A DNA stretch of 64,000 nt from Chrysoperla carnea (lineage: Eukaryota; Arthropoda; Insecta; Neuroptera; Chrysopidae). The notes under the pieces are model-generated. The model saw only the letters and a list, made by a program, of their open reading frames with translations. It had not been told where the DNA came from and did no database searches. A program made the position numbers and the translations under genes. Location: contig NC_058338.1 of NCBI RefSeq assembly GCF_905475395.1, forward strand, positions 71,373,435 to 71,437,434, written 5' to 3'. Positions within the stretch are counted from its first letter, which is position 1, and each line of letters opens with the position of its first letter. Below are positions 1 to 64,000 of this stretch, one piece after another.

Positions 1-650
1 CTCAGTACTTAAGGTAAATTTTACCCAAAAAATTCAAAAAACCGGATCATTTAATAGTTAAATTCATAATTTCTTGATCAAAACTTTTTTTTTTGCAATT
101 TTTGAAGCTTATCGATCATTTTAGAAAATCTAGTGATAATAAATTCGTAAAAATTATTTGCCCAAAAATTTTACCTTTTAATGATTGCAACTTTAGTGTG
201 AATTTAATAGCTTTGAATTCCTGAAACAATTCGGAAAAGTATTAAAAATTAAACTGGAAAATCGGGAATCATCAGCGAATTTTGAAAGGTTATTATTATG
301 GACCCTCAATTAGTATATTTTCTTAATATCTTGTTTAGTTGGTGAAAATAGCACTGGCAAGTTATTTGTTTCAAAGAATAGTTTTTTTAGCTGCTTCCTA
401 GAATATATGGTTGACCAGTGAAAATATAATTATAAAATATTAATATTATTATTATTTTTATTAAATCGTTTTTCTCGTAAACTCTATTCTGGCTCGTAAA
501 CTGCTTAAAAATATGTAGAAAATTTATCAAGAGAGAGTAGTTATTCCAAATTTCATAATCATTGGAAGCAAATAAAAAAATCAATTTAAACCCTTGTGCA
601 AATCATTTTAAATGTTTTTCTTGTAGTAACTATTTGTATTAATTATTTAG
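1..650 (+). other. Intron sequence upstream of the first visible DHX57 exon
   Basis: AT-rich sequence ending in an acceptor (TTATTTAG) at 643-650. I see no open frame here that would join in phase to the exon beginning at 651, which needs two leftover bases from the previous exon. The earlier exons, encoding the N-terminus before the UBA domain, are therefore probably outside the window. Confidence 0.6.
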
Positions 651-3600
651 TTATGGATTTCATGAAAGCCATTGTGTAGAAGCATTAGAATATTTTAATG
701 ATGATATTGATTCGGCGCTAAAAATATTATACACTAAATATCATCGTATTAATTCAGATACTTCGGATCAAGAACATGATCACGGTTTAACTGTAGACGA
801 ATTATTACAGCAACGTATCGATGAAAAAGATGTACTTCAATCAATATACGATACTTCATTTAGTGAAAAAATACCGAATAAATTATGGATACTTACATTT
901 CAATTAAATTATTTAATCGAACAATACTCAAATAAAAAACATACCGAAAATTTAGTTAAAATACAAAATACATCGAAAAAAATTGATAAATGTCGAAATT
1001 TTTTACGTACTGGGCAATGTAAATATGGTAATAAATGTCGCTTTTCACATGAAATTGAAACTGTAAAACCACAACAAAATGAAACTGAAGATTATAAGTT
1101 TCATCTAGAAATTCATTTTGATTCGAATTCAATGTATCCATATGAACCGCCAGCAATGATATTATTAACAACGAATTTTCCAACAATACCAAAGATTACA
1201 TTGTTGTATATATGTGAACGTTTAATAGGCGAAGCGAAAAATTTAGCTAATGATGGAATTGTTAGTATATATTCCATTTGTGAATTGTTACAGCATCCTA
1301 GTGATATTACTGATTACTTGAATACGACGAAAGTACGTTTTATCGATGAATACGAACCATTATTTGGTAAGTTATTAATTTTGAAATACAGAGTTCAGAT
1401 AATTAAATAATTTTGGTTTATGAGTTCAAAACGTGTACTACGAAGGGGATATTTTAGTTTCGAGAAGAAAATTACATATGACTAAATTTATAGTAATTCA
1501 AAGTGACGAAAGACGTAGAGAAACTCGAAAAAGTGAATATTAAAAATAAAAATATGTTTATGTGTTCGGTTTACGGGGAGCAATTCTATCGGCTCTCTGG
1601 GAGTTTATGGGTGATATTGTTTTCGTTTCAGGTTTAAAATTCGGGCACAAGCTCTTTATTACATTAACATAATACTTTATATTGATCGCCTGCTCTTCCT
1701 CAACGCGTTCATGATTGATCAAAATAGGAGGGAAGATTTAATCATTGAGACTCTTAGACTCTTGTTTTTGTCTTTGCATTTCAAGTTATTGCTGAGTGAT
1801 CTCCCCTCTATCTATCTATAATTTGTCACATGTTGAAGTGTTATAATTTCTTGGCTTCCAGAATGGCATAGAAAGCATTTTAAACACTTTAAATTGCAAA
1901 AATTGAAGTTATCGAATAATTCCATATTCAAAACCATTAAATGAAATAGGCCGACCAATAAAATTTTGTAGCCGGATCAATCCTAATTTTATTGAATTTG
2001 CGATCAGATTATTTGAAAAGCCTTAAACAGCTTCTTAAGAAACTCAACAGCTAAATGAACATTTGGATAAAAAAATTTAAATATGGTTTCGGTTTAGCCA
2101 TTTATTACTCTTGTTTGTTTTTTTTTGTAGGTGGTAATCTATTGAATGATGGTCATGACGAAAATTCACTCCTACCAACTCATTACGAACAAAATATTAA
2201 GATTAAAAAACAATTAAATAGAAATTACGAACATCAAGATGCTCTTTTATTCAAAGAATTCAAGAACAAGCAAAACAATACCAAATATCAAACATTCTTA
2301 GACTCACGAAAATCATTACCAGCATGGAACAAACGGGACGACATCTTGAATATTATAAAAAAACATCAAGTCATTCTAATCAGTGGCGAAACTGGATGCG
2401 GTAAAAGTACACAAATACCACAATATATCTTAGATAATTGGCTATCAAATGATGATGGTAAACATGTGGAAGTGATTTGTACACAACCACGACGATTATC
2501 TGCTATTGGAGTAGCGGAACGAGTGGCTTCCGAACGTGTTGAACGAATTGGTGGTACAATAGGGTATCAAATACGATTAGAAACTAAAGTATCGGATTCA
2601 ACGCGGTTAATATTTTGTACAACTGGTATTTTATTGATGCGATTACAAAGTGATCCATATCTGAATTCTATTACCCATGTTATTGTTGATGAAGTTCATG
2701 AACGAAGTGACGAAAGGTAAATTTAACCTGTTTATATATCTCCTTTTTTTACACATAAAATTTTAAACGATGGTCGCACTTTTTGGGAAATAACATCCTT
2801 TACTAATTTATAATTTGTTCAATTTCTTTAAAAAAAAAATTATTTTTAGTGATTTTCTTCTGTTGATATTACGAAGAATTCTCCCTAAGCGACCCGATTT
2901 AAAAATTATATTAATGAGTGCCACTTTAAATGCAAAATTATTTTCTGATTATTTTGGTGGAATACCAATTATTGAAATACCCGGTAGAACGTTTCCTGTT
3001 CAACAGTACTTTTTAGAAGATGTTTTAGAAGAGACTGGTTATGTACTAGAAGAGAATAGTCCGTTTGCTCGTACTGATGTTAAAACATCCGATTTAGAAG
3101 AACAACTTGCCACGTGTGAAGTTCTAAAAGATAATCAAGAACCCTCGTCAGGAATTAAAGATTATAAGTTGGCATTATCGCAAATTTTAGCTCGATATCG
3201 TGGTAAGTTTTTCTGTTAGGAGCCACTGATTCTATGATTTATCTCTATTTAATTATTTATTTCAGAATATTCGATGTTGACTTGTAAAAATTTGTATTTA
3301 ATGGATATGAATAAAATTAATTTAGAATTAATTGAATCCACATTAATGTGGATTATTTTTGGAAATCATAACCATCCAAAAGAAGGGACTATATTAATAT
3401 TTCTACCTGGATATGCTGAAATTACTGCTCTTTTAGAATTTCTATCAAATAATACGAATTTTTCGACACGACAAAGAGATTTTTTAATTTTACCTTTACA
3501 TTCTTCTTTATCGAATGAAGATCAAAGTGCTATATTTAAGTAAGTAAAATATTAATTTTATTTCTCCTTCCTCGATTTTTTTAAGTGATTTTAATTAAAT

Positions 3601-6600
3601 AAATATATTTTAAATTTTAAAGGAAACCAAAAAATGGGGCTAGAAAAATAATATTATCAACAAATATTGCTGAAACTTCGATAACAATCGATGATTGTGT
3701 ATTTGTTATTGATTGTGGTAAAATGAAAGAGAAACGTTTCGATAGTAATAAAAATATGGAAAGTTTAGATACAGTATGGATATCAAGAGCTAATGCTATG
3801 CAACGTAGAGGTCGAGCTGGTCGTGTAATGCCAGGAGTTTGTGTCCATTTGTACACTAGTTTTACATTTAAACAATTCATTGCCCAACCTGTACCGGAAT
3901 TACATCGAATACCATTAGAACAAATTATATTACGGATTAAAGTACTACCAAATTTTATGAATAGTTCAATACAAAGTGTTTTAGGTAAAGTTTTATGTTC
4001 CGAACATTTTTTAAATTAGTTCGAATCTAACCTACTATCAGTTTGAATTACATGGATTTTTGAAAGCATTGAAAAAATTACGACCAATTCAAAGTGAATG
4101 TAGCTCATGAAAAGTTCACAAATTATTAAAATCAGCCATATTCAGTTTATAATTTTGCTTATTTCAAACAATACCAACTCAAAGTCAATTATTCAACTTT
4201 TCAAGAATTTTAACTTTTTATGATCGCAGATGAAACAATAGAGCCTCCAGCAACAGAAAATATAGAGTCATCAATTTATCGATTACAAGATGTGGGTGCA
4301 TTAGATGAAGATGAAGAATTAACACCATTAGGTCATCATTTAGCCACGTTACCTGTAGACGTTCGAATAGGAAAAATTATGTTATATGGTGCCATATTTT
4401 GTTGTGTAGATTCATCGTTAACGATTGCTGCGTGTCTCAGTTATAAATCACCATTTGTTGCTCCGTTCTTACAAAAAAGGGAAGGTGATGCCAAAAAAAA
4501 AGAATTTATGTCAGCAAATAGCGATCAATTAACTGTTTTAAAAGCATATAAGGTAAAATCGAATCGAAGTCTTCGTAAAAGTGTATCTGTTCAAATTATT
4601 TTTTGATTTGACAGAAATGGAAATTAGTGGCAGATCGAGGAAGCCAAGCTTCGTACAATTTTGCACAAGAAAATTATTTATCGCAACGAACATTGATTAC
4701 ATTGAGTGACATAAAACATCAACTTTTAGATTTATTAGTAAACATTGGGTTTGTCCCAATTGCTCAGAAAATTCAAAGGCGTACAGGACAAGATCGAGTT
4801 ATGGAGATGACTGGAACACAGGTACGAGCTCGATTTACACAAACTGAAAATAGGGTATTCCACTATTTTTGAAAAAATACTTCAAAATGTTGATTTTGCT
4901 AATAAAAAGCCACCAAAAATTTATTTCGGAAAAATACACACGCTTTCTTGCCAAAAACTTAAATTAAATTTTAAACCTTTTTTAAACTGTCAAAAATGCG
5001 GGCATCCAATTTGATGATGTAATATGGGTATCACTATACGAAATAACACAAATAAGTGTGACAGATATATATCATAGACATCTGATTATAAAACATATAA
5101 ATACTTATTATCTATGTATATATTATACTCAGCTGTCTACACTGAACTAACTGATGGTCTATGACTCATACCGCTATGACATCACAGCAGGACTTACTAG
5201 CGTTTTAGGTCACGTGATTACATTTTAAAAATTACGTTTTTTAATTTTAATATTTTAAAAGAAAAAAGTGCTTTTGTGACTCGAAATCGGAATATTTAGG
5301 TACATTTCTACATAAATTTTAACTTTTTTCAAATTTCATGATTTATTTTTGACTAACGATAATACCCTATTATCAGACAATATCATTGAAAGGAGATTAT
5401 TGTATATTAGGGAAATCTAAGAAGTATCACAACTCTACTCTTAAAAGATAACAATACATTTTTATTTATTTATTTTTGGAAAATTTTTATATTTTTATTT
5501 TTGGTATTTTAAGGGTAGACTTACAAAATAGAAAAATCCAGTTCATTTTACGTCTAAATTAGTAGGTCTCGAAATAATACAAAAAAAATCTTTATAAAAT
5601 ATAAGTATTCATATAGAATTTTAAGCGATACGATCGAAAATATTCGGCTAATCTTAAATGAATCCTTTTTTTGTATTTTTGGGAGCAAAATTACCTTTTA
5701 AATCAAGTTCCAAAACAAATAATTGTTTACCGTACATGTTAATTTTGGATATCATATCATCCAAAATCTCATACGAAGAGCGATTTCTCCGATCGATTTC
5801 AAACAATCTCTTAGAAAATATTTATTTCGTTAAAAAAACGAGAAAGTATTATTTGTTTTGTTATTTTTTAGATGAATGAAAATGGGGAAAATTCAAAACT
5901 ACTAGCCGGCGTTTTATGTGCAGCTTTATATCCAAACATAATAAAAGTATTAACACCGGGAAAATCGTATCAAAAATGTATTGGAGGTGCTTTACCAACA
6001 GTTCCCGATCATGAAGATTTAAAATTTATAACATTAGAGGATGGTAATGTTGCCATACATCCATCATCAGTTAATTCTAAAATTGGTGCATTTTCATCAC
6101 CATATTTATTGTATCAAGAGAAAGTTAAAACATCTAGATTGTTTGTACGTGAAACTTGTATGGTACCTCCACTCTGCCTAGCCTTGTTTGCTGGTTGTGA
6201 TTTACATATTGAAGTACATTCTGGTATGTCAATTATTTCGTTGGATGATGGATGGATTATCTTTAGAACAGAAACGCATGAGGTATGTAAACCATATTCG
6301 AATATTTTGCTTCTTTAACACATTGTCCCCCAGTCGGTCAATTATCCCAGAAATAACCTTTAAAATATATAACCAATAACCAAAACATTTTTTGGGCTAG
6401 AAAAAAAGCAAGGATTCTCGAAAAGAAACTTCTTATTTGGACTGCTCACTACACATCTAAGGAGACGAGATATTTGTCAATCGATATCCCGGTCTTTGAG
6501 ATTTCAATCACTTTGAAGCATGTCTCGAGATCGTATCTTGTATTGCGTGTATTAGAGTTTTGCAAGACAATTATGATAAACAATTTCCACCAATCTCAAG

Positions 6601-7093
6601 AGTCCTCCAAATTCAACCCTGAACATTTGATTTTTTCGGGCCTCCAAAAATCAGGTTTTCTCTTAATAAAAATTCGAAATGTACAAATACATTTAAAATA
6701 TTATGATGCTATGACATTGACAGAAAAATGCAAGAATCCGTCTTTGATTTAAACGGATATTTCCGACAGTAAAAGTTGTAAGTTGCGAGCGTTATCATAA
6801 TTATTAAAAACATTACATTATCCATTATGTTCGTCCATTACATTCTACTGGCATGTTTTTGACGTTTATTATAAGCGCTACTGTAAAACTGAAAATATTA
6901 TTCTGGTTATATATATCGTATACTGAAAAATATTTCTCATTTTAAGGTTGCTGAAATGTTAAAGGCAATTCGAATTGAATTAAATAAATTATTGGAAGAA
7001 AAAATCAAGGATCCTTCATTAAATTTATTAAATTTAAATCAAGGGAAAAGGATTATTTCCACGATTATCAATATCATTTCTGTGAATAGTTGA
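651..7093 (+). CDS. Dhx57: DHX57-like DEAH-box RNA helicase (5' partial, nine exons)
   Basis: Exons 651-1366, 2131-2716, 2850-3202, 3266-3539, 3623-3984, 4230-4552, 4615-4821, 5872-6282 and 6947-7093 join in one frame and give 1125 residues plus a stop. Domains in order: a UBA-like helix bundle (residues 1-30); a CCCH zinc finger with C114, C123, C129 and H133; an RWD-like segment; the DEAH/RHA helicase core with GETGCGKST (2385-2411), TQPRR, DEVHER (2688-2705), SAT (2917-2925), NIAETSITI and QRRGRAGR (3801-3824); then helicase-associated and OB-fold regions. UBA plus CCCH plus RWD plus helicase is the DHX57 architecture, a probable ATP-dependent RNA-unwinding enzyme. The biological role in insects is not shown by the sequence. 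The start codon and N-terminus lie outside the window. All introns are GT-AG; the 1050-base intron after 4821 holds a small foldback repeat. Confidence 0.93.
5012..5187. repeat. Imperfect foldback repeat in a DHX57 intron
   Basis: The ends are imperfect inverted copies of each other (GATGTAATATGGGTAT against the complement of the 3' end). An inner pair, ATCATAGACATCTGAT against ATGGTCTATGAC, lies near 5067-5084 and 5151-5168. It resembles a degraded MITE; no clear target-site duplication was seen. Confidence 0.4.
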
Positions 7094-7418
7094 ATATAAT
7101 CTTATTTAACAAAAATGTTCTGATTGATATAGAAAAAGTGGTTCAGTGAAGGAGGTTCGACTTTTATGAAATTCATCCCGATTTATATATATACGATTAT
7201 CAGTTCCTCTGTAATTATTTGGTTATTTATTGTGTAGTATATTATCCAAAAAAAATGTACATTATAAAAAAAATCGGTATATTTCTATGAAAGTCTTCTT
7301 CAAATGCTGTTGTAAATATGATTTTACAGAATTAAATTCTAACCTTATATGCCTTAAATTTAATTTATTGTTGAAATGTTGTATAAAGATTATATTTTCT
7401 TAAAAATAATTGAATTTC

Positions 7419-7424
7419 AATAAA
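7419..7424 (+). terminator. Poly(A) signal of the DHX57-like gene
   Basis: AATAAA 326 bases after the stop codon at 7091-7093, on the same strand and in AT-rich 3' UTR sequence. Confidence 0.6.
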
Positions 7425-7449
7425 AATTGAAAACTAAAACTACTGATAT

Positions 7450-8590
7450 TTGTATGTTTTTATATAAAACCAGCCGTTATTTGTCCGCTTCGTTAAATAA
7501 TTAAGAAGCTTCCACTTGTCTAAATTTTTATAAAATAGGAAAAAAAAAGTAAAAAAAAAGTATGAAAATTTGTTCGTTATCTTGAATCACTTGTTAACGT
7601 TTTATAATTCATACCGCAAGTTTCTTTCATATATTGTTCGGTGGACAATTTGTGATGAACGTCGGTATAAACACTTGTTGCTAATATTACATACATTGCC
7701 CGTTGATTTTATTAGATAAAATGCATTATTAAACAGAAAATGACCCAAAATTAGTATAAATGATAAAATATAACAAATAACCTTACATTTAAATGATTTT
7801 TACAACATTTTAATGAATATTTGGACTAAAACACTGCTGGGCAGACTTTGACTTGATTGTGCTCTGAGTGACTTTTAGCAAAAGAGGTATATCTCGAAGT
7901 GGGATGGATGATGTACTGTATGTATGTTATGAATTGGAATAGATGATATCACTTTTGAGTATCTGCTTTTACCTGCAGAGCTGACCTACTCTAAAGAGTA
8001 ACCATTGCCTAGCAGTGGATTAAAATACAGGAAAGAAAATTTTGACATTTCATGGTTTAAAAAAAATATATAGTAGTATTTGTATTATAAGAATTACCAT
8101 GGACGTATCAAGAGGGACAAGTTAGGGAAGTTAGCCCCTCAGCAATACGGTAGTTGCTTGATGTCAAATTTGCTATATTACGCATCAAAATGTAAAACTA
8201 AACTTGATACCATGGCAAAATTTGAAAGTGAAATTAAAATTGTTTAAAAAACGAAGAAGCCTTAAGCGAAGAAGGAAGAAGTTATTCAAAGATTGTTGCC
8301 TATCCCCTTTTAGCAAAACAAAGTTTTATATGTATCTCTATGGTGATATCGGACAATGACGTCACTAATATATATCGCTTCTAATTAGGAATAAGGTTTA
8401 ATTAGGAATTTTAAACGTTCATAGTTTGCATACTTGTAAAGATTTTCAAAAACCAACTTCACTTATCTGCCCGTTCAGTGAGAATTCGTCACCTGAAGTG
8501 ATTTAGTCAACATGGCAACATGCCTATTGGACTTTTGATAGATTTTGTTCAGTAAGTATGTATTCATATCAAAGTACCGTTATATTTATA
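7450..8590. other. Intergenic spacer between the DHX57-like gene and the repeats
   Basis: No supported gene. AT-rich sequence with no convincing long open frame. It separates the 3' end of the helicase gene from a cluster of interspersed repeats; the converging sugar-transporter gene ends beyond that cluster. Confidence 0.5.
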
Positions 8591-9018
8591 ACAAGTGAAA
8601 ACAAACAATTGACTGAGTTAATTGTTCAAATTCCATGCATAAAATGTTTCAAACAAAAGTTGTTTATTTTTTGATAAGGAACATTTTTTATATTTAAACT
8701 TTTGTTCTATCTCTAACGGTTTACAAGATGGGTCCTTCGGACCCATAGGTCAAGACCCAATTGACCTGTGTTGCTCATTTACGAACTCGACCTCACTTTT
8801 TACGTTCTGAGTACGCTGTAAGAAACGTGTACGTGTAAGTACGTGTAAATTTCAGCTTCATATCTTTTTTGTTTTTGAGTTATCGTGCCCACAGACGGAC
8901 GGACGGACAACCGGAAATGGACTAATTAGGTGATTTTATGAACACCTATACCAAAATTTTGTTGGTAGCATCAATATTTTTAAGCGTTACAAACTTGGGC
9001 CTAAACTTAGTATACCTT
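8591..9018 (+). repeat. Interspersed repeat family R1, copy 1
   Basis: Starts with ACAAGTGAAAACAAACAATT, contains TCTAACGGTTTACAAG, CAGACGGACGGACGGAC and TAATTAGGTGATTTTATG, and ends at ACTTAGTATACCTTG. Four other copies in the window, all in the same orientation, share these blocks in the same order. Compared with copy 4 it lacks the CGGGTAAACAGTGA block, so it carries an internal deletion. Confidence 0.8.
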
Positions 9019-9023
9019 GCCAA

Positions 9024-9440
9024 CAGTGGCGTAGCTCGCCTTGAAGGGGCCCCGTATCAAAATTATTTGGGGGGCCCAAATGAAGGGTGAAGATTTCTCA
9101 CAAAAGACACAAAATTGCTTGCATTAAATTATAATAAATATTTATTGATTGATTATAAGTTATCACTTCCTCCTAGAAATTGACCTAGCCAAACAATTCA
9201 AATTAAATATACACTTTTCTTGCCTTTTTTCGGTAAGTTGATTTATTAAAACATGTATAGCTGAAGACGATTTCAGTTTTTCTATGCTTACGTAATTAAT
9301 TAATGGCTTTTTAAGTGACATTGTGGATAACATTTACTAATTTTTGCTTGCATATGTAAGGGGCCTATGTAGCTCGGGGGCTACAGAAGCCCCTAGCCTA
9401 TCATTGATACGGCTGATACTGCGGTAACTACGCCCAATGG
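9024..9440. mobile_element. Non-autonomous hAT-like element (degraded)
   Basis: The left end CAGTGGCGTAGCTCGCC and the complement of the right end (near CCATTGGGCGTAGTTACC) form imperfect terminal inverted repeats next to GGGGCC-rich sequence. The CAGTGGCGTAG-type terminus is common in hAT elements of insects. No transposase remains. An 8-bp target duplication was not recognised, so the class is inferred from the termini only. Confidence 0.5.
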
Positions 9441-9610
9441 TTAAGTTCATGGATATTACCTTAAAATGATGTACTGTGTCACAAGATTGTTGTTGGTACT
9501 AATTATCACAGGAAAGTGTCAAAATCTAATTTAAAAGCACGATAAATAGACCATTTTTAAGATTTTTAAATTTTATTTTGTTGGTTCATTTCATGATTTT
9601 GAGAACTGAC

Positions 9611-9616
9611 TTTATT
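9611..9616 (-). terminator. Poly(A) signal of the sugar transporter gene
   Basis: TTTATT on the + strand (AATAAA on the minus strand), about 130 bases beyond the transporter stop codon at 9747-9749. Confidence 0.5.
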
Positions 9617-9746
9617 TGTTTTACTCCCCTTAACCACCAAGGAATCTGTTAAAAAGTAAAAATTCTGAAGATATTTCTATTCATTTCAAATGAATATTTA
9701 TATACATATTAAAAATACAATTATCTTACACTGATTACATTCAAAA

Positions 9747-12700
9747 TTATTTAAAACAACCTTCAATTTCTTCGAAACTTTTTCCTAATGTTTCAGGTAA
9801 TTTTATGTAGACGTACGTTGACATTGTAAAACATATTACCGTTAAAAATGTAAACATTATCTATAAAAAATTAAATAATTAATGGTCAAGTCAAAAACGA
9901 AATTAGAAATATATTAAAAATTTGTTTTCTTACCAATGCTCCAAATTGATCAAAATATATTGGCCATAGCTTTAATGCAATGAACATACATATATAAGCA
10001 ATTGAAATCATTAATCCACCCAATTTTCCTCGCACTTTCACAGGTAATAATTCACCTAAAAAATTTAAAAGTTCATTTTTGAGAGATGCTTCAAAAAATT
10101 TGCAAAATCTTAGTAAGAGGTGTTATCGGAGAGGAAATCAAGCCCACATCATCTCACATTGTATTAGCATTTGTAATTTGTCATCAGATAATATAACATA
10201 ATTGAACAAATGGAAGGAAACGAAAAAATTACACAGAAGCAGGGGCTCGAATCAGGGTACTCTAGATAACCGTTCTAGGACGAACTATCTCCTGTTCTAT
10301 GTGAGTTACACAAATTGTACGTAACTTGTCTTTATTCTATTTGTATGTTTGTGTACCGGATATCTAAAGTACCTGGGTTCGAGTTCCGGCTTCTGCGTAA
10401 TTATTTCGTTTCTTTCTATTTGTTCAAATAAATATACGTAATATGCGTTATCTATTGAAATGTACAGTCTCACCCTCATATGTTAGATGGTACAATGTGT
10501 TAAGATTACAAAAGCTATTAAAAAATTAGAAATAAATAAAAAATTTAGTTTCATATTGAAAATATGTATTTTCATGATGACTACATTGGCGGGATGACTT
10601 GTAGCTTGCTAAGTAACGCCTCCGCGAAACAAGGTTTAGAAAAAAACAGTTAAAAATTGTTTACCAATTAAACTCCATGGGATGACTAATAAGCCAAATG
10701 CACTAAAACTAACATACGCCAGGACACAAATTAATATAAATGGGTTTCCATTTTGTTCTTTTTGTGTATCGGGGTGTAGTATCATTGATATAACTATGCA
10801 TAATGTACTTAGCCCCATTCCAGTACTTGATACAATCAGTAATTGGCGTCGACCAATACGCTTTGAAACTATAGCAACTATTACTGCTATTATAAATCTA
10901 GAAAAGAAAATTTGGCACTATTAATGTTTTATATCAATTATTTTATATGATGTGTGCAACTATCTATTCCTATTTGCGAGGGAGCAAGTTTTAAGTCTTC
11001 TGCGAGATTTCATTGTGGCGGTCTGCCCCTCTAATATACAATACCTTATTCATAATTAAACTTATTAGCGTCTTAGTGTTGCGACAGATCAGCGCTTTAT
11101 TTAATTGTATATGAAACAATAAAAAATATTATCAAATATACTCATAAAATTTAAAATTTAAATTTGTTGCGTTCGTTTCAGTTCTTCTCACCCGTTTTCA
11201 GCGCATTTGTGTAATGGAAAACTGGTATGGGGTACTACTCACATTTTCTTAGGGCCCCCTGTTTTTTTTTTAATTGATTTTTTTTTTAATTAGTAAATAT
11301 TTAAATAATTTAATATTCAAATTGTGATACCGTATCATTAAACATAATAAACCATAAATAACGAAACAAATTTTAATTATGAAAATATTTAAATAATTTA
11401 ACATTCAAAGTTTGATATCGTGCCAATATATATTAAATTGTAGACAACTTTTGGAGATAAACATTTAAAAGTTTGAGGGCACAACATCAAACAGGAACTA
11501 GCAAATTTCCATTTAATTTAAAACATAAACTGATTGCGTAATTCATAATGAAATTTATGGTTATTGAAATTCTATTGTGTGTTTCGACGCAAATATTGGC
11601 AGGACTACAGCATGGACAAGTGAAACAATCACTTGTACAAAATAAACGAGGTAACTATGCATATTTACTCAACTATGAATATTTCTAACAAATTTCATAT
11701 TATTTAGCAAATGGTGTACGTCAAAAACGTAGTTTGTCTGATGACTTAGAAATTTCAAGAGAGAGTGAACAAAATAAAGGATTATTAATTAATATTCAGC
11801 TCTCTTCAAAACTCTGCAGTATACTGGGCCATGGGTGCACTTCTAGTTCAAGCACTAACACCAATCCCACCCCTACCACCAAACCCACTACCACCGCTGA
11901 ACCCACTACTACCACCAAACCCTCTACCTCCGCTGAACCCACTACCACCACCAAACCCACTACCACCACCAAACCCATTACCACTGCTGAACCCACTACC
12001 ACCACTAAACCCACCACCTCGGACATTAAAGAGTTCAATAAGCGTAAATTGGAAAAAGAAATGAAGCACATGAAAACCTTCAAAAATTGCAATTCCCCCA
12101 GTGCAGTTTTCAGAAATAGTTGCCTTATGTAATTGTTATGTTCAATGATAATGAATGCGCTTTGTGAGTAAGATTGTTTTAATATTTTATATCAACAATA
12201 TATATGTAATTACAGACCAAGCGATTAATTGTATAAATACTTTGTATTACTGAAATTTATAGAAAAAAATCGGAATCCAAAAGAAAATAATAAATTCGAA
12301 ATTTTTTGCTTACAAACCTAAATTTTCTGACTTTCATATCGATTTTTACATTTTTTAAATCTCAAATTTAGATTAATTGACCTTGGAAATCCCTTAAATT
12401 TTATTAAGTTTTATACATAGTCTATTCCAAACTAAAATATCGAGGAGATGGCAGGTCAGGCCAGTTGAAACCGTTACCTATCATGTTTTAGTTGGCTAAG
12501 TACATGTTTATGACAATTAAAATATTTTAGGTCAAAAATTTCAGATTTGCCTGCCTCTAGACCAAAAATTTTTAACCACACCGCCCCCCCCCTACCTTGT
12601 GCAAAAGCTGGGCATGTTCATGACAACGGGCTTTCTTGATCGTGATATCTCAACCAGAGGGTGTACTAATCCATTCAGTATTCAAGTATTCCTAAATGTG

Positions 12701-15700
12701 ACTTACCTAATTGATCCAAGTAATACCAGACTGACATAGGCATCTGCATATACTCCTAGATGACCGCCAATAGAGTTAAATATGTCAACAGCATAGAAGA
12801 TAATTACATAACATCCTGAAAATAGATTTCGTATATTCTTATGATGAATTTAACGGTGTATTCATGATTGCTCATCAGTATGATATGAAAGGAAATTGAG
12901 GGAAGAAAATTAAGAATTGTTTCACGACGAGCTATATTCAACGAGTTGTGTAATGGAAGCCTGGCCTGAACACTACTCGCATTTTCTTAGGGCCCCCTTT
13001 GTGTTATTCTCACAAAATTACCATAAAATTTGTAATTTTTCATATTTAGTGATAAATAACAAATCAACAGAAAGCTCTTCTTTTAGCTCTTTAAATCAAT
13101 TTATTCAAAACTTATAACCTTTTTTACTTCAGGAAATTTTACTCTCCAATAAATCTTTTTACGCATCTTGATCCTGCGCAATTTTAAACAATATTCTATC
13201 TTATTTTGACTCCTAAAAGGTAGTTTAAAAGCATTTAAATTTTTTAATACATTTTTTTTATGTTTTTTATTATTCATGACTTTGAATTTAATTTCAAAAA
13301 ATATAAAACTTTGTACACCAATTTAATCAACGATATCAACGTAATGAATTGAATGATTGAAAATAATCAATCTTTGATGCTTCTTTAGGGAACAGATAGT
13401 ATGTTTTTGATGGAAGATTGTATCTCGACATATTCCGTTTCATAAAAAGAGAGCATTAGGTTTTATAAAAGACCCAGCATCTGGCAAAGCCACCAGAAAA
13501 AATAGTGCAATTTTGGGTGAATCATCTATAAACTAAGTTTACAAAAAATTGCATACCTGTTAATTGTTGTAACAAAAAAATTGTAGCCAATATAATAAAT
13601 GGTTTGTACACAATCGGATCCTTATAATCTTCAATTAAATTCTTAAACTTTGTTCGAAAACTAATCGCTTGCGAAGACGATTCTTGTATATCGTTTAACT
13701 TGCGCAGTAGAGCTTTTGTTTCTCTATTATACAACTAGATTAAACAATTGTTACGCAATATTTAGCTACAAAATTATTAAAAATGTCATATACTCACAAT
13801 TGGATCGGGATAAAACCATTCGGATACTTTTAATATTGCTCTTTGATCTTTTTTGAATACTGCACACCATTGGGGTGATTCTGGTATCATAAATAATAAT
13901 AATATTGTAATTATTGTTATGATACCACAAATTGCTGCAATACTTCGCCAATTAAACCATAAACCTAAATATAAAGCAATATTATTTATGGAAAAAAGTT
14001 TTATGTCAAAATCGTTTATCAACGAGGTCATCGCAAGACTTCTGTATTGTATTTTTAGTTTCAAGTCTCTGGAAGTTATTTGCGAAATTGGATTATTGGT
14101 ATAAAAATAATAATAATAGTTGTACCCTCTCCAACTTTTAGTGCAAAAATTGTGGAAAAAATATTTGAATAAAGAATAAGTCTTAAAAACTGTAAAAAGT
14201 CTTAGGAACTCGCAATTTTTCAACGTTTTTGGACTGTCTAATTCAGAGTTAGCCAGACTTATTAAGTCTGAACAAGACAGTCCAAAACGTTGAGAAATTC
14301 AGAGTTCCTAAGACTTTTTTAAAGTTTCTAAGTACCTATTCTTTCTTCAAATATTTTTGCCACCAGGACTCTACCACTTTTTGGCGAAGAAGTTTGATCG
14401 CTAGAAGCAAAATTGTTCCCCACCGTAGTGATGAGTTATATGGTAACTACTTTCGAAACACACTACTTTCATTATTACCTGGTTCCATGTAGCGTACTAC
14501 AATCTAAAAGTGGGATATATAAAAATACTGCACCCTGGTGGAAAAAATATTTGAAGAAAGAATAAGAAATTCTGAAAAAGTCCTAGGAACTTTGAATTTC
14601 TCATCGTTTTCGGACTAGTCTAATTCAGAGTTATTCAGAGTTCTTAATACTTTTTTTAAGTTTCTAAGACTTTTTCAGAGTTTCCTAAGACTTATTAAGA
14701 CTTATTCTTTTTTCAAATATTTTTTCCACCAGGGCAGTTATGAAAATACCGCAATCGGCTACCGCGGATTCAAGGGGGGGGGTCACAGGGGTCATGACCT
14801 CCTCCCAAAACAGTCCGCATTTCAAAAAATAAATTAATATTTGATTATTTTTGATTTTTTTATCTTGTGACCCCCTCCGGAAAAAAATTCTAGAACCGCG
14901 CCTGAGTAGACACCATATTTCTCTGTGGTCATAACGTCAATTAACTGTGTCAGCAAATGCGCTGATATTTTGGGCGTGTTCCGTAATATTCACCAGTATA
15001 TTGGTCAGTGCCTATGACGTCTTAAACCGACGCCATACTGGTGAATCGTTCCGAAATATCCACAAACACCCGTTACACTGTCATGCCCGTACACTGTACA
15101 CTGTACACTGAACACATGTACACTGTCATGCTCGGTTTACCAGTACAATATGGCGTCGATTTCTGACGTCATGAGCACTGGTTAGTATTACGGAACACAC
15201 CCTTTGTATGATAATGTTTTATAATTTAAACTTTTTAGTGTGAAATGTAGAGATAAGGAACACAATCTTATATGACTATTTGAATCAAAAAGTGTCCACA
15301 AAAAGGCATTAAATAGAGGGGCTATAATGGCGCTAGTGGAGCAAAGGATATGTATACCAAGGACAAAGGAAAAGAAAGAACGGGCTGTAATTTTACCAGA
15401 GAAAGAGAGAGTATTATACAACTCATTGGTACGCATTGAATGGTAGCTAAGCTACACCAATGCCATCTTAATTTAGTGTAATTTTAGGGTCACTTTTTTA
15501 ACATAGAGATTGTGTTCCTTTTCCCTACATTCCATACTTTTTAGTTTACATAGACTTATGACGTAATAACGTGGCGGCTACTATTTTATTGTGTTAAAAA
15601 TAGATTAAAAAACTGAAAACTTTGTATTGAATTTTAAAATTTATATTATATTATTATGAACTAAAATTAACATTTTTCGACTGAAATAGCTTACTAATTT

Positions 15701-17717
15701 CCAGAAATACAATGAAGAGCAAACTTACTTGAGTTAAAGAAAATTTTAGAAACCTAAACCAAAACGAGGATTCTATACTTACTTAGAACACAAGTGATCA
15801 ATATTCCGAGTGCAACAGCTATACTATTGAAGCACAAAATGATTGGTCTTAATTCAGTAGTGCTAACTTCACTTGCGTATATCAATGCTGCAGTCGTGAA
15901 ACCTTCAAATTTATTTAGTAAATGAGTAAAAATTATGTAATAGCATCAAATTAAGTTCCCCACAATCCTTATGGAAAAAATTTTCGATCATACTTTCTGG
16001 ATTTGAATTATTCTTGAAGAGATGTTTTGAGATATGAGAAGTCCAAGTTCAAGCATTAAATTATATTTAATTGTATTTGACTCGCTTGAGGAAAAGTTTT
16101 CTGTCAATACCTAAAATTGAGGTGATTTTTAGTTAATTTTTCTCTCTGTCAAATATTACGTTAGTTACACGTTCCCGAAGGGCTGATTCATTGTCTATGT
16201 TTTTAAACCTTGACCTCCAACAAACACATCTCAAAAACTCAAATTTGCCAAATCAGTGGCGGATTTGGTCCGGTGATGGCGCTCTGGGTCAATGGGATGG
16301 TAAGGCGCATTTTTTTTGGCTTTGTAAATCAATATGGCATTATTTCGCTTGTGTGGCATAGCCCGACTTCACCGACCTAGACGTAAATTCAGCACTTCCA
16401 GAAACTAGGAAAATCTATAGTTTGAGCGAAAAGCTTTTTCTACAAATGAGTGATAAAATGAGCGAAAAGCTTTTTCTACCAGGATTGTGTGGGATCCAAT
16501 TAGAAAGTACTTTTACATACTACATATACGTACCTCCAGCAAATCCTGATAATATTCGTCCAATAAAAATCAACAGTAATGATTGCGCATAATAAAACGA
16601 TAAATAACTAATTAAAAATGGAATGCAGGAAAATATACAAATATTTTTTCTACCAAATTTATCTACAAGCGGACCTGTTGCAAAAGATGCTAAAGGAAGT
16701 GCTAGTGATAAGCAACTGGCTGAAAAAAATTATTTTTTTGAGTTTATAAAAGTTAAAATAAACTATTCTGGGTCTGCCCATGTCTCTAAACTTATATTGT
16801 CTCTATAACTCATAATTTTATTTTATATACATTGCTATTTTTCTTTGGACCACTGATTTTTTTATGCGTGTCTTTTAAAAAGTATATAAATTTTGCTTGC
16901 GTGTATTGAGTATCAAGACCTCACCAGATAACATAACAAAATTGTCCTACCTAACCAAGATGCCGCGTTTATATCAATTTTAATATTATCATCTTCATTT
17001 AATTGTGGTAATAATATAGCGCTATAAGCCATTTGTACGCCCGATTGAATTACAGTGCTTAATGCTATACTTGAAGCTGCAATCTGAAATAAAAAATACA
17101 TACAGGCTGTTTGTTTTTTAATTTTACATATACGTGAAACTCGAAAAATAAGTTTAATCGAAGAAAATCTTTCAAACGAAAAATGTTACTTTCAAAGGCA
17201 CACATCTTATTCGGGTATTGAATTCGAAAAGGCACTTTCTTAACATTAACTTAATTCTGAATACACATAAAAAAGAAAGAGAAATTGTAAAGTAATCTTT
17301 GATCATTATTTTTTCTCAAAGTTTGTGGTACTTTTACTGGAAACAGATAACTGTGCAATGTGCGTGGGTAATATCACAATACTCCAACTTTTCGTCCGTA
17401 GAAAGTTTCAATATTAGCGAACATTCCCGCCCTTTTGCAATCAAGTGCCTGCAGGCACTTGCCTACCTTCTCTTATGAATAATCCGAGCGCAAAGCTATA
17501 ACTTTTGAGGTATTATTTCGAAAAATGATGATGCTAGGATTGACTTAATAATTGTTGGATTGAAATTTAAATAAATAAGAAATTTTACCTGTGGCCAAGC
17601 TTGTTTCCAGTTAATTTGTAATAATGGACGTTCAATAGGTTCTGTTGTACTATTATAAGGTTTTTCTTCCGTTGATGATACAAGCACTGAATTTGCTTCA
17701 TTATCTTTTTCATTCAT
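9747..17717 (-). CDS. MFS sugar transporter, facilitated trehalose transporter Tret1-like (ten exons, complete)
   Basis: Minus-strand exons in order: 17589-17717, 16951-17083, 16534-16719, 15783-15902, 13798-13964, 13557-13734, 12707-12815, 10665-10897, 9934-10055, 9747-9860. They join without frame breaks into 496 residues, the usual length for this family. Family signatures: GPLVDKFGRKN after the second membrane helix (103-113), a TTAALIYASEVS segment, PESP (217-220) in the central loop, QQLTG (301-305), KRIGRRQ, VIPWSLIGE-type and PVKVRGK motifs, and LPETLGKSFEEIE near the C-terminus. Alternating hydrophobic segments fit the 12-helix fold. It should move hexoses or trehalose across the plasma membrane by facilitated diffusion; the substrate cannot be read from sequence. 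The hydrophilic first exon is duplicated at 37.2 kb. The introns hold several MITEs and a nested gene. The ATG (complement of 17715-17717) is followed by a typical acidic cytosolic leader. Confidence 0.93.
10201..10429. repeat. Foldback element with a tRNA B-box-like sequence in its arms
   Basis: Arms 10201-10262 and 10368-10429 are close inverted copies. The right arm contains CTGGGTTCGAGTTCCGG, close to the Pol III B box (GGTTCGANTCC) but with one extra base, followed by CTTCTGCG. Weaker inverted similarity extends outward to about 10158 and 10498. It lies in intron 8 of the transporter. It may be a MITE or a tandem inverted pair of a tRNA-derived SINE. Confidence 0.6.
11209..11262 (+). repeat. 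Short duplicated block, copy 1
   Basis: The segment from GTGTAATGGAA to CATTTTCTTAGGGCCCCCT is repeated at 12946-12999, also within the transporter's introns. No transposon ends are visible. Confidence 0.5.
11548..12132 (+). CDS. Small secreted Thr/Pro-rich (mucin-like) protein, nested in a transporter intron
   Basis: Exons 11548-11650 and 11708-12132 (57-base GT-AG intron) give 175 residues. Residues 1-18 form a typical signal peptide (hydrophobic core VIEILLCVSTQILA). RQKR at 39-42 is a furin-type site followed by S43. Residues about 78-134 are tandem TTKPTTTAEP/TTTTKP units, likely O-glycosylated. The basic tail contains FNKRKLEKEMKHMK and ends with two cysteines, matching a CSILGHGC pair before the repeats. 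The whole gene lies inside intron 7 of the minus-strand sugar transporter. A poly(A) signal follows at 12289. I do not recognise the family. A secreted salivary, venom or cuticle/gut mucin-like product is plausible; a plant-feeding effector would be speculation. The repeats are nearly pure in all frames, so length polymorphism is expected. Confidence 0.8.
12289..12294 (+). terminator. Poly(A) signal of the nested secreted-protein gene
   Basis: AATAAA about 157 bases after the stop codon at 12130-12132, on the same strand. Confidence 0.55.
12946..12999 (+). repeat. Short duplicated block, copy 2
   Basis: Second copy of the block at 11209-11262, with the shared end CATTTTCTTAGGGCCCCCT, in intron 6 of the transporter. 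Confidence 0.5.
14151..14367. mobile_element. Foldback MITE family F1, copy 1
   Basis: Left arm GGAAAAAATATTTGAATAAAG and right arm CTTTCTTCAAATATTTTTGCC are inverted, with an inner palindrome around GTTTTTGGACTGTCTAATTC and its complement. Intron 4 of the transporter carries this copy and copy 2 in tandem. Confidence 0.65.
14533..14734. mobile_element. Foldback MITE family F1, copy 2
   Basis: The best-preserved ends: CCCTGGTGGAAAAAATATTT at the left and the inverse, ATTTTTTCCACCAGGG, at the right. The interior has the repeating AGAGTTTCTAAGACTT pattern of the family. No coding capacity. Confidence 0.75.
14757..14904. mobile_element. Short hAT-like MITE with G-rich ends
   Basis: The left part CCGCGGATTCAAGGGGGGG and the right part, whose complement begins CAGGCGCGGTTCTAGAA, form imperfect inverted ends. 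Inside them GGTCACAGGGGTCATGACC faces GTGACCCCCTCC. It sits directly beside MITE copy F1-2. Confidence 0.5.
14972..15202. mobile_element. Foldback MITE with 17-bp terminal inverted repeats
   Basis: GGGCGTGTTCCGTAATA at 14972-14988 faces TATTACGGAACACACCC at 15186-15202 with a single mismatch. Inner segments carrying CGACGCCATACTGG and CAATATGGCGTCG are also inverted. TTT flanks both ends and may be the target duplication. The core contains repeated TACACTG units. Confidence 0.75.
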
Positions 17718-18160
17718 ATTAAACCTTAAACAAAAATAATATAATTTTAGATACTTTCAAAACGATTTACGAAAATATATATTAAAATTAGAAGTTACTT
17801 GTCAGTTTCAACAAGTACTACTACATTTTTTTAAGAAGCAAGTATAAAGTGAGTGCTTTTAAAGCTATATAGTGTGTAAGAAACAATCTGTACAAGTTTC
17901 ATTCACTGTTTCTTTTTTACGAAAGCGGGAATTGAAATTTCTTTTCAGCATGATTTTTTTTTTGCAATTAGCAACTTGTAGTACGTAAAACAGAGCAGAA
18001 TGAGAGTATACTTAACCCGCACGAATAAATAATTAATAATAATAATAAATTTATTATAGCTATACTGTCTCATAATTTTTTCCCGAAATAAAAAATCCTT
18101 CTTTACACTAGGTATTGTCATAAACACACCTTTGAAACATCTATCAAAGGTAAATAATTT
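17718..18160. other. 5' flank of the sugar transporter gene
   Basis: No gene seen. Immediately before the transporter ATG on the minus strand is an acceptor-like TTTAAG followed by GTTTAATATG. This suggests a 5'-UTR intron and a non-coding first exon farther out. The paralogous exon at 37.2 kb has the same arrangement. Confidence 0.4.
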
Positions 18161-18510
18161 GCGCTCTCATGGGTAAACAGTGATGTTTACGAAAAAATGT
18201 TTCAAACAAAAGTTGTTTATTTTTTTATAAGAAACATCTTTTATATTTAAATTTCTGTTCTATCTCAAACGGTTTACAATATGGATATTATGGACCCAAG
18301 ACCCAATTGACTTGTGTGGCTATCAGCTTGATATCTTTTTTCGTTTTTAAGCTATCGTGTTAACAGACAGACAGAAAACCGAAAAGGGATTAATTAGGTG
18401 ATTTTATGAACACCTATACCAAAATTTTGTTTGTAGCATCAATATTTTTAAGCGTTACAAACTTGGGACTAAACTTAGTATACCTTGATATATTTCATAT
18501 ACATGGTATA
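18161..18510 (+). repeat. Interspersed repeat family R1, copy 2
   Basis: Begins GCGCTCTCATGGGTAAACAG, includes TTTCAAACAAAAGTTGTTTA and TAATTAGGTGATTTTATG, and ends TATTTCATATACATGGTATA. It lacks the first block (CAAGTGAAAACAAACAATT) found in copies 1, 3 and 4. Confidence 0.8.
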
Positions 18511-19029
18511 CCTACAAATTAAAATTGTATCTTTAAATTACAACAAAACTGCAGTATATCAGATCTATTTGTTGGCATTAAAACACATATTTAAATAATG
18601 TGTATTTTTCAATCACTAAATATATCTGATATAATCGATTGTGTTGCAATTTCATTGACCACAAAATAAATGCATCAAAAATAAATAAAAATTAACAAAA
18701 GACAAAGAATACTTAATGTAAAGTGACCTTTTGAAATTTTATGAAATAAATTAATATTTGGACTTGGTGTTATCAATTATATTAATTGTATTTTATTTTA
18801 TCTCTTGGCAAAAAATTTTTTGTGAATTTTATGGATACTTATTTAATGTTTATAAATAAATAAAATCGTCTTAGAGACTGTCTCAATGAATCTTGAAATT
18901 TATTTTTATTTTGCATTTAAAATAAAAAAGCATTCATTTTAATTTAGTGTAATTCATTAAAAAACGAAATTTTGTTTACTAATTAGGGCAGGGAATATGT
19001 ATACATCCATTCAGTTCGTTACTTCTGCA

Positions 19030-19303
19030 GTGTAAAAAATAAAAATATTTAAAGAAAGAATAAGACTTAATAAGCCTTAAAAACAGAGTTTCTAAGACTT
19101 TCTAAAAACAGAGTTTCTATACGTTTTTGGACTGTCTAATTCAGAGTTATTCAGACCAATTAAGTCCAAATTAGACAGTCCAAAAACGTTGAGAAATTCA
19201 AAGTTATTCAGATTTCCTAAAACTTTTCAGAGTTTCTAAGACTTTTTCAGAGTTTTTAAGACTTATTAAGATTTATATTCTTCAAATATTTTTTCCACCA
19301 AGG
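19030..19303. mobile_element. Foldback MITE family F1, copy 3
   Basis: Same outer arms as the 14-kb copies (AAATATTTAAAGAAAGAATAAG against TTCTTCAAATATTTTTTCCACC). It holds a perfect 21-bp inner inverted repeat, 19121-19141 against 19169-19189, built on TTTTTGGACTGTCTAATT. Confidence 0.7.
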
Positions 19304-19309
19304 CCGCTT

Positions 19310-21540
19310 ATTCATGCCTAACAAGACTTTTTCTAAAATGGTTCAATGTCCATTTTAAGTTGTATTTATTGACAATATTATCCTAGATACTTCAAATATA
19401 AAAAAGAGTTCACAATTTCTTGCTAAAGATGAATTTTGTGCGCCATTTCTGTAATGCTGGTGGTTAGCGTAGTGATCAGAATAATACAACCTATATATTC
19501 ACAATGCGCGAGGTGAGGATAAGGCCAGAATTTTGAGTAAGTTAAAAATATTTATTTATAGTTTTTTTTTTTATTAAAGTTATTAATTGTCATGTTATCA
19601 TAATAAATAATGGACTTAATTAAAGACAGTATTATAAATGTACCAATTAAAACAGCAATTAAATTTAAAGTTACGATTAATAAATATTAAATAAATTAAT
19701 TGAAATTGAACGAGTTACAAAACAAAAAATTCTTTCTCAAATAAAAAGTAACAAAACCTACGAAAGCTCAAAAGATTCGACCTTGTTGATCATTTTGATA
19801 AAAAATGGTAAACAGCAAAGTTTAAAAAGATCACTTTAAACATATTTTATCGAAAAACAAACCTTTGTTCCTAATAAAAAATTCCGTTTTTAAAACAGGT
19901 CAGAATTTGTGTGTTAACAATACAAACTTTAGCAATTCAAATCTACAATACCGTTAGGTTTTTAACAATTTTGTCTGTTTATAAATGACTTTAATAAGTT
20001 CTAGGTATACTTAAAATGAGTATTCAATATATAAGAAGATTCTAAGGGAAGGTAATTTTGGAGGAAAATGTCTAACGTTTAGATCTATATTCTTTTTTTC
20101 TCAATGTTTATATTTCTAGGGTCTTACTTCAAAAATTTCAGATAAAAGAGACTTTGTAGAGATTAGAGATTTTTTGACTTGTATTATAGAATTCTTATCA
20201 ATGTGAGTGATAAATTCGATGACATATTATAAACAAAGATATAAAATTAACACAAAATATTTTTAGATTTTTTGATAAAATAAAAACTATATAGTTAATA
20301 AAGATGTTATAAAATTTCATACAATAAATACGTACAGCCGGGCACGGAAGAGAAACCGAACATTTTTGAGCATGTTAAATTAATTAAGTTCAGCGGAAAA
20401 GAGCGTTCAAGAGTTAATTTATAATAGCTCGTATTGAAGGACGTAAGTGCTCTTAGTTTTCCATTCTCGAATGGAATTTAGTGTTATATATTGGCTATGT
20501 GTTTTTTTCCAGCAAATATTCCACGCAGACATTATTATTAAATACAATTCATTTTCTTTTTTTCTCGTTACAATCTTTTAGTCTATTCCTGAGAAAAATG
20601 TGCAGTCTGTTTTCAACCAAATTATATTATTCTTATCATTAAAGAATAATAAACGGTGTATGTTGATTATTTATCTAGTATATATCACGCGATTAAATAA
20701 ACACTTTTTTAAATACAAGGTAATGCTTTTTAAATGATTTACTTGAGTCTTTTATGAAAAGCATTCTTTAATTTAAAAAAAAATATAAAAAAATTGCAGG
20801 GAATTTACAAAAGACCCTACAGATTTGAGGTAAATAATATTATAAAATGTATGTTTAGCTTATTTAAAGATTGTACACACATTTAAGTTAATTTAATAAA
20901 ATTATTCTTGAGAATAATTTTACTAAATATTTATCTCTATTTTCTATTTAATAAAAATCAAGGAGACCTTCATACTGACATGTAGGGGCAAGGATTGTTA
21001 GAAAGGGTTAAACTGCAAATTCAACCCTTACTGGATGGCATTGAATGAATATCCATGAACGTGTTATCAGGCCACTAGAAAACATTTTCAATTTTAGCCC
21101 ACTGTTTGAGTTATTGTTATTCAAAATTTCGGTCGATGTCAAAACAATTTTAGCGCGGCTAACATTTGTTTCAAACCTTCTTTATGCGGCAACATTATTA
21201 GTAACGAAGATTTAGTTTATGTATTAGACCATGAGACAAATAGTTTCTACGAAATGGCTTAGAATTGCTCTGAGAAATCAGCGTTTGTGTGGAATTTTGA
21301 GTATATCTCAGAAATTATGAATCCAATTGTCAAAAGAATCCGAATTTTGCACTTTTTGGGTCGAAATTACAAGGGCGAAGGGGAATCTAAGAAGATGTGA
21401 CATTCGAAGTTAATCGAAAATTTTAAGTTTTTATTTTGTTTTCTATATGTTGATTTTTTTTTAAGAAGAAGATGGAAATCATACTTTCCATTTTCTGTGT
21501 AGTATATCTTAATAATCATCGAATTGTGAAAATTAACAGA
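19310..21540. other. Gene-free AT-rich spacer
   Basis: No coding region, RNA gene or well-bounded repeat that I can support. Open frames are short and unrelated to known families. Confidence 0.4.
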
Positions 21541-21640
21541 ATTTTTGAAAAATAAAAGTAACCAGGGTAGATAGAATATGATTACCTATAACATATCCAA
21601 ATTTCAAATGGATAGGGTAAAGATTATAATCGTAGTGCTT
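21541..21640 (+). repeat. Interspersed repeat family R2, copy 1
   Basis: GAAAAATAAAAGTAACCAGG followed by TAGAATATGATTACCT and ATATCCAAATTTCAAA matches the sequence at 63886-64000. A nearby CTTTATAAATATTTTTTTCCACC (21690-21711) looks like a lone end of the F1 MITE family. Confidence 0.65.
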
Positions 21641-22061
21641 GAAATTCAAATGCAACTTTAACCATTATTTTCTGGAAAATCTCTTTTCTTTATAAATATT
21701 TTTTTCCACCAATGAAAATTTAAGAGGAGTCTTAAAAAATTATAAAGTTTCACGCCAATCAAATAATGATTTCACGCCCTTGAAAAATGAGTGAAGAACC
21801 GTCTTAAGCTATGTTCCACCAATTTGATCTTTTTAGCTAACTAATTAACAAATAAGATATATTTTTTTATTAGATGTCACTTAATTTGAAGGTTGGTGAA
21901 AAAACTTAGTTGGTCGATAGTCTTGTACAGTTTCGATTGTACAATTTTTTACGTTCAGGGTTGTTACCTCTATTATTCCCTTACTATAGGGGTTAGGGGT
22001 GTGAGATTAAGTGTATGGCTATTTTAGATTAAAAACAATCAAAACAAGGTAAAACACTCTC

Positions 22062-22277
22062 TTGGAGAGTCAAGCAACACCTATCGAAACATTAAACTTT
22101 ATCAAAAAGCACAATCTTCAAGAGTTGTATCTCAATATTTGGATACCACTGCGTATTCAATTGACAATACCAGTAACTTTTGCAAGCGACGAGAGCAGTT
22201 TTTCTAAACTAAAATTGATAAAAACGTACTTGCAGTTTACAATATCTCAAACAATGATAATAAATACATGTTTGTAG
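22062..22277 (+). pseudogene. hAT-family transposase C-terminal (dimerisation domain) remnant
   Basis: The reading frame, open from a non-ATG codon, includes TLNFIKKHNLQELYLNIWI, LRIQLTIPVTFASDESSFSK and LKLIKTYLQFT. This is the typical end of ZMYM1-like hAT transposases (hydrophobic stretch, TxPVTxASxERSFSKLKLIK). The usual E-R in SxERSF is DES here. The frame then degenerates and stops at 22275. Downstream, GTAGGGCGCCTAAATGGCTA resembles the untranslated end of such elements. The rest of the transposase is absent, so this is a dead fragment. Confidence 0.8.
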
Positions 22278-22881
22278 TTTTCTACCAAATATGGTAAAAA
22301 TGCGAAAGAATTTTTTAAAATATAATCAAATTAGTAAATCTAAAAGTGTGTTAAATGTAGGGCGCCTAAATGGCTAAGGCCACCCCTGCCTATTCTGTAC
22401 CATGTTATTTGAGCATATATACAGACTACCACTATCTAAATATTCAGTAGTAAAGGGGAATTTTTTAATAACATATACAACTTTTTATTAAAAATTTATT
22501 GCAAAAAAAAAGAAAAAAATATTCATACTTAAATTGAAATACCTCTATTATAAACTTGAATGTGACTAAAATGATGTAATTTATAAAAACACACAATCAC
22601 TGTTGTTTATTTATTTAAATAAATGCAATAATAAAAAATCAAACACAAATAATATTGAACAACAAAAAAATGTTAAATTTTCAACAAAGAAATATTGTTG
22701 TAAGCTTGAAGTTGCATGTTACTAACACAAGAGCGTTGTGATTGTGTATAAGACTAAACAATAATAATATATCTTGAAATGAATTTAGTGTTTACTAAAA
22801 AAAGTTATTTGAAAAAGGTATTAGCATTTATAATTCAATATCTTTATCTACTTATTAAACTTATAAAAGAAAATAAGTGTA

Positions 22882-23493
22882 CTGTGTTCACTTAAGTTGT
22901 GTTCTTTTGTGTGGTGTCAAACTGTCACAAATTTATCCAACGGCCATTTTCAATATTCAAAAGTGCCCTTTGCGCAAACTCTAGAGACAAGTTGGAGGTT
23001 TCGACAGTTTGACGACACACAAAAAACACAATGCTTTGGAGACCACTTTGTCAGTTATTCTTTTAAATGAGAATGTTCGATTCTTCATTTGTTTTTACTA
23101 TCGTCACTGTAATTCCAAAAAGGTAGTACCTATATCCGAATTTTTAATGTTTTTATTGGCCTCGAACACTCAATAGCGTTCTAAATCAACTAAATTAAAT
23201 TTCATGGTCGATAACAAAAACTTACGGCGAATAAAAAATAGCATAAATACAATCAATTACAAATGAGTTTGAAATTTTGATATATATACAACTTTTAAAA
23301 TTACCAAAAGCGCTATGATTTTCTATATGGAACCAACTTAAGCAGACACGGCGTCCGATTATATAGATAAAATTTTTTTATTGGCGAGCACTTGCTAATA
23401 ATCCAATGCCCTAGTTTAAAAAAATTGTTTCTGTGGTGCTTTTTTTTTTTGTTATTTTGGAGAGCTTGGGGATGACTCTCTAAGTGAACACAG
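22882..23493. mobile_element. Tc1/mariner-type MITE (612 bp) with TA duplication
   Basis: CTGTGTTCACTTA at the left end is exactly inverted at the right end (TAAGTGAACACAG), and both ends are flanked by TA. An inner inverted pair, TTTTGTGTGGTGTCAAACTGTC (about 22905-22926) against GACAGTTTGACGACACAC (about 23007-23024), suggests nesting or a composite hairpin. No transposase frame. Confidence 0.75.
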
Positions 23494-23629
23494 TAAAAAA
23501 GTTATAAATAAATTATACTTTTTATCAAATTGTAAATATCTTATATTTATATTGTATGTAATTAATTCAGTTTTCTTTTAATGACGTAGAAGTGGCTGTC
23601 TTTCCTTTCGCATATTCCGTCCTGTTTAA

Positions 23630-23810
23630 CCGACTTCAAAAAAGGAGGAGATTTTCAATTCGAATTTTTGTTTTGTTACCTTAGAACTTTCGACTGGGTG
23701 AACCGATTTTGATTATTCTTTTTAATTTGAAATACAAGCCTAAAATTTGCATTGAGTATGTGCGCGAGAAATGGACTAATAACTCAATATCACGCCAACC
23801 AACTTACTGA
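23630..23810 (+). repeat. Interspersed repeat family R3 (CGACTTCAAAAAAGGAGGAG), copy 1
   Basis: ACCGACTTCAAAAAAGGAGG, then GAACTTTCGACTGGGTGAAC and CGATTTTGATTATTCTTT, then TAACTCAATATCACGCCAAC. The same ordered blocks recur at 37543-37790. This motif set is frequent in insect genomes; the autonomous source element is not evident here. Confidence 0.7.
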
Positions 23811-25285
23811 CCAATTTTACTATTTCTACACCCTCATACATACAGTTTGCGCTCAGTTCCGTAAAAAAAAAAAAATTGAAATTGAATTATTAAATTCCGA
23901 CCTTTTGGTCATTTTTGGAAATAAAATTCATGCGCGGAGCGTGTTTACTAAGGATGCAAACGAAATAATAATTCCAAATATAAAAGCAAGAAGGTTGTTT
24001 TTTAATTGAATTACGGTGATGCATAACGTCACAATTATCGACGCCATATATTCTCTAAATCATAGATCATGTGACGTCATGTTATAGACTACTCACTCAG
24101 CTGAATGATATATACCATATATACCATGACGTCAGAAAGGCGTTTTACACAAATAAAAAATATATTATTTTGATTAACACTTAACGCTTGCCGTTGCCGC
24201 ATGTCGCGATACGTTCAATGGGAATGCAGCATTATGAATATAATATATTTGAATATTAATAAATTAAAAATTGATAATAATCATTAAACCCTTGATTTAA
24301 AATGATAGCAAGTGTTTAGTGAATTAAGCAGAGGATAAAATTATTATAGATAATAAAAATTAATTTATTTTTGTTTATTTAAATGACAGCTGACAGTCAA
24401 CTTTAGAAATTAGAGGTTAACTTAACTTACTTTAAAAACAATATTTATCTGGGATTCTGGGTCGTCGAAATCACACTTACGAGATATAATTCTAACGAAA
24501 ATATGTTTCAAACTGATACATTCTATAACGACTATCAATGGAAAGGGTAACATTTTACATGACATCATTTTAATTTTATAAAAATCATCTTTGATTTTGC
24601 AATAAACATAAACGTCGGTTTGCAACTTACGTTGATCCGTTTTTAATGAAAGGGGATTATCAAATATTTAAATTTGGTAAATTAAATGTCATTGACTACT
24701 TGTTATAATGTTTTTCCAATTATAATGTTAGTTATAAACCAGCAAAAGCACTGACAAATAATTATAAGCAAACTGACGACCACTGAAAGTTCAAAACATA
24801 CACTTGGCCGTCATTTGATTTTGAGTGCTGAATTGCTCTTTCATTGGCTTATTGATGAAACTTATAATAGCGCTGCTCCTTGCGTTTCTGTAAGAGACAT
24901 TTATATTCAAATATATCCGTTGACACGATTTGGGGACAAAAACAATCACCGTTAAACGAAGATGTGCCGAAATGGGTACATGCCGAAAGTTTATTTAAAA
25001 TTATCTCAGATTAAAAAAAAAATTATTCGCTCCTTTATTTTAAAATATACTCATTATAATACGTTCTACAATAATTGTGGAAATATAAACGCAAAGTTTA
25101 TTTTTCTTTAGGTATTTAAAAATAAATCGGTAGATGGAAAAGTAGGTTGAAGAATATTTTTGAGGTTTGAAAACTACAGAAAGTAAAAAATTGTGAATTT
25201 TAGTTTTATTTTACAGTTAGATGTACTATGCAGCCCCAAAAAATTTAATTCCCAATGAGAACTTATTTTTAATAACCAATTTGTA
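23811..25285. other. Upstream region of ADAT1
   Basis: No gene seen. Contains GACGTCAT-type short repeats near 24020-24140 that resemble pieces of the 15-kb foldback, and AT-rich sequence up to the ADAT1 start codon. Confidence 0.4.
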
Positions 25286-27144
25286 ATGGAAGAAAATAAT
25301 TTAGCAAATGAAATTGCTAAACTATGTGTTGCGCATTATAATCAATTGCCAAAAACCGGGAAACCAAACACAAAACAATGGACAATAATGTCTGCTATAG
25401 TAGAACAAAATAAATTTAAAAATACATTAAAAGTAGTCAGTTTGGGTACAGGATCCAAATGTATTGGACAGAATAAATTGTGTCCAAACGGATCTATTGT
25501 AAATGATTCGCATGCCGAAGTGATATGCCGCCGTGCTTTTATCAGATATCTATACCAAAAAATTAATCAATATTATTTGAACGATAAGAAGACAATCTTT
25601 ACGAAGAATACGAATACAAATAGCAATCAATTACAACTCAAACCTGATGTTAATTTTCATTTGTTTTGTACACAAGTGCCTTGCGGTGATGCTGCAATTT
25701 TTCCTAAACAATTTGACAATGATTTTGCTGGAGAATGTTTGATTAGCGTTAATGAAGAACAGAATTCCAATAATAAACGAATTCTTGATATTAATCGAAC
25801 TGGAGCAAAATGTTTGAAAACAGAAGAAAAGCAAGATGTACATGGTGAAGGGCCAAATTACCACGTTACAGGTGTTATCAGAACTAAACCAGGTGAGTTT
25901 TATGGTTTTAATATTAAATTGATAAGTGGTGAGTCATAAAATATCCTTGTATATCGAAAATATTTTTACAAATAAGGCGTAAATTAATTATTTATTCCGC
26001 AAGAACTTGGTAGGTATTCCATAACATAATTATCTTATCTTGCGACGAATGATTATTTTCGTAAAGATATTTTTGTACAAGGAAATTTTTTGCAAGTATA
26101 TTTTTGAAAATTTTCATAATGTTTCTATACACTTGAAATAAATTTTAGGTAGAGGTGATCCAACATCTTCTAAATCCTGTAGTGATAAATTAGCAAGGTG
26201 GATACGTGTTGGAATTCAAGGAGCGTTACTGACATTATTGACTGAACCGATTTATTTACAAAGTATAATCTTAGCAGAAAATGTTAATTATTCAAATGAA
26301 GCATTTGAACGAGCACTGGTTTCTAGATTCTGTAATTCTGAAATACCGTTAAATACACCATTCAAATTGATTATACCAAATATTATACAATCAAACGTTT
26401 CGTTTCCACATCAAAAAGAATCTAATTTAGATTTATGTCCATCTAGTATAATTTGGTGTGATTTCGAGGAATGGTAATTAGTTATTTTGAAATGTTTATC
26501 TGGGAAATACCTTTGTAAATCGCTAATTTTGAATCGTTCTTTATTGCGTTAATCTTTAATTATTCGAATCCAAAATGTTTTACAATTGCGGTTATTGTAC
26601 TTCAATACTAGTCTAGAAAGCAGTTTTTTCGACTTTTCTGTAACGTTCTGTTGTATAGTTTTATTTTGCAAGGAAAAAGAACCTTTTTTTTCAAGAATTT
26701 CTGTCCTTTGGAAAAATTTTTCATGAATGCTGAACTGTTCAATTTTTTTATCGATCTACATGGGTATTCTCCCTTAAAAATAAGAATTTTGACTTTGCAT
26801 TTATTTATTTTAAAATTCTTTACAGTAACTTAGAAATAGCTGTGAATGGATTCAAACAGGGTGTAATTAAAAAACAATTAGGATCTAAAAAAGCCCAACT
26901 TTACATTTGTAAAAAACGTTTATTTGAAACTTTGATTACAATTATTGATAAACATTCTTTGTGGAAGTTATTTAATGATTGTTCGTTAACTACTCGAAAT
27001 GATTTAGGTAAATTAACTTATTTAGATGTTAAAAACAAATGTGTCGAATATAATTCAAATTGGAAAATTGTTAAAAATAAAATTTTTAAAGTTTGGACAA
27101 CTAAGGATAATAATATTTGGTTGAAATTTAATTCAATGTTATGA
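25286..27144 (+). CDS. Adat1: tRNA-specific adenosine deaminase 1 (ADAT1), complete, three exons
   Basis: Exons 25286-25892, 26149-26473 and 26826-27144 join in frame (CDS 1251 bases, 416 residues), close to the usual insect length. The ADAR-type deaminase domain is complete: NDSHAEV supplies the zinc ligand H76 and proton-shuttle E78, PCGDA supplies C133, and GRGDPTSSKSCSDK supplies C213. NGFKQGVIKK and later motifs complete the A_deamin fold. No double-stranded-RNA-binding domain precedes it, which separates ADAT1 from ADAR. ADAT1 converts adenosine 37 of tRNA-Ala to inosine; that role comes from the family. The start ATG gives the expected N-terminus (NEIAKLCVAHYNQLP). A poly(A) signal lies at 27159. 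Neighbours are repeats only. Confidence 0.95.
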
Positions 27145-27158
27145 TTTTTCTGTAATGA

Positions 27159-27164
27159 AATAAA
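27159..27164 (+). terminator. Poly(A) signal of ADAT1
   Basis: AATAAA 15 bases after the TGA stop codon, on the same strand. Confidence 0.65.
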
Positions 27165-27179
27165 AAATATATATTTCGA

Positions 27180-28770
27180 TAAAAAAATTTATAATAAATT
27201 TAGTTAGCTATTCATTCTATAAACTCAATAGTGATAACCTTGCTTTTAATTATAGTTTTAGGTTGCTCTTATGAATTGTTATTCATAAAAATAGTGTTAA
27301 TTCATACGAGTTGTTTTTTGTATTACTTTCACAAATATGTTTTGCTTTCTTTTTGTCATATATCTTGATTGCATCGTGATGTTATTAATAAACGAACACA
27401 GCTATGATCAACTATCAAATTTCTTGTGGTTTTTAATCAACTGCCTCTGTTGCTTACGTTTGCGCAAGCGTAAGCAAATCTACTCGACACTATACATTGG
27501 TATACATAAGCTTTTTCATCATGCCACAAACGCTAGCCCAACCACCGTATTAAAAAAGTGGTAGCTTAAAACTTTCCCACTGTTTTGTGTAATAATGACT
27601 TGGAAAAGTAGTTTTATCTCCACAAACATTTATATTATAAGCTAATCTAAAATACAATATAGCCCCATTTGAAGCTGACTGACTGATCTATACAAATTCT
27701 AAAAGACTTCTAGACGCAGAATTGCTTGAAATCTACGGGAAAAATCGAATACCTTCAATTTTTTCATTGCAATTCCCTCGAAAATGGGAAAAACCGCTCA
27801 AAAATACGTTTGTCTTTTCTATACATACTAGAAAAAAATTTGAATTTCACCAGTCGACCAGAAATAATGTCAAATAAACATAATACTTAGAAAAATTTTA
27901 TTACCCGCATCGCAACCCCCCAGAAATTTGGAAAAATACCCCCTTCTACATATTCTAGAGATATGCGGTTTTTTGCATTTGGTAGGAAATTTCTTCAAAC
28001 CAATGAAGTTTTAGATTTTTTAACTTTTTTAAATTAAATATTGTTTATTTAATATTTTAACAGTTTACAATACAGGAGTAAGGCCCCCTTCCCTCTCCAC
28101 CTCGCATCAAATAATAATTGCAACTACAATCAAGTCAAGTGCGCAGACAACCACAATGCTTTGTATTTACTATTATGGTTATAGGTCGTATAAGAGAGAC
28201 GAAAACTCTATTATCTATATGAACGCGAAAACTGTATAGTGTCCATGACGTAAACGTTCATAAGTACAACTTACTATTATCGGGTTATAGTAATATGATG
28301 ATTATTCACTTTTTTTAAACAAAGTATTTTCTATGTTCCTCTCAATAAAATGACCTGAAATTTGCATGCATGTTCAAAATGATGCCACAAAGGGCTAAAT
28401 TAATAATAAAAAAAAAAAAAAAAAAAATACAATTCCATGTACCGACCAGTGTCAGGTTATTATTTTTTGTTAATATTTTAAATTCGTGTTTATAAAATGT
28501 GAAAACCAAAGTCTTTAGCCCTTCTAAATACAATTTGTAATATGAATAAGCATTTTTTATTAAAAATTTCTCGAAAATTCGATAGGAACTTTGATAAAAA
28601 CACGGTCTAAAATTTATAAATTTAAGGTTCGTGTATCCACTATATACAGTAGAGAATCCACTATACATTTAGTTTCAGGGAACACAAATTATGTATGGAA
28701 ATAATTTAGGGAATTGTGGAGGTAATTTTTCTTGACTAATTGTTATAATTATTTTTTACTTTATTTGATT
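27180..28770. other. Gene-free spacer between ADAT1 and the ankyrin gene
   Basis: No supported gene. It holds a near-perfect 28-base palindrome (27450-27477, arms TTGCTTACG and CGTAAGCAA) and a poly(A) run near 28408-28427. TTTATT near 28760 could be a minus-strand poly(A) signal for the ankyrin gene. Confidence 0.4.
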
Positions 28771-29000
28771 TATATGTAAGAGTAGATTATTACGATCGGA
28801 TGCCGAGGTACATCTTTATGTAACTTATGATTTGAGTGAAATTATTAATAATTTTATCTAATTAGGCCAGGTCTTTAGTTTTTGTTAAAAATATTTAAAT
28901 TTATATGTAAGAGTAGATTATTACGATCGGATGTTGACTAAAATTTTAATGTAAGTTATAATTTGGCTAAAATTAGTATTACCAGAAAAAAATTTTGTAT
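28771..29000 (+). repeat. Two-copy direct repeat (period 131)
   Basis: TATATGTAAGAGTAGATTAT followed by TACGATCGGATG begins at 28771 and again at 28902. Similarity continues in degraded form (GTAACTTATGATTTG against GTAAGTTATAATTTG). It lies beyond the 3' end of the minus-strand ankyrin gene. Confidence 0.75.
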
Positions 29001-29424
29001 TTTAAATTGAAAAGAAATTAGAAATCTGTACATAACAAAATACCAAAATATCTTCATAAAGGTTCGTTCCAAAGAGGATAGGATAGAGGAGAAGCAGCCC
29101 ATATGAGCTAATGTAAAATCGTAGTATACGAGTTTCAGCGCCTCTACCGAGCAAGGCTTTTAAACTTAATAGATAATAGCCGCCCCCGCAAAGTAGTCAA
29201 ACTTAATAGTTGATCGCCATAGACTCCAGATGTCACTTAAAATTATATTCCTGTTTCTTCTCTACCCTATAATCTTTGGTTCGTTCCCATAATATATATA
29301 TTATTTGCTCGTCACTAGATGTCAGCAATAGGAAAAAAACATGGCCGCGCCCATAAGAACAAGAAATATAGTTACTCCTTAAAGTAAGTGTATTAGCGTT
29401 TAACTTTGTTAGCTCTTGCTCTTG

Positions 29425-32400
29425 TTATAAACAATTTTGATTCTTTAATGCTAACATTTTTAATAACTTTTCTGTCAGATTCTTATGTTTATTAACTATA
29501 GCAATTTGCAATAATGTACGCCCGTGATTATTAAGAGCATTTGTTACTGCTAAAAACTCATCTTGCTTCATTAACTTTAACTTGTCAAGAACTTCAACAT
29601 TACCTTTTTTTGTACTCTCAAACATTTCTTCTATTACTTCAAAAAAATGAACAACTTCCGGATCCTTGGAAACATTAATAGGCATTTTGCCTTCTTTATT
29701 CTTAATATTATAAGCTGCACCATGTTTTAATAAACATTTTACAATTTCTAAGAAGCAATTTTTAGCTGCAATATGAAGTGATGTGGTACCGCTAGAAGTA
29801 GTTTTAGAATTCACAAAGACATTTAATTTATCACGACTTATACGTTCTAATAAAATTTGGACAATTTCTTTACAACCTCGATTAGTAGCAATATGTAGAG
29901 GTGTGTTACCTTTATTAGTAACTTGAGTCATATCAGCTCCATATTTCAGTAAGATATTTAAAACATTTATGTGTCCATTGCTAACAGCATAATGTAACGG
30001 TGTTCTCCCATCAAGGTCGATATCATTAGCGTTACCTCCACTTTTTAAAAGATGCTGAACAGTATCTAGGTCACCATTACTAGCAGCAATGTTGATATCT
30101 CTTTGTAAGTCTTGCAAAACTGAGACTTCAACATCCTCTAACTTTAATTCCATTTTAATTGACTCCATTCTTACTCTGCTAACTAAAACCGTTTGATGAT
30201 ATGGTCCAAAAACTGATTTTGTTTTTTCAAAATTATGCCTGTAGACTTTCAAGGCGGTAATATATTTGCGTTGAGCAAAAAGGACTTCTGCTATGCTGTA
30301 TTCGGTAATTAAAGTTTCTGGGTGATCTTTTGGCAAAACTTTTTCCTGTATATTTAAAAGTTCCTGAAAAGTTTTCAAGGCCTCATTATGCTTTTGTTGT
30401 CTAAAAAGTACTCCAGCAATGCTATGTAACGTTCTTAATGTATCAGAATGATTAATACCTATAATACATTTCTTTTCTTCTAGAACTTCCTTATAGATTT
30501 TTAATGATTCTTCTAATTTACCTTGGTTTAACAGTACCATAGCTATATTATTTTTGGCTTTTACAGTATCTAAATTATGTGTACCTAGGGTTTCTTTCCT
30601 TCTTTCAAAAACTGTTTTGTTGATATTTAATGCTTCTTGAAACTTTCCTTGCTTATCTAATACTAATGCCATGTGAAGCTGAGTATTTAAGGTATCTGAA
30701 TGAGCAGGACCAAGTATTTCGTTTTGTTTTTGATAGATTTCTTGATAAATATTACCAGCTTTTTCATTCTCTCCTTGCCTGTGCAGGACTAAAGCCATTA
30801 AATCTCTTGTTTTTAATGTATCTATATCATTTAAACCTAGAACTCTTTTTTGTTTCTGAAAAATTTCTTCAAGCATAGATAAGGCATCTTGATAATGCCC
30901 TTGCTTGTATAGAACTTTGACTTTATCTACCTGAATATCTAAAGTTCCTGGATTATCTGACCCTAGTATTTCTTTTCTTCTTTCAAATATTTTTCTTAAA
31001 ATAAATAAAGCATTTTCGTATTTTTCTTGAACCATAAGAGCTAAAGCTGCGTTATGTTGAATGGATACATCATTTTGCCATATCTGTTTCAATTGACCCA
31101 CTTCTGAAAAGTTATTATGTATTGCAGCAACTATTAACGTTTCGTTTTCTCTATTACAAGCACGCATTACTGTTTTTACTGTATCAATATCTTTTATTTT
31201 ATTTAGATCTTCAATAACTTTGATATTATTTTCCATAATTTGTTTAAATGATTTATTAATTAGTTTAAATAAACCAGCAATATCTTCATCTACAGCAAAG
31301 TCTAATGGTATTTTGCCGCTGTCAGAAAGTGTATTATATACTGCACCATGGTATAGTAATATTTTTACAATTTTTAAATGTGAGAATTTAGTAGCATAAT
31401 GTATGGGAGTAAATCCATTTTTACCAACCGCATTAGGATTGGCTTTATTCTGCAATAGAATCTTGACAACTTTGTCATAGCCTTTCCATGCAGCATAATG
31501 CAAAGATGTAGCATTATCAGCATTTTTTGCATTAACATATGCTCCTGCTCTAATGCTATTCTCTACTTCCGACGAGTCATTACATTTTACAGACTCAAAT
31601 AATTTTTCAATTAATGTAAATAAGTATTTAACATCTTCGTTATAAGCTACGTCTACAGGTCTTAAACCCAGCATATTATCAGCAGCATTGTAAATTCCAT
31701 AATTATTTATTAAAATTTCTATAGCGTCTTTTTTACAACCAAAATTAGCAGCAATATGCATAGGAGTTATACCGTCACTGTCTTTAGCATTAATATTAGC
31801 ACCCTGCGCTATCAAGTATTTTATAACTTCCAAGTGACCTTCTATTGCAGCATAATGTAATAATGTTTGGTTTTTTGAACCATACTCGTTAATACTTAAT
31901 CCTTTACTAAGAAAAAATTCTACAATATCCTTATTACCCTCTCTAGCGGCAATATGTATAGGCTTTGAGCCTTTGTTATTTTTTGCATTAACATCACATC
32001 CTATATTTACAAGAAATTTTACCATATTTAAATTACTTTCTTCTTGTGAGGCAATGTGCAACAATGTAAGACCATCTTGGGTTGTACCATTTATATTCAC
32101 CTTATTAAATTGTAGAAACATTTTTACTATTTGAACATAACCATGTACAACTGCTAATTCTAAAGGTGTTCTATTCTTGCTGTCTTTAATATCAATACTG
32201 GCTCCATTCCTTAATAGGATTTGAACAACATTATTATGACCGTGTTCTGTAGCAACATGTAATGGAGCACCACCTTCAGTTACAACGTTAACATTAGCTC
32301 CATTTGTTATTAAAATTTCAGCAATTTCTTCCTGGTCGATTCCTGCTGCAATATATAATGGTGTTACATTCAAAAAATTGTTGGAATTAACATCGAATCC

Positions 32401-35400
32401 TTTTTTTATAAAATATTTTACTAAGTGCGTGTGCCCTTTTATAATTGCCGAATGTAATAGTTCAGCATATTCTGGATCTTTTATATTAATATGCGGTTTA
32501 GTTTTTAGTAAGGTCTCTACAATATCTTTGTTTCCTGCAAGTACTGCAGGTTTTACCATTTTATTATCCACGACATTAATATCTGCGCCCTTTGCTATTA
32601 AAAATTTTAGTATTTCAAGATGTGCTATTATCATAGCTAATTGTAATGGTGTACCATGATCACTTTTCGCGTTAACTTTGGCTTTATTTTTAATTAAGAG
32701 ATTTACTATCTCTTTGTTACCTTTTATAACAGCTGTATGCAAAGGTGTAAGACCATATTTGTGTGTAGCATTAACCTCAGCTTTATTTTTGATTAAAAAA
32801 GCTGCAGCGACTTTTTGTCCATTAGCGACAGCTATCTGTAAAGGCGTGGCACCATTATTGTTTCTTATATTCACATCTGCTTTATTTTTTATTAGAAGAT
32901 CAATAATATCTATGTTACCTCCCGCAGCAGCAACATGTAATACTGTATTGATGTCTAGAGCTTTAATTTGAGCTGTATTTATTATTAGTTCAACAATATC
33001 TTTATGACCTTTTAGAGCAGCCAAGTGTAATGGTGTTAAGCCTTCATTGTCTTCATCATAGATTTTTGCGCCATTTTTTATTAATAACTCAACAATTTCC
33101 CTGTGACCACTATATGCTGAAATATGCAAAGCTGTAACATAGTGTTTATTTTTACAATGAATTTCTACTCCATGTTGGAGCAAAGCCGCAACTATTTTCA
33201 AGTGACCTAGATTTGATGCTAAATGTAGTGCCGTAAAACCTTCTACAGTGGCTATACTGGTATTTGCCTTATTTTTTAATAAATCTTTAACAATTTCTTC
33301 GTGACCAAAATTTACTGCAAAATGCAAAGGTGTATCGTTGTAGGTGTTGTCAACAACATTAACATTAGATCCATGCTCCAATAAAATATTAGCTATCTGT
33401 CGGTTTCCGTTTTCTATTGCGTAATGCAACGGTATACAACCAGTAATATTTCGAGAATTAACATTAGCTCCTTTGAGAATTAAAGCATTCACTACTTCTA
33501 AATGACCATTCAAAGCTGCTAAATGCAGTGGTATTACTTCCTTATCAGTTTTTGCATTAACATTAGCTCCATTTCTGAGTAAAAAGTTAACCGATTGTAG
33601 ATGACCTCTTTCTGCTGCTAAATGTAATGGCGTGAAGCCACCTAGAATCTCGTTCACGTCAACATTAGTTTCCTTTTCCAGCAAAATCTTTGCAACAATA
33701 ATATGATTATGTTTTATTGCATAATGTAAAGGTGATAAACCCCTTTTATCTTTGGTATTTGTACTAGCATTATTTTTTAATAAAATTTCAACAACTTCTT
33801 TGTTATTATGTTCAGCTGCAATATGTAACGGTGTTCTGTGTTTTTTATCTAAATCATCCACACAAATGCCGGTTTCTGTTAAAAAAAACTCCACAGTATT
33901 TTTTCTTCCATGTGCTGCAGCAATATGAAGTGGACTTTGGCCATTCAAATCTTTGAGGTTAACATCAAACTTTTGATTAATAATATATTTTATAGCTTCA
34001 AGACTGGGCCCCTTAGCAGCAAAATGTAAAGTGGTCCATAACATATTACTTCTAGCCTTAATGTCAGCTCCTTTTCTAAGATATTTTTTAAAGTTTTTAA
34101 TATTACCTTTCTCCAACGCAGTAAACATTTTTTCTTGATTGGTTATAGTTCTAAGACTTTGATCTAATTTCTCCTTGAGCTCAGAAGGAACATCGTTTAT
34201 CAACTTGCCAAGTTTTTTTTTACTTTTTGTTATGTTTTTGGAAATAAGTTTTTTAGCATTTAAGATAATTGCTTTTGAGGGATCAGATAACAATGCATTA
34301 ACCAAAGTATTTTCATGTGCTAAGTGATTACGCAAACATTTTCCAATCAATAAAGGAGTATTGTCATCTAAAAAAAGTAGATTGTTTTCTAGATGCTTTC
34401 TCGATTCACTCAAAATTGACATTATATCCAGGACAAGCATTTCTACTGCTGCTTGTAACTTTTCATCATTCTTGTAGGAAGAAAATTTTGTACATAATTT
34501 CTCACTTAATTCGTTATATGTCAAAATATTTTTTAGTTCAGACAGCTTTTGCTCAAGTTGGTTATTATATTCGTTTTCTGTTATTTCGTAACCCTTGCTT
34601 GGCTTATTTATAGAATTAAGAGAACTTTTCTGCTTTAATTTTTTTCCTAATTTCTCAATCCATTTAATGTCATCTGTTCCAAATTCGACAATAAGTAAAA
34701 TTTGAAAAATTATATTATTTACTTTCTCAAGTATATCGTCCTGCATTTTTGACCTGGCAATATGACAGATTTGCGTTGAGAGCTCGGCTATTTCTTTAAG
34801 ATCGCCAGTTTTTATATCGCAGTCAATCTTATTTAGTGCTTTATTAGCACTCCATTTAATTGTTCTTATAACATTGTTATGATCAGTGATATTGCTGTTG
34901 ACAAATAAATTGTCAACCAAATCCTTAAATGATTCAAATCCCAAAATGTAATTCATTTTAACATTTTTTGCTTTAGTTTTTTCATTATTCAAGATGATAT
35001 TAATTTTATTAAACAGTTCATGTTCATAAAATTTTTTATCAGGTACATTATCACTTAATTCCTTAATGAGTTTTTCAAGCTTCTCATGTTCCGCCAATTT
35101 AAAATTATCAAACATTGTTTCTATTTTAATATACCCAAAATTTTCACCAATTTCTTTTAACTCATCTAAATTTTCACAAACAGATAGTTTCTTCAGCAAT
35201 ATTCTGATAATTTTCATTTTGCTGTTGTAAAGAATCCCAGTAATTACATCATCGATTTTTTTAATATCATTTTGAATACCAATAAAAAAGTTAGCGTCTG
35301 TATTTTGTTCAATCTCTGTTCTTTTTGATAATGAGTACGCATGGGAAAATGAGTTGCGCAAGTCTATGATTACTTTTCTTGTGTTCTTTGGTAATGATAA

Positions 35401-36714
35401 AAGAAGAAATTCGCTTTTAAAGTTTGATAAATTAGGTGATTCTAGAGAATTCTTTAAATTTTCACCAATAACTTGCAGCACCCTTGTAATAATTAATTGA
35501 CCTTCTCTTTGTTTAGTATCAGCTGATAGTCCTATTTTTATGTATTTACTTATTTTTTCTAAAGAATATATATCCCTAATTTGTTGATAATCGTTATACA
35601 ACTGTTCAAATTGAGAATTAATTTTAATGATATATGAAACAACTTCTTCGCGTTTTTTGTTCGGCAGACAAGCAAATTTGTTAATGATGTCACCATCTAT
35701 ATTATTTGTTTCTTCTCGAAGTTTCTTTCCAAAATTTTCTAAGTGGTGTAATATTTTAATTTTATTCATTGTGAAACGATAGAAAAGATTATTTTCATGT
35801 TGTTTTTTATGACAAAAAACAAAACTAATCACACAAAATTGTATTTCTTCCCAAGGTAGTTTATCGTAAGTCGACCTCAACTGCAGTTTCAATATATTAA
35901 TGTTTTGCGCAATAAACTTTGCTATGAATAAAAACTTTTCATCCACATTTTTTTCACTTGAATATTCTGCAATTAGTAAACTAATATTTTGAAGTACTAA
36001 TTCAATTCGTTGTCTAATATTATTAAAATGTTCTTTTGCATTTTGAATTTGTTTCGAGCCATCAGAAAAGAAACGAATATTTATTAATACATCTTCAACA
36101 AAAATTTCGATCTCTTCTAGTAATGGAACGTTCTTTAGTTTTAATTCATCATAAGCAAGTGAAATAATTTTATCTAATTCTCTGGAATGAACAGCAAAAT
36201 AATTACCTGGCCATTTATTAATGAGTTTATCGAGAAGATCAACATTGCCCGTACGTATAGCATAATAAAACGCGTTGTGACATGAGTCATCTTCATCATT
36301 TGGTAATATTGCTTTTCTTTCGATATTAACGGTTAGATTATCTAGAATTTTATTATTAGTTTCGAATAGATAGTCTAGAATTGTAACATTATTATTCTGA
36401 CAGGTAAGGATAATTAGATTTGTGTTTTTAAGAGGATTTGTATTATTATTATAATGTTCCCTCAAAGTTTTTTGATTTTCCAGATTGTGTATATAATCTA
36501 TAAAATTGCTAAATTTTTTAAAATCATTTAAATTGTTTTCTGATATTGAATTTATAAGTTTATTTAAAACTAAGAAGTAAATGTCTGTAGCTCTTATTTC
36601 TTCATTGAAGAGCTTTTTATAAGCTTTAATGAAGGCTGCTTTTGATGTGTACGTATGTGACAGAAACTGTTGATTTTCTTGATAGTAGTTGGTTCTTTGC
36701 TTAGATTTATGCAT
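29425..36714 (-). CDS. Giant ankyrin/TPR protein with two HEPN-type RNxxxH motifs (2429 residues)
   Basis: A single uninterrupted frame of 2429 codons plus TAA, in a region whose other genes are split by short introns. Layout: residues 1-860 are mostly helical, with RNSFSH (R453-H458) and RNHLAH (R795-H800), each an R-N-x3-H motif at the end of a helix-rich block as in HEPN ribonuclease domains; 865-1820 hold about 28 ankyrin repeats (TPLHxAAxxGHxxIVxxLLxxGAxVN), with helical breaks near 1690-1715 and 1805-1870; 1880-2175 hold about seven 42-residue TPRs of kinesin-light-chain type (LGxxHxDTLxTxxxxAxVLxxQGKxxEAL); 2205-2420 hold a last ankyrin block. No signal peptide is in frame at this ATG. 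An acceptor lies 9 bases upstream (AG at 36724-36725), so an upstream exon may add residues; see 37209-37337. The repeats suggest a scaffold that binds proteins. RNase activity is inference from two motifs only. A lineage-expanded insect gene and transfer from an endosymbiont are both possible. Confidence 0.85.
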   Translation of the reverse strand: MHKSKQRTNYYQENQQFLSHTYTSKAAFIKAYKKLFNEEIRATDIYFLVLNKLINSISENNLNDFKKFSNFIDYIHNLENQKTLREHYNNNTNPLKNTNLIILTCQNNNVTILDYLFETNNKILDNLTVNIERKAILPNDEDDSCHNAFYYAIRTGNVDLLDKLINKWPGNYFAVHSRELDKIISLAYDELKLKNVPLLEEIEIFVEDVLINIRFFSDGSKQIQNAKEHFNNIRQRIELVLQNISLLIAEYSSEKNVDEKFLFIAKFIAQNINILKLQLRSTYDKLPWEEIQFCVISFVFCHKKQHENNLFYRFTMNKIKILHHLENFGKKLREETNNIDGDIINKFACLPNKKREEVVSYIIKINSQFEQLYNDYQQIRDIYSLEKISKYIKIGLSADTKQREGQLIITRVLQVIGENLKNSLESPNLSNFKSEFLLLSLPKNTRKVIIDLRNSFSHAYSLSKRTEIEQNTDANFFIGIQNDIKKIDDVITGILYNSKMKIIRILLKKLSVCENLDELKEIGENFGYIKIETMFDNFKLAEHEKLEKLIKELSDNVPDKKFYEHELFNKINIILNNEKTKAKNVKMNYILGFESFKDLVDNLFVNSNITDHNNVIRTIKWSANKALNKIDCDIKTGDLKEIAELSTQICHIARSKMQDDILEKVNNIIFQILLIVEFGTDDIKWIEKLGKKLKQKSSLNSINKPSKGYEITENEYNNQLEQKLSELKNILTYNELSEKLCTKFSSYKNDEKLQAAVEMLVLDIMSILSESRKHLENNLLFLDDNTPLLIGKCLRNHLAHENTLVNALLSDPSKAIILNAKKLISKNITKSKKKLGKLINDVPSELKEKLDQSLRTITNQEKMFTALEKGNIKNFKKYLRKGADIKARSNMLWTTLHFAAKGPSLEAIKYIINQKFDVNLKDLNGQSPLHIAAAHGRKNTVEFFLTETGICVDDLDKKHRTPLHIAAEHNNKEVVEILLKNNASTNTKDKRGLSPLHYAIKHNHIIVAKILLEKETNVDVNEILGGFTPLHLAAERGHLQSVNFLLRNGANVNAKTDKEVIPLHLAALNGHLEVVNALILKGANVNSRNITGCIPLHYAIENGNRQIANILLEHGSNVNVVDNTYNDTPLHFAVNFGHEEIVKDLLKNKANTSIATVEGFTALHLASNLGHLKIVAALLQHGVEIHCKNKHYVTALHISAYSGHREIVELLIKNGAKIYDEDNEGLTPLHLAALKGHKDIVELIINTAQIKALDINTVLHVAAAGGNIDIIDLLIKNKADVNIRNNNGATPLQIAVANGQKVAAAFLIKNKAEVNATHKYGLTPLHTAVIKGNKEIVNLLIKNKAKVNAKSDHGTPLQLAMIIAHLEILKFLIAKGADINVVDNKMVKPAVLAGNKDIVETLLKTKPHINIKDPEYAELLHSAIIKGHTHLVKYFIKKGFDVNSNNFLNVTPLYIAAGIDQEEIAEILITNGANVNVVTEGGAPLHVATEHGHNNVVQILLRNGASIDIKDSKNRTPLELAVVHGYVQIVKMFLQFNKVNINGTTQDGLTLLHIASQEESNLNMVKFLVNIGCDVNAKNNKGSKPIHIAAREGNKDIVEFFLSKGLSINEYGSKNQTLLHYAAIEGHLEVIKYLIAQGANINAKDSDGITPMHIAANFGCKKDAIEILINNYGIYNAADNMLGLRPVDVAYNEDVKYLFTLIEKLFESVKCNDSSEVENSIRAGAYVNAKNADNATSLHYAAWKGYDKVVKILLQNKANPNAVGKNGFTPIHYATKFSHLKIVKILLYHGAVYNTLSDSGKIPLDFAVDEDIAGLFKLINKSFKQIMENNIKVIEDLNKIKDIDTVKTVMRACNRENETLIVAAIHNNFSEVGQLKQIWQNDVSIQHNAALALMVQEKYENALFILRKIFERRKEILGSDNPGTLDIQVDKVKVLYKQGHYQDALSMLEEIFQKQKRVLGLNDIDTLKTRDLMALVLHRQGENEKAGNIYQEIYQKQNEILGPAHSDTLNTQLHMALVLDKQGKFQEALNINKTVFERRKETLGTHNLDTVKAKNNIAMVLLNQGKLEESLKIYKEVLEEKKCIIGINHSDTLRTLHSIAGVLFRQQKHNEALKTFQELLNIQEKVLPKDHPETLITEYSIAEVLFAQRKYITALKVYRHNFEKTKSVFGPYHQTVLVSRVRMESIKMELKLEDVEVSVLQDLQRDINIAASNGDLDTVQHLLKSGGNANDIDLDGRTPLHYAVSNGHINVLNILLKYGADMTQVTNKGNTPLHIATNRGCKEIVQILLERISRDKLNVFVNSKTTSSGTTSLHIAAKNCFLEIVKCLLKHGAAYNIKNKEGKMPINVSKDPEVVHFFEVIEEMFESTKKGNVEVLDKLKLMKQDEFLAVTNALNNHGRTLLQIAIVNKHKNLTEKLLKMLALKNQNCL

Positions 36715-37208
36715 GGATTTTCCCTGAAATATATTTTTACCAATAAATATGTTGGTAAAATTAATAGAATACTACTAATTAATTTCATGAATAATTTACA
36801 AATAGCAAACGGAAAATTTTTAATTTGATAAAGCTGAGCCAAATTTGTTAAGTGATTTGCTTACTTTATATAGGTGTTTTAATGTTAAATTATTTCATAA
36901 TTTTTTAAATTTTAACTTAATTGTTAATCAGCCACAACAAAAATTAATTTGAAATTTAAAAATACTATTGTGAAGATAATACACCTGGATTTACATTTAT
37001 TTAAATTTGAGTTTATCAAAATAAAAAAATTGTTTAAATTATGTAATTTTTAAGCTAAAATTTTCATATTTGCTCAGCGACTAAAATTTCAAACCCCACC
37101 TATGTGAAAAGCTGGGTATGCCTACTGAACCATGAGCTTGACAATTTTTGTTAGATCATATTCTCTAATGTATTTGAAAGTTCTTAAAATGCAAATACAA
37201 TTGTTTAC
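36715..37208 (-). promoter_or_regulatory. Putative intron and acceptor joining the transporter-like exon to the ankyrin ORF
   Basis: On the minus strand, ATATATTTCAG ends at 36724 and is followed by GGA AAA TCC ATG, in frame with the ankyrin ORF. The donor CAG|GTAAAC of the upstream exon is at 37208. The 485-base segment between them is AT-rich. The same region also encodes, in another frame, a hydrophobic leader (MKLISSILLILPTYLLVKIYF), which the intron interpretation would remove. Confidence 0.45.
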
Positions 37209-37337
37209 CTGTGGATGGGCATGTTTTCGATTAATTTGTAACAATGGTCCTTTCAAAGGCGCATTTGTATTACTGTAAGACTTGTCTTCCGTTGATGATA
37301 TAAGCGCTGAATTTTCTTTCTTATCATTATCGTTCAT
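37209..37337 (-). CDS. Orphan copy of the sugar transporter's first coding exon; candidate first exon of the ankyrin gene
   Basis: 43 codons from ATG (complement of 37335-37337) to a phase-0 donor, exactly the length of the transporter's exon 1 at 17589-17717, with 24 of 43 residues identical (shared NSxLxSSTE, GPLLQIN/RPLLQIN and the final PQ). No stop or frame change has accumulated. The acceptor-like TTTAG just before the ATG is also shared, so the duplication reached a 5'-UTR intron. No other transporter exons follow on this strand. The next large coding unit is the ankyrin ORF, which has a phase-0 acceptor. The exon may encode an N-terminal leader of a chimeric protein, or be a relic of a truncated paralog. 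Confidence 0.7.
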
Positions 37338-37542
37338 TCTAAGCCCTAAAGTCAAAAAATTATTCTACACATGTGTGAAAAAAAGAGATTCGTTTGAACT
37401 GGGTGAATTCATTGAAATATGAATATTAAAAAATTTAGAAATTGGCAGATTGACGTACAAGGAAACATAAAAGATCAGGTGCTCAACTAGACTTTACAAC
37501 AGTCTTAAATAAAATAGTGTATTTTATTTATTATATTTTTAG

Positions 37543-38050
37543 CCGACTTCAAACAAAAAAGGAGGAGGTTATCAATTCGACTGCATTTTTTTAAATGTAT
37601 ATTACCTCAGAACTTTTGACTGGGTAAACCGATTTTAATGATTCTTTATCTATTTGAAAGCTGGTGCTTCCTCTGTGGTCCCATTCTGACAACGGCATCT
37701 ATGAGAAAACTATAAAAGTCTTAAATTTGCATTAAGTATGCACGATAAGAGTACGAATAACTCAATATCATGCCAACCGATTTCGGTGATTCTTTTTTTA
37801 GTGACAAATTAGTTAGTGTACTTCAGATTCACTAAAAATCACAAAAAAAAAAAACAAAAGGGAAACCGAATTCAAAAGAAAAACTTTTCCAAAACAAATT
37901 AATATGCACTAAAAAGTAAAAAAAATAACGATAATAATATGTAGCTAAAATTATTGTTATTTTTGGAGTCGGTGTCAGCCAAGCTCAAACTGTTCTGCCT
38001 GTTATATTATCGAATTTGTTTTGGAAAAGTTTTTCTTTTGAAGTCAGTTT
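37543..38050 (+). mobile_element. Interspersed repeat family R3, copy 2 (longer, with inverted ends)
   Basis: Starts GCCGACTTCAAACAAAAAAG and ends TTTGAAGTCAGTTTCC, so CGACTTCAAA is inverted at the other end. It includes GAACTTTTGACTGGGTAAAC and AACTCAATATCATGCCAACC as in copy 1. Inside, AAAAACTTTTCCAAAACAAATT is mirrored by AATTTGTTTTGGAAAAGTTTTT. It looks like a non-autonomous foldback element. Confidence 0.65.
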
Positions 38051-38171
38051 CCTTTCTGTTAAAAGTTTTTTTATTAATTGCCTAAATGTTGTCAAATTTC
38101 TAAATCCGGGCTTGAGTATGATGATTTGTAATACTCATATACTGTAGGTATTCGAAACTGAGCTTATTCTA

Positions 38172-38226
38172 AAATTAAAATCAATACCTAAAATTAAAAA
38201 TAAAAGTTTGGTATTGATTTTAATTT
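38172..38226. repeat. Short perfect inverted repeat
   Basis: AAATTAAAATCAATACC at 38172-38188 is exactly inverted at 38210-38226 around a 21-base spacer. Could form a hairpin; no adjacent gene. Confidence 0.7.
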
Positions 38227-38229
38227 AGC

Positions 38230-41200
38230 ACATATGTTGAGGCCTCGAAATATACCTCAATAGATAATCAATAAAGAAATATTTGATATAAATTATTTTA
38301 CCTTGTTATTAAATAAATTGCAGAAACAATAATATAAAAATTTGTAATATTCAGTAGTATTCACTTTCATCCAATAATGTTTATTATCAATAAATTTTTA
38401 GATATATTTTGCATTAAGCATTTATATATAATTATGAAAACAAAGCTTTTTGTTTGATAAGATTATTTTTGATAATGGTGATATGAAATTTTAGTTGAGG
38501 TCAGGGGAATCACAAATACAACTTGAGAGGCGATAAAATTTCATTTTCCTCTTGTTTACATTAAAAAAAAAACTCCTTAGCTAGAATAAACCCCTAAATC
38601 CTTTTTACTTGTTCTTAATTCCAATCCTTTATTAAGTCCAGTAAAAAATCCCAATAGATTAATGTGAAATTAAACAGTTATAAGTAAATTTAAGGTTCCG
38701 AATTTATACAACATTAACATTATATCCGATTTAAAATTTTGAATGGGGGTATATTTCTGATTTACCGATTACCTAACTTCAATTAATATCCGATTTATTT
38801 CAATCGAAAACTTTTCTAATTTGTTATTAGAACTATAGAAATATTTTAAAGAGAAACGAGTACTTACATTTTGTAAATAATTTTTATTACAACAACTCTA
38901 TTAATTAAATATATGAAGTGCTTTACTGTCGCTAATATTGGTATCTAACAATTACGAACAACAATAGGATCACCGATACCATTGTTGCTGTATCAAAATA
39001 TCTTTGTTAGTGGTTAATGCCATCTTTTTTAGTCATGCTTTAACAGATGCTTTCGTAGACACACACTTCACCACAATCATACCTGATAGGTACTATCTAT
39101 TTTATAATATTTGTATATAGACTACAGTATTAAACATAATAGTATATATTACTCAGTCATAGATGGTAGTAGATGTAACAAAATGAGTGTCGGGTTTACT
39201 TCAAATTTGCAGAGAATATTTCTTTAAGATATTATACTTTAAGAAAATGCAAACCTTTAAGAAAATTTTTTGTAAAGTCTATCTACACCTAACCCCTTAA
39301 CTAAAGATATTTCAATCGTTAATCATAATTGCATACAGGTCATTAAACAGTTCTAACATTTTAATTGGATATATATCGCGATCAGTTAAAGATATTCGAA
39401 TAAACTACGTCAGTATCGGTGGTAACGCCATACTGTGTACTATATTGAGGGAATAGTAACATTAGCAATAGTCATGGCGGACGAGTCAATGCAGTATGGG
39501 AGTCTGATCCATACTGATTGGCGATACTCATAATACTTCTGGTGCATAACCTTATTCGATACTGTAATATTATATTTATGCTAAAATAGATACTATAGTA
39601 CCTGTCTCTACACCATACCAGTATTGTAGTAAATTCTATACATTTCTTACCGTGTAGCTGATTTGAGCTTTATAATTTATTATGCCAGAAGGAACTTTTG
39701 TAACAAACAGATTTATTTCGAGTTAGAAAAAAATATGTTCAATGTTTCTCATTTTACACCTTTCTCTGAGAAAATTCGCTTAATATACACGTGTAGCTAC
39801 TACAAAACGAATTTGTTTGTTCTAAATATGATAATCGTAGAAACTTCATTTATTTCACCCTTTCATTATTTTCTCATAGTCATCAATTTCAAAATAAATC
39901 GCTTAAAATTGAGATACTTTTTAAAAGTTAATTACAATAAAAACCCTTACATTGCAAAGCAAAACGTTAAAAAAGCAATGCTAAAATTGTCATTATTTTT
40001 ACTAAATGTTTGCATTCGATTAAAGAACTGAGCAAAATTTTGCTGAAAAAAGATTTCTTGATAGGAAAATTGAATGAAAAAAAGTTTGTATTATAAATTC
40101 TCGAAGATATTTATCATTCTCACTTGGTGAGAAAAATAAATTTAGCTGCTACCAAAAAAAAAAAAATACAAAGTTAAGTGAAAATGTATGGCTTTGTCTG
40201 GAATTGTTCAAAACTCTAATGTGATGCATTTGAGTCAATGAACAGTTAATTGGAGATTAAAGCGACTCTGTATAACGACTTCAATTTTTTGTTGTTAACG
40301 AAAAAAAGTAAGAAAAACGGCTATAAATATAAAATCGTATGAATAGGTAAATAATTTTTTTAAATCTAAAATGTTAAAAATGAACTATTTATTTTTATGC
40401 ACGCAGTTTCGTAATTGTACCGCATTATTTTAGGCATTAGAAAAGGGCAAGTTTTAGGCAAGTTAATTTATAACCGAGATATTAGGGGATAAAGATATTT
40501 ATAAAACTAAAATCTCAAATTGTTGCTCAGCTGTATTTAATAAAAAAGTATTTATTAATATGAAAGAAGAAGGTTCAAAATAATGTGTTAAATATTCGTT
40601 CGTATAGTTTAAATATGGCTGCCCTTAATTGATAAGAAACTTAAAAGGAAGATTATGTAAATTAAATTTTTATGTTTTGAAAATAATATGGTATTCAAGA
40701 AGAGACTATGTGCAACAATATTCATTCTTTAATGTGCTAAATGTGTACTGAAATTGTACAAAATATCATTCTTAGGGTTCTGTATAACAAGTCTATAAAA
40801 AAACTGCATACACTAAATTGAATTTGTGTTTTTTTAAGTAGTCTCAAAAACAACTTGAAAAAAAATTGCAAAAACAACATTGAATAGGTACAAGTTCTAA
40901 ACTACTAGTCCGCTTATAATGCAAATGAATAGAAATTTATTCCAAAAAAAACTACATAAAAAGTGTGGTGTTAACAATTAACCCGACAATATAAATAATC
41001 CGTCGTTATAATCAACTCGACGATATATTCATTCAACATAAAAATTCTAGACAATTTTAAAAAGAAATAAACAATATCCTTTTATATTACTTAAACAGAG
41101 ATAGAAAACATATACAAGTAAAATATATGCAATAGAACATACGTGACAGTTCTAGAATTTGCTAATATGTACGGTAACAATTGATTGTAAATATATAAAC

Positions 41201-43325
41201 AGCGCACAGTGTGCGATACCGTCAGATTACAATGCAGACTCTTCAAGTTAACTACAGTCGAATTTTATCACCTAACAGAATAACATTAAAATAAAAGTAT
41301 TGCGAATTATATTGTATTTGTATGTAGTAAAAAAACTTAACAATAAAAATTCTAGACAGTTCATTTTTTCATTACACAAATTTGATTACGTTAAGCCCGC
41401 TACAAAAGAAAACAAAAATCATAATTAATAATCATGTAATTGTTAAAACAGCATCAGCAGTTGGTAATATAACACACGCGAGGCTTCTATTCTACACCAG
41501 AGCCTTGAAATGAGTTCTGAGCCTGGGGAAGTAAGATAAGTTGACAGAGTATTGACCGTTTTGTTAATTCCATCACCTAATTTGCTATTTTTTTTATCTT
41601 CCGAGCTTCGAGAAATATTACGAAATATGACAAAATTCTTTATAAGATGAATGTTCATGGTTCTTTTTTTTCTTCGTCAATTTTCTTTAAACCCCTGGAT
41701 AATCTTATTCTTTTGAGAAACTGATCTATATAAAGAGTGTCTCAAAATTAAGGCAAGAAGTAATTTTCATAGAAAACACAGGTTTTTAATTAAGTTATTG
41801 ATTCATCTTCAAGGCTTTGCTGGATGAAGACATATTTCTATTCGTGCTTTAGATTTCACACGTGCTTTATTAAACTGTCTGTTGTAATACTATATTGGTT
41901 TTGTCGTTGTCAACAATTTGTCGTACAAGCGGCATAATAAATTCAAATCTTGCGTTAATTTTAAGACATCTTTTACTATATAACTACCCAGCACTTTCAC
42001 TCTTAAATCAGCATACAAATAAAATCTTCTTTTGTTTTCATCGATGAGTCAGTCTATTGATAACAAAGCATGTCTTAAAAATTATATATATATATATAGA
42101 AGTAGAAGATAATTGAAGGTACTTAGAACCCTTTATCTCTTATACAGATATTTGTCGATATTGTACATTATGATATTTTTCGCAATAACCAAATACTTGA
42201 TTATAGCATTATTATACCTTATTTCTCTATTAACTTAGCTTCGTACTTACATCGAGTGCATCTTAGATATCTTAAGAAGACTAGTCAATATCAGCCCACT
42301 TCACTGGACAATTCTCTAATATTCTATTAATTCCCATAACGCTGTGTATCTTTAAACCCTTAATAATATATATTTTTTTAATTTTTGTGAAATAATTTTC
42401 AATTGAATCCTTAATTTTATAAGATGGACATATTTAGTTCCGTCTTTACCATAAGGGCAAGTATACTACACAATTTTTTTCTAATTTAGTCAAAAGTTGT
42501 TAGTCAAAATAATAGATCAGTCAATTAATAACAACCGATTCTGATGAATTGACAAAAAAATGCAATTGAACATATCACGAAGACATTAATGCATAAGAGC
42601 TCGAATCGCAATGTTTTCATTTAAGGCAGTATTTAACGAATATAGAAAAGGAATCAGCGGAAATTAAAAGAAACTTTTCCAAACGTTGAAGTTGCTACGA
42701 GAATGCTCTTTTGCTGAATGGTCACACAAATCACAAATGATGTCATTACATAAAAACTTTCATCTCCTATTTTTACCCCCTTTAGAGTAAAATTTCACGA
42801 ATTTTGGATGTCGCATTTATTTCTTTCTAATCAAAAACCTACAAAATAACTCTCAAGCTTTTAACTTTAAAAATTGATGCCATACAAACTTACATCTCCT
42901 ATTTCAACCCCTTACTATCTCTGTACTCATTTAAATCTTTCTTTTTAAAATTGAATTAGTCGAGCGAAGCGGGTAGTTCAGAGCTGGTTGACATATAAAT
43001 CGTAGAGAAGTCCAAATTGTGAGTATCTTGGGATAAATCATAATTTTTAACTTTTGAATAAAACAGTTCACTACAATATTTCTGATATTAATCTTCGAGT
43101 ATATATATATATACAATTTAGAGATGAAGTTAATAACAGTACCAAATAAAGAATGAGCAATTATGGGGTTAAGTTAACATATTACAGTAAAACTATATTT
43201 AAACGTGTAGGGGAGACTGTAAAACCAGATATTACGATTGACATTTATATGTTTTTGGTTTGTAAAGCCTCTATTATTCGTACACACTATGTATTTATTC
43301 AAGAAATTAAATATTAAATGTATTA
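38230..43325. other. Gene-free AT-rich spacer
   Basis: No supported gene. A strong minus-strand donor (AAT|GTAAGTACTCG at 38867) could belong to a non-coding 5' exon of the chimeric locus, but nothing else supports it. A TA microsatellite runs about 42083-42098, and short CATACTG/GTATGG blocks sit near 39430-39560. Confidence 0.4.
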
Positions 43326-43330
43326 TGTAA

Positions 43331-43710
43331 GGGATCATTCATTAATTACGTAAGCATAGTTTTGACGATTTTTTACCACCCCCTCGCCCACGTAAGCATA
43401 CATAAGATTTCTCAAGCCACCCTCTCCCTTCTAACGTTAGATTTCATCTCGTTTTTCCGAATAATAAAATGTTTTAAGAATAGGATCAGTTACACTAAAA
43501 CTCACAGTTTGTCGTAAATTAAAGATTTTAATTCTTGAGCACAGAGACTATAGTTCGCGATGTAAATATGTTATTTCTAATATTAAATTTTAACTCATAA
43601 AATCTTACGTAAGAATGACTTTAACCACTCTCCTCCCCCCACATAAGCACATGAATAGATTTTTTAAACCCTCCTCCCCCAATATGCTTACGTTATTAAT
43701 GAATAGTCCC
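43331..43710. mobile_element. PIF/Harbinger-type MITE with TAA target duplication
   Basis: GGGATCATTCATTAATTACG at the left is mirrored by CGTTATTAATGAATAGTCCC at the right. The flanks TAA (43328-43330 and 43711-43713) match the three-base duplication of this superfamily. Inner CACGTAAGCATA and CCACATAAGCAC continue the inverted structure. No transposase. Confidence 0.8.
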
Positions 43711-44121
43711 TAATAAAGGATGCCCATAGGGCAATGTTCGGAAATATGTAAAAGTCAAGAGGGTTAGCTATTTTGGATAAATCAATTATATTCATTAATT
43801 AATTATTCGATACATAATAGGATTGTGTTCAGTTCGAAACTGAACTATGAATATGTTTGTGATATTATTTTTATTAGGAATTTTATGAGTAAAACACAAA
43901 ATTAAAACATTTTTGGATAGTACCTTTTGTACCGGCATAGGCTACATAAATTACTGATTCATAAGTGATTCAAACTACATTGGTATCCAGGGTACTACAC
44001 CTCACCCTATATAAGGTAACTAATTATAGGATATAAGTTTTATCATCTGTGTACAATGTTATCATGTGATTTAAATGTTATCATGTGTATATGTATTAGT
44101 TTGATACCTTATACTATAATA

Positions 44122-44605
44122 CAGGGTGATCCAAGTTATAACAGCAGGACTTCATGAAATGGTAGATAATGTTAAAATAATCACAATTTCTCAACATACT
44201 TATAGCCGGGAAAGCATGATTTTTAAATACAGCATGTTGAAATGCGGGCAGGAAATTAATGTTTTTGTGAATATTACCAAAAGCATCCGTAGAAGAATTG
44301 AAAAGTTGACAGTATGAGCTAAAGATACTTCTTGATTGCAAATACAATAAAGGCAGTAATACTAGAAATTTTTTGTCGAAAGAGGGTGATGGCATATCCA
44401 TACCTCCACCGCTAATTTTCGTTGTTTATCATCATCAGCCTTAAATCAAGAAGTATCTTTAGATCATACTGTCAAATTTTCAATTTTTCTAGGCAGCTGT
44501 TTTGGTAATATTCAACACAATAGTATCCTTCTTTGACTCAAGAATTTCAATACTCTGTTCCTAGAAAAAAAGTGAAGTGCGTCTGATATAACTTGGACCA
44601 CCGAG
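44122..44605. mobile_element. Tc1/mariner-type foldback MITE with TA duplication
   Basis: CAGGGTGATCCAAGTTATA at the left and TATAACTTGGACCACCGAG at the right are imperfect inverted ends flanked by TA. Long inner arms pair as well: the segment around AGTTGACAGTATGAGCTAAAG (44303-44325) is mirrored by CTTTAGATCATACTGTCAAA (44457-44476). Short frames on both strands here are by-products. Confidence 0.78.
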
Positions 44606-45714
44606 TATACATCCTATGTCATCCATATAAACATACCTACCTAGCAAGGTTACCTACCTACATGCACCTAGTTGGTTCTGTATGTAGCTGCTAAACCATT
44701 CTATTTGTTTGAAGATACCCTGCATCGATCTTACCCCAGAATTGTGTAATCCTGTTCTATGTTTACCATAAACAATAACTAAATTTGCCACCATGAGTTT
44801 GTACACTTTAAAACATTAAAAACTTGTCGACATCTAGATCATATGCATGTTTCGGATATCTGTATTTGCACCCATATTCTTAACGTGGAGTTTGCAAATA
44901 TAAAGTTTGGATAAAGTGAAAATTATTTTTAGCGTGTTTTATTTCAAATTGAGAATGACCGAGATAAATCTTATAAATAAGGAAGAAATCATACTCATAC
45001 TCGCATGTGATCTCATGAAATCGGTGGAGTCGGCGCAGTTATAACAAAAAAATATCAGTAAAAAAATGAATCAGATATATTTTAACTAAATATCTATTTA
45101 AGAAAAATTAACACCTCACTGATTGGCCGAAGTAAGCAGGTCGCATATCGGTACTATCAGATTACATCGTCAAGACTGTTAGCAACCCTCAACTGCCAAA
45201 GTTACATGCACGTATCTAACAAGGAATTTCAAAATAAAAATCTGGTCGAAATGGATACAGGGATAGTCAAAATGGAATAAGATATGACTAGAGTAATAAT
45301 TGAGATTAATAATTCATATTGATGACGACTATACTTTAATCGAAATATGTACCTATTTTTAATACAAAAAATTGATGTAGAACGTGGAAAGAAGTTCAAA
45401 AAAGCAATACATGAACTGTAAATTATTATCCAAAATTATAACATTCTTCAACTAATTCGTTTCGCATATTAACAACACCGAAATTTTTCGCGATTTCGAT
45501 ACTTCCTTTGGCCAATGAAGTAGATTAGATTATATTAGATTTGAGGTAGGAGTAAGTCTTAGAAGTGTATTCCGGTTTCCTCCTCTACACGACATAAATT
45601 GCAGAAATCGTTTTTTGTGAGATAGATGGCAAGCAGGTCAGAAAATCTTCTCAAATGATTTTTTCGTCGTTGTAAACGCTTTTTATATGAAAAGCAGGGT
45701 CTTTTGCAATAATA

Positions 45715-46199
45715 AGACCGTTGGACAGAAAGGGTTCTTCATTAAATGATTAATACATAGTTAAAATTTATTTCTGTGACTTTTTTCGAAAGTGATGCGT
45801 TTTCAAATGAGCAATATAACGTCATATTTAAGCTATTGGTCCTAAAAAACCCAGCAAGGAATTTGTCGGATACTATGACCACTTGATATCTTTAATAATT
45901 ATTAAACAATTAAATATTTTTTCCGACAAAAATACTGCACCGATAAGCTTGCAGGCTACTATCTCGAACATGCCATACTTAAGTTTTTTTTTCTTGAATA
46001 CATACATGGTTCACTTTTGCTGAATTGTTTAATAATTATTAATGTTATCAAGTGGTGATAGAGCGACAGCTTAAATTTACGTTATCATGCTCATTTGAAA
46101 GCGAAGCACTATCGAAAAAAGTAGAAGACAGAAGTACGGTCACAAAATTTAAAGTATGTATTAATCATTTAACAAATTACCCTTTCTGTTCCACGGTCT
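45715..46199. mobile_element. Foldback element (about 485 bp)
   Basis: AGACCGTTGGACAGAAAGGG faces CCCTTTCTGTTCCACGGTCT. ATGATTAATACATAGTTAAAATTT faces AAATTTAAAGTATGTATTAATCAT, and TTAATAATTATTAAACAATT near the centre is mirrored by AATTGTTTAATAATTATTAA. No coding sequence. Confidence 0.75.
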
Positions 46200-46865
46200 A
46201 AATGGCATTCACAATCAAGTAAAAGTTGCATGTTGTAAACTATTGATTGTGCTTGGCGTACTCATATTCGTAGTGGTATAATATGTATCATCGATTCTCG
46301 TCATTTCTCTTATATCTTCTGCTATCTTGCAGTTCCTACGTGAACAAATATTATTCATAGTCCAGTTATACCTACCTCGTCTATAGTCCTCAGTTTACAT
46401 ATATACATATTATATATAACACACATGGATAAGGATATGTAGGTTAGGAAATTGTTTTCGATGTGCTCAGTATACAATATTGAGATCATATTAGATATTG
46501 TATGTACATAGACATATCGGAACGAAAACTTACAAAGTGTTTTATATAATAATATTGTCATGAAGTTAACTTTGCTTTTTGACTACTTTTTAAAATTAAA
46601 GTAAAAAGGGGAACAAATATATTGTGGATTTCATTAACATGGACATGTAAGAGATTGCTCTTACATCTGAAAATGCTGAAATCTAAAATAAGAAATAAAA
46701 TCAAATAACTATGTTTGAGAATTTATTCAGCAATTATATAGAGTACAAAAACAGGTGTTGCTTAGGTAATATTTGTCTACAAAGAAAAGTCGTATCTATC
46801 AAATGTACATACATTCGATAGAAACGCAATTGCAATGTCGTTACAGACACAAAATCCGCAATAAA

Positions 46866-47370
46866 CAAGTGAAAATAAACAATTAACTGAGCTAATTGTT
46901 GAAATATTCTGTATAGACAGTGTTAAATATGAGTGCTTGCGTTAATTTTAATAAATTAGATAAGTTAAAAAAACCAACAAATTTATGGTTGTCTTTCAGC
47001 CGCCATTTGTCCTAGTCTCTAACAGTACGTGCAAATTTTCATTTCTCTATCTTTTGTAGTTTTTGAGGAAATGGACTTCAAAGTTTTACCCTAATTTGTT
47101 CTAAACGGGAAAACAATAACGTTTACGAAAATTTGTTTCAAGCTAAAGTTGTTTATTTTTTATAAGGGAAATTTTTTACAGTTAAACTTTTGTTCTATCG
47201 CTAACGGTTTGCAAGATGAGTCTTAGATATTTAAGACCCAATTGATGTTGCTCAATTCCGATTTAAAATTTAATTTTTGCGTCTTGAGCACCCTAAAAAA
47301 ATTTAAGCTTGATATGTCTTTTTGTTTTTGAGCTATTGTGTTGACGGGCGGGCAAACGGAAATTTAAGTA
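46866..47370 (+). repeat. Interspersed repeat family R1, copy 3 (diverged)
   Basis: CAAGTGAAAATAAACAATTAACTGAGCTAATTGTT, GTTTCAAGCTAAAGTTGTTT and TCTATCGCTAACGGTTTGCAAG follow the family order, but the 3' part is lost after GACGGGCGGGCAAACGG. It also holds an unrelated insertion of about 150 bases near 46930-47100. Confidence 0.7.
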
Positions 47371-47497
47371 ATAAATGTTGGTTTTTTAGTCAATAAGTGC
47401 TTTTAAAAATGTTTTACCATTTACATAAAATTTTTTATCAATATTCCTCAAGCTTTAGGCTTTAAAATCAAATCTTTGGTATCATTTTCAATTCACG

Positions 47498-47785
47498 GTA
47501 TCAAAATACTTTAAAGGGTGAAATGAAAATGATAAAAAAAAATTATTAATTTTATTTATAAATTAATCATCCTTTTATACGTCTTTCGTGAAAAATTCGT
47601 ATCGATTTTCTGTACGCTTTATGTGCTCTTTCTTTGACTGACTTTGATAGTTAATTTTTCCTAAACCGTTCAGAGAATAGATATGAATTCACAAAAGGCG
47701 TATAAAAGGATGATTAATTGATAAATAAAATTTCAAATTTTTGGATTATTTTCATTTTTTCAGTATCGAAATACCTTAATAGGAT
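47498..47785. mobile_element. Foldback MITE
   Basis: GGTATCAAAATACTTTAAAGG at the left is mirrored by CAGTATCGAAATACCTTAAT at the right. Inner arms TTATAAATTAATCATCCTTTTATACG and CGTATAAAAGGATGATTAATTGATAA (near 47560 and 47698) are strongly complementary. Non-coding. Confidence 0.72.
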
Positions 47786-48257
47786 ATGTTCTATGTCCAA
47801 GTTAACGGCAGTGGTAAATCTGAAGTCGGACAAAATGATCAATTTTAAATATTAGTCTAAAGGTCGTTTGTGTGTCTTTTAATAATTCTGCCTATCCGAG
47901 TAAAAACAAATAAACTTTAGTTAAAACAAATCAAAGCAATGACTCTATGATGATTATTGTTATATTAAACACGCTGTATATTTGTGAATGTATATATGGT
48001 ATGAACATAATACTAAATTTGACTTGTGGTAGACTAAAATTCATTATCATTCGCTATCATACATTCATACACATAGTTTGTTTTAAATTAAAATATATAG
48101 TTTATATTTTAGGTCTACAGAAAATTTGTCAAGTGTGTGCTTTAAATCATATCTACTACGAATAATATGAGTAGGTATTAACCAAGAAGATTATCCTTAT
48201 ATGAAATGATTTAAACTGAAAATAATATTTTTAAGTTAGTCATGTCAAGAACAAAAA

Positions 48258-48813
48258 CAAGTGAAAACAAACAATTGACTGAATTAATTGTTGAAATACC
48301 ATGCATAGTCAGTGTTGATTTCTTTATCACATAACACATAAAAACATGTGACTCATACATAATCAAGTATAGTACATATTATAAAATTTCCGCCTAATTG
48401 GCGCCCTCACGGGTAAACAGTGATACTTACGAAAAAATGTTTCAAACAAATTTGTTTAATTTTTGATAAGGAACATTTTTTATACTTAAACTTTTGTTCT
48501 ATCTCTAACGGTTTACAAGCTGGGTCCTACGGACCCAAGACCCAATTGACCTATGATGCTCATTTACGAAATTGACCTCACTTTTTACGTCCTGAGTACG
48601 CTGTAAAAATTTCAGCTCGATATCTTTTTTCGTTTTTGAGTTATCGTGTCCACAGACGGACGGACGGACGGACAACCGGAAATGGACTAATTAGGTGATT
48701 CTATGTCTATGAACACATATACCAAAATTTTTTATAGCATCAATATTTTTAGGCGTTACAAACTTTGGACTAAACTTAATATACTATGTATATTTCATAT
48801 ATACATGGTATAA
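48258..48813 (+). repeat. Interspersed repeat family R1, copy 4 (most complete)
   Basis: Contains every block: CAAGTGAAAACAAACAATTG at the start, CACGGGTAAACAGTGATACT, ATCTCTAACGGTTTACAAGC, GACGGACGGACGGACGGAC, AAATGGACTAATTAGGTGAT, and TATTTCATATATACATGGTA at the end. Best reference copy in the window. Confidence 0.85.
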
Positions 48814-48819
48814 AAATAA

Positions 48820-50600
48820 ATGTGTTGACCAAAAAAACAAAAACAAATTAATTAATTAGAAATAATTTTGGTAACGTTTATTAGAGCAAAAATTTAAAAT
48901 TAAATCTAAAATTCATGGCTAATACCTCTGAAATCATAATAATATTACAAATCAATGCATGCTTGCAAAATAACTAACAGAAGATTTTTTAAAGAATTTA
49001 CAGATGATAACACTGTCGACCACGTCGTTTGTTTGTCAAAAATGATCTGTTCAAAGTTAGACTCAAGAAAACCGAAATTTCTATGTTCAATTCAAATTTG
49101 TCGCTTAAAAATGGCCATATCCATATGATTCAAAAATTCACAATCAGCGCACAAAATAACCCCTTAAAAAGGACTATGAGCCATTCGCATTTTTTTTTCG
49201 AAACGGGTTCAATTTTTACTACTATGCTAATGGCTTAAAACTGCTTAAAAACAGGATATTTTGGCGTAAAAAGGAGGTTGGGGCTAAGAAGTTGACAACC
49301 TAAAAAGTACATACTGGACACTATAACTCAACTCCCATCAATTTTTAAAACTCTCATTTCATTTGGAGGGGCAGGATGTAAAGGCTTAAAAATTACGAAA
49401 AAACATTATCTTGTGGTATAAAAAGGAAGTTGGTGTTGCTGGAAATTTAACAGCACCGAAAGACAGGAAACCGATTCTGTGGCAGATCACGGATATTTAC
49501 ACTTGCTTATCACGTTTGCTGTCATTTTTCTATATTTTTACTAAGTTCACTGTAAAGAATTTTTACTGTATTAACAATAAATATATTTATATATTATATT
49601 CCTTAAAGTGAACTAATTTTAGTTTTGTATAGAAAAAACTACATAGCTGATGAGTCCTTTGGGACTAATAACTGATTTTTATCACCTTTAATGTGATCCA
49701 TTAACATAATTTTTTGTGTAGCAGAAGCAGCATACTTTTCTTTTCTTAAAAAAAAAACACATTCATTTAATTTCCATTATTAGATAGATAAAAAAAAAGC
49801 CACTATATTCCTTATATACCTAGCCTTCCTATCCTATATGTATATAACTAGCCTTCCTACATAGATAGCTCTAAAGTTGTTTTTTGGGTAATTTCAAGTT
49901 GTTGTTAATATTTAATAGTAATATCTTTCATTATATTTTATAATAAAAATAATAATAATCGGTCTAATGTTATTATTTTCTTGCACATACAACGTAAAGG
50001 AAGTTTTGCAACCTAAATATCCATTTTAAACATTCTTGAATCTATTTTGACTAGTTTCGGTGTGACGGTTGTACAATACGTACGTGGGTTTATTTCATAA
50101 AATTTCGGAATTTTAAGGTGTGTGTAAGAAAAAAGAATGCTATAGAAATCTTAAGGTTCAAAATCTAAGGTTCAGTATATGGGGTATTTTATTTACTTGT
50201 CTTGGATTAATGTGAAAAAATATGGAAAACAGTTGTTACAGTTAAATTTTTTGAGTAAAGAAAGAAGAAATCAAATAAAAAACCAGATTTGAAATTTGTA
50301 TTTTTTAATTGTTTTTACGAAGACATTCGACAAAAAATTTAGCGAAACCCATCCTGTTTGTTATTTTTCTGAAAAAAAAATTTGGTACTCAATTAAAATA
50401 AATGATGCAGGACACTACCTCTGAACGCCGTGACATAAGTTACTTTCCTCTGAGCCTTATTGCTTTTATTGCTTTTTTGCAGAAATCCGCTAAAAGTAAG
50501 GCTAAGACAAACAGAGATACAACTTTTTAGATAAATATTTCTTACTGACGCAATTTTTTCTACAACTGATAAATAAATTTTGTCTTGGAAAATAAATTTT
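48820..50600. other. Gene-free spacer
   Basis: No supported gene. Short open frames lack family features. A two-unit CCTAGCCTTCCTA/ACTAGCCTTCCTA duplication lies near 49820-49860. Confidence 0.4.
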
Positions 50601-50609
50601 GTCTTCAAT

Positions 50610-51060
50610 TCAGGTAGCGCCAAGGCAAGTTTAGACTTTAGAAGGCAAGTGGTTGAAATTACTTGTACCTTATTTTCGAAAAAGAAGAATAAAGTTTTTC
50701 GATATCTTAGATATTTTCCGAAAATATATTGTCAAGTTATCAAGTAACACAATTCATCATCAAAATTGAAAAAATATATTTTTTAAATTTGTGTCCTCAC
50801 TACCGTGCTCATACATCCTTAATTAGTCGGGCACAACATATTTTTTTGGTTTTCAATAATTTATTAAGGTTTTATTTTTATTTAAAATAACTTTTTTTTT
50901 AATTTCCACCGATTAGTTTTGGAGAAATCTATGAAAACATACCATCCATCTACCGTTTTCCCATAAGACCAATGTTAAATATGCCTACTTTTGAAGTCAT
51001 TTCTTTATTTATATAATCGGGCAACACCCCTAAAATTTTGAAAATTAATTCAGACTTAGT
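50610..51060 (+). repeat. Interspersed repeat family R4, copy 1
   Basis: TCACTACCGTGCTCATACAT, TTTCAATAATTTATTAAGGT, TTTGGAGAAATCTATGAAAA, ACCATCCATCTACCGTTTTC and TGTTAAATATGCCTACTTTT occur here and, in the same order, at 55988-56470. The right terminus seen in copy 2 is missing. Confidence 0.8.
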
Positions 51061-51069
51061 CCAACTTAA

Positions 51070-54000
51070 TATACCTGTTTCAAATATACCTTTCAGGAAA
51101 ATTAATAATGATCGAAGATCCATTATCATCAAGGTACAACACTTCATCCTTCTGACAGTTGAAAATATTCATTTCTGGCTGGTAACGAAGCATGTTTCTA
51201 TTATATATCAAACCGTGAGCACATGATGTGATTCTCAAGATTAATTTTGGTTAAGTTTCGAGGATAAATAAAGAATTTCATACATTCGTCATCATCCAAG
51301 ATAAAAATCTTTAACTTTCTTTGTTACCAAATTTACCTTTATCAATTCTCAAGATGGTAAAATTTTGCATTATAGTGGGCTCACGGTCTTTATGCAACAG
51401 AAATAAAAGCTGTTTCTACAATAATAACAATAGCTCCTTATTTAATAAAATATAAATAATTTAACTTACCAAGCAGGTAACTTTTATTACCTGATATAAA
51501 TTAAATTTATAATTTAGGATTATAATAAATAATATTTAAAGTCATCGTTATCACAATAATTATTTACTTTTTATTATGTAGCTAAAATAAATTTTTTAAA
51601 TTTAGAAATGCTGATTTTTAAAAATAGCTAAAAGATGCATTCAATGATTTAATGTTATTACACTAATGTTATTATGTTTATGTTTAGTAGGTATTATAAT
51701 ACAGAGTGTTTCGACCATTGAAAAAAGCAGGTGAATATATTCCGAAACAGTTAGAAATTACATAGAAATCAACTTTTTCATCCAATTATTATTTACTCTA
51801 AAATTACTTTTAAGAAGTTAAATAAGCCATGATGGTACCTTGAATCTAACATCATTATGTACCATTGATATGGCAATAGGAATTTAATTTTTCGATATTC
51901 TTGTTTTTTGTGAATTTCCAGGTAAATGTAAGGAAAATATCAATGAGAAATAGTAGTTTAATTTTCGAATCATTAAAAGTACCTACCAGTTGAAACTATT
52001 CCTGGATGTTCAAAGTAGTAGAAACGTGTAGAATTTTCAATGTTTCGAATACAAACATTCTCTTTTCTAAGTTTCAGATACAGTGTTGTACCATGGGTCA
52101 CTTCTAGAACATTTTCGGAATTCTCTTGAGTGATAAAACTTGAATTTTATCGACTAATATGTACAATGAAATAAATCAAAGACAAAAATCATGATTTTAA
52201 AATTAATATTTCCATAAACGGTATCACGGGATGGCTTGATAAATTTTCAGAGAAGCAATTTTGAAAAATGTTGCAAACAGAAATTTCAAGGGCCAGAAAA
52301 TGTATTTAATAACCATATTTGAATGATTTCGTAAAACATTGTGGTCGAAAATTTTTTTTGTAAATATCGAAACATGATATTGTAGAATGTAAAAGTATTC
52401 CTATAAAGTAACGGAACACCTGGATATTTTTTTTTTGAAGAGCTACTTTTTTTAAAGGCCATTCTTAAGTAATTTCTAACCAGGAATTTAAATAATGGTA
52501 ACCTTAGTTTTGATTTTGATGTTTCTAATGGCATTCCTTTTTCCATCTTGGGAATGGAAAAATTGATTTGAAATTATATTTAATTCCCGTGAAGTATAGA
52601 AAAAGATTGGTAAATGCTTAGACAATTATTGTTATATTTATAGTCCCGGAACCTCGTAAGACCCACTTAAGTTGAAAACGCCATAAATTATTTCAATTAA
52701 TTTTTTTTTAAATCGCTCTGAGTAAAATAATTCATCATTCATTGGTAATACAAATTTTATAAACTTATCATACTTAAGTCGTTCTAAAACTGAATAAAAC
52801 TTAATTAAAAAAAGGTATTGATGGGCTATGTTGGGAATTAATTTGCCAAAGAAGGCCCGTTACAAAACTATGTAAAATTATCATTTTATTGCGTTTTATT
52901 TATTAATACGTTTGTCCATTTACATTTTTATTATTAATTAAATCATTGAAAATAAAAAAAATTCAAAATTGTGTAAAAAAACGGGATGTGGCCCATCTTA
53001 GGCTTATCAAAACTCAAAATTGCTACAAAACATAAATTGTTTTCTTAAATAAAAATATCGTACAGGATAAGATCTATCATATTCATTTATAACAAAATAT
53101 AATGAAAAAGGAGTTGAATCAGTCATTTATTTTCAGTTATGATATTTTGTGGGTCATATTTAATAATAAAATACAATATTCATAAACTTAGAAAGGCCTG
53201 GGCCCGGGCCTTCTTAGGGAACCACGCACCGGGCCATCATAGAACACTTTACACAATTGTAGCAAATTCCTGGTAAAAAATTAATTATCCAATAAAAAAC
53301 TAAAAATTATCTTTCAATCAATGTTCAAACTTTTTGGTATGAAAATGATTAGCTGATAATAAAAATTTTAAAACTATTTTAGCTACTTTTTAAAAATCGT
53401 TTGATTCACTAATTAAAAAACATGCACTGACTTTGTTATTCCAATGAAACTAATACACAACGCTAAAATAGCGGCATACTTGTGTTTGGGTGGGATTGCC
53501 TCTTTGTCTGTGATAGTTATTACACACGCTCACGAAATATGAACTAAATTAGTCTTTGCATACTTATATTTTTTTAATGTGTGCTAGCATATGGACTTGG
53601 ACCATTAACGGTTCAAGTACCATATTTGATTTTGTATTTTTTAGAAGATATTTGTAATTAATTTTTGTCCGGGCAGAGAATTTTTGAAGCTTTTATCTTA
53701 TTTCGAATGCTTTATTGGTTAAGGATCTTAAAAAGAAATTAAAACTCAATTTTATATCATTATTTCGTTGAAGGTGTAAAGGAAGTTCATATTGTAGTTT
53801 TTTTTTTTTTTTATTGAATCGTTAAATATTTTCAGCTTACATTTATAGATGATACATTTTAAATGAATAGTCGTATACAAGATATGAAGTCGAGATATAG
53901 GTAAGTAACTTATTCTTGAACTATGTCCGTTAGTTCACGTTACACTACGTTGCTGATGTACACCACCACTTTGCATTGCACACTTGCACACCGTTAGAGA

Positions 54001-54690
54001 GAGCGCATTAACGGTTTGCTAGTGGTTATTCTTATTCATACCTTTAAAACTTCCTTACAGTTTAATTTAATAAATTTATGATATGATGAGCAGTTTCTTG
54101 TCCGGAAAATTTAAATGCTATTTTACGGTTCATGTTTCATTCCAAGACCTCGAAACACTCCACTATTTAGTATTTAAACTATTCTACACAGATACTGACT
54201 ATTACTTGTATACTATTGTTGTTGTTCGAAGCCGCTACTTTACGATTTTACTCAAAATGGTTGTACTGGGTGGCAACCTTATACGTGTATATCTATAACA
54301 GGGTTCAAGTTATACAAAACACACGGAAAATTGTTCCTTGATATAGATTTTTTAGAAAATGTGAAAGAAAATAAAAAAATTATACATATCTATCGGAAAT
54401 TTTGAGCTTGATAACTTTATTTTGGCCTATTTTTTCTCTACAATGCATAGTTTTCGAATAAATTGCAAAAAAAGTGTGAAAAACATGAAAAAGCCATAAA
54501 ACAATATGCTCTAAAAATAAGTAAGAAGTTTGAAACTGCCGAAATGGTGAAAAAAGTTTACAATTGTAAAAAAATATTCATTTTTAACTTTCCAGAGGAA
54601 GTTAATGTAATAGGGTCGATTTTGAAAATTTCCAGTTTTATATATTTTCGCGGTTTCAAGGCCTTAATATTCGAATCAAACCTTTTCAAT
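51070..54690. other. Gene-free AT-rich spacer
   Basis: No supported coding region or bounded mobile element. A poly(T) tract lies near 53799-53812. Confidence 0.4.
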
Positions 54691-54692
54691 GT

Positions 54693-54735
54693 AATGTGTG
54701 TGTGTGTGTAGGTATGTGCGTATGTGCGTATGTTC
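54693..54735 (+). repeat. TG-rich microsatellite
   Basis: Runs of GTGTGTGTGTGT followed by TATGTGCGTATGTGCGTATG units, then TTTCGCCTCGATTATCTCGCG. This combination often marks the end of a dispersed repeat. Confidence 0.6.
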
Positions 54736-54739
54736 GTTC

Positions 54740-55987
54740 AGATTCTTTCGCCTCGATTATCTCGCGAAAAAGTTTTGACATTAACACGTGCTTGGGATTA
54801 TTCGACGCGTAATCGCGTATTTAAAAACTGAAAGAGTTTTCAACGGAATTAGTTGAGCTGTTTTTTAATGGTAATAAAAAAACTGGAAAAAACTTAATAA
54901 ACAAAATCTGAAAAGTGGATAAAACACAATCATTTATTAAATTTATGGAGATAATGATCGTTACAGCATTATCTGCAGTATATGCTCGAAGAATAATCTA
55001 TGAAGGCAACAAGACCTTTTTAATACTAAATAGAATTTTGTTTGTTAATTTAGTGATCGTTAATCTTAGTGTTATTCATTAAGTCATTGTGTATAGTGAG
55101 TAATTAGTATAGTAGTGAGAAAAGTAGTTAGTATAGTTGTTGTGTGTTCTACTAATATCCCTCTGCTTTAAGCAAGTGGATTTTAGTGAATAAAAATTCG
55201 ACATTTATGTATAAAATTAATGATCATTTCAGCATAAATTGCAAGACATGTTCGAAACATGATCTATAAATGTTAACAAGACCTTTTTATAACTTTTATT
55301 ATACAGGGAAGTTTTTCGTGTGGGCCTTGAGGGTCGCACCTGACTCAATTTATTATTCTTGTAAACAAGACGAGACAGTTACAAACTTCCTGGCTTGTTT
55401 TCGTAGACAATAAAAGGTTTTCTAGACACTTTTTTTCAATTTTTGTTTTTTATCTTTTTCGGTATAATCATCGATTTAAAAAAAAAAATTCGCAATTAAA
55501 TTTCATTTTACACACAAATGGATTCTGACTTAAAAATTTAGTGTAATTAAAATATAGATAAAATAAATATGGATGCAAAATAATAAATTTCATCAGTGGT
55601 TTGAATTAATTGCATAATAATTATATAAAAAATAAAAAATTTATGTTATTTATTTGACCTCAACGAGGTGAGATGAGAATAGAATGAGATGGGGTTGATG
55701 GTGTAAATGATTGCACTGGTTGGTTGTTCTACAATAATAATTTATAAAACCTCAAATGAATTGTTAAAAATAATTTTATGAATGATGCTATCAAAATGAC
55801 AAAAATGTTTAAAATACCACTAAATAACTATAAAATAATTAAAGTTTTAACAACATATCATTCAAATAAAAAAATATTGTATAAGAGGGAGAAAGTAAAT
55901 TGAGCACTTTTTATTTTTATTTTCGTTTGAATAAATATATTAATAATTTTATTTTTGCATTTCCGTTCTACCTTTCAAATTGTTTAA
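54740..55987. other. Gene-free spacer
   Basis: No supported gene. AT-rich, with a weak repeated TGTTCGAAACATGATCTATAA/TGCTCGAAGAATAATCTATG similarity near 54985 and 55250. Confidence 0.35.
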
Positions 55988-56470
55988 GGTAGTACGAGCG
56001 CCAAGTCAAGTTTAAACTTGTCGTAGAAATTATTTGTATCTTATTTTTAACTTCGATGATGGATATTGAAAAATTGTTTTCTTACTTTTCGTCTTATATT
56101 GTCAAGTTATAACATAAGTCACCATCAAAATTGAATATATTTATTTTTTTCAATTTGTGTCTTCACTACCGTGCTCATACATCCTTAATAAGTACAACGA
56201 GTTTGTTGTTTTCAATAATTTATTAAGGTTTTAACTTTAATTTAAATAGTTATTTTTAATTTCCAACGACTAGTTTTGGAGAAATCTATGAAAACATACC
56301 ATCCATCTACTGTTTTCCTATAAGACCAATGTTAAATATGCCTACTTTTGAAGTCATTTTTTCATTTAAATTATCGGGCAACCCTTCCTAAAATTTTCAA
56401 AATAGATTTAGACTTACTTCATATAAAAAAATTAAGCTTTTTATTCAAAACTGCCCTGGCGCTCGTACAT
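55988..56470 (+). mobile_element. Family R4, copy 2: MITE with GTACGAGCGCCA ends
   Basis: AGTACGAGCGCCAAGTCAAG at the left is inverted at the right as CTGCCCTGGCGCTCGTAC, which gives terminal inverted repeats. The interior matches copy 1 at 50610-51060. No transposase frame. Confidence 0.78.
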
Positions 56471-56904
56471 CCATAATAAAATAGATCGTCCATAAACTTC
56501 AGTGTTAAGTACGAAGTCAATATTTGGAATTTGTTAAGAACATATCAAAATTTGTGTGGACGTAGTCGTTAGTTATTAACAGAGCAGAGACTTTTGAGGT
56601 TCTGGTCCCAACAAAGTTTAATCCGCTAGTTTAAAATTGATAAATAACTGATGAACTATTGATTCTAATTATCGACTCTTATACAGAGGCAATAAAACTG
56701 ATTTTCGAACCAATGTCGACAGTGTAGAAGATGTCCATTAACTTCCTATTACTAAGAAAAGTTAAATTAATGAATTATCACTGGTTCAATATCAAATTTG
56801 GTCAGAATACGATTAGACACAATCTCATTGGTTAAAATAATCAGTTTAATAAATATGGTGGGAGCGCAAATAAATGTATGGTACATGATGAGAATAAGGT
56901 TTTG

Positions 56905-57185
56905 TCCTAAATTTGAAAAATTGGTTTATACGTTACATTTAGTATCTGATTTACACTAAGAAAGTATTATTTATAAAAAAAAACTATTTAACTTATGTAT
57001 TTTGCATTTTTAAATAGCAATTCAAATTAACTTTTAAAACAGTGTAGAGTTTCATGGCGTCCTGAATGACATCAAACGGTGACATGCAATCATTTTTGTG
57101 TATGCAAGTTTACTAGTATTTGGAACTTTACATGTTTTTGTATTTGTAAGCTTACATAGCCTTTCATATGCCGGTACGTAGTACC
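56905..57185 (-). repeat. Interspersed repeat family R5, copy 1 (inverted relative to copy 2)
   Basis: Its complement matches 62107-62412 block by block: TACGTACCGGCATATGAAAG, GATGTCATTCAGGACGCCAT, TTAATTTGAATTGCTATTT, AAAATGCAAAATACATAAG and AACGTATAAACCAATTTTTC. Confidence 0.78.
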
Positions 57186-57461
57186 TTCAAAGTACATTTT
57201 ATTGGTGTTTGCTGTCACGTGATCGGATTTTAATTTATTAAAAAAAAATTCTTAAATTTTATAAAATATTTAAAGAAATAAATTTTGTGTTTTGTTATCT
57301 ACATGTCATGATTAACCATTAGAAACTTTTATCGAGCCGATTTACTCTTAGTAGACAAAAGCCTATTGATATGTTATATACTTTATTGCGTTTCTATTAC
57401 TTATTTACAGAACCTATAAAATGCTTTTGACGTTTTTAGAATATAAACGTAACAAATATTT

Positions 57462-57550
57462 CCCAATGACTGATCAATTATTTATTTCCAAAAGTGAATA
57501 TTTTTTCTTCCCCAATGACTGATTAATTATTTATTTTCAAAAGTGGTTTG
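57462..57550 (+). repeat. Two-unit tandem repeat (period 49)
   Basis: CCCAATGACTGATCAATTAT at 57462 recurs as CCCAATGACTGATTAATTAT at 57511, each followed by TTATTTCCAAAAGTG or TTATTTTCAAAAGTG. Confidence 0.8.
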
Positions 57551-58639
57551 TTTAGAGTGGAATAGTATTTCATTTAAATAAATTTCCCCAGCTGGATATA
57601 CGGTAGCGCATTCTAACAACATAACTATCAGTAAATTAGTAATGGTTTGATCTTCTGTTAGATTTTAGCTTCAGTTAGCCACTTTAATGATCGCAACATG
57701 AATCGAAAACGAACCAAAATCAGCCTCATCCTATATAAACCATCTATAATGAAGGTAAGTAATCTTGGTAAGACAGCAAGTTGGTATTTTTAGCCGTGGC
57801 TCCTGCGCCGAATTCAGAGAAACTGAATTTTTTGCCTGTCACATATGCTAATAGAAGGTCATTGACAACATGACAACATTCATATACTACGTAAAAGATT
57901 GTAGATACAGTGATAATGAACTTCATTTCATGTTATTAAATTTTTCAATTCACGTATACATAAGCATATATAGAAGATTTAATCTTTTTTTCAAACCTTA
58001 ACAATGTGATTGGATTTCCTGAATTATTTATCGAAAAAAATGGAGAAAAGTAAAAAATATGGCTGACGTAGATTCCCTTCTAGTTTGTTATTAAATAGTA
58101 TTAGTAAGTCATTGGAAATATTATAACCAGAAAATTTTTTCTATTTGAGAACTTTTAGTTAGAAACCTCTGCTTGAGTTGCTTGAGTAAGTTTCCAATTT
58201 ACATGCATCTATAAAAAGAACTCAGTAACAAAATAAATTTTTATTATCCCATTCGTTTATTCATTTATCCACCATATATTTTTACGTGTTTTTTGTTTTT
58301 AGCATGTAATTGAAATTGTATGAATTTCAATTATTTATTTTATTTTGGACAAAAAATATCTTGTTTATAATAGTAATTAATTTTGAATTATTTTTATAAT
58401 TAAATACATTTTACAATAAGCTATGACACTTATGATACGTACTACTATCAACTTCATAGATTATGAAAATAACTGCCTTAAAATTTGCAATATTAATTAT
58501 TTTATTTTAACAATGATGTATAGCTTTGCATGCAAGAAGCCTTGAGTAGAAGAAGCCTACATATGTTCATAAAATTCAATCAGTATTTGTGAATATTTCT
58601 TTAAATATTAGTTTTGTAAAAAAAATAATGGAGATCATC

Positions 58640-58790
58640 AATAATTTATCAAATAAACCCCGACAAATGCGATTTATTCCTTTTAAACCGATTTTTAGAA
58701 ACTCAGCTACAAAATGTTCTCAATCAAGTCTGTTCGACCGTTTAGGGGCTACGATGCCACTGAGAAACACACAGACGCACAGATAAACTC
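58640..58790 (+). repeat. Interspersed repeat family R6, copy 1
   Basis: CCCCGACAAATGCGATTTAT through GGGGCTACGATGCCACTGAG and ACACACAGACGCACAG. The CTACGATGCCAC-CAGACAGAC ending recurs in two more copies nearby. This ending is widespread in insect genomes. Confidence 0.6.
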
Positions 58791-59014
58791 TTTAAACTTA
58801 TAAGACTCCTTCTTAAATCCATATCAAAGTGATGGTCAAGGACTTCAAATGAGATGAAAAGGATACTTAGAGAGCTACCATTTTTTGGAAATCTTTTAAT
58901 TAAAATTGAAATATTTAAGTTGATTTATTTTACCATTTCACTTTTCGAAATGAATTGAGCTAGGTTTATTTGACTATTCATTTCTATAGTAATTATTTAT
59001 ATGTTAAAATTAGA

Positions 59015-59222
59015 TGTCATGCCTTTTCCAAAATGAATTGATATTTAAGATCATCGCCAATTTTTTAGTTTTTTTCGGGTATGTAACCCTAAGCTCACAC
59101 TTGAAACATAGCTAAGGTAATTTAACGGAGAGTGTTAAATTACCTTTCAAATGAAACCAAAAAAATTAAAATCGGTTCATCCGTGTAGGCGCTACGATGC
59201 CACACGCAGACAGAGGGTTAAT
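59015..59222 (+). repeat. Interspersed repeat family R6, copy 2
   Basis: TTTTTTCGGGTATGTAACCC, AAATTACCTTTCAAATGAAA, AAAATCGGTTCATCCGTGTA and GGCGCTACGATGCCACACGC match copy 3. It contains an 11-bp palindrome, GGTAATTTAAC/GTTAAATTACC. Confidence 0.72.
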
Positions 59223-59834
59223 AAAAGGAGATAATCACTAATTTATCAAGAGATAAATTATTGTTTCGATGATTTTCTACAACTTTATTAATAATACAAA
59301 ACAAATAAATAAATAAACAATACAAAATAAATCCAATCCATAAATAAATAAATCCAAATTTCCAGGTTCTTGATATTAAGAGAAAATTTTTTATTTTTAT
59401 CCCTCCTGTAGCGACTCAGTTTCTACGAGCCGCGCTTGTCCAACTTTTCAGCACACCATGATATTATTACTCAACGATTGCCGAGTGGCTATGAAACGTA
59501 AAGATATGTTGAAAATTTTAATGTTCATTTCAGGACCCATAACAAGAAATTTCCTATGGGAAGTTAAAAACATTACAAAAGGTCAGAATAATTATTAATT
59601 TAGTGACACTAACTTAAAACAAGTCAGTTGTTACATATATGACCGAAATACGTAGTTACGTAGTTACAGAAATCATGACAACAGTGCTTGTCAGACGTAG
59701 ATTTACTTAATTTTAAGCGGTTATACGGTATAGGTTGCTGTTAAGAACCATTGAAAAAGTATAGTATGATTATTTTGGTGCAAGTCAATACCAATAGTTA
59801 AACAACAAATAAAATTTACAAAATTAATAATATT

Positions 59835-60085
59835 CCCCGACAAATTTCTCAAGAACGGAACCTAAAAGCACTTGAAACTTAGAGCCTTCTCCAAATTGAA
59901 CCTATTTTGAAGATCATCGCTTATTTTTTAGTTGTTTCGGGTATATAACCCTAAAATCGCACTCGTAGCTAAGAACATTCTCCATTAAATTACCTTTCAA
60001 ACAAAACAAAAAAATCAAAATCGGTTCATGCGTTTAGTAACTGCGATGCCACAGACAGACTGACAGGCAGACAGACACACATCAG
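59835..60085 (+). repeat. Interspersed repeat family R6, copy 3
   Basis: CCCCGACAAATTTCTCAAG, TTGTTTCGGGTATATAACCC, AAATTACCTTTCAAACAAAA, AAAATCGGTTCATGCGTTTA and GATGCCACAGACAGACTGAC, in the same order as in copy 2. Confidence 0.75.
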
Positions 60086-60425
60086 GGGGTTAAAAATAGC
60101 TAGTAACAGATAATTTAGACTTGGCAGCTATACTTGTGACAAGTTACTAGAGATTTTGTGTCAGTATCTCTAAGTCTATTATATAATATTAAGTTAGAAT
60201 ATTTGTGAATGGACATTATATTAATTAAATTCTAGAAGAATTTCAATTTAAAGTTATAATTCAACATGCTGTTGTATGTCAGTTAAAAATCCAATGGAAC
60301 TATTTACTACATAATTATTATAACTTTTGATATAGGTTTTGAAATATGAAATTATTGATATACATGCAAACTTTATTATAATATAAGGATGAATTTTTGT
60401 TGACTTCGAATTGAGACATAGGTAG

Positions 60426-60732
60426 TTATTGAAATAAAGACCACGATACCTATACAAATTTCTTGCTCGAATTGTCCTAAAATTTATTTGGGGCAGACCA
60501 AGCGACAGATGTTAATCCGCGAAAAAGAACATATAAGCGATGTCAAGAAAAATCTTGCATTGCGGACCATGTTCTAAATATAGAACACAAAATTCTAACT
60601 GCCAAGTTAATTAAATTTGTTACACATCACAATAGTTTAGATGCTTACGAAAGCATTTTAATCCACAAGTCAGGCAATAAGACTCTAAACTGGAAAAAAA
60701 GTCCTATACCTGACTCTGAATTGATAAAATAG
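60426..60732 (+). pseudogene. Penelope-like retroelement endonuclease (GIY-YIG) fragment
   Basis: One frame reads IQISCSNCPKIYLGQTKRQM and LIREKEHISDVKKN, the CxxC-KxYLGQTKR-REKEH start of the GIY-YIG endonuclease of Penelope-like elements. After a +1 shift near 60560 the next frame gives IADHVLNIEHKI, HHNSLDAYESILIHKSGNKT and LNWKKSPIPDSELIK then a stop at 60730-60732, the usual end of the domain. The reverse transcriptase is not present, and the frameshift shows the copy is dead. Confidence 0.8.
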
Positions 60733-61160
60733 ACAACTGTTAAAGGTCAAGTCATAAAACAATTCTCAAATTCTTATAAATACATTCATAAAACAATTCT
60801 CAAGTCGATTTCCGTGTTTATTATTTATTTTAATTTTTTAAACGAAGGAAAAATATAGCAGAAAATTCAAAATAAATGTGTTAATTCTAAAAAAGTCTAA
60901 ATCGTTCTTACAAGTGATAATGAAGGATTAAAGCTTTAGTTAAGGACATTAATGTGAATAAAATTGAAATTACTAAAATCATTGAGCATAAAAAAAAATT
61001 TTAATCATTAAATTTATACGACATAATTTTAATTAAATGAAAACCATACCATGTTCCCAATATCAGTGAAAATATAAAATTAAATTTATTCACAAGCTAA
61101 CGCAAGATTATATTAAAAAAATTTTGTGTATGCACAGTATACTGCATACACTATTTTCAA

Positions 61161-61545
61161 ACAAACAAAAATTGTCAAAACAAACAATTGAGTTAATTGT
61201 TGAAATACCATGTATAGATAGTGTTGATTATGCAATCGATTGTTTTTTTACGTCATGTAAGTCAAGAAAGATAGGCACTCTTTCACACAAAGTAATAAGA
61301 GTAACTTTCTCCTCACTTCCTCAGTGGATATAGTATATATCCACTGAGGAAGTGAGAAGAAAGTCAGTGGATATAGGAACATTTTTTACATTATAATTTC
61401 GATCTATCTCTAACGGTTTTCAAGTTGGGTCCTACGGATTGTACTAATTAGGTGATTTTATGAACACCTATATCAATATTTTTAAGCATTACAAACTTAG
61501 CACTAAACTTAGTATACCTTTATATATTTCATACACGAATGGAAT
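61161..61545 (+). repeat. Interspersed repeat family R1, copy 5
   Basis: TTGTCAAAACAAACAATTGA, ATTGTTGAAATACCATGTAT, ATCTCTAACGGTTTTCAAG, AATTAGGTGATTTTATGAAC and the TTAGTATACC-ATATTTCATA end. The centre has been replaced by the hairpin at 61304-61364. Confidence 0.78.
61304..61364. repeat. Near-perfect 29-bp inverted repeat with a 3-base loop
   Basis: 61304-61332 and 61336-61364 pair at 28 of 29 positions (mismatch 61311/61357). The inner 21 bp (CTCACTTCCTCAGTGGATATA) are perfect. CAGTGGATATA then appears a third time at 61366-61376. Confidence 0.9.
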
Positions 61546-62106
61546 AAAAATCTTACCTCGAAGTATTTAAATTAGGACCCTGTACTGTCAGTAATATTCA
61601 GTACCCAGTGAATATAAAATAGCAGTATGGGTTTGTTAACAGTTTTGGCTGGATTGAGAAATAACACTTTTCAACATAGATTAAATTTTATAGACATTAA
61701 TATTACAATCATAATTTGGAGATATAAATGGATTTGAGTTGCCTTGAATCGATTTTTAAAACAAAAAGATTCCGTAATTCGTAATAATAATTCATGCAGA
61801 GCTAGTAAATCGCTTGTTTGATCTATGCCAGAAAACTTGTAGATAAATATTTGACAGATCTGCTTGTTTTTTAGTGTGACGAAACGTTTTACCTAGTACA
61901 ATTTTGATGTGTCAGGATCGAGCATCAATTATAGGCATTTGTTCACTAAGAATAAATCGGTTGGATAAAAGTTTGTAATAGTTAATCATGATATTTAGAT
62001 AAACAAATAACAAAATTATTTGTTATAAAGATTAAGGATCATTATTTTAGTAAAATTATGCTTCCGGACACGTAGCAGCAAACATCAATTAGATGTATTG
62101 TGAAAG

Positions 62107-62412
62107 AACTACGTCATACCATATGAAACGCTACATAAACAAAATTACATTTTAACAGATTATTCTTGGTCACAACCACATACAACTTGAATGATTGTAT
62201 GCAAGGCGTATAACAAAAATTATTATATTACATGTCGTGATGTCATTCAAGACGCCATTATATTTTACAGTTTTTGAAGTAAATTTGAATTGTTTTTTGA
62301 AAATGCAAAATACATATTGTAAACAGTTTTTTTTGTTGTTTTTTTAAATAATACTTTTTTGGGTGTAATCAGATACTAATGTAACGTATAAACCAATTTT
62401 TCTAATTTAGGT
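62107..62412 (+). repeat. Interspersed repeat family R5, copy 2
   Basis: Partner of 56905-57185 in opposite orientation, with TACGTCATACCATATGAAAC, GATGTCATTCAAGACGCCAT, TAAATTTGAATTGTTTTTTG and AACGTATAAACCAATTTTTC. The pair lies about 5 kb apart. Confidence 0.78.
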
Positions 62413-63084
62413 TAAATGCCTATTTTTAATGTGTAAATATGTTTAATTAGTCATTGTAGCTTGTAAATGAACCTGTATTTCCCAAATAAAAATCTCCCAA
62501 TACTAATATTAAAAAAAATAAAAACGAATGAAAAGTTGGCTCAAGTTGAATGAAAAAAACTAGTAATATTTTCATGTAGATATGAAATGATACGATGCGA
62601 TACGATATATATAGATAGTGAATGTGTGGTTGGTACTATTGCGAGAATGGTGGGTATCTATAATTTATCTTTAAAAACAAGCAGCACGTTTATAACCTCC
62701 AGGAGGGTAATAATAGCAGATTTAAAAGAATTATCATCTCCCGAAAGACTTTTACATACCATACTATATAATATGTATAGCGTAGCGTATAACAAACGAT
62801 TTTATTCATGTAACAACTTAGCGAGAGAGCTATAGTTACGTGATAGTGGGTAGTTAGAGTCAATTTATTCAAAGATGACTCTTTTTATTTATTTACTCGC
62901 TTTTGTGTATTCCGTTCGAATTAAATTTTGTAATTAATTTTAAATTACTTTCCATAACATTTTGAATTTGCTGGCAATTCTTATTACTTTTTGATCTTAT
63001 GCAAGATCAATGTGATCCACGCTAATAACAGGTCAATTTTAGATGGAGGGAGAAACGTACTTATGGTACTACAAGGTAAATATG

Positions 63085-63475
63085 ATCGAGAACAATCGTT
63101 GGCGCTCCGAAGATCTTTTATCGCTTCTAAGGGCCTTTATTAGCAAAGTTGTTGCGGCTGTTAAAGGACACTGGTTGGAGGACAGGCATGCTGATCGCCT
63201 GGACCTGACAGTGTATCACGACTATTGTAGGATTTGTCACAGTGGAGAGGAGGAAGAGACAATGTCCCATCTGCGCTGTCACTGTCCAGCTCTTGTTATG
63301 AGAAGAGAGACTTACTGGAGCCAGGGAAATTGAACATCAAGGCACTTTTGCTGTTCTTAAACGGCTCCAAATGGTTCAAGGGGGAGTGGCCGGGAATAGG
63401 CCAGCCCTTTTTCAGTATCACAACGGACCCTATAGTCTAAACGTGTCTCACCTCAGCCACTCTAAAATAACCTAA
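63085..63475 (+). pseudogene. 3' end of an I/LOA-type LINE (RNase H end and zinc-binding tail)
   Basis: The frame reads VVAAVKGHWLEDRHADRLDL, then CRICHSGEEEETMSHLRCHC and PALVMRRE, the GHxxxxRHAxRL plus CxxC-EEET-H-C-CPAL end of RNase H-bearing non-LTR retrotransposons. After a frame change near 63320 the usual terminal KALLLFLNGSKWF follows. TAACCTAACCTACG after the coding end is a typical LINE tail. The upstream reverse transcriptase is absent, so this is a 5'-truncated, frame-broken copy. Confidence 0.8.
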
Positions 63476-63495
63476 CCTACGCTAATAATTAATTA

Positions 63496-63807
63496 CCCTC
63501 AGAAAGTGCACTTCAAACTTTAATCAAGTTGTTTTTATTGTTGTACATCTTCGCCATCATCTTATGTAGGAATTTATTAGGCAAATTCACTTCTGAAGAT
63601 AGAGACATGACAGTACTGGAAAGAGATTCTGGACAGTCGAAATAGTTTTGATTCAGTGGTAGAATGCTCGCTTGTCACAGGGGAGGCCCGATTTCGATTT
63701 TCAGATGGTGCACCAAAATATAGGATCTGGTTACTAGATAAGTTGATGATGAAGATAGGCAGTAATAAAATCAACTTGATTTAAATTTGAAGTTCACTTT
63801 CTGAGAG
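63496..63807. mobile_element. Foldback MITE with TA flanks carrying a tRNA-like centre
   Basis: CCCTCAGAAAGTGCACTTCA at the left faces TGAAGTTCACTTTCTGAGAG at the right. TTTAATCAAGTTG faces CAACTTGATTTAAA, and ATCTTCGCCATCATCTTA faces TTGATGATGAAGAT. TA flanks both ends (63494-63495 and 63808-63809). Confidence 0.72.
63642..63715 (+). pseudogene. tRNA-Gly-like pseudogene or tRNA-derived sequence
   Basis: GATTCAGTGGTAGAATGCTCGC is the D arm and start of the anticodon stem of eukaryotic tRNA-Gly(GCC), and GAGGCCCGATTTCGATTTTC follows as a decayed T arm. The anticodon position reads GTC instead of GCC and several stems are mismatched, so it is unlikely to be a working tRNA. CCA follows directly at 63713-63715, as in a reverse-transcribed mature tRNA, though that could be chance. 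Confidence 0.65.
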
Positions 63808-63885
63808 TATTTTTACCTGCACTGAAACTAATGATATTTTTGTACCTGTATGTGAAAAATAAAAATTGGGGAAATTAAAGATTTT

Positions 63886-64000
63886 CGAAAAATAAAAGTA
63901 GCCAGAGCAGTTAGAATATGAATACCTTTAATATATCCAAATTTCAAAACGATAGAGTAAAGGGTATATGCGCAAATCCTTAATAAAATGGCTTTAAATG
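63886..64000 (+). repeat. Interspersed repeat family R2, copy 2 (cut by the window end)
   Basis: GAAAAATAAAAGTAGCCAGA, TTAGAATATGAATACC and ATATATCCAAATTTCAAAAC match 21541-21640. It runs to the end of the window. Confidence 0.65.

Follow-up and report, generated by a model that had tools for sequence, protein, structure and literature searches.

An ankyrin/TPR gene, gwv_1093, lies in the eukaryotic association module (EAM) of phage WOVitA1, and the sections consulted of its description already record homologues of the N-terminal domain in arthropods as well as transfers between these animals and phage WO, with the direction left open (Bordenstein & Bordenstein 2016, PMC5062602); the word "intron" is absent from the main text. 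HGT-chimeras, in which metazoan and non-metazoan intervals are fused in frame, often after gene duplication, are already a known kind: the sections used here of a recent survey give 104 origins in 319 arthropod genomes, including a damselfly gene in which part of a duplicated host transporter is joined to a segment of endosymbiont origin (Kapoor et al. 2026, PNAS, PMC13389597). The pipeline of that survey excluded ankyrin repeats as confounders, and "Chrysoperla", "Neuroptera" and "exon" are absent from its main text. In ants, a study of Wolbachia ankyrin transfers describes 245 ankyrin HGTs from 45 species, with 249 of 418 annotated proteins expressed (GigaScience 2026, PMC13320244); the portion of this study consulted mentions HGTs gaining introns and UTRs, and contains neither a host-exon fusion of ankyrin genes nor the word "fused". 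Open-access PMC yielded nothing joining Wolbachia, ankyrin, horizontal gene transfer and Chrysoperla, and a single paper there mentions gwv_1093. The titles and abstract openings inspected there hold no ribosome-binding-site region re-used as a splice acceptor, and the excerpts of PMC12758981 and PMC10253641 add nothing on this gene. It has long been asked how a transferred bacterial gene comes to be fitted with introns, a start and a promoter that work in a eukaryote.

The window analysed here is a stretch of 64,000 nucleotides from Chrysoperla carnea (NC_058338.1, 71,373,435 to 71,437,434). According to the original prediction, an ankyrin coding block landed in intron 1 of a duplicated sugar transporter and took over its promoter, 5' UTR intron and leader. 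The evidence below, which supports the fusion with the leader but leaves the take-over of the promoter a conjecture, points to a probable host-phage chimera. Within the lacewing line, a phage WO-type gene would have acquired a duplicated first exon of a Tret1-like gene by fusion, and the product would then have been duplicated. The copy in the window is referred to as W, and its features are collected in Table 1.

Table 1. Features of the window copy W and of the parent exon of its leader (window coordinates).
Feature	Position	Strand	Remark
43-codon leader exon, copied from a Tret1-like first coding exon	37209..37337	-	residues 1-43 of NCBI model P0071
Leader exon 5' edge: acceptor-like TTGACTTTAG, then 8 nt, then ATG	37338..37358	-	exon would begin 37345
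Donor GTAAAC	37203..37208	-	GTAAAA in parent and in copy B
Predicted intron, 485 bp	36724..37208	-	
Phage-like DNA 5' of ATG holding acceptor AATATATTTCAG (phage: AATATATCTCAG)	36724..36745	-	blastn
GGA AAA TCC, spacer from acceptor to ancestral start	36715..36723	-	phage counterpart AGAGAGCTT
Ancestral (phage) start codon ATG, retained in W	36712..36714	-	
Alternative acceptor CCTTACCTGTCAG, used by P0071	36397..36409	-	exon starts 36396
gwv_1093-type ankyrin/TPR ORF, 2429 codons + stop	29425..36714	-	
RNSFSH motif, R-x4-H-x-Y with following AY, HEPN-like	35341..35358	-	
RNHLAH, second HEPN-like motif	34315..34332	-	
Main ankyrin-repeat array (approximate)	31192..34134	-	Pfam
TPR block (approximate)	30184..31029	-	Pfam
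Parent: first coding exon of intact Tret1-like gene	17589..17717	-	further exons to about 9900

The ORF is open without internal stop from 36714 to 29428 and is colinear end to end with phage WO gwv_1093 (63% identity over 2465 aa); its N-terminal 900 residues match phrog_9049 (1.6e-161), and Pfam recovers Ank and TPR. By its sequence, the ankyrin block is a phage WO gwv_1093-type gene and not an ordinary host gene; its joining to the leader in gene models stands. In a blastn comparison of the window with 19.6 kb of WOVitA1, nothing outside 29452-36745 matched at E ≤ 1e-3, and the genes that flank it in the phage EAM, among them gwv_1092 with its PRANC domain, were absent; since these neighbours are missing, the ORF would be a transferred homologue rather than part of a prophage. 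Plasmid and IMG/VR searches with the N-terminal domain gave no relative, scanning the window for Rfam families and tRNAs gave nothing, and a genome-contig search gave one Wolbachia MAG locus, which matches query residues 138-560 only and therefore provides no start region for comparison.

Bacterial contamination or misassembly would account for a phage-like, intronless ORF, yet it is very improbable for one that is flanked by lacewing genes on a contig of chromosome scale, follows a host exon and is ~36% diverged from the phage protein. Three other near-full-length relatives of the ORF, together with fragments, are also present in the assembly.

As in HepT-like HEPN ribonucleases, an R-x4-H(-x-Y) motif is present in the lacewing ORF. 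Among 34 aligned rows, RNSFSHAY retains R in 33, N in 34, H in 33 and Y in 25, and RNHLAH retains R in 34 and H in 32. An AlphaFold model of the 900-residue N-terminal part (pLDDT 76.0, pTM 0.61) had no Foldseek match at E ≤ 0.001, and its VIA-align rows mostly span residues 9-217 and are ankyrin-like. The product is perhaps a cytoplasmic scaffold or effector with HEPN-RNase-like N-terminal motifs.

The leader exon is open throughout and ends on the minus strand in CAG/GTAAAC at 37209/37208, and the layout of its 5' edge is common to the parent exon and copy B. Its identity to the parent exon, 24 of 43 residues, is as originally reported (E=1.7e-13; 97 of 129 bases), and the similarity continues into the bases immediately upstream of the start codon (17584-17736 against 37204-37358, 76% of 156). 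The parent exon, found on the same strand at a distance of 19.5 kb, belongs to a complete transporter, P0093 (496 aa; Pfam Sugar_tr/MFS_1), which is 100% identical over a 460-aa assembly from the window. A search of the 559-Mb assembly with the 624-bp leader-to-junction stretch (E ≤ 0.001) returned, besides the stretch itself, only the parent exon (E=6.8e-19) and a 46-bp sequence resembling part of the leader's intron; with matches so limited, the likeness of leader and parent is not due to chance. No second transporter exon was seen downstream of the leader copy, in agreement with the original prediction, the complete transporter being the parent gene. The leader had also been regarded as kept in use; its dN/dS of 0.48 carries a bootstrap interval that includes 1 (0.17-1.34), and in neutral simulations at least 24 residues were kept in 15-22% of runs and the exon stayed stop-free in 9-15%. 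Evidence of selection from the leader alone is thus weak.

The predicted acceptor of W, ATATTTCAG, is followed by GGA AAA TCC ATG (36723-36712) and leads in phase 0 into the 2429-codon ORF. The 43-codon leader, the phase-0 donor at 37208/37209, the 485-base intron and this phase-0 acceptor were all reproduced base for base, and the in-frame fusion of leader and ORF recurs in P0071 and, with a homologous leader at the homologous acceptor, in copy B. One part of the original reading that does not hold is the source of the acceptor. The blastn alignment with the phage reaches 36745, 31 bp upstream of the ATG, and the predicted acceptor, made up by AATATAT[C/T]TCAG, falls inside this homologous DNA. 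Over the 30 nt that precede the ATG, 20 match the phage, a placement unique among 127,940 in the window; the homology is visible only with start-anchored alignment, a search of the phage record for the window's 18-nt junction pattern at up to 3 mismatches giving 0 matches. As aligned, the acceptor lies in phage-like DNA and was not supplied by transporter intron 1. The frame is open over 57 nt upstream of the ATG, where the sole AG is that of the 36723 acceptor, and its phage surroundings, AGAGAGCTT, appear to be a ribosome-binding-site region. Because the acceptor AG already stood 9 nt before the ATG in the phage-like DNA, the phase-0 match would be inherited.

The NCBI model P0071 opens with exactly the leader's 43 residues and continues in frame into the ORF, and its exons equal the window translation letter for letter. 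It joins the leader at 36396, however, and so omits the ORF's first 106 codons. The pyrimidine run is also weaker at 36723 than at 36396 (8 against 11 on a crude score), and together with the model this raises the possibility that the leader is joined at 36396, or at both sites as isoforms, yielding a chimera that lacks those codons of the phage-type ORF. Such a junction is rather unlikely, although it deserves consideration, as the omitted part is conserved across the family and the copy B model takes the other acceptor and retains that part. P0071 has three more GT-AG skips (two within the intact ORF, one over its end) and one 90-bp skip without GT-AG; these extra skips and the 36396 acceptor make the model doubtful in detail. 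The 37209-36723 junction originally proposed for W is matched by the acceptor used in copy B and contradicted by the W model, and it stays an unproven prediction. Translation of W would begin in the leader after this splice.

Copy B (model P0045) lies on a different chromosome, with a leader at C1:100329915-100330004, a 2915-bp intron and an ORF at 100,332.9 kb. Against the parent its leader scores 72, which 0 of 5000 shuffles reached (maximum 42), and the best score among 207 other proteins was 32; the sequence flanking its donor is similar to the parent intron. The P0045 junction, NFPK/GGSSHMSK, is spliced at the homologue of 36723, with TTAG followed by GGAGGATC at the acceptor and the donor side at C1:100330004. 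Its start region matches the phage at 20 of 30 nt, uniquely among 9871 placements. The ancestral ATG is now TCA and an in-frame TAG stop lies inside the acceptor; with the ancestral start gone, the start codon of copy B most likely comes from the leader, and the survival of the ancestral ATG makes two starts possible in W. An in-frame Met occurs in copy B two codons past the old start position.

Copy B also bears on whether the W leader is simply a relic exon left by a tandem transporter copy that has decayed, with the ORF's promoter inside the intron and its start at its own ATG, 36714. Within the window this would fit the proximity and strand of the parent, the weak selection on the leader and the intact ATG, Met being kept at the ancestral start in 17 of the 26 proteins that could be aligned across it. 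It is nevertheless improbable, because copy B has the same leader on another chromosome, a lost ATG and an annotated boundary at the homologous acceptor, and because NCBI models link leader to ORF at both loci. Among long proteins, a leader search at E ≤ 10 found 2 of 51 candidates, P0071 and P0045, and no other species.

A further copy, C, has kept the acceptor and has GTG in place of ATG; its start region matches the phage at 16 of 30 nt, as well as 12 of 9871 placements do. In the roughly 47 kb upstream of it, tblastn detected no leader (no match better than E 0.1). An in-frame ATG lies 18 nt before the old start position. The ORFs of W, B and C are open over 2429, 2463 and 2458 codons, with low dN/dS values of 0.34 (W-B), 0.31 (W-C) and 0.29 (B-C) over 2381-2417 codons.

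In the tree, read as unrooted, Wolbachia and phage copies are nearest to the lacewing copies by path, and arthropod, phage and Wolbachia copies are intermixed. W and B are each nearer to Wolbachia/phage copies than to one another, and without C their sisterhood is not supported (p-AU 0.494). Their leaders show a weak likeness (score 39, reached by 5 of 5000 shuffles), that of B being nearer to the parent. These relationships would suit two independent captures of one transporter leader by separately transferred phage-type genes. Yet W, B and C unite once C is added (support 94/97, below the star threshold) and share the letters GG..ATC after the acceptor, which are missing from the one phage record compared, so that two captures seem quite improbable. 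The capture probably took place in a gene from which two of the copies, or all three, descend, rather than first at the W locus as originally envisaged.

The preferred reading, a single host-phage fusion, would proceed as follows. A gwv_1093-type gene passed from phage WO or a Wolbachia-like donor into the lacewing nuclear genome, if the direction of transfer is read correctly. The ribosome-binding-site AG, 9 nt before the ATG, could act as a 3' splice site, which would allow in-frame splicing of a duplicated Tret1-like first coding exon that brought along a phase-0 donor and a 5' acceptor of its own. The chimera, presumably formed once, would then have duplicated to give at least W and B. A wider proposal is that this region of phage WO (YYYAG plus purines, 9 nt before ATG) is a ready-made, in-phase insect 3' splice site, through which genes of the gwv_1093 type, once transferred, acquire 5' coding exons from the host and later lose the bacterial start, in the lacewing and perhaps independently elsewhere; it is advanced tentatively, as an idea about as apt to fail as to hold. 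Non-phage N-termini also occur in protein models of the ant Ooceraea, where three paralogues have an unrelated leader and G, V and V instead of the ancestral Met, and of the weevil Anthonomus, where the leader is HECT-E3-like.

Possible intermediates would stand side by side: a phage gene with an AG near its start, W with leader, acceptor and old ATG, and B with the leader and the old ATG lost. They suggest a cheap route, in which a ribosome-binding-site AG serves as splice acceptor and its spacing fixes the phase, and this route is testable on the many arthropod ankyrin transfers, a class filtered out by the published chimera screen. Compared with gwv_1093, the lacewing ORF has the same architecture (2429 codons against 2474 in the phage), but is isolated in the midst of host genes and preceded by a host exon. 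Compared with the Tret1-like trehalose/sugar transporter P0093, the apparent source of the leader, the chimera is without a transporter domain, Pfam finding no MFS domain in either leader or ankyrin ORF. Like the described HGT-chimeras, P0071 and P0045 each combine, within a single predicted reading frame, a metazoan interval with one of probably non-metazoan origin.

The minus-strand leader exon, a copy of a Tret1-like first coding exon, proved exactly as the original prediction had described it, together with its donor, the 485-bp gap, the acceptor and the GGA AAA TCC ATG that follows, as did the ORF on the same strand (copy W; see table). The parent transporter gene is intact, and its nine-exon assembly from the window, which corresponds to C2:71373435-71437434 of the 559-Mb assembly, gives 460 aa that are 100% identical to P0093 (496 aa, 'facilitated trehalose transporter Tret1-like [Chrysoperla carnea]'). 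As for the predicted splice, the NCBI model of the locus, P0071 (1744 aa), opens with the 43 leader residues and then resumes at 36396 rather than 36723; by joining both parts it supports the fusion, while counting against the exact 37209-36723 junction, and it is doubtful in detail. P0071 makes further GT-AG skips within the ORF (35957-34368 and 31032-30856) and across its end (29496-28938), as well as a 90-bp skip without GT-AG ends (33006-32917), and these omissions of intact ORF pieces are possibly an annotation artefact. Such models are the output of NCBI's pipeline, in which RNA-seq may be used.

Features of the window, of the related copies and of their surroundings
Feature	Position	Details
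Leader exon, copy W	window 37337-37209, minus strand	43 codons
ORF, copy W	window 36714-29428, minus strand	2429 codons
Parent exon	window 17717-17589	same strand as leader, 19.5 kb off; 24/43 residues, 97/129 bases alike
Leader exon, copy B	C1:100329915-100330004	30 codons; acceptor just 5' (TCTGTTTTAG); donor AAG|GTAAAA
Copy C	C1:102515074-102522474	open over 2458 codons
Copy D	C3:906635-912877	gwv_1093-type gene, 2080 codons open
Partial gwv_1093-like match	C4:13885009-13886949	several stops (decayed copy)
Partial gwv_1093-like match	C1:8089250-8091867	
Dispersed repeat family	window 8641-9015, 18155-18510, 48395-48817, 61370-61551	pairwise similarity 83-95%; a probable transposable element
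147-codon ORF	window 11689-12132	54-bp (18-bp) tandem repeat encoding Thr/Pro-rich stretch

The most decisive comparison is that with copy B, encoding the C. carnea protein P0045 on contig C1 (139,979,878 bp). The transporter leader has its homologue in residues 1-30 of P0045 (score 72; 0/5000 shuffles as high), although against the copy W leader these residues score just 39, which 5/5000 shuffles attained. The leader was not seen in the other transporters compared (207 other proteins score at most 32), and therefore looks like lacewing sequence. Relative to the parent, the copy B leader has 13 codons deleted in frame; a 2915-bp intron separates it from the acceptor, and the annotated junction, K|GGSSHM, coincides exactly with TTAG. 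Furthermore, the AG-bearing in-frame codon of copy B is TAG and its old start is TCA, so that, were the leader missing, the closest in-frame Met would lie two codons inside.

The copy W ORF is a full-length homologue of gwv_1093, an ankyrin/TPR gene of Wolbachia phage WO (WOVitA1; 63% over 2465 aa), and is stop-free over 2423 aligned codons (dN 0.22, dS 0.70, dN/dS 0.32). The start region reads AATATATCTCAG AGAGAGCTT ATG in the phage, represented by WOVitA1 alone (KX522565; HQ906662 is likewise WOVitA1), AATATATTTCAG GGAAAATCC ATG in copy W, AATATATCTTAG GGAGGATCA TCA in copy B and AAAATGTTTCAG GGTGGATCG GTG in copy C. Blastn homology between copy W and the phage stops 31 bp 5' of the ATG. In the 30 nt immediately 5' of the start, copies W and B agree with the phage at 20 positions apiece, unequalled among 127,940 placements in the whole window and 9871 in the B locus, respectively; copy C matches at 16, attained by 12/9871 placements, its own included. 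Because of these matches, the acceptor AG appears to have arrived with the foreign DNA, clearly in W and B and probably in C, and phase 0 is fixed because the AG stands 9 nt 5' of the start. Judging from its place and letters, the purine run would be a Shine-Dalgarno-like ribosome-binding site.

The argument about the acceptor requires just a phage-type start region in the donor copy. Transfer from phage to lacewing is likely, while trees of gwv_1093-type copies are compatible with either direction. Among the 90 relatives found, the organism-bearing names point to Wolbachia, Mesenet and many arthropods; arthropod homologues were already described in an earlier paper on the phage, which leaves the direction open (PMC5062602).

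Identity is 57-59% among copies W, B and C and 64.5-67.7% between them and the phage, and the careful tree places all three in one group (support 94/97); in a tree without copy C, the W+B pairing is neither recovered nor rejected (p-AU 0.494). The simplest history is one fusion preceding the W/B split. If the group is real, its pairwise dN/dS of 0.29-0.34 (dS 0.82-0.92) implies that the ORFs have been under constraint inside the lacewing. For the leader, estimates resting on 30-43 codons are 0.48 for parent-W (bootstrap 0.17-1.34), 0.42 for parent-B and 0.39 for W-B. Leader and parent differ at 17/43 third positions and 15/86 first and second positions (Fisher p 0.009), but at least 24 residues stayed identical in 15-22% of neutral simulation runs, and 9-15% of the runs remained stop-free.

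In copy C the acceptor is conserved and the ancestral ATG has become GTG; an in-frame ATG that lies 18 nt 5' of the old start could serve as its start codon. A Tret1-like leader was not detected within about 47 kb upstream, and either it was never present, it was lost, or a different exon is in use. Copy D matches the phage at only 7 of the 30 nt before the start, showing no homology there, and has CTCTTTTCAG 7 nt 5' of its ATG. Its N-terminal part is 73% identical to a Candidatus Mesenet protein over 911 columns, and it is probably a separate, second transfer from another donor.

Leaders and starts in further species were compared at the level of protein models. The start Met is kept in 17 of the 26 proteins aligned across the start, the window's included; copy B and three Ooceraea paralogues are among the nine that lack it, as are three bee proteins with a Met three codons upstream (the Lasioglossum row is unreliable at the start). 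In P0038, an NCBI model from Anthonomus grandis, a HECT-E3-like N-terminus precedes a gwv_1093-type body; its leader matches TRIP12 chains (E about 1e-6), with the HECT piece below cut-off, and the protein is a possible second host-phage chimera. The leader of P0007 is weakly RBB1NT-like, also below cut-off.

As to function, the best guess is that the ORF encodes a host-expressed cytosolic ankyrin/TPR scaffold with a predicted RNase-like N-terminal part, kept, speculatively, against symbionts or their phage. The ORF carries two nearly invariant RNxxxH motifs, the first of which has the R-x4-H-x-Y spacing (R102, H107, Y109) found in the titles of HEPN toxin entries.
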